Made by a program: the position numbers and the translations under genes. This document shows, one piece after another, positions 1 to 39,497 of a DNA stretch of 39,497 nucleotides; positions within the stretch are counted from its first letter, which is position 1; every line of letters begins with the position of its first letter. Source of the DNA: a virus. A model generated the notes under the pieces. The model searched no databases. It had not been told where the DNA came from and saw only the letters and a list, made by a program, of their open reading frames with translations. The DNA lies in IMG/VR virus record IMGVR_UViG_3300031787_000320, positions 1 through 39,497 of that record. The stretch is one strand, 5' to 3'.

Positions 1-2238
1 CTGATACCCACCTGTCCAGTTAAATGGTGAAGTATTTGTATAGCGTTTGCAACTTGGAGGCAATAATGCAGGGTTAGCCGGGTCTATAAGGGTGTATGGT
101 AATATTTCATCCCTAATTTGTAGGGCAGTTGCTTCTATGGTATTACTTACGAAATTAAATTGCGATGCACCGAAAATATACCTGTTGTCATTGACGGACA
201 AAGTAGGGGACGGGTCAGTTATTGCCATTGTATTAAGCAGCCCTATAAATTCAGTATTATTGAATAAGTTATACTGACTAAACTGCATATTTATTTGTGG
301 CTTTGATATGCAGTTAAAATATTGGTTAAATAATAAGGTACCTAAATTTGTGTATAGTGTAGTAGATGCCCCGAACCTGTAAACATCTGCAAAAATTTCA
401 TAATTTGTATTAATGTATATTGATTGAGTTTGATTAACTCCATTGGCTGGGAATGGCAAACCAAGTAACACTTTAACTTCTTTTTTGTAAGGTGTAGGTG
501 TTACATCATTATAAATAACTCTACTGGTTACAGGATATGATGATTTCCTTGTTACAGATGCAAGATACAGGGCATTTACCTCGGTTGCTCTAACATTAAA
601 ATATATTACGAGTGTTCCACTTGCCGGGGCTGCTAATGTCTTTATATTTGTTTCTTTTATCCTGTCAGAGTTTTGTGGCGCTCCATAATAAGCAGCGCTA
701 TCATTATAAACCCAATAAGGTTCGTCATTGTTTTTCCTGTAATTCCAAAAGTTTCCACCCCCAACATCAATACGAATAAATATTCTTAACAAGTCATTTA
801 CATTGTTATAGGTTGCGCCATAAACAAAAGTCAAATCTATTTCCTCGTTTTGTTGCACCTTGCCTGGTCTATCACAAATTAAAGTACTTGCTACCGTTCC
901 CGCTACAATTCTTTGGCAAGTGAAATTATCAACAACAACTCTATCATAAATACCACTAACTCCTAAAGACTTTGTCCAATATATTGGCTCACCAGACGAA
1001 TCTAATCTTGACAAATCTCCATTAGCTATTGTATTTTCAGGAAATTTAATATCACCTGTTATTTGAATACTATTATACCCTTTTTTTAATATTTTAACTT
1101 GCCCATTATTTATAAAGTAGAACGGTGTTAATGTATCGTTTTGGTATGGCTTTATATCATACTTAATATTCTTTGTGCTTAAAGTATCAGCAACTAACTT
1201 CCAATTTGTAGTGAATACCCTGATACTATCAGATGCCTTTTCATTTACCGAAGTAAGCCACCATTGCCCATTTGATTGATATAATTGCACTCCGAAAGAC
1301 TCACAAATCCTTTCTAATACTTCATAGCAACTTGGATATGTTGTTGAGCTTTTAAGGAATATTGCAGGTGCTAAATACAATTGCCTTATAGTGCTTGTAC
1401 TTTCGCTCATTGCAACTGGTAGATAATAATTAACTGATGAATTGAATGTATATCCATCAGGAAGATAGATATTCATTAAACAATTGTTAATTATCTTTTG
1501 TATCGTTTCAAGTTCGTTAATATCTCCTGTTGATGGAATATATGCAATACTTTTCAGCATCCCAATCCCATCAATGCAATTAAGGGTTATAAAGTTTCTT
1601 CCAGTAGTGAAAGGCAATGAAACGGTATCGAATAATATAAACCCTTGCCAAATGAAATAAGACGTACCATTAGCATAAAATTTCACATGATACTTTCTGT
1701 CATCCGTTGTAGTAAAGTCGGGTAATGGGCCTGTAAATGAAGTGAAGTCCGCTTGTATCGTAAATGTGGTAGGTAGTATCGGTTGGAATTGGTCATCGCC
1801 GGAAGCATTACAATTCATTACAAACGGCTCCGGCCCTGTACCTACTGAATACACGCTCCCCGAATAACCTTTCTCCCAAATTTCAGCAGTAAAGGTATGC
1901 CCTGACTTCCCTATGGCGGATAGGGTATATTTTTTACCGTATGCCGGAGGAACAAGCAGAGAAGCAGTTTCGTATGGTGTTGTTGTTGCACCTGCTATAA
2001 TTCCAGATGTTACAGACGAGCCGCCTGTAGCTGCTTGTTTATTTGGTGCAAAAATGTATATCTGTGGGGTATATGCAGTTTCGTAATTGTACCCTGTGAC
2101 ATAATTAGTTCTTACTTCATTGTAAGCAAATGTTACAATTTCACCTTGGCACGTTTGAAATTCAAAATATACAAATCCATCAGATGCAGCAGCTATATCT
2201 GTACTTGAAACTGTTATTGTTAGTTTATTACACGCCAT
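1..2238 (-). CDS. Tail tip / hub-like structural protein, left copy (3' end cut by window)
   Basis: Open reading frame from an ATG at 2238 running off the window start, so about 746 codons are visible. It matches the complete 786-residue protein at 35976-38336 along its whole visible length at a constant offset of 36098, so there is no net indel. Differences are scattered single bases plus small clusters (for example near 390-402), and the frame stays open, which suggests a functional variant and not a decaying copy. It directly follows a tape-measure gene. That position, and a motif of the type VLERICESFG...QWWF, suggest a tail-tip or baseplate hub protein, but I cannot name a Pfam family. 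The missing last 40 or so residues should lie beyond the window, or, if the genome is circular, correspond to 35976-36098. Confidence 0.75.
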   Translation of the reverse strand, partial: MACNKLTITVSSTDIAAASDGFVYFEFQTCQGEIVTFAYNEVRTNYVTGYNYETAYTPQIYIFAPNKQAATGGSSVTSGIIAGATTTPYETASLLVPPAYGKKYTLSAIGKSGHTFTAEIWEKGYSGSVYSVGTGPEPFVMNCNASGDDQFQPILPTTFTIQADFTSFTGPLPDFTTTDDRKYHVKFYANGTSYFIWQGFILFDTVSLPFTTGRNFITLNCIDGIGMLKSIAYIPSTGDINELETIQKIINNCLMNIYLPDGYTFNSSVNYYLPVAMSESTSTIRQLYLAPAIFLKSSTTYPSCYEVLERICESFGVQLYQSNGQWWLTSVNEKASDSIRVFTTNWKLVADTLSTKNIKYDIKPYQNDTLTPFYFINNGQVKILKKGYNSIQITGDIKFPENTIANGDLSRLDSSGEPIYWTKSLGVSGIYDRVVVDNFTCQRIVAGTVASTLICDRPGKVQQNEEIDLTFVYGATYNNVNDLLRIFIRIDVGGGNFWNYRKNNDEPYWVYNDSAAYYGAPQNSDRIKETNIKTLAAPASGTLVIYFNVRATEVNALYLASVTRKSSYPVTSRVIYNDVTPTPYKKEVKVLLGLPFPANGVNQTQSIYINTNYEIFADVYRFGASTTLYTNLGTLLFNQYFNCISKPQINMQFSQYNLFNNTEFIGLLNTMAITDPSPTLSVNDNRYIFGASQFNFVSNTIEATALQIRDEILPYTLIDPANPALLPPSCKRYTNTSPFNWTGGYQ

Positions 2239-2239
2239 A

Positions 2240-3781
2240 TTAAGTAGTTAACCCCCTATAAACAGATGTACGCTGCTGACTCAACCAAATGTCCTGACCG
2301 GATATCCTTCCCTCCACTATCACCCTGCTATTACCCCCTCCCATTTGCGATGCGGATGCGATAATTGACCGCATCTGATCGGGCCGAACAATATGCTCTG
2401 TGCCGTGTAACATTACGGGATACCCGGATTTAGGGCCGGATACCGTTCCACCTTCGGAGAATCCGAGCATCTTGCCGAACCCTTTCATAAACGCACTTCC
2501 CCCGGCTGCACTTCCACCACCAGTAACGGCCCCAAGTATCGCCTGAAATATTGCCGCCTTCGCTGCTGCTAGTGCGATGTCAACCGCTAACCGCTTAAAC
2601 ATATCACCCAACGCTTGACCGATATTTTGCCCGTTTGCCATAGCGTTAACAAGTCCGCTAATGCTATTCATAGCCATATCAGTAAGGCCGTTGGCGATGG
2701 CTAAATTTTGATTGCGTTGGTCTTGCAATTGGGATTGTACAAGCAATACCTGATTGAGTGCAGAGTTACCATCGGTAGTGAGTTTCAGATTGGTTAAGTC
2801 TTTCGCCTTATCTCTTTCGGGCATTATAGTACCTAATGCGCCCTGACCTGTAGCACGAATACGGGCATCTCGCAAACGGAGATATATTGCTATTTGTGCT
2901 TCAAGTTCCTTGTTTAAATCTTTGGCATCTGTTACAGGTGTTTTACCCTTTCCCCCGCCCGTTGCTTTTTCTCTTGACCCTGCTAAACCTTTTTCAATTC
3001 CAATTGCTTGTTGTATTAATTTATTACCCTCTGCATTTAACCTGCTTACTGCATCTGTTGATTCAATCGTTCTTCTTTTGAATACATCAATTGCATTTGC
3101 CCCCGTAAAAAAACTCTTTACTAATTCCTTAAATGATTCACCATCCACATCGAATGTCGCTAATTCACCACTAACAATTTTTGCAGAGTTTTTCGCTGCT
3201 TCACCATACATTACCTGTGCCTGTGTTCTTAACATCAGGGCCTTAATAACCTTTTCTGTATTGGCTGCAAGTAATTTTTCTGCTTCTTCTAATGATGTAG
3301 CGTATCCAATAGTTGCACCTAACTTGTCATTGTATTCTTCAAGTGCTTTAGTCTTACTCATTGCACCACCACGGGCAGTATCAAAAGCAGTCTTAACTTC
3401 TTGAAGATTGGTATAAAAATTAGTTAGGTTTTTAGTTACTTCTTTTGTTGTTTCATTGCTATCCTTACTTCCCCTTGTCCAATTCGATAACCCTATTTGA
3501 GCAAATGATAACCCTGCCACCAACGCACTGAAAGCAAGTCCAGCAGCACCAGCAGCCGGCACCAACTGCGTTAAGTTGTTGGCGATAGCATTAAAACCAT
3601 ATGGTAAATCTTGAATGACACGGCTGATACCTGTGAAGTCTTTGCCTAACTTTTGAGTAGCACCACCTGCTGATTTCCCTGCTTTCTCTACACCATCAAG
3701 CGCAAGAATAGTATCCTGTATCTTCTTTACGGCATCCTTATTATCTGCCGTTATCGTTATCCGCAATGATTCTTCTGCCAT
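2240..3781 (-). CDS. Tape measure protein, complete variant (513 aa)
   Basis: The tape measure sets siphovirus tail length and is packed inside the tail tube. The protein is 513 residues, short for this family and consistent with a short tail. The N-terminal part is alpha-helical and polar, with a hydrophobic Ala/Gly/Leu stretch near residues 70-100. A helical middle region follows, then an Ala-rich hydrophobic segment (ALAAAKAAIFQAIL) and a Gly-rich C-terminus containing GFSEGGTVSGP and MLHGTEHIVRPDQ. The last 75 or so residues are identical to those of the second tape measure at the right end, while the N-terminal two thirds differ strongly. It lies two bases downstream of the tail-chaperone frame and just upstream of the tail-tip gene, the usual siphovirus order. 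Confidence 0.85.
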   Translation of the reverse strand: MAEESLRITITADNKDAVKKIQDTILALDGVEKAGKSAGGATQKLGKDFTGISRVIQDLPYGFNAIANNLTQLVPAAGAAGLAFSALVAGLSFAQIGLSNWTRGSKDSNETTKEVTKNLTNFYTNLQEVKTAFDTARGGAMSKTKALEEYNDKLGATIGYATSLEEAEKLLAANTEKVIKALMLRTQAQVMYGEAAKNSAKIVSGELATFDVDGESFKELVKSFFTGANAIDVFKRRTIESTDAVSRLNAEGNKLIQQAIGIEKGLAGSREKATGGGKGKTPVTDAKDLNKELEAQIAIYLRLRDARIRATGQGALGTIMPERDKAKDLTNLKLTTDGNSALNQVLLVQSQLQDQRNQNLAIANGLTDMAMNSISGLVNAMANGQNIGQALGDMFKRLAVDIALAAAKAAIFQAILGAVTGGGSAAGGSAFMKGFGKMLGFSEGGTVSGPKSGYPVMLHGTEHIVRPDQMRSIIASASQMGGGNSRVIVEGRISGQDIWLSQQRTSVYRGLTT

Positions 3782-3782
3782 G

Positions 3783-4104
3783 CTATAGTGCTTGTGATAG
3801 TTTCTTCATGTTTTCGATGAATTGCTCCTGTGTTAATTTTTCCCCTCTGTCCGGCTTTTCATCCGTTGACAAAGGTAAGAACTCTGTTATATCTTTTCTG
3901 CCCTTCGTTTCCGTGTTCGTGCAGTAGATCACATAAGCTATCAACCGTGTCCTTTGCCATTCCGCCAACTGCCTTGCTTCATACCCTTTCCTATACAATA
4001 AAAATTCTCGCCAAGTAAGCCGCCAAAACTGCTCAATGGTTAGGCCAACTTCCAAGGCGAGAACTATAATCTCATCCCACGTCTTTTCCCTTAACTTTTT
4101 TTTT
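3783..4104 (-). CDS. Tail assembly chaperone, frameshift (T-like) extension
   Basis: This frame has no ATG; the first start-like codon is a TTG at 4055. The frame is open upstream into the run of nine A residues that ends the preceding chaperone gene. Reading in the -1 frame from the A-run gives KKKLREKTWDEIIVLALEVG and then TIEQFWRLTWREFLLYRKGY. This matches the pattern of the G-T tail chaperones (WDE...L....E.FW.LT.REF......G). It is therefore best read as the T part of a G-T fusion made by programmed -1 frameshifting, as in lambda and many siphoviruses. The T part is thought to recruit tape measure and tube subunits during tail assembly. It ends two bases before the tape-measure start. The start coordinate given is the slippery run. 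Confidence 0.8.
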
Positions 4105-4432
4105 CCTCTTGCGCCTCCTTATCAGCAGGTATATCGGGAATCATGGACTTAATGGTATAATTCACAAACCCTGCAATAGCAGCACCATTAGCACCCCCCG
4201 ACTCATCAATGTACCTTGCAGCAGTTCTTTCATCAATCACCGTTCCTGCACTCTCCGATGCTGCCTGAACCATTGTGATTATGTGCTTGAAAGCAAACAC
4301 CTCACCATCATACAACTGCATTAGCTTTGATATGGCAAGATTGCCATTCATCTCACAAAAGCGGTGCATCGCCCATGTTCCCCACTCTAATTTGATAACA
4401 CCTCCCGAAATTGGTAATTCGTATGGTGTCAT
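4091..4432 (-). CDS. Tail assembly chaperone, G-like (zero-frame product, 113 aa)
   Basis: A 113-residue helical protein (starts MTPYELPISGG) lying between the tail tube gene and the tape measure, the standard site for tail chaperones. It ends EEKKS followed by TAA, and the last codons form GAA AAA AAA AGT, a slippery site of the form A AAA AAA. The -1 frame continues into the T-like sequence downstream. Two products are therefore expected: this short form in excess and a longer fusion of about 215 residues. Function is inferred from position, size and frameshift architecture; the sequence alone is not diagnostic. Confidence 0.75.
   Translation of the reverse strand: MTPYELPISGGVIKLEWGTWAMHRFCEMNGNLAISKLMQLYDGEVFAFKHIITMVQAASESAGTVIDERTAARYIDESGGANGAAIAGFVNYTIKSMIPDIPADKEAQEEKKS
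4096..4104 (-). promoter_or_regulatory. Programmed -1 frameshift site (A9 slippery run)
   Basis: Nine consecutive A on the minus strand, preceded by GAGG and followed by GTTAA, place the zero-frame stop TAA (4091-4093) just after the run. In the zero frame the codons are GAA AAA AAA AGT TAA, giving a canonical X XXY YYZ heptamer (A AAA AAA). Shifting back one base enters the open T-like frame. The position at the tail-chaperone junction is where siphoviruses use such shifts. Confidence 0.8.
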
Positions 4433-4435
4433 AAA

Positions 4436-4876
4436 TTAGTATGTCTTTGTTTGAGTTAAAGGAGCATTGGCCACCTGAAATTCAGCATCGAACTTCATGG
4501 TATCTTTATCGTCAGCACTCAATGAAAGTGAGGTAACAAATACATTGCCACTATACACGATATCACCTGATACTGGCGAAGCAGGGCCGAATTTTGCAGG
4601 GCATTGTACTTTGTTTTGCAACATGGAGTACAGACGCTCATAGCTTTCACGGCTCACGGTTCCGGCTTGGTCAATAGCGTGACCACTACAAGAAATGGTC
4701 TGACTAACTGAATCACCGGGCAGTTGCAAATCTCCGCATTTGGAATCAGCATCAATCGGGTCACGGGTGATTTCCATTGAGTTGGAAGTAAGACACGCAA
4801 CGGGCAGAAATGAGCCGTTTTGGTCGAAGTCAAGTTGAAGGATGATATCCCTCGCATTTACGAAAGTGTAAGACAT
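4436..4876 (-). CDS. Major tail tube protein
   Basis: A 146-residue beta-rich protein: begins MSYTFVNARDIILQLD, with PIDADSKCGDLQLPG and a closing segment FDAEFQVANAP. This layout fits TP901-1/phi13-type tail tube proteins, which carry an N-terminal SMEITR-like strand (here NSMEITRD) and a conserved FxAxFQV-type end. The tube protein polymerises around the tape measure. It sits between the tail-terminator-like protein upstream and the G-like chaperone downstream, the standard siphovirus order. A second tube-like protein exists at 35285-35974. Confidence 0.75.
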   Translation of the reverse strand: MSYTFVNARDIILQLDFDQNGSFLPVACLTSNSMEITRDPIDADSKCGDLQLPGDSVSQTISCSGHAIDQAGTVSRESYERLYSMLQNKVQCPAKFGPASPVSGDIVYSGNVFVTSLSLSADDKDTMKFDAEFQVANAPLTQTKTY

Positions 4877-4879
4877 ATT

Positions 4880-5296
4880 CTATATTGTTTGAGTGATTAC
4901 AAAGGTATAACGAATTATTACACGAAACGTATTGCCAAACGGGTCCAAGTCCTCCAAGTTGTTGATGGATGCCATGACTACGTTCTTGCAATCCCATCCA
5001 GCCGGAAGGGTTACAATCGTATCGGAATTGATGCCGCCCATTACTAACTCTGCAATCTGTTCTGCCCTCTTGAAGCCAAAGCCATTGCCCTTCGTTACAA
5101 TGTCAATGTTTGCGGATACTTCGTGACTATACCCGGTCTTATTGTCAATCGGTGAAGCAGTACGGGCAGAAATGACAATATACTCACCATCGGCATCATC
5201 CGGTACCATAGCATCGTAAACATCAATGTATGAATAGGCCTGTAATTGGCTGACTAACCACTTCTTAATCTCTATGGCAGGGTTTTTCATTATCAT
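4880..5296 (-). CDS. Tail completion / tail terminator protein (DUF3168 / gp17-like)
   Basis: A 138-residue protein starting in an ATGA overlap with the upstream gene (5293-5296), so translation is likely coupled. It contains NPAIEIKKWLVSQLQ followed by IDVYDAMVPDDADGEYIVIS, the usual pattern of gp17/DUF3168-like tail terminators: an N-terminal helix and then a beta sheet holding 'x-V-P....-YIVI'. Such proteins cap the tail tube and join it to the head connector. Position between the HK97 gp10-like protein and the tube protein supports this. Confidence 0.65.
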   Translation of the reverse strand: MIMKNPAIEIKKWLVSQLQAYSYIDVYDAMVPDDADGEYIVISARTASPIDNKTGYSHEVSANIDIVTKGNGFGFKRAEQIAELVMGGINSDTIVTLPAGWDCKNVVMASINNLEDLDPFGNTFRVIIRYTFVITQTI

Positions 5297-5856
5297 TTGA
5301 AAAGGTTTCTTAATCGTTTGAGCAACTTGGGTTTTTCTTCCTCAAATGAAGGTATCAGGAATGGTTGTGCTTTGACCCCGTGTCTGATAATTAGCCATGC
5401 AATATACATTGCTAAATAGTTTACATCGGCTTTCTTTGTGCTTTTCCTTCCGGTATAGCTATTGGTAATCTGTGCAAGGTTCTTTTTCTTCACCCATCTG
5501 ACCATTGCATTAAACAAGTCACGGAATGTACCACCTCCCCTGCCTTTGAATTGGGCTGCAAATGCTTCGTATCCCGGTGGAATTTGCACCTTTGACCGTG
5601 TGCCGAACTCCACATAAGGGGCATATTTTACGGTGCTTAATACGGTTCTATTTAGCCCACGATTACCAACACTAATTATAATACTTTGCCTTAATTTACC
5701 ATCGAAGGCAGGCGCACGTCTTTTGGCTGCCTTTTGTATGTTAAGTGCTGCTGCATCAAACTCTTTTGCGATGCCTTCCGTTACCTTCTTATCCATGTTC
5801 TTGAAGGCATCTTGCACTTGCTTTACCCCTGATATGTTTAGCTGAAATGCACCCAC
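5293..5856 (-). CDS. HK97 gp10-like tail completion protein
   Basis: 187 residues. The central part, AKRRAPAFDGKLRQSI with VKYAPYVEFGTRS, is the classic HK97 gp10 signature (AP..TG.LR.SI and YA.YVEFGT). These proteins act at the head-tail junction. The C-terminus is longer than in the minimal family and rich in Lys/Arg. It starts two bases after the upstream head-tail adaptor gene and overlaps the downstream gene by four bases. Confidence 0.8.
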   Translation of the reverse strand: MGAFQLNISGVKQVQDAFKNMDKKVTEGIAKEFDAAALNIQKAAKRRAPAFDGKLRQSIIISVGNRGLNRTVLSTVKYAPYVEFGTRSKVQIPPGYEAFAAQFKGRGGGTFRDLFNAMVRWVKKKNLAQITNSYTGRKSTKKADVNYLAMYIAWLIIRHGVKAQPFLIPSFEEEKPKLLKRLRNLFK

Positions 5857-5858
5857 AA

Positions 5859-6197
5859 TTACCGATATATTAATATTTCCAAATACTCCTTCCTATTATC
5901 CAAATTCGTGATACTATGAATAGTCCACTGATTGCCTTCTATTCCTAGCTTATAGGTATTATCAATGGTGAGGGGGAAGCGGACGAATAGTCTCGCCTGT
6001 TGCGTGTAACTTACCTCCGCTGCTATTAGTGTGCGGTCATTCCCCTCCGGCACAAACAAACCCCAAATGTCAGCCGTTTTATTAAGGGTGACCGAATAAC
6101 CCCCCTCACCATCGCTAACTAATACAGGTTCAAAGACCTCGATTGGTTCTGTCAGCAAATCTGCTGCTAAAAAGTTTATACCCTTCCTTAATTTCAT
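5859..6197 (-). CDS. Head-tail adaptor / stopper (gp16-like)
   Basis: A 112-residue beta-rich protein with EPVLVSDGEGGYSVT, the 'D..GG' motif and the surrounding pattern (IE...p..DGeGGy......tvWa.v) of phage head-tail joining proteins (SPP1 gp16 / HK97 gp7 type). The segment DIWGLFVPEG fits the conserved W strand, and the C-terminus (WTIHSITNLDNRKEYLEI) matches the usual closing strands. ATGA overlap with the connector gene upstream. Confidence 0.75.
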   Translation of the reverse strand: MKLRKGINFLAADLLTEPIEVFEPVLVSDGEGGYSVTLNKTADIWGLFVPEGNDRTLIAAEVSYTQQARLFVRFPLTIDNTYKLGIEGNQWTIHSITNLDNRKEYLEILIYR

Positions 6198-6724
6198 AGT
6201 ATCGGACTTGTTCTATTAAACTGTTGGCATGCTCTCCATGCCTTTTCACAAATACCCATACCTTCCGCACCTGCCCCACGATTTTCGTACATATGGTTAA
6301 CCTGATCGAGAATCGCAAACTTCAAAGCAACGGGAACATGGGTCATGCCTACCTGGTATTCTGCCCTCAAAGTATCTATTTGAGGAAACTTTACAACGGG
6401 GTAATTACCTCCGATAATTCGCTTGTCAGCAAGTAATGTATTAGTATAGTCATCATACAACACAACATCGGAAATCACCGGGCCAAAAGGTAGGTTGAAA
6501 GAACCCCCTTTGTTGGAAAACCATACTTTCACCGTCTTTGTCAGGATGGATATTCCGGCAGCATCTTCGATTGTTTTCCGGGCAGCACTAATCAGCGATG
6601 CCACCTGTGCATCTTCGGAGGTATGGCTAACACGGATATACAACTTTGCTTCGGCAAGTGTTAAAGGTTCGCCATAACTCACCTCCGTTAACTGACTATC
6701 TATGATGTAAGACTGATTACCCAT
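6194..6724 (-). CDS. Head-tail connector protein (gp6-like)
   Basis: 176 residues. The opening EPLTLAEAKLYIRVSHTSED followed by DAQVASLISAARKTIED is the signature of HK97 gp6 / SPP1 gp15-like connectors (L.EAK..LR......D..I..LI..AR..IE). The middle is beta-rich, and the later helix (VALKFAILDQVNHMYENRG) fits the family. It forms the ring below the portal. The start overlaps the end of the glycosyltransferase gene by 25 bases, so the glycosyltransferase is embedded in the head operon. Confidence 0.8.
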   Translation of the reverse strand: MGNQSYIIDSQLTEVSYGEPLTLAEAKLYIRVSHTSEDAQVASLISAARKTIEDAAGISILTKTVKVWFSNKGGSFNLPFGPVISDVVLYDDYTNTLLADKRIIGGNYPVVKFPQIDTLRAEYQVGMTHVPVALKFAILDQVNHMYENRGAGAEGMGICEKAWRACQQFNRTSPIL

Positions 6725-7650
6725 TGTTCAAAGTTTATTAAATTTTGCTCCGGTTCAAGTTCATTCGCCCGTTGCAGCGATTTATGACTGTAAAATTCGT
6801 ATTTATTTCTTACATTATTGATGGCAGCAGTCCAGTCCTCCAATCGGTCAGGTCGGCAGTATATCGCAGCATCGCCACAATTCTCACGAAGGCCGGGCAA
6901 ATCACTCACTATAACGGGAATTCCAGATGCCATAGCTTCCGTTGCCGTCCTTCCCCATGATTCATACTGCGATGGCATTAATAGTATGCCTGTGCGCCTA
7001 TACGCATTGCGAATGTCGGGCTGATTGGCCATGTAGGAAACATTCGGCAACTCTTTGTATATCTGCTGCCCGTAGCCGCCCTGTACGCCTAAAAATCGCT
7101 CCTGTGGCATGGCTTCGGCTATACGGTAGAACATCTCCGCACCTTTATTCTTATTTAAGTTTATTAGTGTTATTTCCTGCCCTTTTTCAACTCTGTAATG
7201 GTCAATGTCAACGGGAGGGGGCAATATAAAGCCCGAATTGTTGTATTTGCAAAACTCACTATTCCATTTACTATTATAAACCACATTTAATTGTGGATTC
7301 GACCTAACAGAAGTGTACATGAATGTATTATGTGCAAACCAAACGGCTGGTTTCTTACTTACTTTGCAGTCATTGACTACATCTTGCGCAAAGTCTAGTT
7401 GTGTGAAAATTATATCGGCCCATTCGTGATGGAAGTACCAATCATGGGTACGGTTGAATACTTGTATTCCTTCGTACTCGTAGTATTCATTGTTCATTGC
7501 GGAGGTCATCACCTTTACTTTGTGACCTCTTGCTAACATCCATTTGTTGATGGCGTGTGCCATCCATTCTGACCCAGATTTTGCCATTGGCAAGTAGCTC
7601 TGAACGTGCCACAAGATGCGCAGTTTTTTTGGGTATGTGTTTTCGTTCAC
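6700..7650 (-). CDS. Glycosyltransferase, GT4-like (GT-B fold)
   Basis: 316 residues. The C-terminal domain carries MPSQYESWGRTATEAMASG followed by IPVIVSDLPGLREN, the E-x7-E type donor-sugar motif of GT4/GT1 enzymes. The N-terminus (LRILWHVQSYLP, GSEWMAHAIN, RGHKVKVMTS) matches the acceptor-side Rossmann domain of GT4. It should move a sugar from a nucleotide-sugar donor onto an acceptor that the sequence does not reveal. It lies between the capsid gene (after a terminator-like hairpin) and the connector gene, an unusual place that suggests a late role such as virion glycosylation. It is the fourth glycosyltransferase-like gene of the window and the only one with a GT-B pattern. Confidence 0.85.
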   Translation of the reverse strand: MNENTYPKKLRILWHVQSYLPMAKSGSEWMAHAINKWMLARGHKVKVMTSAMNNEYYEYEGIQVFNRTHDWYFHHEWADIIFTQLDFAQDVVNDCKVSKKPAVWFAHNTFMYTSVRSNPQLNVVYNSKWNSEFCKYNNSGFILPPPVDIDHYRVEKGQEITLINLNKNKGAEMFYRIAEAMPQERFLGVQGGYGQQIYKELPNVSYMANQPDIRNAYRRTGILLMPSQYESWGRTATEAMASGIPVIVSDLPGLRENCGDAAIYCRPDRLEDWTAAINNVRNKYEFYSHKSLQRANELEPEQNLINFEQWVISLTS

Positions 7651-7667
7651 GCTTTTTCATATAAAAT

Positions 7668-7696
7668 AAGGGGGAGAGATTTTACCCCTCCCCCGT
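7668..7696 (-). terminator. Terminator-like hairpin after the capsid gene
   Basis: GGGGGAG at 7670-7676 pairs with CTCCCCC at 7688-7694 around an 11-base loop. On the minus strand it follows the capsid stop (7703) and is followed by TTATTTTAT, an imperfect T-tract. It probably dampens read-through into the glycosyltransferase and favours capsid expression. The same stem sequence occurs after the SSB gene. Confidence 0.6.
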
Positions 7697-7702
7697 TATT
7701 GA

Positions 7703-8851
7703 TTAGATAGTAGCGTAGATGGCACTATTAGGAAGCATCAGGTTGATGGCTTCATAGCACTCTATTCTAGCGGTAACCATGTTGGTCACGAAGTTGTTTT
7801 GATCTTCGAGACTCAATTCGATGTTCAATCCGTTCACTTCGATACGCTCAATGAATGAGTTATCAAGTACCAATGCTCGGGCATTCGGAATCCAGTTAAC
7901 GCCAACGATAGGCACGCCAACTAAATTCAAAGCACCGTTTGCACCGATACCCAATGAACCTGCACCGAGGTAGTAACCATTGGTGAAAGATTCAATCAGC
8001 AAAGTGCTATAAGTAGCATTGCTAACGAAGATTACAGAAGGACTGAAATCAGCAGCACGCTGGTTACCAATCAACTGAATCAAATCTCCGAGGTTGGTAG
8101 TTGCAGATGTAGTTGTTACACCTGTGGCAGCACCTGATACGGAAGTGAAGAAAGAGGCATTCTCTGCCTTAAAGAAATCACGAGTCAACAAACGTGGTAA
8201 CGTTTGGCTCATGAAAGGCAAAGATGCAAGCATTTGACGGCTAAACTTGCTGAATCCGGCAATGAACTGATTAACAGTCTTTACCTCGGTTAGAGAATAG
8301 TTGTTCTCTTGCTTCAATGAACCTTCCAACTGTGCAGCGATGTTGTTTGCGTTACCTGTAGCCTCACGATAGGTTACATAAAGTCCGGTAGGGCTTTGTA
8401 CGGTAGGCACATAATCACGGAAGTTTACTAACTGCGCAGGTTGGATAGCTTGACGGCTATTGTAAGTAGCAACAGAATCACCTGAAAGGTTAGAGGCTAA
8501 TGTCATGGTCTTAACCTCTGGCATTTCGATTATCACACGGCCATTCTTTTTGATTTCGGCTTCGATGTTACGACCATCCAATTTCTCGGCTAATGCTTCG
8601 TTAAAAGATTTTGCAGGATCAGGATTGCCTGCTTTCACCTTAGTGGTAAGGGCATCGAATTGAGACTGCATTGCGTTCTTAAATTCAGCAAGGTCAGCAG
8701 CAGAAGCAACTGATTCCAATTTGCTTTTAAGTTCGGCAACAACTGATTTTGCTTCTATTGCATCGGATTTTGCAGTGGCAGAGTTTGCCAGTACTTGCGT
8801 GAGGTTATCTCCGATTGATTTCACCTCCGCAGCGATTTGCTCTTGTGTCAT
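7703..8851 (-). CDS. Major capsid protein (HK97 fold)
   Basis: 382 residues. The first 100 or so are helical and charged (coiled-coil-like), fitting an N-terminal delta/scaffold domain that the protease would remove. The rest has the HK97-fold pattern: VNFRDYVPTVQSPTG and YREATGNANN (N-arm/E-loop region), LTEVKTVNQFIAGFSKFSRQ (spine-helix region), then GNQRAADFSPSVIFVSNATY, GVPIVGVNWIPNARALVLD and a closing IECYEAINLMLPNS. Follows the prohead protease with an ATGA overlap. The GVPIV.....PNA.LV.D pattern is common in Bacteroidota phage capsids. Confidence 0.9.
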   Translation of the reverse strand: MTQEQIAAEVKSIGDNLTQVLANSATAKSDAIEAKSVVAELKSKLESVASAADLAEFKNAMQSQFDALTTKVKAGNPDPAKSFNEALAEKLDGRNIEAEIKKNGRVIIEMPEVKTMTLASNLSGDSVATYNSRQAIQPAQLVNFRDYVPTVQSPTGLYVTYREATGNANNIAAQLEGSLKQENNYSLTEVKTVNQFIAGFSKFSRQMLASLPFMSQTLPRLLTRDFFKAENASFFTSVSGAATGVTTTSATTNLGDLIQLIGNQRAADFSPSVIFVSNATYSTLLIESFTNGYYLGAGSLGIGANGALNLVGVPIVGVNWIPNARALVLDNSFIERIEVNGLNIELSLEDQNNFVTNMVTARIECYEAINLMLPNSAIYATI

Positions 8852-9582
8852 TTTGTAGACAGTTTAAATTTGTTGTTTAATTGTTTAAGGGCCTCAAATA
8901 CAACCTTGTTATCTTCTACCGGGTCAAGTGACTGCTTCGCTGCGTCGGGTTGAGTGGTGAGTTCTGATATAGCCGTTTGTATTTGTTTTATTTCAAGTTC
9001 CAATAGTTGGAACGTTTCATCTGTGAATGTACCGTGTCTAAATGCTTTGTAAAGTGAATCCAATCTACCAATCAGCGTTTCTTTCACTTTCTCCGGCTCC
9101 ATTCCCTTATACATTGCGATTGTTGGAGTTTCAGGGTTGGCTGCCCATAGTACTGCACTACCTTCGTATAACATTAGTTCGGTAATGGTTCTCACACCTT
9201 CGGTTGTTGAATCTGATTTGATTGTACTGAACCCGATAGAGTGCTGATTAATTAGTTTAGCTTGGTAAAATTTAAGTATATCATCACCTGCTTCTGAATC
9301 AATAATTGGAGTTACCGCAATCAGCATATCACCTTCAACATACAATTCGGAAGGTTTACCGATTGCGGATTTCAAGGATGCCTTATGATCAATCAATGAC
9401 CAAACAAGGTTTTTCCCTTTCGGGCCACGTTGCTCAATGGTTCGTGTAAATGCTCCAGGTGCGATGATGTCATTGTCCAAATCAACATTACCCATTCTTG
9501 CCCACACGGCTTTAACCTTGCGGCTTTCCATGTCCACATCTTCCACATCATTCTTTACCTGCTTACATTGATACTGCTTCAT
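8848..9582 (-). CDS. Prohead maturation protease (HK97 gp4 / S78-U35 type)
   Basis: 244 residues. The protease core spans about residues 10-160: VWARMGNVDLDNDIIAPGAF is the typical 'D..GD.i.pGAF' motif, followed by the catalytic His in SLIDHKASLKSAIGK (His66) and Ser in INQHSIGF (Ser115). It cleaves scaffold and capsid delta domains during head maturation. The region after residue 165 is helical and charged, possibly contributing a scaffold tail. Overlaps the minor head protein by 20 bases and the capsid gene by 4 bases. Confidence 0.88.
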   Translation of the reverse strand: MKQYQCKQVKNDVEDVDMESRKVKAVWARMGNVDLDNDIIAPGAFTRTIEQRGPKGKNLVWSLIDHKASLKSAIGKPSELYVEGDMLIAVTPIIDSEAGDDILKFYQAKLINQHSIGFSTIKSDSTTEGVRTITELMLYEGSAVLWAANPETPTIAMYKGMEPEKVKETLIGRLDSLYKAFRHGTFTDETFQLLELEIKQIQTAISELTTQPDAAKQSLDPVEDNKVVFEALKQLNNKFKLSTK

Positions 9583-10423
9583 TGATTAAACTTTGTAATT
9601 GCAAAAATAACGAGTTATTCCATAGATTCCACATGGTGCCAGCCGGCCCACGAAGGTTGCCCGTAATTTCAACGGGTCTATCTTGTGAATCTCTTACAAC
9701 TTCAAATCCAACGGTGCATCTACAGTTACATACATTGCCTGCGCTTCCATTGGGATCACCTGGATATTCCATGATGTCAATACTTGTCATACCTGGAACG
9801 GTGAAAGGCATATCTGTAGGAACTTGTTTACCGTCCATGTGTAGATGGTCGAACTTATCACGTGGGATGCGCCTTGTTCTATCATCGTTTACCGAAATCC
9901 ATTCTTTCACGGTTTGCAGTCCGGTAGATACTGCGCCAAGTAACGCTCCCTGATTTGCTGCCCGTGTTGTTTCAGTTCGTGCGATTAATTCTGCCCGGTA
10001 CGCATTGATGCCTAACTTTTCAAGTTCCTTCATCATGTCATTGATGCTCCAACCTTCTTGCATGCCCTTTGTGAGAATTTTTCTCATATTATCACGGGTA
10101 GTGTCCGTTATTTCACCCGTTAACTTCTGCAAACCACCTTCCAGCAGCATCTTTATAACAATCGCCCATCTTTGTTGCGGAGTTAACTCTTGCTTCATCC
10201 CGGCACTGCGCAGCACCTTGTCATAAGTGTACCTAGCCATTTGCTGACCTGCCCCCTGATGAAGTGAACGGATGGCACGCTTCAAACCTTCTTCATCCGG
10301 TATTTCACCGTTAAGTATTTGGCGGCATTGCTTATCAAGTTCCTTCTTGATAATCACCCGGTATTTCTTACGGTATTTGTTATAGAGCTGGCGGTACATC
10401 AACAGGTAAGTTGGTGAAATCAT
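9563..10423 (-). CDS. Minor head protein (SPP1 gp7 / Mu gpF-like)
   Basis: 286 residues. Contains ELIARTETTRAANQGALLGA and, further on, VKEWISVNDDRTR, HLHMDGKQV, FTVPG and PGDPNGSAGNVCNCRC. This is the standard signature of SPP1 gp7/Mu F-like head morphogenesis proteins (ART E...A.n.g, K.W....D.RTR..H..ldG..., P.......NCRC). It binds the portal and enters the head. The start overlaps the portal gene by 44 bases; the internal ATG at 10399 is an alternative start. Confidence 0.88.
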   Translation of the reverse strand: MISPTYLLMYRQLYNKYRKKYRVIIKKELDKQCRQILNGEIPDEEGLKRAIRSLHQGAGQQMARYTYDKVLRSAGMKQELTPQQRWAIVIKMLLEGGLQKLTGEITDTTRDNMRKILTKGMQEGWSINDMMKELEKLGINAYRAELIARTETTRAANQGALLGAVSTGLQTVKEWISVNDDRTRRIPRDKFDHLHMDGKQVPTDMPFTVPGMTSIDIMEYPGDPNGSAGNVCNCRCTVGFEVVRDSQDRPVEITGNLRGPAGTMWNLWNNSLFLQLQSLINEAVSM

Positions 10424-11744
10424 CTAACGGCTGCAACCCAGAAGGGATGTATAACTTTTGGTAATCTTCTATAGGAACATTCGGGTCAGGTGCAAGGCCC
10501 TGAATCTTTAACTTTTGTTCGGGAGTTAACCACCATGCGGTATTAAGCCATGTAGCTTGTTCACCTCTATTCGCTTCCAACTCCTGATATACGGTCATAT
10601 CGAAGTCAACGCAAATATCTGTGTCCTTGTAACCCCAATCGGAGTACAACTTGCGGTTAATGTTATCACGGATTGCGACAAGTTCGGGAAGAACGGCACG
10701 AAGGGTGAGAGATTTCTCCGCTTCTTTCATGTTGTTGTATGTCGCAGCTTCTTGGCTTCCAAGCAGTACGGGTGGTACACCGTAAATTGAGCAAAGTGCT
10801 TCTTTATCCCATTTCTCTGATTCTATTAGCTGCAAATCTTTCGCCGGCAAGCCCATTTGCGCCCATCCTACTTTGTAACCCGATACTGCAGTACTTCCGT
10901 ACTTCCCGGCTCCCGTATTCGTAGATATTGACTGCTTTAGTGCCTGTGCCTGACTTGCACCGGACAATGGGTCGAAGCGTACATCGTCCATGTATAGCAC
11001 ACCTAGCGGCCCCATGTTGTCAAACATTGCTACGCTTGCTTCTTTTGATGAATTTGAACGGGTCAGCACCTTACTTGCAGCACGTAGCGGTGAAAGGCCG
11101 TATAACTGCCCTCCCGTTGCTGACCATTCTGGATTGAAATACTTATCATGCAGAATTTCCAGCGTATTGAACGGGATGTACTGCCCGTAGTAAAGTTGAT
11201 AGGCCACTTTCTTTGGTGGGAATTGGTCAATATCCACCTTAACTGCCATGTACTGACTAGGAAGCATATAAACCTCTAACGGCTTACCCTTGTTCACCGA
11301 TGCTTCACCAACCATCTTTGCGTACATGAATGCGTTGCCCGTTATCTTCTTAAACCCTACCCATTGTTCGATGATGTCGGCCCATGTATCATCACTGTTC
11401 GGGTATTTCAGCATTTCTTCTAACCTCACATCCTTATACGGCTCTAACGCTTGTTCTTTGAGTTCGTATAGCTTCCGCATATCCGGCTCACGGTCCAGGA
11501 GCATTGCCTTGTATCTTTTAGCGGCATCCTTATTCTTTATCCGGTACACTCCCCACGGAGCAACCTTCGCTTTTTGCGTAATTAGTGTAATGATAGCATA
11601 GACAAGATCATTGCCCATGTAACTATCTTTCACGATTTCGGCTTGGTTCTGCCCGTCCCAAGTTAACAGACCACGCTCTACCGAAATTTGAACAGGTGAT
11701 TTTATAGGTGCAGCTTTGCGCTTAAGAAAATCAAATACCCCCAT
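10380..11744 (-). CDS. Portal protein (HK97 family, phage_portal PF04860)
   Basis: 454 residues. The pattern DLVYAIITLITQKAKVAPWG (N-terminal A....I......ap), ITGNAFMYAKMVG (GNay), YGLSPLRAASKVL (GlSpl), and later EALCSIYGVPPVLLG with YNNMKEAEKSLTLRAVLPEL (I...fgvPp.llG... t.nn.e.....f....l.P) is diagnostic of HK97-type portals. It forms the dodecameric ring through which TerL packages DNA. Immediately downstream of the terminase, upstream of the minor head protein. Confidence 0.92.
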   Translation of the reverse strand: MGVFDFLKRKAAPIKSPVQISVERGLLTWDGQNQAEIVKDSYMGNDLVYAIITLITQKAKVAPWGVYRIKNKDAAKRYKAMLLDREPDMRKLYELKEQALEPYKDVRLEEMLKYPNSDDTWADIIEQWVGFKKITGNAFMYAKMVGEASVNKGKPLEVYMLPSQYMAVKVDIDQFPPKKVAYQLYYGQYIPFNTLEILHDKYFNPEWSATGGQLYGLSPLRAASKVLTRSNSSKEASVAMFDNMGPLGVLYMDDVRFDPLSGASQAQALKQSISTNTGAGKYGSTAVSGYKVGWAQMGLPAKDLQLIESEKWDKEALCSIYGVPPVLLGSQEAATYNNMKEAEKSLTLRAVLPELVAIRDNINRKLYSDWGYKDTDICVDFDMTVYQELEANRGEQATWLNTAWWLTPEQKLKIQGLAPDPNVPIEDYQKLYIPSGLQPLDDFTNLPVDVPPAL

Positions 11745-11780
11745 ATTAAAGATTTAGTAACAAAATTACACCGAATTACC

Positions 11781-13763
11781 TTACCAAACGGCTACCTGGA
11801 ATTGTGGCTTGTGTAGATGGGTGAAGATGGCATATCTCATAGCATCGCAATTATGGACTAATATCCCGTTAGCAAAATACTCATGCTCATCTTCAACGCT
11901 TAGGTCGTAAACTCTTTCCTGCCAACTTGTAACGCACTCGAAGTTCTTTAGCTTTGCAGTTTGGATGGCAGAACTTTGAATGCTTTGTTTTTGCGATGTA
12001 TTCATTTCCGCAATGCATGCATTTTGATTCAATAGATAATGGTTTCCCGAAGTTGTTTTTAGCTGCATGTTGTTTGTGCCATTCGATACCTTCTGCACTT
12101 TTATGCCATTGCTTTGCTGCTTCAATTCCTTTTGCATAGAACTCTTTGAACTTTTCAGGGTTGTCTTTAATCCTTTGTTTAATATGCTTACTAAGATGTG
12201 TAGAGGATTTGATTTTTTCAAGGTTAGATATTTGATTATTCCATGAATTCCCATCTTTATGATGAATATGATACCCTTTTTCTCTTTTCCCGTTGTAGTG
12301 TTCCCAAACGTACCAATGCATGTGTAGTGGCCCATTTGTGAAATACCTTGCTCCGGGATGTAATGTGAATGGTCTGCCATTAAATGTTTGATATGGCTTA
12401 CCGTTTCCATTAATTCTAATTTCGAAATCTTTGTCCATTCGTTTTGAGTATAAATTAAATGATTTGAAGTACAATGCAAATATACCGAATGCGTATCGAA
12501 TTGCATCAAATACTTTTGCACTTGTTTCACTCCGTTATTATGCACGGCATACACTTTTTTATACCCATTCCTTGTTAATACTAAATCGCCTACTTTTATT
12601 TCATCAATTCTTTTTTGACCATTAATTGTTGTTATTTGTGTTTCGCCTACAAAACATGCATCGTCAAATTCTTTAACAGGTTCATCCACAACATTGTCAT
12701 TCTTGTCCTTCTTCCACTTATACGATTGCAGTTCCCTGATTAGTTCCCTGCTATCTTTGTGAACGTACAATGGATATGATTTCACTTTCAGTATCCCCGG
12801 CCATACTTCCTTATTCGCTTGTTGCGCATTGATACCGCCTCTGTATAGTTCCTCAATGCTTTTCGGCTCTGCCGCATCGCAGTACACGGGTTTGCGGTCA
12901 TGGATGTAATCTTTCACCTCCTTTATCATTTCGGATGGGGTTAACCCTGACTTGTATAGTAATTGTTGCACATAGTTAGCACCTTCGTAATGTACCACCT
13001 TAACAAGTGCCAATGGGTGAACATATCCAAAGTCCAACCCATAGAACACATCACCACCTTCGGGCAGTTGGTCGGTTATTTGCCATTGTGTGTAAATTAT
13101 CTCCTTTGCTGCCCCACGTTCCCCCAAGCCGTACACCTTCCACATAAAGTCATCGGGTAGGTTCTTATACCCCTCAATGATGCCTATCTGCATTGGGGAA
13201 AGGTTCGGTAAATTGTTTAAATAGGTAGAATGTATCCTAGCGTTATTCGGATTGTCGGCTACATCGTACACCCAAGAAACGAAGTCGGCAGGGTTCCAAT
13301 CGAGGAATATCTTGCCCGTTGTCCGCATTGCCAACTGGTCAAATAATGACTTTCTAATCAGGTTCGCTTCATTGATGAATAGTATATCCCTGCCCGGTCC
13401 ACGTGCTTTCCCCTCATCTTCAAGTCCGAATAGTTCAATATAACTGCCATTGCGGAACTTATACACAAAGTCGGTGAAGGAGAATGAGTCATCATCCCAA
13501 ATGCCCCAATCAGTCATAATCTGCCTAAAATCACGATATGCTCCACGTTTGATGTGGGGTAAGGAGTGCGATACGATGCTTATACGTTTGCCAGGCTCAT
13601 CCATTGCTATCAGTACCAATAACTGCACTTCGGAGTATGACTTCGAACTACGGCTTCCTCCCTCATTGCAGATAATGGGTGCCGGGCCTTTATACGCTTT
13701 GAGATTCTCAAAGAATACCGGGGTTGCTTTAATTGGTTTTAATACCACACTCTTTAAATTCAT
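11781..13763 (-). CDS. terL: Terminase large subunit with in-frame intein (660 aa precursor)
   Basis: Packaging motor. ATPase part: Walker A variant GGSRSSKS (residues 35-42), Walker B-like DILFINEA (126-133), as in the PBSX XtmB-like terminases. Nuclease part: GLDFGYVHP (Asp244), VYCDAAEP (Asp296) and the split final motif FDDA...CDAMRYA (Asp367/368 and Asp640). Residues 370-638 are an intein placed inside that last active-site motif. After removal the exteins join as FDDACDAMRYA, giving a mature protein of about 391 residues, a normal size for this family. An HNH endonuclease gene lies in another frame within the intein. The start overlaps the upstream methyltransferase gene by 35 bases. 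Confidence 0.92.
   Translation of the reverse strand: MNLKSVVLKPIKATPVFFENLKAYKGPAPIICNEGGSRSSKSYSEVQLLVLIAMDEPGKRISIVSHSLPHIKRGAYRDFRQIMTDWGIWDDDSFSFTDFVYKFRNGSYIELFGLEDEGKARGPGRDILFINEANLIRKSLFDQLAMRTTGKIFLDWNPADFVSWVYDVADNPNNARIHSTYLNNLPNLSPMQIGIIEGYKNLPDDFMWKVYGLGERGAAKEIIYTQWQITDQLPEGGDVFYGLDFGYVHPLALVKVVHYEGANYVQQLLYKSGLTPSEMIKEVKDYIHDRKPVYCDAAEPKSIEELYRGGINAQQANKEVWPGILKVKSYPLYVHKDSRELIRELQSYKWKKDKNDNVVDEPVKEFDDACFVGETQITTINGQKRIDEIKVGDLVLTRNGYKKVYAVHNNGVKQVQKYLMQFDTHSVYLHCTSNHLIYTQNEWTKISKLELMETVSHIKHLMADHSHYIPEQGISQMGHYTCIGTFGNTTTGKEKKGIIFIIKMGIHGIIKYLTLKKSNPLHILVSILNKGLKTTLKSSKSSMQKELKQQSNGIKVQKVSNGTNNMQLKTTSGNHYLLNQNACIAEMNTSQKQSIQSSAIQTAKLKNFECVTSWQERVYDLSVEDEHEYFANGILVHNCDAMRYAIFTHLHKPQFQVAVW
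11850..12656 (-). other. Intein in TerL (269 codons)
   Basis: Self-splicing element. The N-terminal block A starts with Cys370 (CFVGETQI), followed by IDEIKVGDLVLT and a block B-like YLHCTSNHLIYT (His at the T..H position). The C-terminal blocks F/G are RVYDLSVEDEHEYFANG followed by ILVHN, then Cys639 as the +1 residue. These are the canonical Hint features. Between block B and block F the intein frame is open for about 165 codons, but the sequence is low-complexity, Lys/Ser/Thr/Gln-rich and resembles no endonuclease. The real HNH protein is encoded there in another frame. Boundaries follow from the conserved terminal residues. Confidence 0.9.
11893..12438 (-). CDS. HNH homing endonuclease nested out of frame inside the intein
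   Basis: 181 residues from an ATG at 12438; the upstream part of the open frame has only a TTG start. HNH_3-type core: HMHWYVWEHYNGKREKGYHI then HHKDGNSWNNQISNLEKI (His41, His59/60, Asn67/68, Asn72). The C-terminal Zn-ribbon-like motif has CMHCG (Cys140, Cys143) and FCHPNC (Cys157, Cys161). HNH proteins of this kind nick or cut DNA at homing sites. The reading frame is -1 relative to terL, and both frames are open throughout. It covers intein codons 442-624, between splicing blocks B and G. It must be translated from its own start, since the intein frame runs through without it. Confidence 0.88.
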   Translation of the reverse strand: MDKDFEIRINGNGKPYQTFNGRPFTLHPGARYFTNGPLHMHWYVWEHYNGKREKGYHIHHKDGNSWNNQISNLEKIKSSTHLSKHIKQRIKDNPEKFKEFYAKGIEAAKQWHKSAEGIEWHKQHAAKNNFGKPLSIESKCMHCGNEYIAKTKHSKFCHPNCKAKELRVRYKLAGKSLRPKR

Positions 13764-14307
13764 CTAACGTGCAAAATGTTTCTTTATTCTTTTGAAGTAC
13801 CGAATAGACATTCCAGCCATCTGTATAATTGCCCATAGCAGCAACGCTACCGACAGAAAGCAGAGTATAACCGCATATTTCAGCAAGTCTTTTGTAGAAA
13901 TCTTCTGTGTAGTAGTTGAATCCATGTCCTGGCCAGTTGCCTGTTTTTGGGTTTTCTGATATGATGTATCCTCCCACTTTAACGAGGTTGTGCTTGTTCT
14001 TCCAGCAGTTGTATATGGCCTTGATGTCGTGCTTCCCGTTTGTTCCAACGTGTTCGGATGTGCCGGCATCCACAAGTAAATCAAACTGCTTTTCGAATTT
14101 GTGTAGCTTGGATAAGTCCAGCGGGGTGCTTCCATTCTCCCCTGATATGTCAATGGATTCGTAGTCTTTGCCGGCATAGTATGAATCTTTGGTGTAAGGT
14201 GCGGGCAATGGTACCCGGTAATCATTCTGCGCTCCTAAATCTACCACCGATTGAACGTGTGGTAAGTAGGGGTCGATTATGCGTGTTGTTTCGTGTGTGT
14301 AGCCCAT
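13729..14307 (-). CDS. SAM-dependent methyltransferase-like protein
   Basis: 192 residues. SVVDLGAQNDY resembles motif I (DLGxxx), followed by YESIDISGENGSTPLDLSKL (an acidic residue ending strand 2, then a D.L motif) and FDLLVDAGTSEHV (motif IV region, as in FDlV...TSEHV). KVGGYIISENPKTGNWPGHG fits the 'GG.ii...P' strand. The target is unknown. It sits between a small protein and terL at the end of the glycosyltransferase cluster. The start forms a TAATG overlap with the upstream gene, and the end overlaps terL by 35 bases. Confidence 0.7.
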   Translation of the reverse strand: MGYTHETTRIIDPYLPHVQSVVDLGAQNDYRVPLPAPYTKDSYYAGKDYESIDISGENGSTPLDLSKLHKFEKQFDLLVDAGTSEHVGTNGKHDIKAIYNCWKNKHNLVKVGGYIISENPKTGNWPGHGFNYYTEDFYKRLAEICGYTLLSVGSVAAMGNYTDGWNVYSVLQKNKETFCTLDEFKECGIKTN

Positions 14308-14483
14308 TATGGTTGTGTTTCTTTAGGTTTAGAGAATGTTTCATCGAATGCCCGAACTGCGTTATTTGCTTCAAACCATGCCGATTCCCATCCTGCATTT
14401 GGTTTCTTTATGCACTCAACATAAACAAGTAACCACAACTGAGTTCTTTGTCGTTTATTTAATTCTTCGTGTGTGTATTCCAT
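14307..14483 (-). CDS. Small hypothetical protein (58 aa)
   Basis: Starts at the ATG at 14483 (MEYTHEELNKRQRTQLW) and ends with a TAATG overlap with the next gene, so it fits the operon exactly. Mostly helical; WESAWFEANNAVRAFDETF resembles the short 'aW......a...fde.f' helical proteins often seen beside methyltransferase genes in Bacteroidota phages. No function can be assigned. Confidence 0.65.
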   Translation of the reverse strand: MEYTHEELNKRQRTQLWLLVYVECIKKPNAGWESAWFEANNAVRAFDETFSKPKETQP

Positions 14484-14486
14484 AGT

Positions 14487-15209
14487 TTAATCTTTAACCC
14501 CCCAATTTATGAAATAAGGTTCAACAGGCAAATAGTGCCTGTATGCTAATCCACCATACGGCTGCACCGGAATACCTGTCATGTTCATCAACCCTGATAA
14601 TAACGCCTGGTCATGTCTGCTGCTAACGTAATGCGGATTCTTGCTTTCATTGTGGTGGAAGCAGTTCTCCTTTGCCCCTTGTATCCACTTTTCAAAGATA
14701 GGCATCGTTGCAGGATGGTCGAAGTCGAACATGATGCAACAAGCCATTATCTGATACATTTGTTTGATTTCTGTGTAGTCCTTTAACCCTAACCATGCGA
14801 TTTGATGGTCTGGCATGTATTTGTGAAGTTCGTGTCCTTCATTATCCCATGCAACTATACCATGTTCGGCTGCTAACGCCCAGAGCGGATCGGGGTTTTG
14901 ATGTACCCGGATTGTGGAATCGCACCAAATTATCTTCCGGTATCCTTTCTCCAACGCTTCGGCTACCATAAACGGCTTGAACTGGTATGGCATATTCTGA
15001 TGATTCCATGACTTGCCCCATCGCTTTGATTCCGGCCAATCGCCAAGGATTATTTTGCGTTCCAGGTATTCATCAACATATCCATCAACACTACGCAGGT
15101 GAGTGTCATAGTCGGGTGCCTTTCGGTCAATACTGCGTATTAATCCTAACTGCGCCTCATTGTAGTTTTCCCTACCGGTGGAGGAAAGGGATACGATTAC
15201 CTTGCCCAT
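14487..15209 (-). CDS. Glycosyltransferase-like protein (GT-A type)
   Basis: 240 residues. KIIWCDSTIRV contains an Asp-x-x-x motif after a hydrophobic strand, in the place where GT-A enzymes carry the DxD metal-binding motif. QFKPFMVAEALEKGYRKIIW resembles the 'KP..i.eaL...y..v.w.D' helix-strand of GT-A nucleotide-sugar transferases. Later FDFDHPATMPIFEKW and SSRHDQALLSGLM (HDQ...l) fit the acceptor side, as in DUF1647-like or capsule-type transferases. The exact family is uncertain. Overlaps the FkbM-like gene by 13 bases. Confidence 0.65.
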   Translation of the reverse strand: MGKVIVSLSSTGRENYNEAQLGLIRSIDRKAPDYDTHLRSVDGYVDEYLERKIILGDWPESKRWGKSWNHQNMPYQFKPFMVAEALEKGYRKIIWCDSTIRVHQNPDPLWALAAEHGIVAWDNEGHELHKYMPDHQIAWLGLKDYTEIKQMYQIMACCIMFDFDHPATMPIFEKWIQGAKENCFHHNESKNPHYVSSRHDQALLSGLMNMTGIPVQPYGGLAYRHYLPVEPYFINWGVKD

Positions 15210-15796
15210 ATTACGTTTTCAAGATTGTTAAGTAATTTTTTGGTCAGACCTGCCTTATTGCAGTATTCTTTAATCAACTGAAATAAGTCAGGGTTAGAGT
15301 TATGCTCAATGCAAACCATGTCAGTATATTTGAGATCAATCTGTTCCAATATCTCATAGTCCACCCCTTCTGCATCAATACTTATGAAATCAAAGAACTT
15401 AAACGGGGAATGTTTGAGTAGTGTTTTGTAAGTCCATACCTCTGTCATACGTTCTTTGAACTCCACCCCCGGCCAACGCTTTAACTCTGTTTTCTTAATA
15501 GTGGATAGCAGCGACACATCCCCAGCGTTGAGGTGGTTGCCCATTTCGTGAAACGTACAATGCCCATCTTCCGTACCAATAGCAACATTGAACTTTTTCA
15601 ACCCGTAACGTACTTTGATACGGTTAAATGCTTCTTCGCTTGGTTCTACAAGTACACCGCTCCACCCCTGTAATTGCAGGGCATAGGTATTGGACAAAGT
15701 TTGTCCATCGTTTGCACCTATGTCAAGAAAGAACCCTTTGCGGTTACCGAAGTATTGCAGGATGATGTCCTGTTCGTTATTTTGGGAGTATCTCAT
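15197..15796 (-). CDS. FkbM-family methyltransferase
   Basis: 199 residues. FFLDIGANDGQTLSNT is the FkbM motif I (fDvGAn.G..s..t), and GVLVEPSEEAF is the 'EP....' strand. FISIDAEGVDYEILE matches the highly conserved 'KID.EG.E..vl' motif, with Ser in place of Lys. CIEHNSN is the later E-rich strand. FkbM enzymes O-methylate sugars or other small hydroxyls, so it may act on the glycans made by the neighbouring transferases. ATGA overlap with the gene upstream. Confidence 0.88.
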   Translation of the reverse strand: MRYSQNNEQDIILQYFGNRKGFFLDIGANDGQTLSNTYALQLQGWSGVLVEPSEEAFNRIKVRYGLKKFNVAIGTEDGHCTFHEMGNHLNAGDVSLLSTIKKTELKRWPGVEFKERMTEVWTYKTLLKHSPFKFFDFISIDAEGVDYEILEQIDLKYTDMVCIEHNSNPDLFQLIKEYCNKAGLTKKLLNNLENVIWAR

Positions 15797-16134
15797 TTGC
15801 CGAAGGTTTTGGTGTAGTATTCTTCACAACGTATTGCGTTGGTTGGTACATCTTGCCCTCCATCCCAATACGCATTCTCTATCTGCTCCCTTTCCATTTG
15901 TTTGGCTTGTTCAAGTATTTTAATTGCAGAATCTTGAACAGCCCCATCAACTTTTATATTTAACTTTCTTATTTCTTGTTCCAACCATTCTACTGCTGTC
16001 TGTTGTGCCATACTTGGTAGTTCGATTGGGGTTAGCTGTTCTAAAACTTCATCAAAAGTTAAATTAGGTTGACATCTTGCTATGTCCATAGCAAATTTTA
16101 CTTCAAATTCTGTGTATAGTTTCTGTTGTGCCAT
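15793..16134 (-). CDS. Small two-module protein of Bacteroidota phages (113 aa)
   Basis: Start chosen at the ATG at 16134 (MAQQKLYTEFEV), four bases after the upstream gene. It contains two modules that occur separately elsewhere here: KLYTEFEVKFAMDIAR...LTPIELPS, shared with 16891-17124, and MAQQTAVEWLEQE...EQAKQMEREQ, shared with 25001-25318. Such small helical proteins are frequent in Bacteroidota phages and have no known function. Ends in an ATGA overlap with the FkbM gene. Confidence 0.7.
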   Translation of the reverse strand: MAQQKLYTEFEVKFAMDIARCQPNLTFDEVLEQLTPIELPSMAQQTAVEWLEQEIRKLNIKVDGAVQDSAIKILEQAKQMEREQIENAYWDGGQDVPTNAIRCEEYYTKTFGK

Positions 16135-16138
16135 AGGT

Positions 16139-16681
16139 TTATTTGTTAGTCCTAAATTGATAATGATAAAGTTCCTTGTCAATCTTCACCTCCGTATTGA
16201 GCAGTCCCGAAGTATGTATCGCAGTTGCCCAAAGATAATCTTCCCCCACCGTAATATCCATGAACTTGAATTGAATCGCAATATCCCTACGTATTGGCAC
16301 AATGTGATTCGGGTAGCGGTAATACGCCCCGTTCTTGGCTTCATAGCCGTAATGCTTCGAAATGTACCACTTCCGTTCATCCTTGCCGTTGGTGGTCATA
16401 GTGCCGTTGAATACGATTACATCGGGGTCACTTTCTGCTGCTTTGAGTATATCGCTCACATAGGTATCAGCAATAGCATCATCATCATCCACGAACACAA
16501 CGTACTTTCCGGTACTGCGTTGCAGCAGTATGTTACGTTTGCGGCCCGTTGTCATTTGCCTATCATCCGATTCAACCAATATCTCTACATCATCCCTTCT
16601 TTGCGGTGCAAGTGATTGCAGCAGTTGTGAAAGGTAACCTTCACGGCCACGGATGGTGCAAATTAGGATGGAGAGGGTCAT
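16139..16681 (-). CDS. Glycosyltransferase family 2
   Basis: Start placed at the ATG at 16681 (MTLSILICTIRGREGYLSQL), which overlaps the upstream stop as ATGA; an upstream ATG at 16714 would add 11 unlikely residues. 180 residues. The N-terminal strand SILICTIRGRE, then VEILVESDDRQMTTGRKRN and YVVFVDDDDAIADTYV, are GT2 hallmarks. The DDDD motif follows a hydrophobic strand, and the GRKRN segment binds nucleotide-sugar. EDYLWATAIH is the ED catalytic-base motif. It is shorter than typical GT2 enzymes but all key motifs are present. Confidence 0.88.
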   Translation of the reverse strand: MTLSILICTIRGREGYLSQLLQSLAPQRRDDVEILVESDDRQMTTGRKRNILLQRSTGKYVVFVDDDDAIADTYVSDILKAAESDPDVIVFNGTMTTNGKDERKWYISKHYGYEAKNGAYYRYPNHIVPIRRDIAIQFKFMDITVGEDYLWATAIHTSGLLNTEVKIDKELYHYQFRTNK

Positions 16682-16875
16682 AGGGCTTCGATTTCGGCTA
16701 TTACTTGTTCCCAATAATTACTATCATCCCATTCACTTGAATACGATATTATCTCATCAACTGCGATTAATGCGCATTGTTTGGCATATTGACGTTGTTT
16801 GATAACTGACAAAGTACTGAAATCAAATTTGCTATACTTATCTACCAACTCTATTGCTTTGTCTTTCGGTGTCAT
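16678..16875 (-). CDS. Small helical protein (65 aa)
   Basis: Starts MTPKDKAIELVDKYSKF and includes AKQCALIAVDEIISYSSEWD followed by YWEQVIAEIEAL. This pattern (KA.eL..ky.......aK.cALi.vdEii) recurs in many Bacteroidota phage small proteins with unknown function. ATGA overlap with the GT2 gene downstream suggests cotranslation. Confidence 0.65.
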   Translation of the reverse strand: MTPKDKAIELVDKYSKFDFSTLSVIKQRQYAKQCALIAVDEIISYSSEWDDSNYWEQVIAEIEAL

Positions 16876-16890
16876 GCGTTATGTTTTGGA

Positions 16891-17124
16891 TTAAGGAAAT
16901 ATTTTATCTTTTACCCATTTGGCACCATCTCTAAACCCTTTTTCTTGTTCTTCTGATAATGACCTATCTTCTATCTCATCATCACTTGGTAGTTCTATTG
17001 GGGTTAAAATTTCTATTATTCCATTAGGATTAGAATATATAAAATAGCCACCCCCGGGATTTGAATCGCATTCTTGTGCTAATTCAATAGCAATTCTTAC
17101 TTCTTTTTCTGTGTATAGTTTCAT
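16891..17124 (-). CDS. Small hypothetical protein (77 aa)
   Basis: Starts MKLYTEKEVRIAIELAQECD and contains IIEILTPIELPSDDE. It shares the KLYTE.EV...i.iA...LTPIELPS module with the protein at 15793-16134, suggesting duplication within this gene cluster. The C-terminus EEQEKGFRDGAKWVKDKIFP looks like a short amphipathic helix. Unknown function. Confidence 0.65.
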   Translation of the reverse strand: MKLYTEKEVRIAIELAQECDSNPGGGYFIYSNPNGIIEILTPIELPSDDEIEDRSLSEEQEKGFRDGAKWVKDKIFP

Positions 17125-17166
17125 GTCTTATATCATTTCGTTGACCTCACCAATATGGTTTTATTG

Positions 17167-17928
17167 TTATACGTTATGTTTTGGGAATCCTTGCTTACTT
17201 CTACGGATATACGTTATTTCATCAGCCCGGAATGTTGATTGCGTTTTCTCTAACAGGGCATCGGGTTTCTCGCCCGTCCATGCAGGGTGAACATGGTCGA
17301 ATATTTGGCGGTTGATGTACTTATGGCACCCACGTAATTTAGCCACGTCCATAGCTTCATTGTCGCACCACAGGTTTTCATATTGCGGATGGTAGATGTA
17401 CCCATCACGGTCATAGTAGTTCCTGCCCATTATGCTCATCGTAGGCAGCAGGTGATTCACCCTTCCATCAGGGAAGTGAATAAACTGGTCAAGGTTGCCA
17501 CCAAATGCGTTAATGATAGCGATGTCATAGCCAGGGGCAATGAAGCGCATATCATCCGACATATTCACAACAATATCACCTTTCCAATCTACCATACCCC
17601 GGTTGATTGCGTGAATCTTGTTTTTACTTGTTCCAGGTACAACGTAGATACGTTTGTCCTGCAAAACATCCATAAGTTGGGGTGAATCTAGTGTAGCCCG
17701 ATCATCATCGTCAATGACTAGACCAATAGTCCAGTCCGATTTGTGGGAATATGCTTTGATGGTGGCTATTGCAGCAGCCATCTTATGCGGCCGGCTGCGT
17801 GTGGCAAAGTTGTAATGAATTTGCAAGGGGTTGGCTTTGTGTTCACAAAAGTAACAAAAAGATTTTGTGAAATCCATCTTTAACCTGCAACATAGTTTTT
17901 CACATACTGTGCATTGCTTTTCATTCAT
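17167..17928 (-). CDS. Glycosyltransferase (GT-A/GT2-like) with N-terminal Cys-rich motif
   Basis: 253 residues. After an N-terminal CTVCEKLCC...CYFCEH segment that could bind zinc, the sequence reads HYNFATRSRPHKMAAAIATI, WTIGLVIDDDDRATL and DIVVNMSDDMRFIAPGYD. These are the first strand, an acidic cluster and the 'DD' metal site (SDD at the end of a hydrophobic strand), typical of GT-A folds. GRNYYDRDGYIYHP and WCDNEAMDVAKL may form the acceptor region. Directly downstream of terS. Confidence 0.75.
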   Translation of the reverse strand: MNEKQCTVCEKLCCRLKMDFTKSFCYFCEHKANPLQIHYNFATRSRPHKMAAAIATIKAYSHKSDWTIGLVIDDDDRATLDSPQLMDVLQDKRIYVVPGTSKNKIHAINRGMVDWKGDIVVNMSDDMRFIAPGYDIAIINAFGGNLDQFIHFPDGRVNHLLPTMSIMGRNYYDRDGYIYHPQYENLWCDNEAMDVAKLRGCHKYINRQIFDHVHPAWTGEKPDALLEKTQSTFRADEITYIRRSKQGFPKHNV

Positions 17929-17961
17929 TGGGTTGGGTTGTGTCGGTTAATGTCCGAAATA

Positions 17962-18240
17962 TCATTCAATCGGTTTACAATCCGGGTCCGGAATGATTTG
18001 GATGATAACGCTTGGCATCGGATTCTCCGGGTCATTGCTCACCTGCATCGGTATAAGTTTGGAAGCAAGGCGGTAGAATTCGGTGGGGTTGGATTGCGCC
18101 CATTGGTGCAGGTTAGCCGTGTCCGATTCTTGCAGCAGGTTGAAAGCATGGGCGAAATGCTCCCTTACCGTCTTTGTGGCCTTGTTAGGTGACCCCTTCG
18201 GTCTGCCATTCGGGTTATTTGTTTGTCCTTTCTTCGGCAC
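17962..18240 (-). CDS. Terminase small subunit-like protein
   Basis: 92 residues. The opening MPKKGQTNNPNGRPKGSPNK has the basic GRPKGSPNK motif found at the N-terminus of DUF5681-like proteins and some terminase small subunits, likely a DNA-binding arm. A short helical part (REHFAHAFNLLQ, WAQSNPTEFYRLASKLIPMQ) and an acidic Pro-rich tail follow. First gene after the predicted late promoter and upstream of terL, with only the glycan cluster between. The TerS role is inferred from position and motif. Confidence 0.65.
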   Translation of the reverse strand: MPKKGQTNNPNGRPKGSPNKATKTVREHFAHAFNLLQESDTANLHQWAQSNPTEFYRLASKLIPMQVSNDPENPMPSVIIQIIPDPDCKPIE

Positions 18241-18261
18241 GTTGTAGTTACTTGTTGTTTA

Positions 18262-18294
18262 CAAAGTTACCGACATCCCATCCAAAATACCAAA
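18262..18294 (-). promoter_or_regulatory. Predicted late promoter upstream of terS (Bacteroidota consensus)
   Basis: On the minus strand TTTG (18291-18294) is followed after 21 bases by TAACTTTG (18262-18269), matching TTTG ... TAnnTTTG of Bacteroidota. The terS ATG at 18240 lies about 20 bases downstream. The -33 element falls within the first AAAATTGCA repeat, so a repeat-binding protein could regulate it directly. Confidence 0.6.
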
Positions 18295-18554
18295 ATTGCA
18301 CAAAATTGCATAAAATTGCACCAAAATTGCACGTAACTCATTGATTATCAGGGAAAATTGCAAAATTGCAGTAAAATTGCATTCCCCCTATTCCTATATT
18401 AGCCTTAAAATATAAAGAGATATTATTATTATTATCTTAGAAAATTGCGCAATTATGCAATTATTGGCAGTTACGCTATGAATATCAATAGGTTACAAAA
18501 TTGCACTCGCTGCAATTATCGCAATTTTGACGCAATTATTGCAGCATAATTGCA
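18291..18554. repeat. AAAATTGCA iteron-like array
   Basis: Direct repeats of the form nAAAATTGCA start at 18291, 18301, 18311, 18322, 18353, 18361, 18372 and 18496, with a near copy at 18440. Inverted or degenerate GCAATT units lie at 18449-18454, 18511-18540 and 18547-18554. The first four are spaced 10-11 bases, about one helical turn, so bound proteins would share a face and the A-tracts would be phased for curvature. The array encloses an AT-rich tract (18405-18440, with TATTATTATTATTAT). No ORF fits here. Plausible roles are a replication origin, a regulator operator or a packaging-related site. Confidence 0.8.
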
Positions 18555-18565
18555 CCTGGCCTGGC

Positions 18566-18597
18566 AAAAAAAACCCCAGTGTAGAAACACCGGGGGT
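18566..18597 (-). terminator. Rho-independent terminator after the PAPS-reductase-like gene
   Basis: On the minus strand, CCCC C GTGT TTCT ACAC T GGGG is read as a hairpin (4 bp GTGT/ACAC, one mismatch, 4 bp CCCC/GGGG), followed by eight T residues. It sits 26 bases after the PAPS-reductase-like stop (18623) and before the repeat array. It separates the replication operon from the late promoter. Confidence 0.8.
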
Positions 18598-18622
18598 CGG
18601 ATTTGTCTATCGAAAATTGTTG

Positions 18623-19345
18623 TTACGTTGTGCAAGCGCAGTCAAACGCAGGTGTAACATTGTTAAGATCTATGTCTTTGAATAGGTTATTTTGGGCGAT
18701 GGATAGGAGTTGTTTTATAGAAACGTCATCGAAGTATGTATGTTTATTTGACCTTTCCTCATCTTTTATCCACGGCTCTGCTAATTCTGGGTATGTCGCA
18801 AGAATGTTAATGATAGCATTTTTACCTTTCATAAAACACAATGTACAATTTCCAAGTATTGAAGGTATCTCCAAATTATACGGCTTATTGGCCCAATATG
18901 CGTTAATCATTGGCTTTGTTATGCCGTCATCGTATAGAGGAAATTTATCAATGACATTGACAAACTTTTGTTTTCTGCGATTAACTCTTAATGGCTCATC
19001 TGCCCTAAATCCTATAAAATTGTTAAACTTTCTTATTCCGATTGAGCGTAGATATCTCTTACAGGTTTTTATCTTTAACTCATTGGTGCAGAATCTTTTA
19101 ACCCTGTTAGGTATAACTTTATGTTTCTTGGTTTCAAGTAGTGTATCAAATGGAGTTTCCGAATCTTTGTAAGTTATTTTGATTACTGATATATTTTCAA
19201 ATGCTTCAAAGTCATGTATGAATTTATACGTTTTCTGATGCTCTCTACCAGTATCGGTGAATATCACTAAATCACCTGGTTTCCAATAGTGCAGCACCAT
19301 GTATGCACTTGTCTTACCTCCGCTAAAATTAAATACGTTTGTCAT
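18623..19345 (-). CDS. PAPS reductase / PP-loop ATP pyrophosphatase-like protein
   Basis: 240 residues. FNFSGGKTSAYMVLHYW gives the PP-loop SGGKTS near residues 8-13, followed by DLVIFTDTGREHQKTY, the 'f.DTG.E...T..f' motif of PAPS reductase-like proteins. Cysteines occur at FCTNELKI, GNCTLCFMKG and the terminal CACTT, as in phage members that may bind a metal or Fe-S cluster. Members of this superfamily adenylate or reduce substrates; DndC, which modifies DNA with sulfur, is a relative, but the substrate here cannot be deduced. Last gene of the replication operon, one base after the primase gene. Confidence 0.82.
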   Translation of the reverse strand: MTNVFNFSGGKTSAYMVLHYWKPGDLVIFTDTGREHQKTYKFIHDFEAFENISVIKITYKDSETPFDTLLETKKHKVIPNRVKRFCTNELKIKTCKRYLRSIGIRKFNNFIGFRADEPLRVNRRKQKFVNVIDKFPLYDDGITKPMINAYWANKPYNLEIPSILGNCTLCFMKGKNAIINILATYPELAEPWIKDEERSNKHTYFDDVSIKQLLSIAQNNLFKDIDLNNVTPAFDCACTT

Positions 19346-19346
19346 A

Positions 19347-21554
19347 TTATATCAGTTTCTCATACTGACCGTGTGCGATACGTTTGAAGTGCCTGGCAAA
19401 GTCATGTCTGCGCATGGAATCAATGAATCGTTTGGGCCGAATATTGAGCCGGATGCAAAGTGCTTCGGCTTCCTTTGTGGTGAATTTAGCCGGAAGATTA
19501 TCCATAAGTAGCCGTAAGTCAGCCGGCAGCCCTGATTCATTTTCCGTATAAATTCCTGCAAGGATATTGACCGTTGATTCAGCGTACCAACGGTATAACT
19601 TCCATGCAAGTTCAGCAACTTCGGCAGTAATTATCGGACACATGGTGTTGTGAGCGATTGCAATCAAATGGCAGAATCGAAAGTAATAAGCTGACATCTT
19701 TGCTTCGGTACCCATAACATAGTCCTCTGCCTTGTTTTCGTGCCTTTTATTGGCATCAATTCGCTGCTGACGGTAATACTTCTCTAAAACGGGTACCGCC
19801 TGTTCTGTGATTACTATTTTGATTTGTGGGGTATCTCCTTTGCAGTATAGCTTGTTGCGTTTGTATAGTTCAAAAAGTAGGTCCTTCCACTCCTGGCACA
19901 TTTGCCGGGTTTCCGTGAACGGGGATACATCTTCTTTTAGTTTAAGATAGTCGGACTGTACTAGCAGGAAACGGGATGCAAACCCCGATTGGATACGATC
20001 TGCTCCGAATAGGTTTTTTAGCCGGGATGGTTGCGTACCCATTAGCAGCGACATATTCAGCGATTTCACCACCCTTTCCTTTGTCCGGTCAGCTCTGATT
20101 TGAGTGTAGCGGCCACCGCTGAATGCTTGGGTGAAAAAGGAAATTGCATCGTTATTAGCCTTATGCGCCCCAGCATTTAGGATGGTTTCCGCTTCATCGT
20201 GATATATTCCCATCCCTGCAGATTGGTCCTGCATTAGCCCAATATAGCCCTCTGTGGTACCATCAACGGCAAAGGGGATGAATCGCTTGGGATGTGCTTT
20301 ATTAAATGGCTGCTTGTTGGCATTGGCTTCGGCCCGTTCCCGTGCCCATTCCTGTACTTCGGCTTCGTATTCTTTATCCTCCCTTGCCATCAGGTCCTTT
20401 AGTGGGTTTTCGCACATTGTTTTGAATGCCGGAGTTTTACCTACCGATACCGGGGCAATCATTATGGCAAAAATGATGTTTTTTGTTTCATCCGGTAGGT
20501 CGGAAGTATAGCAGTTGCCGGCAAGGGATGCGATGGTGTATAGTCCAGCAGTTGCCAAAAATTCGGGGTGTAGTGATTTTTCTCTTGCCACCTCATGTAT
20601 TGATTTTTCAACACTCTGTGGAAAAATACCCGTAGGATAGCCGTTGGCTGCATCTTCAATGCCTATGCGTTTGAGTACTGCTTTCCAATCCCGGTTCAAA
20701 TGGTAGAACAGAATAAATGATGGTGGCAGTGACCATACCGGGTATTCGTGCCTATTGTGCCAATTCGGAAAGGTGTGCAATGATGCGCTAAATATCATAA
20801 CCCTCCTGGACTGATAATAGACTTTAGCAGATATGCCGGCCGATTCACTTCCCTTGCGCCTGTAGGCGGTGAATTTGTCCTTCTTTGAGTAACGGTATGT
20901 ATCTACCGGGAATAGCCCTATTTCGTGCAGTATGGCATCAAAATCATCATCGGATATTTGCGAATCATACTGGCTCAATTGCTGCTCATACCCCTCTGGA
21001 TAGCTTACCGCTTTCTTATTAGGGTCATACTTTGGCTGATATTCGTTAAAGTATTGTGAAACTTCTATCAGGTAGTTGAATTGCGCCTCATTTAGTTCCT
21101 CTACATCGGCCATTGACTGGTGCCATTCGGTATAACCTGGTGTGGGGTAGGTATAAACTACCGGGCCATTGGAGTACAGGGCAATGACTTCGCTTCCTTC
21201 GGGTGATTCTGCAAGTGCGGTCTTTGTTGGGAGGTTGCCGTACTTCATCCAAACGTGATACCCTTTGTTCCTCGTTTGCTCTATAAATAGGTTATTGAGT
21301 ATATCTGGTGCTTCATTGCTGATTATACCCATCCATTTGTTGAATATTTCTTTGTCCTTCGTGTTCTTTAGGTCAAAGTCTAAACATCCGTAACCGTTGC
21401 CCGTCTTTATCATTATGCCGTTATCATCCGGGCGGAGTTGTAGATCATCGGGGTTGCTCCAATTACGGTGTGATACGGGTTGTTTGTTTGTGCTATCCCA
21501 TTGTATAGGGATGACCGTGAGGCCGAGTTCTCGGTAATCGTGGTATTCGTGCAT
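19347..21554 (-). CDS. Primase-helicase (Prim-Pol-like N-terminus, DUF3987-like ATPase)
   Basis: Start placed at the ATG at 21554 (MHEYHDYREL); 735 residues. The upstream extension to 21683 reads as out-of-frame sequence of the nuclease gene and is left out. N-terminus: GLTVIPIQWD, GIMIKTGNGYGCLDFDLKN (Asp59 and Asp61) and GYHVWMKY (His about 99), the pattern of bifunctional primase/polymerase domains. C-terminal part: EVAREKSLHPEFLATAGLYT, IAPVSVGKTPAF (P-loop-like, near 367-376), then YHDEAETIL, matching DUF3987 helicase-like ATPases. It should prime and unwind DNA for phage replication. Confidence 0.82.
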   Translation of the reverse strand: MHEYHDYRELGLTVIPIQWDSTNKQPVSHRNWSNPDDLQLRPDDNGIMIKTGNGYGCLDFDLKNTKDKEIFNKWMGIISNEAPDILNNLFIEQTRNKGYHVWMKYGNLPTKTALAESPEGSEVIALYSNGPVVYTYPTPGYTEWHQSMADVEELNEAQFNYLIEVSQYFNEYQPKYDPNKKAVSYPEGYEQQLSQYDSQISDDDFDAILHEIGLFPVDTYRYSKKDKFTAYRRKGSESAGISAKVYYQSRRVMIFSASLHTFPNWHNRHEYPVWSLPPSFILFYHLNRDWKAVLKRIGIEDAANGYPTGIFPQSVEKSIHEVAREKSLHPEFLATAGLYTIASLAGNCYTSDLPDETKNIIFAIMIAPVSVGKTPAFKTMCENPLKDLMAREDKEYEAEVQEWARERAEANANKQPFNKAHPKRFIPFAVDGTTEGYIGLMQDQSAGMGIYHDEAETILNAGAHKANNDAISFFTQAFSGGRYTQIRADRTKERVVKSLNMSLLMGTQPSRLKNLFGADRIQSGFASRFLLVQSDYLKLKEDVSPFTETRQMCQEWKDLLFELYKRNKLYCKGDTPQIKIVITEQAVPVLEKYYRQQRIDANKRHENKAEDYVMGTEAKMSAYYFRFCHLIAIAHNTMCPIITAEVAELAWKLYRWYAESTVNILAGIYTENESGLPADLRLLMDNLPAKFTTKEAEALCIRLNIRPKRFIDSMRRHDFARHFKRIAHGQYEKLI

Positions 21555-21567
21555 TTGGGGTTTTGGT

Positions 21568-21993
21568 TTATAGGGTGTCAAAGATAGCAAAGAACTGCTC
21601 CGGTGTAGATATAAATTCATACATCCCACCTGCTGCCCGTTCTTTGGCTTGTTCTGCAAGTTGTTCGGGGCGGGGGCGGTCACGGCCTACCTTCACCTCC
21701 CACATCACTGAACGGCCTTTAATGGTGCTGCTAATGTCGGCTGACCCTTTGCGAGTTGTAGAGTGTATCCATCGGCCGCCTACCATTCGGCCCATTGTAT
21801 TAATACGGGTTGCCCTGAATCCTGACCAGTTAATGAAGTTGCAGATGAATTGTGTCAGTCCATTTGCCGTTGCTACTTTCGGTAGTGTCGGCCCGGTGTA
21901 GAACCCATCCCGGATAACATTGGGTGTGCGTTGCAGGGTGTAGTTATAATGGGCGGTGTTATATCGTAGCCGCCATTCGGGGTAGTGTTTCAT
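21568..21993 (-). CDS. VRR-NUC-like nuclease
   Basis: 141 residues. KGSADISSTIKGRSVMWEVK followed by VGRDRPRPEQLAEQ gives the PD-(D/E)xK pattern of VRR-NUC nucleases: Gly-x-x-Asp (Asp86), Glu-Val-Lys (Glu99, Lys101) and a Q at the end of the next helix (Gln111). Such phage enzymes process recombination or replication intermediates. N-terminus about 40 residues of unassigned sequence. ATGA overlap with the small gene upstream. Confidence 0.8.
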   Translation of the reverse strand: MKHYPEWRLRYNTAHYNYTLQRTPNVIRDGFYTGPTLPKVATANGLTQFICNFINWSGFRATRINTMGRMVGGRWIHSTTRKGSADISSTIKGRSVMWEVKVGRDRPRPEQLAEQAKERAAGGMYEFISTPEQFFAIFDTL

Positions 21994-22181
21994 AATAAGT
22001 ATGTCTTTCTGCTATCCGGATTCGGTTTCATCCCCACTTTCAAAGGTAGTGGGAAGATGCGCTCAAATTCACGTTCTGGCATCCATCGGCCATTAACAAG
22101 GCGGTACATTTTGCCTTTCTCTAGTTTGGCGGTGGTGTTAAGCCGGAAGTATTTTCTTTCGATGTATTGGTGGATGGTCAT
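21990..22181 (-). CDS. Small hypothetical protein (63 aa)
   Basis: Starts MTIHQYIERKYFRLNTTAKL and ends PDSRKTYLL with a four-base overlap with the VRR-NUC gene, so it is likely real. Contains the basic segment KGKMYRLVNGRWMPEREF. No recognised family; a nucleic-acid-binding role is possible from its charge but unproven. Confidence 0.55.
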   Translation of the reverse strand: MTIHQYIERKYFRLNTTAKLEKGKMYRLVNGRWMPEREFERIFPLPLKVGMKPNPDSRKTYLL

Positions 22182-22194
22182 GGTGTAAAATTAA

Positions 22195-22216
22195 GGGGGA
22201 GTTGCTATCCTCCCCC
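22195..22216 (-). terminator. Hairpin after the SSB gene
   Basis: GGGGGAG (22195-22201) and CTCCCCC (22210-22216) form a 7-bp stem with an 8-base loop, followed on the minus strand by TTAATTTTA. It repeats the stem found after the capsid gene, so these two may be the same terminator element used after two highly expressed genes. Confidence 0.6.
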
Positions 22217-22222
22217 GTTGGT

Positions 22223-22507
22223 TTAGAATGGGAGGTCTTCAAGTACTGGTGTTGATGCCGTTGCAGTGGGTGTTGGTGTACTTGCTGCATTCGGCTGCTT
22301 AAAGTTCCCGATGTACTGCTTCTTTTCCCCTGCTTCCCTTTGGTCTTTCGTTTGAGAAACCTGTACGCTGCCAATGTTGCCGTACTGATCGGGTGTGTCA
22401 TTTACCCATAGGGTAATGTTCAGATACTTCTTTCCGTTTTTCCCTTCGGTTATTTTTTCCTTTGGGATGTCGCTTAGGCAAATACTGCCGTTGTAAAATG
22501 TACTCAT
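22223..22507 (-). CDS. ssb: Single-stranded DNA-binding protein
   Basis: 94 residues. Starts MSTFYNGSICLSDIPKEKI; NGKKYLNITLWVND is an OB-fold-like strand pair. It ends with a Pro/Thr/Ala-rich linker and the acidic tip LEDLPF, the hallmark protein-interaction tail of bacterial and phage SSBs. The N-terminal domain is shorter than in typical SSB (about 60 versus 110 residues), so it is a compact phage version. Part of the replication/recombination operon beside the Sak4-like ATPase and the nuclease. Confidence 0.75.
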   Translation of the reverse strand: MSTFYNGSICLSDIPKEKITEGKNGKKYLNITLWVNDTPDQYGNIGSVQVSQTKDQREAGEKKQYIGNFKQPNAASTPTPTATASTPVLEDLPF

Positions 22508-22548
22508 GTCAAGGCCGGGTATCGGGAGCCGGTGCCGTTAAGAGTTAT

Positions 22549-22586
22549 GGTTGTGATTCGTTTAGTGCTTTGATTAGGACATCGGC
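22549..22586. repeat. 38-bp repeat, copy B (duplicated gene end)
   Basis: Matches 22839-22876 at 36 of 38 positions. In frame it encodes the last residues of the 83-residue protein (ADVLIKALNESQP, stop) but has no start and is cut off from the rest of the gene. It lies between the SSB gene and the small Cys-rich gene, so it is a relic of a duplication or an insertion. Confidence 0.75.
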
Positions 22587-22601
22587 TATGTGCAAAAAAT
22601 G

Positions 22602-22823
22602 TTATGGGAAATTCAGGTCAACACGCTTAACAAATATATCTGTACCTTCTATGGGAAAATTATTATGCCAACTTGTTACTACAAATTCACTACACTCAAT
22701 TACATTGTCATTTCCAAAACCATCGCCAAACTTAATATGATTAGCTTTTGGACAAGTTGCAAAATCATTTTGACAATATCTGCAAAGATGGTCTTTTGTG
22801 TCTTTTGTTTTTATTACTCTCAT
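22602..22823 (-). CDS. Small Cys-rich (putative zinc-binding) protein
   Basis: 73 residues. HLCRYCQNDFATCPK has a CxxC and a third Cys six residues on, with a fourth in VIECSEF, fitting a small zinc-binding fold. Such 'C.yC...f..C....' proteins are common in Bacteroidota phages, function unknown. The gene sits between the two 38-bp repeat copies, so it may have been inserted there. Confidence 0.6.
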   Translation of the reverse strand: MRVIKTKDTKDHLCRYCQNDFATCPKANHIKFGDGFGNDNVIECSEFVVTSWHNNFPIEGTDIFVKRVDLNFP

Positions 22824-22834
22824 TTTATAAGATT

Positions 22835-23086
22835 TTAGGGTTGTGATTCGTTTAGTGCTTTGATAAGGGCATCGGCATACAATACTGCTTTTTTTGCGTG
22901 TCCTTGTTCATGTAGATGAATATCCATCCCGTCTGCCAATATCCCCTGCAATGCCATTGCAGCAAAGTATTCACGTTTGGTGAGACCTTTGGTGTGGAAA
23001 ATCTTTTCGGAAGTTTCTACCGTTTGAGGAAAGGCAGCATCTTTAATGTAATTGCCGAATTTATCTTGTGCTTCTTGTTCTGTCAT
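22835..23086 (-). CDS. Small phage protein (83 aa)
   Basis: Contains GLTKREYFAAMALQGILADG and KKAVLYADALIKALNE. This 'GlTkREyfAamALqGll......A..A..yADALi..L' pattern is widespread in phages beside recombination genes, with no established function. Its 3' end (22839-22876) is duplicated at 22549-22586. Confidence 0.75.
   Translation of the reverse strand: MTEQEAQDKFGNYIKDAAFPQTVETSEKIFHTKGLTKREYFAAMALQGILADGMDIHLHEQGHAKKAVLYADALIKALNESQP
22839..22876. repeat. 38-bp repeat, copy A (inside the 83-aa gene end)
   Basis: The intact counterpart of 22549-22586, carrying codons for ADALIKALNESQP at the end of the 83-residue protein. Two of 38 bases differ between the copies. Confidence 0.75.
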
Positions 23087-23092
23087 AAAATG

Positions 23093-23563
23093 TTATTTAA
23101 GCGTAAAAGCCACAGATGTTGTGGAAGTTTTCGCAGGTGGATAATGTTTTTCAAGTTCGCCCGATACGGGGTCAAGTACTTCAATGCCGGAGATGGGAAG
23201 TGATTTGTGGTAGGTTTCCAATTCCTTAATTCGGGCAGAGATAGCTTCCTCCTGGCAGTACAAATCAGCTAACGTACTATTGCCACATTGAGAATAGTCT
23301 AACTTAATACCAACCTCCTTCACCTCTACCTTTGCGTTTTGGTACTGGAAGGACTTGCCGTGTTTCTGCGCTTCATCAAGTAGGATGCCTTTGTACGCTG
23401 GCATTGATGTCAGGGCCTTAATCACTTCCTCTACTGACTTCAATCGCAGGTGCAGTTCTAACGGGTTAACACGGCCGTTAAGCACTTCATTCATTATTTC
23501 ATTTACCACCTCCGAACGCTGCTCTTTAGTGGTATGGTTGAATTTAATTAGTTCCATCTTCAC
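23093..23563 (-). CDS. Hypothetical recombination-associated protein (156 aa)
   Basis: Starts MKMELIKFNHTTKEQRSEVV (a second ATG two codons later is possible) and overlaps the Sak4-like gene by 20 bases. The sequence is mainly helical: EIMNEVLNGRVNPLELHLRL, EEVIKALTSM, then EEAISARIKELETYHKSLP. It resembles the helical companion proteins found between Sak4-like ATPases and SSBs in Bacteroidota phages. Function unknown. Confidence 0.6.
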   Translation of the reverse strand: MKMELIKFNHTTKEQRSEVVNEIMNEVLNGRVNPLELHLRLKSVEEVIKALTSMPAYKGILLDEAQKHGKSFQYQNAKVEVKEVGIKLDYSQCGNSTLADLYCQEEAISARIKELETYHKSLPISGIEVLDPVSGELEKHYPPAKTSTTSVAFTLK

Positions 23564-24446
23564 CTCCTTCGTTTAATACTTGAGTTAATGCGGCCACCTG
23601 CGATTCAGTTAGTTCAACATCTTCAACGAGCCATGCAGCTACTGACTTTGAGCCATCTTTGAGCATTGCGCCTTCCTTAACTTTCTTTAAGGCATCCTTG
23701 AAAACTTTATCAGATACGGTTGTACGGGATGGGGCAGGGGGTGGTGTAGGCATATCAGCTACTCCCGTATCGCACCATTTGCGTATCATTTCACCGGTTT
23801 TTTCAGTAATTATAAAAGCATCTTTACCCTCAAATAGGTTAGTACGATCTTTTGATGCAATTGCAAGGTGTGTATCTCTATCAAGTGTTAAAGATACGGT
23901 TAGTTCGTACTCCCATCCATCACGCTGAATATCTTTCATGCCTACTTTATGTACCTTCTTACCTTCGCCCATTACAGTTTCCATCTTTGAGCGTGTGCAG
24001 GTAATAACGTGTAAAGGTGAGTGAAGTACCTTGGATACGAAGGCATCATGTCGGGGTGTTGTTTCTGACCACGCTGCCCATGCGTTGCCTTTGTATTTGA
24101 GTTGGGCAAGTTTATCATTGATTTCAAGGCATCCCCCCGGGCCACTCCATTCGTGAGTGGATGAATCAATAATAACGCATTTTATTCCAGCATTGATAAC
24201 AATGTCAAGTGCCTGGATGTAGCGTTCAGGTGTAAATGGTGGTTCAAGTTGTATGGTGTTAAATTCGCCTAAATGACTATACAGAGATGCGCTACCATTC
24301 TCCGTGTCAATTACTGCGATTTTATCCCAATCTCCAACAAGGCCCTTGGCTAGTAAAAGGGCAGAATAGGTTTTACCTGCGCCACTTGGGGCTGACAGGT
24401 TTAGCCGAAGCATTGTCTGCTTCCGTTGTGCTTTTTGTAGTTGCAT
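23544..24446 (-). CDS. Sak4-like / AAA_24 recombination ATPase
   Basis: 300 residues. Walker A SAPSGAGKTYSA (18-29), IAVIDTENGSASLYS (42-56) and Walker B CVIIDSSTHEW (90-100, Asp95) match the phage RecA-like Sak4/AAA_24 family. Those ATPases promote single-strand annealing with SSB during recombination. The C-terminal region (from about residue 230) holds a Pro-rich linker and a helical tail (VSDKVFKDALKKVKEGAM). First gene of the minus-strand replication operon, opposite the plus-strand small-gene group. Confidence 0.85.
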   Translation of the reverse strand: MQLQKAQRKQTMLRLNLSAPSGAGKTYSALLLAKGLVGDWDKIAVIDTENGSASLYSHLGEFNTIQLEPPFTPERYIQALDIVINAGIKCVIIDSSTHEWSGPGGCLEINDKLAQLKYKGNAWAAWSETTPRHDAFVSKVLHSPLHVITCTRSKMETVMGEGKKVHKVGMKDIQRDGWEYELTVSLTLDRDTHLAIASKDRTNLFEGKDAFIITEKTGEMIRKWCDTGVADMPTPPPAPSRTTVSDKVFKDALKKVKEGAMLKDGSKSVAAWLVEDVELTESQVAALTQVLNEGGEDGTN

Positions 24447-24533
24447 AAATAATTGAGTTTAGAAGTCAAAGATGCAAAATAATTTGGAATTACAAAAATA
24501 TTTTTTATTTTTGCTGAAACAAACCTATAATTT
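24447..24533. promoter_or_regulatory. Divergent promoter region
   Basis: On the plus strand TTTG (24483-24486) and TATTTTTG (24506-24513), 19 bases apart, match the Bacteroidota consensus and serve the small-gene group. On the minus strand a near match, CATCTTTG preceded 18 bases earlier by TTTG, could drive the Sak4-like operon. The whole region is A/T-rich and has no ORF. Confidence 0.55.
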
Positions 24534-24743
24534 ATGACAGACAACACAGACAACCCAGCGTTTCCGATTATTGAGTTCCTTAATGAAAAGATAAAGGAAG
24601 CCGAGGAAAACAAAGACCATTGGGAAGAAAACCATCAGAAACCTATGGCCGACTATTACCGCAAGGTGGCAGTCAACCGCATCGCTGCTTTTAAAGAAGT
24701 ACTTGAATTTATAACTGAAAACTTTAATGAAAATGGCGAATAA
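24534..24743 (+). CDS. Small acidic helical protein (69 aa)
   Basis: First plus-strand gene after the divergent promoter: MTDNTDNPAFPIIEFLNEKI, with a Glu/Lys-rich helix (EENKDHWEENHQKPMADYYR). Acidic, probably early. No recognised family. The end overlaps the next gene. Confidence 0.65.
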   Translation: MTDNTDNPAFPIIEFLNEKIKEAEENKDHWEENHQKPMADYYRKVAVNRIAAFKEVLEFITENFNENGE

Positions 24744-24987
24744 CCTAACGGCAGTGGAACAGAACGGCAATTTTGCCAAACCCGTGTTATGCGATGTTTT
24801 TAAAGGTAAACTCGCAACACTTAAAGAAGATTTTTTACCCGAAAGTGAACACTGGGAAAATGGTTATTGGCATCTTAAAAAAGGAACACAAGTTTACATT
24901 CAAGGGAATGAAAGTGACGGTACTTGCTACATAGAATATATTGAAGCGGTGTTTACGATTGATTACAGTCAGTTAAATATCGCATAA
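24733..24987 (+). CDS. Small hypothetical protein (84 aa)
   Basis: Starts at MANNLTAVEQNGNFAKPVL (ATG 24733; another in-frame ATG at 24727). It overlaps the preceding stop. Contains HWENGYWHLKKGTQVYIQ, a short aromatic-rich beta segment, and ends YIEAVFTIDYSQLNIA. No recognised family. Confidence 0.6.
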   Translation: MANNLTAVEQNGNFAKPVLCDVFKGKLATLKEDFLPESEHWENGYWHLKKGTQVYIQGNESDGTCYIEYIEAVFTIDYSQLNIA

Positions 24988-25000
24988 AACTAAATAACCT

Positions 25001-25318
25001 ATGGCACAACAGACAGCAGTTGATTGGTTTTGTGAAATGATTGTTGATATGATACATGAATCACATCATTCAGAACTTGCAGATTTATATGAACAAGCCA
25101 AACAAATGGAAAGGGAGCAGAAGATAATGACTAAATCCGACAAACTACACCAGCTACTGACCTCTGATCATGTGTTCAACCTCTCCGCTATTGAGCGCAA
25201 AGTTGGCCTGCGTAAGTTAAAACTGCATGAATGGGTGAATAATAAGACATATTTAGACGATGCGGAAGTATTGAAAATCAGCAAGTTAGTAGAAAATGCA
25301 ACAAAATTGCAAAAATAA
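25001..25318 (+). CDS. Module-fusion small protein (105 aa), possible DNA-binding
   Basis: Residues 1-42 (MAQQTAVDWFCEMI...YEQAKQMEREQ) match the second module of the minus-strand protein at 15793-16134. A second part follows from MTKSDKLHQLLTSDHVFN, with SAIERKVGLRKLKLHEWVNN and DDAEVLKISKLVENA, a helix-turn-helix-like arrangement. The internal ATG at about 25127 might give a shorter separate product. The combination suggests fusion of two small phage proteins. Confidence 0.6.
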   Translation: MAQQTAVDWFCEMIVDMIHESHHSELADLYEQAKQMEREQKIMTKSDKLHQLLTSDHVFNLSAIERKVGLRKLKLHEWVNNKTYLDDAEVLKISKLVENATKLQK

Positions 25319-25329
25319 TTCCAAAAATA

Positions 25330-25362
25330 TTTGGAAGTTGTGAGTAAATACCCGTATCTTTG
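25330..25362 (+). promoter_or_regulatory. Predicted promoter (Bacteroidota consensus)
   Basis: TTTG (25330-25333) and TATCTTTG (25355-25362), 21 bases apart, upstream of the ATG at 25388. The -33 context (TTTGGAA) matches that of the promoter at 24483, suggesting a shared early-promoter form. Confidence 0.6.
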
Positions 25363-25387
25363 ATATATCAAATCAAAACCAAAAACC

Positions 25388-25552
25388 ATGACAACGATTA
25401 AAATCTACAGAGGCATTGAAGTAACACAATTTTACGCACCCTCTACCCGTAAAAGCGATTATTCTTGCATTATTAACGGCAAAATGTTCAGTTCGCCATC
25501 TTGGGATAATCTGAAAAAAACAATTAAGAAAAAACTTGTATCTTTTAATTAA
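25388..25552 (+). CDS. Small hypothetical protein (54 aa)
   Basis: ATG 25388, ends TAA 25552, just after the predicted promoter. Sequence opens MTTIKIYRGIEVTQFYAPST and holds SDYSCIINGKMFSS followed by a basic end (KKTIKKKLVSFN). No recognised family. Confidence 0.55.
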   Translation: MTTIKIYRGIEVTQFYAPSTRKSDYSCIINGKMFSSPSWDNLKKTIKKKLVSFN

Positions 25553-25571
25553 CCAATAAAAACCCAACCCC

Positions 25572-25964
25572 ATGATTAAGTTAGCCGTATCAACCCGAAC
25601 ACAAGCCATGCACTACGCAGAACGCAGCCACTTAGAATTTGATGAGTTCCTCACAGAAACAGGTGGAATGATTCAAACCTACAATGATGATGGTTCAGTC
25701 TGTCAGCAGATTAACTACTACATCCAGCCGACAAAGCGGCCGATTTCGGAAGTGCAAGTATTTGAGATTTTTAACCCATTCATGAACCGCTACGAGGAGT
25801 ATAACTCCATGTGGAACTTCATGCAGGACTTCGACCTAGATGCAATGCACATACCGTATATGACCAAGCGTATAACCTTCAGCGATGGCAGTCAGGAAGT
25901 TTATCGCACCATGTTGGATAGCTTGTCCTTTTCATCGGAATTAGTTAATTTCGTGAGTGCATAA
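25572..25964 (+). CDS. Hypothetical protein (130 aa)
   Basis: Starts MIKLAVSTRTQAMHYAERSH; contains EFDEFLTETGGMIQTYNDDG and IFNPFMNRYEEYNSMWNF. The composition is normal for a folded soluble protein with mixed helix and strand. It follows a 54-residue gene within the same transcription unit and is closed by the terminator at 25980. No family recognised. Confidence 0.65.
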   Translation: MIKLAVSTRTQAMHYAERSHLEFDEFLTETGGMIQTYNDDGSVCQQINYYIQPTKRPISEVQVFEIFNPFMNRYEEYNSMWNFMQDFDLDAMHIPYMTKRITFSDGSQEVYRTMLDSLSFSSELVNFVSA

Positions 25965-25979
25965 GTTGGGTTTTGGTTT

Positions 25980-26008
25980 CCCCCGGCAATTCTGTCGGGG
26001 GTTTTATT
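25980..26008 (+). terminator. Rho-independent terminator
   Basis: CCCCCG (25980-25985) pairs with CGGGGG (25996-26001) around a 10-base loop, followed by TTTTATTT on the plus strand. It closes the 130-residue gene and separates it from the DnaA-like region. Confidence 0.8.
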
Positions 26009-26026
26009 TACCATCAATACTCTATC

Positions 26027-26374
26027 ATGAACCCAAACGATTACATTCAAATTTTAGCAAACCATGTTAAGAAAACAAACACACCATTCTATACGAAGAA
26101 TAACAAGGCCCCCCGTATCAATTCACCATCCGATATGCCATACTCCCGAATGGCAATCATTATCAACAAATTGGAACAATATGCTAAACTATTACGCAGC
26201 TCCCGGTCTTATGACCCAAGACCGCATAAGTGTTACTATTATCATCGACACGGTGTCAAAATACTTCGATGTAACCATGCAGGGCCTCATGGGGCCGTCA
26301 AGAATGGCAAAGATGGTAATGGCCCGTCAAATAGCCCAGTACCTTTTGCGTTCAGAGTTAAAGATGCCCGTTAA
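26027..26374 (+). CDS. Small protein overlapping the DnaA-like gene (upper part likely real)
   Basis: ATG 26027: MNPNDYIQILANHVKKTNTP, with SDMPYSRMAIIINKLEQYAK. The first 60 or so residues look like a folded protein. The rest (after RSYDPRPHK) reads like the out-of-frame shadow of the DnaA-like gene. So either two genes overlap by more than 160 bases, or one protein is split by a frameshift near 26180-26210, where the downstream frame opens with an ATG. Confidence 0.45.
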   Translation: MNPNDYIQILANHVKKTNTPFYTKNNKAPRINSPSDMPYSRMAIIINKLEQYAKLLRSSRSYDPRPHKCYYYHRHGVKILRCNHAGPHGAVKNGKDGNGPSNSPVPFAFRVKDAR

Positions 26375-26513
26375 AGCTATTGGCCGTCTATTCCACCGGG
26401 ATCATACATCTGTGCTTTATAGCATCAAATACATTGATAATCAGCATAGTTTAAAGAACCCTGGGGATATTGTAACCCATTTAATCAACATCGAAAATCA
26501 ACTAAAATGGTAA
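26181..26513 (+). CDS. DnaA domain IV-like DNA-binding protein
   Basis: From the ATG at 26181 or 26211 (MTQDRISVTIIIDTVSKYF). The sequence has VTMQGLMGPSRMAKMVMARQ then IAQYLLRSE, and KAIGRLFHRDHTSVLYSIKY. This matches DnaA domain IV: the basic helix, R-Q-x-A-x-Y-L-x-R, and the 'IG..F..RDHTsVl.a' HTH. No ATPase domain is present, so it is a stand-alone DNA-binding module that could act at an origin or compete with host DnaA. Overlaps the upstream ORF in another frame. Confidence 0.75.
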   Translation: MLNYYAAPGLMTQDRISVTIIIDTVSKYFDVTMQGLMGPSRMAKMVMARQIAQYLLRSELKMPVKAIGRLFHRDHTSVLYSIKYIDNQHSLKNPGDIVTHLINIENQLKW

Positions 26514-26602
26514 TCTTTGCAGCAGTCCTATTTCTGTTCACGGTTTACGCTGCCTATCAATTGGGCAAGTATGAAAGTGAGCATGGGAGGGAGGATAAGT
26601 AA
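26507..26602 (+). CDS. Single-pass membrane peptide (31 aa)
   Basis: ATG 26507 overlaps the stop of the DnaA-like gene. It encodes VIFAAVLFLFTVYAAYQLG, one hydrophobic segment, followed by a charged tail (KYESEHGREDK). Small but plausible, given the tight overlap. Function unknown. Confidence 0.45.
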   Translation: MVIFAAVLFLFTVYAAYQLGKYESEHGREDK

Positions 26603-26608
26603 GCAAAT

Positions 26609-26719
26609 AGTCAGGTGGCGGAATTGGTAGACGCAGACGAGTTTAGGGATAACGCATTGTACAATGTGAAAATGGACTTTAACAATTATCCTATACAGGT
26701 TCGAATCCTGTCCTGACTG
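26609..26719 (+). tRNA. tRNA-Leu-like element with enlarged central region
   Basis: Acceptor AGTCAGG (26609-26615) pairs with CCTGACT (26712-26718). The D arm GGCGGAATTGGTAGACGC is that of class II tRNA-Leu. The T arm ACAGG/CCTGT carries the loop TTCGAAT. Between the D arm and T arm lie 59 bases, where no 5-bp anticodon stem with a 7-base loop is found. Instead TAGGGATAA pairs with TTATCCTA (one bulge) around a 33-base loop. No CCA is encoded. It may be an intron- or insertion-bearing tRNA, a decayed gene, or a tRNA mimic. Confidence 0.5.
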
Positions 26720-26736
26720 CTAATAATTAAAAAGTT

Positions 26737-26952
26737 ATGAAAGAAATATTTGAAAAAATATTCGAGAAAAAAATTAAGTATATTAGCTTTAATCAATATA
26801 TTCATGTATATCCTCACCAAGATAAAGATGGTGAGATATATGAAACAGAAGTTAATCCTGAAGAACCGTCATATAGTATTCTGTTTATTGATGGGTCAAA
26901 AACAGTAATAGATTTAAGTGAACTAATAGTAAAAATATTCAATTCAAAATAA
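26737..26952 (+). CDS. Small hypothetical protein (71 aa)
   Basis: Starts MKEIFEKIFEKKIKYISFNQ, then YPHQDKDGEIYETEVNPEEP and a last strand-helix part (SYSILFIDGSKTVIDLSELI). Composition is AT-rich relative to neighbours. Unknown function. It follows the tRNA-Leu-like element. Confidence 0.55.
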   Translation: MKEIFEKIFEKKIKYISFNQYIHVYPHQDKDGEIYETEVNPEEPSYSILFIDGSKTVIDLSELIVKIFNSK

Positions 26953-26955
26953 AAC

Positions 26956-26969
26956 AGTCAGGTGGCGGA
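26956..26969 (+). repeat. 14-bp repeat of the tRNA-Leu-like 5' end
   Basis: AGTCAGGTGGCGGA occurs here and at 26609-26622, where it is the acceptor and first D-arm strand. Here it is followed by ACAAAGC (26969-26975) pairing with GCTTTGT (27011-27017), but no T arm. It precedes the 72-residue gene by about 65 bases. Confidence 0.7.
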
Positions 26970-27035
26970 CAAAGCGGCTGCTGGTCTTCTCACGATAATG
27001 CTCTGGGCGGGCTTTGTAAAACCCACAATTATAAA

Positions 27036-27254
27036 ATGGAAAATTCATTTTTTGACAGACTTCTAATTGAAGCACAAGAGTTGGCGACAAAAACAAACGC
27101 CTTAAATGACTTTATGAGAACGCAAAAATTTGTTGACCTTGATAGGCAAAACAAAGATTTGCTTTACAAACAGTCAAGATTAATGAACGAGTATTTACAG
27201 ATACTTGGACAAAGAATTGAGTTACTCGGTGAAAAGTTTTCTTTCAAACAGTAA
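27036..27254 (+). CDS. Small coiled-coil phage protein (72 aa; resembles crAss001_48-related proteins)
   Basis: MENSFFDRLLIEAQELATKT, then NDFMRTQKFVDLDRQNKDLL and QSRLMNEYLQILGQRIELL. The 'F..RL..E..eL..k...L..F......f..L......LL..Q...M..Y..iL..Ri' pattern matches a small helical protein found across Bacteroidota phages and often annotated as crAss001_48-related. Function unknown. Confidence 0.65.
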   Translation: MENSFFDRLLIEAQELATKTNALNDFMRTQKFVDLDRQNKDLLYKQSRLMNEYLQILGQRIELLGEKFSFKQ

Positions 27255-27269
27255 CATATAATTGTGGTT

Positions 27270-27299
27270 CGTAGGATGCTCGGTGTCGGGTATCCTACG
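27270..27299. other. Perfect 8-bp hairpin without T-tract
   Basis: CGTAGGAT (27270-27277) and ATCCTACG (27292-27299) pair around 14 bases. Neither strand has a T-run after it, so it is not a standard terminator. It lies in the intergenic stretch between a plus-strand gene and the tRNA, near the point where the two transcription directions meet. Confidence 0.55.
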
Positions 27300-27341
27300 G
27301 TTGCCACTAACACATAAATACACGCTATAATCACTACGGCA

Positions 27342-27412
27342 CCACTGTTAGCTCAAAGGTAGAGCCCCTGCATTGTAGCTGGGTGATACGGGTTCGAGTC
27401 CTGTACGGTGGT
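27342..27412 (+). tRNA. tRNA, probable anticodon TGT (Thr)
   Basis: Acceptor CCACTGT (27342-27348) pairs with ACGGTGG (27405-27411). D arm GCTC/GAGC, T arm ACGGG/CCTGT with loop TTCGAGT. Between them a 7-base loop ATTGTAG places TGT at the anticodon. The anticodon stem is weak (two G-T pairs and a C-C mismatch), and no CCA is encoded, so identity and function are uncertain. The last base coincides with the end of the opposite-strand metalloprotease-like gene. Confidence 0.6.
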
Positions 27413-27645
27413 CACTTTTCTACTTTCCTATACCCCTGTTCCCACAGAACCTTCGTGAGCCGCTTTGACTTGCGTATGATAGCCGTTTCGCTATCCTTCG
27501 GGTATAGTATGTGTAATGCTTCGTGTATGGTGATTTCAAGGCGATAGCGGCCTTTTAACCGCTCATCAATTTCAATGGTGTTGCTATCAATGTGCGCCAA
27601 TCCATCGGCTTTCTCCTTGCCTAATTTGCGATGGATGACCTTCAT
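27412..27645 (-). CDS. Small HExxH metalloprotease-like protein (77 aa)
   Basis: Start at the ATG at 27645 (MKVIHRKLGKEKADGLAHID), one base after the phosphoesterase stop; the longer frame to 27726 lies within that gene and is unlikely. The motif ITIHEALHILYP carries HEALH (HExxH zinc site) after a strand with IDERLKGRYRLE. It resembles the small Zn-protease-like proteins of phages (IrrE/ImmA-like minimal form). Whether it cleaves anything is unknown. Last gene of the minus-strand late group. Confidence 0.7.
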   Translation of the reverse strand: MKVIHRKLGKEKADGLAHIDSNTIEIDERLKGRYRLEITIHEALHILYPKDSETAIIRKSKRLTKVLWEQGYRKVEK

Positions 27646-27646
27646 A

Positions 27647-28639
27647 TTATAATAGTTTACCCTTGTAAATACGTTTATTCCTAAATTCAAAAGATTCACC
27701 ATCGCTGGCAAGTTCGACAAACCCAAAGCCGTGATTCCACTTATTGAGTGGCATGAATGCCGGATGCAGTTCCGAAAGGCAACCGATACTAAATGTGGTT
27801 ACCATTGACCCGGATAGTGTCGGTTCGGTATGCTCCGATGTTTGGTGGTTATGGCCTTGAAAGCATGATAATTTAGCACGAAGGAACAAGCCCCTTGCAG
27901 GGTTCACCGGTGCCGATATTCCCCCAGGGTATTCGTGTCCATGCAGCCCCCAAAGGTTATTCATTCGGATAGGCCGCTTATCGCCTATCACTTCAATACC
28001 GGATGCCCTTGCTTTAATGATGTTGGCAAGATCAAACTCTTCCACTCCTATAAGTTCGTGCGCTTTCTCCAATAAGAAATGCTGATACCTTTCTTCGTGA
28101 TTTCCTAACTTGTAGTAAACCTTTGCCTTTGGGAATGTCTTTTGCAGGATAGCAAAGAAATCTTTGAATGATGCTAGTTCGGATGCGAAGTCCCTTTTTT
28201 TCGGGTCTTTAACAAACCGTGATAGCTTATGACAGTCCAAAATATCCCCGTTAAGCAGTATGGCATCGGGTTGCTCTTTCTTGCCGTAATTCAGGGCCAC
28301 CGTGAGGGCTTCGATGTTGTGGTAGGGTAGATGCACATCGGATAAAATAAGAACCTTTTTATGGCCTTTAATTACGAATGGTGCAAAGTCCGATTCAAAG
28401 GATTCAGGCAGGTTATACGGGTTTTTTGGTCTGTCTTGGGGCATAAAGTATTGAGTTTTAGCGATTGATTGGTTCTTAACAAGTTTTCCCTCTATGTAGC
28501 GAATTGCTGACCGGGCATCTTCTAGGTGCTTAAAGGTTAGGTTATTTTCAGCATACATTATACGGGCAAGTTTCAGCGAAGGCATCTGCATCCCGTACTT
28601 GTCCCGATACTCACGGGCTATATCTGCTTTTGAGGTCAT
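27647..28639 (-). CDS. Calcineurin-like metallophosphoesterase
   Basis: Start at ATG 28639, in an ATGA overlap with the upstream gene; 330 residues. All metal-ligand motifs are visible: LILSDVHLPYHN (Asp101, His103), LLNGDILDCH (Asp132), YKLGNHEERY (Asn180, His181), WGLHGHEY (His233/235) and FQGHNHQT (GHxH near 262-265). Phages encode such enzymes for DNA or nucleotide metabolism or for modifying host RNA; the substrate cannot be told here. The N-terminal 80 residues have an unassigned helical extension. It is the second-to-last gene of this minus-strand block. Confidence 0.88.
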   Translation of the reverse strand: MTSKADIAREYRDKYGMQMPSLKLARIMYAENNLTFKHLEDARSAIRYIEGKLVKNQSIAKTQYFMPQDRPKNPYNLPESFESDFAPFVIKGHKKVLILSDVHLPYHNIEALTVALNYGKKEQPDAILLNGDILDCHKLSRFVKDPKKRDFASELASFKDFFAILQKTFPKAKVYYKLGNHEERYQHFLLEKAHELIGVEEFDLANIIKARASGIEVIGDKRPIRMNNLWGLHGHEYPGGISAPVNPARGLFLRAKLSCFQGHNHQTSEHTEPTLSGSMVTTFSIGCLSELHPAFMPLNKWNHGFGFVELASDGESFEFRNKRIYKGKLL

Positions 28640-28905
28640 ATGTGCTGCTCCACTATCATTTGAACTAATGATGTCCAATAAGTACTCCCGTTCTTAATCA
28701 CCTTGCCTTGCAGCACCCAAATACCTGGAATGTCAATGTCACCGACAGATGTACTATACACTAGATTATGATTTCCCTGTACGGTTGCAGTCCAGTACCC
28801 TGTCTGCCCGGATGGTTTCTTGTAATATATTTCCGCTACATCGGGTTGATGTACATTGACATTTGATGTGAGGGTTATTGTTATGGTAGTACCGTTGTAT
28901 ATCAT
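28636..28905 (-). CDS. Small beta-rich virion-type protein (89 aa)
   Basis: MIYNGTTITITLTSNVNVHQ, then PDVAEIYYKKPSGQTGYWTA and VGDIDIPGIWVLQGKVIKNG. All strands, with a 'dIdipG.W.lq..v' pattern seen in small phage appendage proteins. ATGA overlap with both neighbours. Probably structural; exact role unknown. Confidence 0.6.
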   Translation of the reverse strand: MIYNGTTITITLTSNVNVHQPDVAEIYYKKPSGQTGYWTATVQGNHNLVYSTSVGDIDIPGIWVLQGKVIKNGSTYWTSLVQMIVEQHI

Positions 28906-29513
28906 GCCGTGAAGTTTTCTGTTATAGTTACGTTATAATCAAAGTCATCTGCTATTGTTACGTTTTGTGCAATTTGCTCAATGATTTGAACATTATTACT
29001 CTCTGTTTCTACGATTGTAACGTTAGTCGACTTGCTTTGTTCTATGGTTACGTTAGCGTTAAACTGAAACAAAGGTACAACCAAGTTAGCATCAAATCCG
29101 GTCAGCACGAAAGTGCCACGCTCTGCGGTGAGTGATAACTGTCCTTCTTTCTGCAGGGTGGCATCTTGCCCGGTTAGTGTGAATGTACCTTTGTCCGCTT
29201 GTATTGTCCGGACAAGTGAAAAGTCAGCATCCCTTCCCGTGAGTATAAATGTTCCCCGGTCTGCGCCAATGGTACGCGATGCGTTAAGTCCGGCATCATT
29301 ACCCGTGAGAGTATAGGTTGCCGTGTCTGCTGCAAGTGTTTTTGATATGCTGAAATTAGCATCGCCACCGGTGAGGGTGAAAGCTACAACGGTAGCAGCC
29401 ACCTGAAATGCTGCCCTAAAATCTACTACAATACCCGTGAGGTCATATTGACCCCTGTCAGCGGTTAGTGTGTTACCTGCTGCCCCATGGTTACGTAATA
29501 GCGTTAAAAGCAT
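28902..29513 (-). CDS. Repeat-rich appendage protein (203 aa)
   Basis: About six imperfect repeats with the core '.ADrGTF.LTG.DA' (for example DRGTFILTGRDADF, DKGTFTLTGQDATL, ERGTFVLTGFDANL) cover residues 15-150. A second repeat type with NVTI then recurs (NVTIEQS, NVTIVET, NVQIIEQ, NVTIADD, NVTITEN) to the end. Such beta repeats occur in phage tail or head appendages. Start overlaps the 51-residue gene by 23 bases. Confidence 0.65.
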   Translation of the reverse strand: MLLTLLRNHGAAGNTLTADRGQYDLTGIVVDFRAAFQVAATVVAFTLTGGDANFSISKTLAADTATYTLTGNDAGLNASRTIGADRGTFILTGRDADFSLVRTIQADKGTFTLTGQDATLQKEGQLSLTAERGTFVLTGFDANLVVPLFQFNANVTIEQSKSTNVTIVETESNNVQIIEQIAQNVTIADDFDYNVTITENFTA

Positions 29514-29646
29514 TTCGTGCCTCTGTTAGTTCTTGTTGTAGTTGTATAACGGTGTTTTTATCTCCTCTCAATTTGGCAGCAGTTATAAGCATCTCAAGTT
29601 GATTGATTTGCCGTGATAGTATTTCCTTTTCTTCTGCCTGTGTCAT
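29491..29646 (-). CDS. Small coiled-coil protein (51 aa)
   Basis: ATG 29646 forms a TAATG overlap with the preceding gene's stop. The sequence (MTQAEEKEILSRQINQLEML, then KNTVIQLQQELTEARNAF) is a continuous helix suited to a coiled coil. It may be a trimerisation or assembly factor for the flanking appendage proteins, an inference from position only. Confidence 0.6.
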   Translation of the reverse strand: MTQAEEKEILSRQINQLEMLITAAKLRGDKNTVIQLQQELTEARNAFNAIT

Positions 29647-31079
29647 TAGATAACCATTTGTCTATACATGAGAGTAGAAGTATTCATCAGCATATACACA
29701 TAATGTATTTCGGTAGCCCCATCGTAGTATGTGGCATCAAATGCCGTATCTCCTACTATTGCAGCACCCTGCACACCTTGCATGGTTGTCCATCCGTTCA
29801 TGTTCGATTCGCTTAAATCCAACTCAAACCATCTATTTGTTTGATCCTTTTGAATGTACAATTTATCGTTGATGTATGTGTACTTCGTACCTGTGGTAAA
29901 AGTTTCCGTTGCAGGGGCGTAGGTAACACCCGATACCCAAGTATTAAGCGCTATATCGTAGTAGTCAAGTGTTGCAACACCACCACCCCGGAAAGAGTAA
30001 ATTCTACGACCGTTGATAATAACGCTTTCATCGCTCCATATTGTAGAACTTTCACCGTATATCCAATGTGCTGACATCCCGGCTACTGGTGCGCCTGCCC
30101 TTGCAGCCGTTGGCGATAATGTACTCCATGAGTTACCGGATATTGAGTAACGATACATTGTTACCGCACCGTTTCCGATATAGTAAATGAAGTCATCGTT
30201 ACCCTCAATTGAATATACCGAAGTTGCATCGGGTGTGATAGTCCACGTTGGAACGGTTAAGGTAGTTCCTGTGTTAGAAGTGATTGCACGAATCTGCCCT
30301 GCCCCTGTTCCCGATACAATTCTTACTTGATAGTTAGTCCATTGGTTTGTTGTCCATGTCTTTGCACTATTTACAAGTGTAGTACCTGTTGCAGATGTAG
30401 CGGTACCTGTTGCGAATGCTTTATAACCGCTATTGAGCCATGAAGGAGTGCTGATTAATTTGCCATCTGTAGCAAGCGATGCAGGTAATCCGGTGTTAAC
30501 AAGTGTAGTCCATGTATTGGTGGCGAAGTCGTATTTCTTAAACGAACCGGATGCCAAAGTTCCCGAGCCGAGTACATACCATACCGGAGTACATAGGCGG
30601 TACACGGTTGATGAAGTAAATGCGGATGCCTGGGCTGCTACGGTGATAGTAGCGGTTGCCCCTATGGTATTAGAAACTATAGGAAGTGTTACCCCGGCAT
30701 TTGGACCGGATATAATGTGAATAGAATACCCTGCCAAAGACCGGGCAAGTGTTTGGTTGGTTATAATTGTAGTAGTTGTACCACCTGTAGCCGTTAACGA
30801 TGCAGCCGCAACGGTTGTACCTGTACTCCATGCACCTGCTACGCCTGCTGCCCCTGCTGCCAATGTACCTGCCAAAGCTGGGGATGGAGTTTGCACCCAT
30901 CCATCTTCAAAGGGATTGTATAGGTATGCAACCGTTACCGCTTGCACGTATAATTGTTGCTGGCGAAAGTGCCGGGAGGATGCGATGAAGCTACCTGCAA
31001 CGGATGCAACCGGAGCCGGAGTAACTTGTTCCCATCTTTTGAGGTCTAATAATTTTCTATTTCCGTTAGTGGTTGCCAT
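29646..31079 (-). CDS. Kelch-like virion appendage protein (477 aa)
   Basis: Several Kelch-type blades (KYDFATNTWTTL near 183, MYRYSISGNSWSTL near 308, YYDIALNTWVSG near 374) suggest a beta-propeller. Two copies of an inserted strand-rich unit occur near residues 121-147 (IISGPNAGVTLPIVSN) and 254-280 (IVSGTGAGQIRAITSN). Probably a tail or baseplate decoration that may bind glycans or proteins. No enzyme motif is seen. One-base TAATG overlap with the upstream gene. Confidence 0.65.
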   Translation of the reverse strand: MATTNGNRKLLDLKRWEQVTPAPVASVAGSFIASSRHFRQQQLYVQAVTVAYLYNPFEDGWVQTPSPALAGTLAAGAAGVAGAWSTGTTVAAASLTATGGTTTTIITNQTLARSLAGYSIHIISGPNAGVTLPIVSNTIGATATITVAAQASAFTSSTVYRLCTPVWYVLGSGTLASGSFKKYDFATNTWTTLVNTGLPASLATDGKLISTPSWLNSGYKAFATGTATSATGTTLVNSAKTWTTNQWTNYQVRIVSGTGAGQIRAITSNTGTTLTVPTWTITPDATSVYSIEGNDDFIYYIGNGAVTMYRYSISGNSWSTLSPTAARAGAPVAGMSAHWIYGESSTIWSDESVIINGRRIYSFRGGGVATLDYYDIALNTWVSGVTYAPATETFTTGTKYTYINDKLYIQKDQTNRWFELDLSESNMNGWTTMQGVQGAAIVGDTAFDATYYDGATEIHYVYMLMNTSTLMYRQMVI

Positions 31080-31525
31080 TATGTTACGTTTATATTTCTT
31101 CTTAAATTGTCAGCAGTCATTCTTTCAAAGGATGGTATCTGTGAGTTTGCTGCTTGTCCTCCTATTGTTGCAAGGTTGGTAATGTTCCATGTACCTGATT
31201 GCGTTACGGCAGGTGTACCAACTGATACTGTACCAGATACGGGTTGAGTAACACCCGAACCATCTACCAACATACGGCCCGTTAATGGGTTGACCTGTGC
31301 CATACCAATAGACTTTTGCAGCGATACGATTGCCATCCGCATTGCTTCAATAGCTTCAATCAGTTCACCATAAGCGGCAATAGGCATAGGGTTTGCATCG
31401 CTTACATCGGTTGCAACTCCATCGCCACCGATTCCCACCTTTACCCGTTGATGCAGTACTCCTGCAATCTCATCGGCTGCGATTGTAGCACCCGAACCCG
31501 GTGTATATCCGACATTATCTGCCAT
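31079..31525 (-). CDS. Virion structural protein (148 aa)
   Basis: MADNVGYTPGSGATIAADEI then AGVLHQRVKVG...GVATDVSDANPMP. This 'GYtPGtGa.iaaDei.gv.hqRvKv..G.dG...dvs..nP.P' pattern is common in tail-region proteins of very different phages. The C-terminus is Ser/Thr/Gly-rich beta (VSGTVSVGTPAVTQSGTWNI). Function presumably structural. Confidence 0.7.
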   Translation of the reverse strand: MADNVGYTPGSGATIAADEIAGVLHQRVKVGIGGDGVATDVSDANPMPIAAYGELIEAIEAMRMAIVSLQKSIGMAQVNPLTGRMLVDGSGVTQPVSGTVSVGTPAVTQSGTWNITNLATIGGQAANSQIPSFERMTADNLRRNINVT

Positions 31526-31526
31526 G

Positions 31527-31937
31527 TTATTGTAGAGTTAAAAGTCCATTAGTCTGATCGAAGTCAACTGAAAGCGATTCCCCAGCATTGAGCGTTAAGG
31601 CAGTGCCGTAATCATACCATCCAATTAACGGACCACCTGCAGCAGTAGAGTTGTAAACTACCACATACCGGAAAGGCCCTGTACTTCCCCCTGTAGAGGT
31701 TAGCGTAAGGTCAGCGACTATAAGCCGGTAAAGCCCGGCACTCTGTGAGGATGATGTACGGGTGATGTTACGGGTGGAAAGGTTGGTGTAGGTTATCTCC
31801 GTAATATTTGCCAGTACGGTGTTACCTGCAACGGGTGCCGTATTGGTGAGTGCCAACGTTAATTGGTCAGCACCTAGGTCATGCACTTTCTCTGCCACCG
31901 CTTCTACGAAAGAATTGAATTTATTGAATACCGCCAT
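31527..31937 (-). CDS. Virion structural protein (136 aa)
   Basis: MAVFNKFNSFVEAVAEKVHD, LTLALTNTAPVAGNT and GESLSVDFDQTNGLLTLQ. The opening helix 'KF..F.e.va.kvHdLga..l...LtNtaP' and the closing 'L.aGEs..VdFd..nG.ltl' recur in virion proteins of many tailed phages. Likely decoration or tail appendage. One base upstream of the next gene. Confidence 0.75.
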   Translation of the reverse strand: MAVFNKFNSFVEAVAEKVHDLGADQLTLALTNTAPVAGNTVLANITEITYTNLSTRNITRTSSSQSAGLYRLIVADLTLTSTGGSTGPFRYVVVYNSTAAGGPLIGWYDYGTALTLNAGESLSVDFDQTNGLLTLQ

Positions 31938-31964
31938 TGTATATGATTATGGTGTAAAATTACG

Positions 31965-32507
31965 TCAATTCTTTGACCTAAAATGTGCTAGGGTTGCAGC
32001 CAACTTCCGGGCTATGCCGTTCTTATTCGCCTGGTAAAGTTTCATATCCGTTGGGTTGCTAATGAAACAAACCTCTATCAGCACATTTTCTGCGTTAGGT
32101 CGCATCCAGCCAAGTGACTTACGGGCCGTTTCCGTTTCTGGTTTTACCCCTCTATCCCGAAAGCCAAACACGGTAAAGCAGTGCAGTAGTTCTTTTGCTA
32201 GATTGAGTTCAAATGCCGATGCCTTTTCAGGCACAATAACCTCACTTCCCTTTGCTTCGGGATTGGCTGCTGCGTTCCAATGTATGTCAAGTAGGATGTC
32301 ACCTGTGGTGAACTTACCCCGTAACCATAACAATGTTTGCTTCAATGCGTTCTTATCATCATCGGTCAGGGCAGTAATGCCGAGTGCCTTAAGTTCTGCT
32401 ACAACAAGGTTACGCAGTTCTATTGCTAAATCACGTTCAATATAACCATTCCCGGATGCTCCGGGGTCTATACCTCCGTGTCCTGCTGAAATGATTATTT
32501 TTCTCAT
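31965..32507 (-). CDS. N-acetylmuramoyl-L-alanine amidase (Amidase_3), endolysin
   Basis: 180 residues, an amidase_3 domain with nothing else. Zinc ligands and catalytic residues: His10 (SAGHGGIDPGA), Glu24 (GYIERDLA), His76 (DIHWNAA) and Glu145 (VLIEVCFISN). It cleaves the amide bond between MurNAc and the peptide stem. No signal peptide is seen, so release to the periplasm needs a holin. It follows the spanin candidate with an ATGA overlap, and holin-like genes lie just upstream. Confidence 0.92.
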   Translation of the reverse strand: MRKIIISAGHGGIDPGASGNGYIERDLAIELRNLVVAELKALGITALTDDDKNALKQTLLWLRGKFTTGDILLDIHWNAAANPEAKGSEVIVPEKASAFELNLAKELLHCFTVFGFRDRGVKPETETARKSLGWMRPNAENVLIEVCFISNPTDMKLYQANKNGIARKLAATLAHFRSKN

Positions 32508-32995
32508 CGTAATATATTGTATTTTTTACCAGTCATGTAGAACAGAACTATGATAACAATACCTAGTATTAGATACCAGGGTGTTTTTTTCGTTTCTTTC
32601 GTTTGCGTGTTCGTTGCAGTTGTTGCCGATTGTGCAAAATTCGCCTTTCCTATTGTGCTATCTTTAGAGATGCCATTCTCCCTCATCTCCTTTCGCATCT
32701 TAATATTTTCATAAATGATGCGTTGGCGAATTTGAGGAACCTCCGTGTAAGTGGTATCAAATATCTCAATTGTCTTTGTAACAAATTCCTGTAATTCGGT
32801 TGTCAGTTTGGTAGTGTCCACTACTTTGACGTGTACGGTATCCCGTACAAATACCGTGATTGTTTCGGTCTTGCTGCTGCTTTTGGCTTTCTTACTACCG
32901 TTGCAGGAAACTAATGTTAGTATTACTGCAATGGTTACAATGGTAAGAAGTGCTATCCAAAATTTATTCTCCGGCTTTGGGTTCGATAATGTCAT
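32504..32995 (-). CDS. Putative unimolecular spanin (lipoprotein with C-terminal transmembrane segment)
   Basis: Start placed at ATG 32995; another at 33010 is possible. The N-terminus (PENKFWIALLTIVTIAVILT followed by LVSC) reads as a lipoprotein signal with Cys at residue 31. The tail ends WYLILGIVIIVLFYMTGKKY, a transmembrane helix. The middle (about 100 residues) is polar and partly coiled (TELQEFVTKTIEIFDT). Outer-membrane lipid anchor plus inner-membrane helix is the u-spanin plan, known in phage T1 gp11. Position between holin-like genes and the amidase fits. No family match can be confirmed here. Confidence 0.6.
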   Translation of the reverse strand: MTLSNPKPENKFWIALLTIVTIAVILTLVSCNGSKKAKSSSKTETITVFVRDTVHVKVVDTTKLTTELQEFVTKTIEIFDTTYTEVPQIRQRIIYENIKMRKEMRENGISKDSTIGKANFAQSATTATNTQTKETKKTPWYLILGIVIIVLFYMTGKKYNILR

Positions 32996-33206
32996 ATTCT
33001 TCGTTTGCAAGTAATGCTGAAAATACTTCCAGCAGGGTTGGTAAAAATGCGATGATGGTTGCCACGTTAGCCATTTGCTTATCGGTCAGGTGGAATATCT
33101 GAAACACGGCCATAACGGTGGGGCCTGACAATAGGCCTATAATTCGCTTTGATTTTCTATACCATTTAGGGGAACGGTGGTTGACGTTAGTTAGACTTTT
33201 TGCCAT
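32964..33206 (-). CDS. Holin-like small membrane protein (80 aa)
   Basis: Basic N-terminus (MAKSLTNVNHRSPKWYRKSK), then two hydrophobic segments (IIGLLSGPTVMAVFQIF and VATIIAFLPTLLEVFSALLA) and an acidic tail. Size, topology and location upstream of spanin and amidase fit a holin. The ends overlap both neighbours. Confidence 0.7.
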   Translation of the reverse strand: MAKSLTNVNHRSPKWYRKSKRIIGLLSGPTVMAVFQIFHLTDKQMANVATIIAFLPTLLEVFSALLANEEYDIIEPKAGE

Positions 33207-33363
33207 TGCTTTTTAGCTTTTGAATGTTCACTATTATAGTTACGATTGCTGAAAGTATAGTGCAGTACGTTGCGAACTGCGATGCCGTGATATTGGCAAA
33301 CATCCATAAAAAAACGGTGATTAATAGACCCCTTACGGATGTTCCGTCAACGTGCTGCTCCAT
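33187..33363 (-). CDS. Small membrane protein, possible second holin or antiholin (58 aa)
   Basis: ATG 33363 to TAA 33187, overlapping the 80-residue gene by 20 bases. Hydrophobic segments RGLLITVFLWMFANI and FATYCTILSAIVTIIVNI, then a Lys-rich end (KLKSNGKKSN). Small size and place in the lysis cassette suggest a holin-like or regulatory membrane protein. Confidence 0.6.
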   Translation of the reverse strand: MEQHVDGTSVRGLLITVFLWMFANITASQFATYCTILSAIVTIIVNIQKLKSNGKKSN

Positions 33364-33366
33364 TGT

Positions 33367-33705
33367 TTAACGCTTTATTAGTTTGTAGAAGTTGAGAATG
33401 AAATCGTCTATGAGTGTGTTATCTGTTCCCCATTGCTGCACTGTGGCAGCAGGAATAGGTACGTTACCATCTGTTATTTTCTTTCCCTTCTTATCGTATG
33501 CCACAACATAGGCGGTGCAGCCCTGTGCGGTATCTCTGCCAAGTCCGAATACTACCCACGTTATCTGCGTGATAGTATCTTTTGTTAGCTTGTTGAACTC
33601 AACTGCAATAACCTGTATGGCAGCCGGGATGGTGTCTGTTTGTACTTCCACCTGTACGGGTGCGGTGGTTGTGATTGCGATTGCGGTGAGTAGTGCGGTT
33701 ATCAT
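33367..33705 (-). CDS. Small secreted hypothetical protein (112 aa)
   Basis: The N-terminus MITALLTAIAITTTAPVQVE resembles a short Sec signal. The rest is soluble beta/alpha (ITQITWVVFGLGRDTAQGCT, AYVVAYDKKGKKITDGNVPI). Overlaps the neighbouring membrane-protein gene by four bases (ATGA). Role unknown; it may act in the envelope during lysis or entry exclusion. Confidence 0.55.
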   Translation of the reverse strand: MITALLTAIAITTTAPVQVEVQTDTIPAAIQVIAVEFNKLTKDTITQITWVVFGLGRDTAQGCTAYVVAYDKKGKKITDGNVPIPAATVQQWGTDNTLIDDFILNFYKLIKR

Positions 33706-34001
33706 TTGCGTAAAAGTTTATAAGTTAATTCAAAGCCAAAAGACCATGCTAACATTAGCAAAATTACGTTACCTCCGCCATAAAAAATAGCGGTAGCGAT
33801 TGAGATGAGCATCCCGTATTTTACAAGGTGCCATCCGTCAAGTCGGACAATACCAAGCGTATTCGGTACAACCTTCCACGAATAGTTCGGATTCCACCAA
33901 TCCCGATTGAGGTGGCTGAAAATGGATTTGTCAAAGTGCCACATTAACACATCCATCCATCCGTTGAAAGCACCTGCGAGTATTATGAATATGTATGACA
34001 T
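33702..34001 (-). CDS. Small membrane protein (99 aa)
   Basis: Hydrophobic segments at SYIFIILAGAFNGWMDVL and YGMLISIATAIFYGGGNVIL, with aromatic-rich loops (RDWWNPNYSW). Proteins of this kind ('gafnG.mDtl..h...f......W.n...Sw') occur near lysis genes of Bacteroidota phages, function unknown. One-base overlap with the fibre gene. Confidence 0.65.
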   Translation of the reverse strand: MSYIFIILAGAFNGWMDVLMWHFDKSIFSHLNRDWWNPNYSWKVVPNTLGIVRLDGWHLVKYGMLISIATAIFYGGGNVILLMLAWSFGFELTYKLLRK

Positions 34002-35275
34002 TAGTTAGATATTATTTTCCAGTTAGTGCCATCGCACATGATAGTAATTCGTGACCATTGAGTAGATAGCGTTTGGGTTGTTGCCCCATCAATGGTTTCA
34101 GCACCGTTTCCATCTACCGTAATTGTACCTGTGCCAGAGTTCTTTATTATTAGTATTCTCCCTGCGTTGCCCGATGCTGCAAATAGTGTTATGGTAAATG
34201 TACCCGTTGTACAGTCAATCAGGTAATCGCTTGTTGTTGCGTTGTATGCCGTTGTACGGGCAAGATATGCCTGTTTCATGCCTGTCATGGATGCAGAGCC
34301 TACAACATTTAACTTATCTACTCCGTTGTTAGTGTTTGAATTTACATTTAACCAGCCATCTCCGATTACAGAAGCATTGTCATAAAAGGTACTACCTCCC
34401 TTACCTGCGTTTGCGTTAAATAGAAAGCACAATGTAAATGTGGGTGAGTTATTTCTATGGTAAAATTCAAAGTTACCCGTTGCGTTGTTTCCCAATATTC
34501 TCCCTGCCCATCCGCTTGAAGAACTATTGGCAAGCATAGTAAGGTTAGTATTAGCCGTACCCGACCCCATGTCAAGGTTATTAGTTATCTGTGCGCTATT
34601 AGTAACCGATAAATTCTGTGCCGTTGCCCTTGCCGATACATTCATACCCCCACTCACCTGCAATTTATCTACTCCGTTGTCGGTGGTTGTGCCGATCAGT
34701 GCGTTACCCCCGGAAGTGATACGCATACGTTCCAATGAGTTTGTCCACAACCCCATACTACCTGTTGTTCGTGCATCCCCTGAAATAAATGTCGCACTAT
34801 TCACATTGGTATTTTCTTCAAAAGTGAAGTAAGAAACATTCTCGTCAGTATTTTTGCTTCTTATTTCTGTTGTTACTCTTGCTATACCATTAACATCTAA
34901 TTTATATCCCGGAGTTGTACTACTTATTCCGACATTGCCTCCTGGAGTTATAGTCATAGCTACCGAAGATGCAGAGTCAACTATTGATGAATTTCCTAAT
35001 GTTGTCGCTCCTGTGAACTTTGATACTCTGTTAGTTGTACCACTAACCGAACCACCCCCAACTTTTACCCACGTTCTTTTATACTTCACATAAAGCGAAC
35101 TATCAGCCGGCCTAATCAATATCTGTGAACTATCAGCAAGTACCCCAGCAGCCGTGTCCTTTGTAGGAATACCCAAGCCGTTAACATAACGAACCTTGCT
35201 ACCAGTCTGCTGCCATTGGGCGGTAGCGGTAAGGGAACATAAAGTGAGGGCAATAATTAAGAATCTTTGTAACAT
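34001..35275 (-). CDS. Tail fibre-like protein with N-terminal signal peptide (424 aa)
   Basis: The N-terminus MLQRFLIIALTLCSLTATAQ is a convincing Sec signal with cleavage after TAQ. Fibre repeats follow: GNVGISSTTPGYKLDVNG and two copies of a 'TDNGVDKLqVsG' type (one NNGVDKLNVVG), typical of trimeric tail-fibre shafts of Bacteroidota phages. The C-terminal domain (ILIIKNSGTGTITVDGNGAE) fits a receptor-binding tip. It is downstream of the tube-like protein. Signal peptides are rare on virion proteins; export and later assembly or a surface role are both possible. Confidence 0.75.
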   Translation of the reverse strand: MLQRFLIIALTLCSLTATAQWQQTGSKVRYVNGLGIPTKDTAAGVLADSSQILIRPADSSLYVKYKRTWVKVGGGSVSGTTNRVSKFTGATTLGNSSIVDSASSVAMTITPGGNVGISSTTPGYKLDVNGIARVTTEIRSKNTDENVSYFTFEENTNVNSATFISGDARTTGSMGLWTNSLERMRITSGGNALIGTTTDNGVDKLQVSGGMNVSARATAQNLSVTNSAQITNNLDMGSGTANTNLTMLANSSSSGWAGRILGNNATGNFEFYHRNNSPTFTLCFLFNANAGKGGSTFYDNASVIGDGWLNVNSNTNNGVDKLNVVGSASMTGMKQAYLARTTAYNATTSDYLIDCTTGTFTITLFAASGNAGRILIIKNSGTGTITVDGNGAETIDGATTQTLSTQWSRITIMCDGTNWKIISN

Positions 35276-35284
35276 AGTAAGTAT

Positions 35285-35974
35285 TTATTGAACTAAAATA
35301 ATAATTTTTTCTCCTGTGAAAAATGGTACACCGCTATCAACGGCAAGTGTACCCGTGCTAATGGTCCACGTGCAACCAGTACCCGGTGACCCACTATAGA
35401 CAATGGTCTCAAATGCAGTACCTCCACGGCTACCGTATAACATTGTTTTACCTGCCCCACCGGGAATAGCAATGGAAGTTTCACCACCAGCAGCGGTGTA
35501 TTGTAATACCTGTACCGTTGTACCCTGAATAAGTATCCCCACAGGCGTAATGGTGGTTCCTGCTAACGAGTATGGACCTGTACCCTGAAAGGTTGCCTGA
35601 TACGTTCCGATGTCCTTATTTGCGCCCGTAATGCTTATTGACTGCAACCATACCAACCCCGAAACAATGACCAAGCCCCCAGCAGTGCCATTGTCTATAA
35701 CGAACTTAATCAGATGGACTTCACGGTCCAACTGCGACTGCAACATAAAAAGGTATGAATAGTCATCCAATACCACCAACCCATCGGCTGAAATTGACCA
35801 ATTTGCAACGTCTGGACGGCTCTCCTGAAACCATGCGGAGTTGACATTGGTTACCTCCATCGCATTAACACTAACGTTCAATGTGCAAGTTCTTGCGCAA
35901 GCAATCAGCGTGTCGGTATTCGCTATGGAATTGTATTTGTAGATGTTTAGCTTTTGGCCGGTTACTGGTGTCAT
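35285..35974 (-). CDS. Tail tube-like protein with extra C-terminal domain (229 aa)
   Basis: The central part, RPDVANWSISADGLVVLDDY then VWLQSISITGANKDIGTYQA, follows TP901-1/phi13-type tail tube proteins (W.vs.dg....d.......G.....sls..g...d..ty...f.G.G). A second module from about residue 145 (ILIQGTTVQVLQYTAAGGE...) is Gly-rich beta and may be an adhesion domain. It lies after the tail-tip gene and not before the tape measure, so it may be a specialised tube-like tip or fibre-adaptor protein. Confidence 0.65.
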   Translation of the reverse strand: MTPVTGQKLNIYKYNSIANTDTLIACARTCTLNVSVNAMEVTNVNSAWFQESRPDVANWSISADGLVVLDDYSYLFMLQSQLDREVHLIKFVIDNGTAGGLVIVSGLVWLQSISITGANKDIGTYQATFQGTGPYSLAGTTITPVGILIQGTTVQVLQYTAAGGETSIAIPGGAGKTMLYGSRGGTAFETIVYSGSPGTGCTWTISTGTLAVDSGVPFFTGEKIIILVQ

Positions 35975-35975
35975 A

Positions 35976-38336
35976 TTATGTACAATCTATTCCTAGTGTT
36001 AAATTTGATCCGGATATAGTGAATGGAGTGAACATCCTTGCACATATAAACGAACCAGGGGTCAAAGTTACATTGTATAACCAAGTTCCATCGCATTTCT
36101 GATACCCACCTGTCCAGTTAAATGGTGAAGTATTTGTATAGCGTTTGCAACTTGGAGGCAATAATGCAGGGTTAGCCGGGTCTATAAGGGTGTATGGTAA
36201 TATTTCATCCCTAATTTGTAGGGCATTTGCTTCTATGGTGTTACTGATAAAATTAAACTGTGAAGCCCCGAAAATATACCTGTTGTCATTGACGGACAAA
36301 GTAGGCGACGGGTCAGTTATTGCCATTGTATTAAGAAGCCCTATAAATTCAGTATTATTGAATAAGTTATACTGACTAAACTGCATATTTATTTGTGGCT
36401 TTGATATGCAGTTAAAATATTGGTTAAATAATAAGGTACCTAAATTGATATAAAGCGTAGAAGATGCCCCGAATCTGTAAACATCTGTTAAAGGTGTATA
36501 ACTTGTATTAGTGTATATTGATTGAGTTTGATTAACTGCATTGTATGGAAATGGTAAACCAATTAACACATCAACCTCTTTTTTGTAAGGTGTAGGTGTT
36601 ACATCATTATAAATAACTCTACTGGATACAGGGTATGATGATTTTCTTGTTACAGATGCAAGATACAAGGCATTTACCTCGCTTGCTCTAACATTAAAAT
36701 ATATTACAAGTGTTCCACTTGCCGGGGCTGCTAATGTCTTTACATTTGTTTCTTTTATCCTGTCAGAGTTTTGTGGCGCTCCATAATAAGCAGTGCTATC
36801 ATTATAAACCCAATAAGGTTCGTCATTGTTTTTCCTGTAATTCCAAAAGTTTCCACCCCCAACATCAATACGAATAAATATTCTTAACAAGTCATTTACA
36901 TTGGTATAGGTTGCACCATAAACAAAAGTCAAATCTATTTCCTCGTTTTGTTGCACCTTGCCTGGTCTATCACAAATTAAAGTACTTGCTACCGTTCCAG
37001 CTACAATTCTTTGGCAAGTGAAATTATCAACAACAACTCTATCATAAATACCACTAACTCCTAAAGACTTTGTCCAATATATTGGCTCATTAGACGAATC
37101 TAATCTTGACAAATCTCCATTAGCTATTGTATTTTCAGGAAATTTAACATCACCTGTTATTTGAATACTATTATACCCTTTTTTTAATATTTTAACTTGC
37201 CCATTATTTATAAAGTAGAACGGTGTTAATGTATCATTTTGGTATGGCTTTATATCATACTTGATATTCTTTGTGCTTAAAGTATCAGCAACTAACTTCC
37301 AATTGGTAGTAAATACTCTGATACTATCAGATGCCTTTTCATTTACGGAAGTAAACCACCATTGCCCATTTGATTGATATAATTGCACTCCGAAAGACTC
37401 ACAAATCCTTTCTAATACTTCATAGCAACTTGGATATGTTGTTGAGTTTTTAAGAAATATCGCAGGTGCTAAATACAATTGCCTTATAGTGCTTGTACTT
37501 TCGCTCATTGCAACCGTTTGATAATAATTAACTGATGAATTGAATGTATATCCATCAGGAAGATAGATATTCATTAAACAATTGTTAATTATCTTTTGTA
37601 TCGTTTCAAGTCCGTTAACATCTCCTGTTGATGGGATATAGGGAATACTTTTCAACATCCCAAGTCCATCAATGCAGCTAAAAGTTATAAAGTTTCTTCC
37701 GGTAGTAAAAGGCAATGAAACGGTATCAAATAATATAAACCCTTGCCAAATCAAATAAGACGTACCATTGGCATAAAATTTCACATGATACTTTCTGTCA
37801 TCCGTTGTAGTAAAGTCCGGCAATGGCCCTACAAACGAAGTGAAGTCCGCTTGTATCGTAAATGTGGTAGGTAGTATCGGTTGGAATTGGTCATCGCCGG
37901 AAGCATTACAATTCATTACAAAAGGCTCCGGCCCTGTACCTACTGAATACACGCTCCCCGAATAACCTTTCTCCCAAATTTCAGCAGTAAAGGTATGCCC
38001 TGACTTCCCTATGGCGGATAGGGTATATTTTTTACCGTATGCAGGAGGAACAAGCAGAGAAGCAGTTTCGTATGGTGTTGTTGTTGCACCTGCTATAATT
38101 CCAGATGTTACAGACGAGCCGCCTGTAGCTGCTTGTTTATTTGGTGCAAAAATGTATATCTGTGGGGTATATGCAGTTTCGTAATTGTACCCTGTGACAT
38201 AATTAGTTCTTACTTCATTGTAAGCAAATGTTACAATTTCACCTTGACACGTTTGAAATTCAAAATATACAAATCCATCAGATGCAGCAGCTATATCTGT
38301 ACTTGAAACTGTTATTGTTAGTTTATTACACGCCAT
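35976..38336 (-). CDS. Tail tip / hub-like structural protein (786 aa), complete copy
   Basis: Complete 786-residue protein of almost entirely beta structure. N-terminus MACNKLTITVSSTDIAAASD; IWQGFILFDTVSLPFTTGRN, FSCIDGLGMLKSIPY and VLERICESFGVQLYQSNGQW form a conserved central region. This architecture is common for large proteins directly after the tape measure in Bacteroidota siphoviruses and is best read as a tail-tip/hub component. No enzymatic motif is seen. The left end of the window carries a diverged copy. Confidence 0.75.
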   Translation of the reverse strand: MACNKLTITVSSTDIAAASDGFVYFEFQTCQGEIVTFAYNEVRTNYVTGYNYETAYTPQIYIFAPNKQAATGGSSVTSGIIAGATTTPYETASLLVPPAYGKKYTLSAIGKSGHTFTAEIWEKGYSGSVYSVGTGPEPFVMNCNASGDDQFQPILPTTFTIQADFTSFVGPLPDFTTTDDRKYHVKFYANGTSYLIWQGFILFDTVSLPFTTGRNFITFSCIDGLGMLKSIPYIPSTGDVNGLETIQKIINNCLMNIYLPDGYTFNSSVNYYQTVAMSESTSTIRQLYLAPAIFLKNSTTYPSCYEVLERICESFGVQLYQSNGQWWFTSVNEKASDSIRVFTTNWKLVADTLSTKNIKYDIKPYQNDTLTPFYFINNGQVKILKKGYNSIQITGDVKFPENTIANGDLSRLDSSNEPIYWTKSLGVSGIYDRVVVDNFTCQRIVAGTVASTLICDRPGKVQQNEEIDLTFVYGATYTNVNDLLRIFIRIDVGGGNFWNYRKNNDEPYWVYNDSTAYYGAPQNSDRIKETNVKTLAAPASGTLVIYFNVRASEVNALYLASVTRKSSYPVSSRVIYNDVTPTPYKKEVDVLIGLPFPYNAVNQTQSIYTNTSYTPLTDVYRFGASSTLYINLGTLLFNQYFNCISKPQINMQFSQYNLFNNTEFIGLLNTMAITDPSPTLSVNDNRYIFGASQFNFISNTIEANALQIRDEILPYTLIDPANPALLPPSCKRYTNTSPFNWTGGYQKCDGTWLYNVTLTPGSFICARMFTPFTISGSNLTLGIDCT

Positions 38337-38337
38337 A

Positions 38338-39497
38338 TTAAGTAGTTAATCCTCTATAAACAGATGTCCTTTGCTGACTCAACCAAATGTCCTGACCGCT
38401 TATCCTTCCCTCAACTATCACCCTGCTATTACCCCCTCCCATTTGCGAAGCGGATGCTATGATTGACCTCATCTGATCGGGCCGGACAATATGCTCTGTG
38501 CCGTGAAGCATTACGGGATACCCCGACTTCGGGCCTGATACGGTGCCGCCTTCGGAGAAGCCGAGGAGACTTTTGAACATCTTGAAAAAACCACCGCCCC
38601 CTGCTTCTGTACCTGCTTTTTTTGCTGCTGCTGCACCTGCCGTACCTCCTGGAAGTAATGATAAAATGCCGGTAAATATTGCCGCCTTTGCTGCTGCCAA
38701 TGCAATTTGAATAGCAAGATTTTTAAACATATTGCCAAATGCCTCACCAATGCTTTGACCTTGCTGCATAGATGTAACAAGTCCATTAATACTATTCATT
38801 GCAGTATTGGTTAGATTGTTTGCTACTTCTAATGTTTTGTTGTAATCATCTTGATATGCTTTTTTCTTCATTAAAAATTCAAGTTCACCTAACTTGCTAG
38901 GGTCAGGTGGTTTGATTGCTGCTGCTGCTTTCTTTTTAGGTGCAACCAAACTCAAAGCATCCAACCTCATTGATTCTTCGAGCATTTTGCCGTGTAAACT
39001 TTGGCGGAGTTTCCCCTTCTTTTCTTTATCACCATCTCCACCACCAAAAGGAGCAACAGCTAAATCTGAAATTGAATTTATTTTCCTGTTAATCTCTTGC
39101 TGAATCCTGTACCTTTCATTAGCAATTCTTGTTTCTTCCTTTAGTAATTTTTCCTGCGCTTGTATATCCTCTTGATACCTGCCCTTACTAAATGCAAGCA
39201 TATCTCTATCTGCTTGCTCTTTATTTCTTTTTGCGTCTGCTAAATCTTGATCAAGTTTAATTAATGCATCATAATCTTTTTGTACTGCATCTCTTAACGC
39301 TTGCGCCTTTGCAGTTTGCATTATTGCATCTGCTAACTTTTTATGTGCTTCGGCTGCTTTTCCTACAAGAATATCCTCATCCGAATAGTTTTTAAGGTAG
39401 CCACCATATTCATTCCTTAAATCTTTAACCGCCTTTAACCTTGCTTCCCTTGATATATTGTCATTTGTGGCAGTAGCAAAAAGTATATCTAATTGCG
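38338..39497 (-). CDS. Tape measure protein, second variant (5' end outside window)
   Basis: The frame is open to the window edge; translating past the internal ATG at 39321 gives QLDILFATATNDNISREARL, NEYGGYLKNYSDEDILVG and more, so at least 386 residues are present and the start lies beyond the window. A coiled coil (about 38950-39300, DALIKLDQDLADAKRNKEQA) is followed by an Ala-rich hydrophobic segment (ALAAAKAAIFTGIL) and the Gly-rich end GFSEGGTVSGPKSGYPV. The last 75 or so residues equal those of the tape measure at 2240-3781; the upstream part is clearly different. Confidence 0.85.
   Translation of the reverse strand, partial: QLDILFATATNDNISREARLKAVKDLRNEYGGYLKNYSDEDILVGKAAEAHKKLADAIMQTAKAQALRDAVQKDYDALIKLDQDLADAKRNKEQADRDMLAFSKGRYQEDIQAQEKLLKEETRIANERYRIQQEINRKINSISDLAVAPFGGGDGDKEKKGKLRQSLHGKMLEESMRLDALSLVAPKKKAAAAIKPPDPSKLGELEFLMKKKAYQDDYNKTLEVANNLTNTAMNSINGLVTSMQQGQSIGEAFGNMFKNLAIQIALAAAKAAIFTGILSLLPGGTAGAAAAKKAGTEAGGGGFFKMFKSLLGFSEGGTVSGPKSGYPVMLHGTEHIVRPDQMRSIIASASQMGGGNSRVIVEGRISGQDIWLSQQRTSVYRGLTT

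Follow-up and report, generated by a model that had tools for sequence, protein, structure and literature searches.

A conserved Sec signal peptide on the tail fibre of a Bacteroidota phage and its implications for virion assembly

Introduction

How does a tail fibre that starts with an export signal become part of a virion? In the textbook view, tailed phages are assembled in the cytoplasm of their host, and classical tail fibres and tailspikes are likewise built there and carry no Sec signal. The question is raised by the window analyzed here (the whole stretch of DNA studied, a 39.5-kb viral contig), which represents a siphovirus-type phage with a Bacteroidota host. In an earlier sequence-only reading, one of its ORFs (34001-35275, minus strand) was described as a fibre-like protein with a Sec signal. 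Since virion proteins are normally assembled in the cytoplasm, that reading called for considering either export before assembly or a function outside the virion, e.g. as a decoy or superinfection factor at the host surface.

The fibre gene and its product

The ORF starts with ATG, encodes 424 aa (beginning with MLQRFLIIALTLCSLTATAQWQQ) and has its last base in common with the next gene. It is preceded by the genes of a 786-aa tail protein (35976..38336, minus strand), which in Cellulophaga and Salinibacter phages has homologues among the virion proteins, and of a 229-aa tail-tube-like protein (35285..35974, minus strand; PHROG 1407, Pfam Phage_tail_2), both devoid of a signal. Downstream follows a lysis cassette (31965..34001, minus strand) with small membrane-type genes, a spanin-like lipoprotein, and an amidase endolysin. 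Nearly all of the 24 loci compared show this gene order.

Identification of the product as a tail fibre is supported, because the ORF matches PHROG 9942 (tail fibre, E 9.8e-6), is located in the tail module after the tail-tip genes, belongs to a family combining a conserved N-terminal head with exchangeable C-termini, and finds tailspikes, a phage spike, and T4 gp34 as best PDB matches in Foldseek. The latter are supportive only, as they derive from a low-confidence AlphaFold model (pLDDT 53 overall) that is poor except for the C-terminal knob (residues ~341-424); the model also places a helix at residues 3-12. In one relative (L062), the C-terminus is swapped for an S74 chaperone, and that of another (L063) is similar. 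Ordinary fibres and tailspikes, of the T4 gp34 type or the S74/endosialidase-chaperone type, share with the window protein the fibre-like fold and modular C-termini, including the S74 chaperone.

Four parts can be distinguished, all on the minus strand: the signal peptide (residues 1-19, MLQRFLIIALTLCSLTATA; 35219..35275) with a predicted cut before Gln20; a near-invariant mature head (residues 20-74, QWQQTGSKVRYVNG..RPADSSLYVKYKRTWVKVGG; 35054..35218), presumed to be the tail-attachment domain; a variable shaft of repeated beta-structured segments (34256..35053); and the C-terminal beta knob (34001..34255), which is exchangeable among relatives.

The export signal and its conservation

The N-terminus (MLQRFLIIALTLCSLTATA|QWQQ) shows all features of a Sec/SPase-I signal of the Q-rule type: a positively charged n-region (R4), a hydrophobic core (FLIIALTLCSL), an AxA-type cleavage site predicted at A17-T18-A19|Q20, and Gln at +1. 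The charged and hydrophobic regions named earlier are present, but the AxA-like stretch, formerly read as TAQ, is ATA, with the Q occupying position +1. Gln directly after the cut is denoted as the Q-rule, an SPase-I trait of Bacteroidota (PMC5837995), and the signal is therefore tuned to a Bacteroidota host. Among the 93 window ORFs of at least 60 aa, a rule-based detector called such a signal in the fibre alone. Matches arose in 33 of 25,550 shuffled N-termini and in 249 of 20,000 shuffles of the fibre's own first 40 residues; together with the universal conservation described below, this rules out a chance signal. A downstream start that removes the signal, named in the sequence-only reading as the result that would speak against it, is not supported either: no further in-frame ATG occurs before residue ~107, and conservation covers the signal as well as the head.

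Each of the 130 head-bearing viral loci fetched encodes a signal ending with [AVT]xA|Q. The signal sequences differ (MLQR.., MRKF.., MRKL.., MKKL..), and several unlike signals sit on one almost invariant head, with the cleavage motif fixed. The pattern used in the first scan lay just after the cut site; a rescan with an alignment omitting the first 27 residues, i.e. with the mature protein alone, gave the same outcome, by which a search bias is ruled out. In the MLQR class, pN/pS amounts to 0.22 for the signal and 0.12 for the head, and the signal is under purifying selection. The restriction to the fibre recurs among relatives, where it is the sole forward-strand ORF of at least 80 aa with a Q-rule signal in 19 long loci. 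The export signal of the fibre is confirmed, and the demand that export be considered was justified.

Selection on the signal also bears on the gene's history. In most cases, proteins matching the neck motif on Bacteroidota chromosomes are secreted and have Q-rule signals, which speaks for the capture of a host gene encoding a secreted adhesin-type protein, with the signal as a leftover. Against this stands the purifying selection on the signal; moreover, the head was not found in the bacterial genome collection. As a description of the present state of the fibre, capture is therefore highly improbable; it may, however, account for its origin.

Signal-bearing virion proteins in cultured Bacteroidota phages

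Homologues of the 786-aa tail gene occur in cultured Bacteroidota phages. In Cellulophaga phage phi10:1, the homologue is followed by two small genes and then by gp91-gp94; in phi39:1, gp25 and gp26 likewise come after it. All six products are virion proteins by MS/MS and possess Q-rule signals, as do phiSM gp08, phi18:3 gp85-gp87, and phi19:1 gp101-gp103, the cases in the latter three phages having been retrieved by queries other than the 786-aa gene. The resulting number of 13 MS/MS-listed virion proteins with Q-rule signals in five Cellulophaga phages is based on virion status as stated in GenBank records, which are silent on signal removal and compatible with co-purification of an exported protein. 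The 13 proteins are of the fibre or pectate-lyase type or unnamed structural proteins. The core virion proteins examined in the five phages (portal, capsid, tape-measure, tube, and tail-tip) showed no Q-rule signal.

Thus, phi10:1 and phi39:1 resemble the window phage in carrying Q-rule signals on fibre or pectate-lyase type proteins behind the 786-aa protein homologue, and their records leave the signals unmentioned. They differ from it in their marine hosts and in the number of signal-bearing fibres: each encodes several, the window phage a single one. No homology was detected between the window head and the N-termini of phi10:1, phi39:1, or phi18:1; transfer from the Cellulophaga phages therefore rests on position and trait. 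The fibre-slot proteins of phi18:1, phi4:1, phi14:2, phi38:1, and crAss001 are without a signal. Two of them, phi18:1 gp61 and phi4:1 gp52, are virion proteins by MS/MS and occupy the fibre slot, as the window protein does, but lack a signal peptide; phi18:1 has the same tail gene order, and phi4:1 gp52 has a pectate-lyase domain in common with phi10:1 gp93. Judged from these sequences, the signal-bearing fibre is a recurrent but not universal trait of Bacteroidota phages. Some phages of these hosts therefore do without export, as shown by the signal-less fibres of phi18:1, phi4:1, phi14:2, and crAss001.

Apart from this, near-identical signal-plus-head modules (MKHTISIVLFFILSLGLNA|QTVEGT and MKKTIYILSILLLTISGVSA|QTVIKI) were observed in L153, L163, L160, L164, and L182; they carry different C-termini and occur in Cellulophaga phages assigned to different families.

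The MS/MS annotation also qualifies the earlier alternative of export or a non-virion role. The call to consider export was right, but the framing was too narrow: signal-bearing fibre-slot proteins are annotated as virion components in cultured Bacteroidota phages, so that a role outside the virion should not be assumed by default and a protein both exported and present in the virion fits best. It is unlikely that the fibre is instead a decoy or superinfection factor, exposed at the surface of infected cells or shed from them to block the phage's own receptor, and not a regular part of the virion. Such a role would fit the export signal and the exchangeable C-termini of a receptor-binding type. 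It would also have a counterpart in the Porphyromonas gingivalis phages (Nixviridae), in which five genes of unknown function carry Bacteroidota Q-rule signals like that of the window phage, but are described as possibly altering the host surface and not as fibres or virion parts (PMC10367356). In addition to the virion annotation in relatives, the near-invariant head, which resembles an attachment domain, argues against a decoy. Unlike that of a Cor/Llp-like lipoprotein of superinfection exclusion, the cleavage site ATA|Q has no lipobox Cys at +1, and neither NCBIfam nor Pfam gives a match to a type IX C-terminal sorting domain, the C-terminus being a phage beta knob. A decoy or superinfection role could coexist with a role in the virion. 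In one such combination, the exported fibre would be used for virions, and excess copies would cover receptors on the dying cell and its debris, sparing the progeny. This would be a natural consequence of fibre export before lysis and draws on the same evidence as the favored reading, yet as an account of the fibre it is given quite a low probability.

Depletion of O-glycosylation sequons

A further indication comes from the sequon D[ST][AILVMT], which is O-glycosylated in Bacteroidota in noncytoplasmic proteins only (PMC12871550). In the signal-bearing fibres of Cellulophaga phages, 25 sequons were observed and 62.8 expected (ratio 0.40, bootstrap interval 0.25-0.57). The fibre bodies of the window family without the head gave nearly the same value, with 13 observed and 33.2 expected (ratio 0.39, interval 0.24-0.59); with the head included, the depletion is weak (ratio 0.77), the head retaining one conserved sequon (KDTAAG). 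Signal-less fibres, in contrast, show no depletion (47 observed, 45.1 expected, ratio 1.04), and the difference between signal-bearing and signal-less Cellulophaga fibres is significant (Mann-Whitney p=4e-4). Counts of distinct contexts agree, with a smaller effect (p about 0.01-0.02), and for the reversed motif the phage fibre sets gave a ratio of ~1. The depletion in the window family covers D[ST] as a whole (15 distinct contexts), which makes it less specific than that of the Cellulophaga phages. The paired pectate-lyase domain, with too few copies for a conclusion, has no sequon in any signal-bearing copy and one in each signal-less copy.

As a check, the motif was counted on host chromosomes: proteins with Q-rule signals contain it more often than expected (96 observed, 53.3 expected, ratio 1.80), whereas other chromosomal ORFs do not (57 observed, 51.3 expected). 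This opposition between host secreted proteins and phage fibres is a further argument against a captured host gene. O-glycosylation as the reason for export was rejected too: it predicts enrichment, and the fibres show depletion. As far as such counts can tell, sequon depletion appears to be an independent sign that signal-bearing fibres leave the cytoplasm.

The depletion also bears on a conventional explanation, in which the fibre is assembled in the cytoplasm with its hydrophobic N-terminus uncut, the helix anchoring the fibre to the tail or acting on membranes at entry, and the likeness to a signal being incidental. It would agree with the classical assembly of tailed phages in the cytoplasm and account for the hydrophobic helix, modelled at residues 3-12. 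An uncut anchor, however, would not require the [AVT]xA|Q motif to be invariant, the Q at +1 agrees with the host rule, and sequons are depleted in signal-bearing and not in signal-less fibres. Cytoplasmic assembly with an uncut anchor is very improbable.

Proposed route of the fibre

On balance, the window protein is probably a receptor-binding tail fibre that uses host Sec/SPase-I, folds outside the cytoplasm after export and cleavage, and then joins virions built in the cytoplasm, although considerable doubt attaches to this reading. The data show the signal, its family-wide conservation, its restriction to the fibre, sequon depletion, and the MS/MS virion annotation of signal-bearing proteins in cultured Bacteroidota phages. 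By analogy, the presence of signal-bearing fibres in the particles of cultured relatives suggests that part of the window virus crosses the host envelope before assembly.

Cleavage, the site of folding, and the timing and manner of attachment are inferred. The fibre would be made with its signal peptide and cut after ATA, exposing Gln20, which could then be converted to pyroglutamate by the host glutaminyl cyclase, following the Bacteroidota Q-rule. It would fold in the periplasm or at the cell surface, presumably as a trimer, and appears to have evolved away from periplasmic O-glycosylation by the host. Finally, the conserved N-terminal head would attach the fibre to the cytoplasm-built tail. 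Attachment at lysis, with the membranes open, would be simplest, because the fibre gene sits between the tail tip and the lysis cassette. To our knowledge, no tailed phage has a proven periplasmic step in fibre assembly.

It seems an evenly balanced matter whether the route extends to a class of Bacteroidota tailed phages that complete their virions outside the cytoplasm, with fibres and enzymatic spikes passing through Sec, undergoing Q-rule processing, evading O-glycosylation by sequon loss, and being added to tails at or after lysis. If true, virion fibres delivered via host secretion would represent a different way of completing a virion, and the annotation of 'secreted' genes in Bacteroidota viruses would change. 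The receptor-binding part would be exposed to cutting and glycosylation by the host, which would account for the motif avoidance. The export reading is directly testable with the cultured Cellulophaga phages. Fibres and Q-rule signals are each already known separately. No description of signal-bearing fibres in virions as a recurrent trait among tailed phages of Bacteroidota was found in the literature searched, which included a minority of the subscription papers, with the original Cellulophaga proteomics paper outside the coverage; the claim to novelty is therefore limited.

Other features of the viral contig

Within the lysis region, the protein encoded beside the amidase (32504-33010, minus strand) has a lipobox-like LVSC at its N-terminal end and a membrane helix at its C-terminal end, a layout also present in the Bacteroidota phage proteins phi18:1 gp65 and 11b gp49. 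It is a candidate single-protein spanin. The 112-aa protein encoded at 33367-33705 (minus strand) has an uncharged hydrophobic N-terminus, with the first ~16 residues variable and the remainder conserved, and is possibly a second exported protein.

The contig ends (1-2467 and 36099-38565) overlap with 95.5% identity in the tail gene, with tape-measure C-termini beyond. The underlying genome is therefore probably circular or terminally redundant, with an assembly of mixed strains that ran beyond its end. An intein (Pfam Intein_splicing above cut-off) interrupts the terminase large subunit (11781-13763, minus strand), and glycosyltransferase-like and methyltransferase-like genes lie around the head-gene module (6700-7650 and 14487-17928, minus strand).
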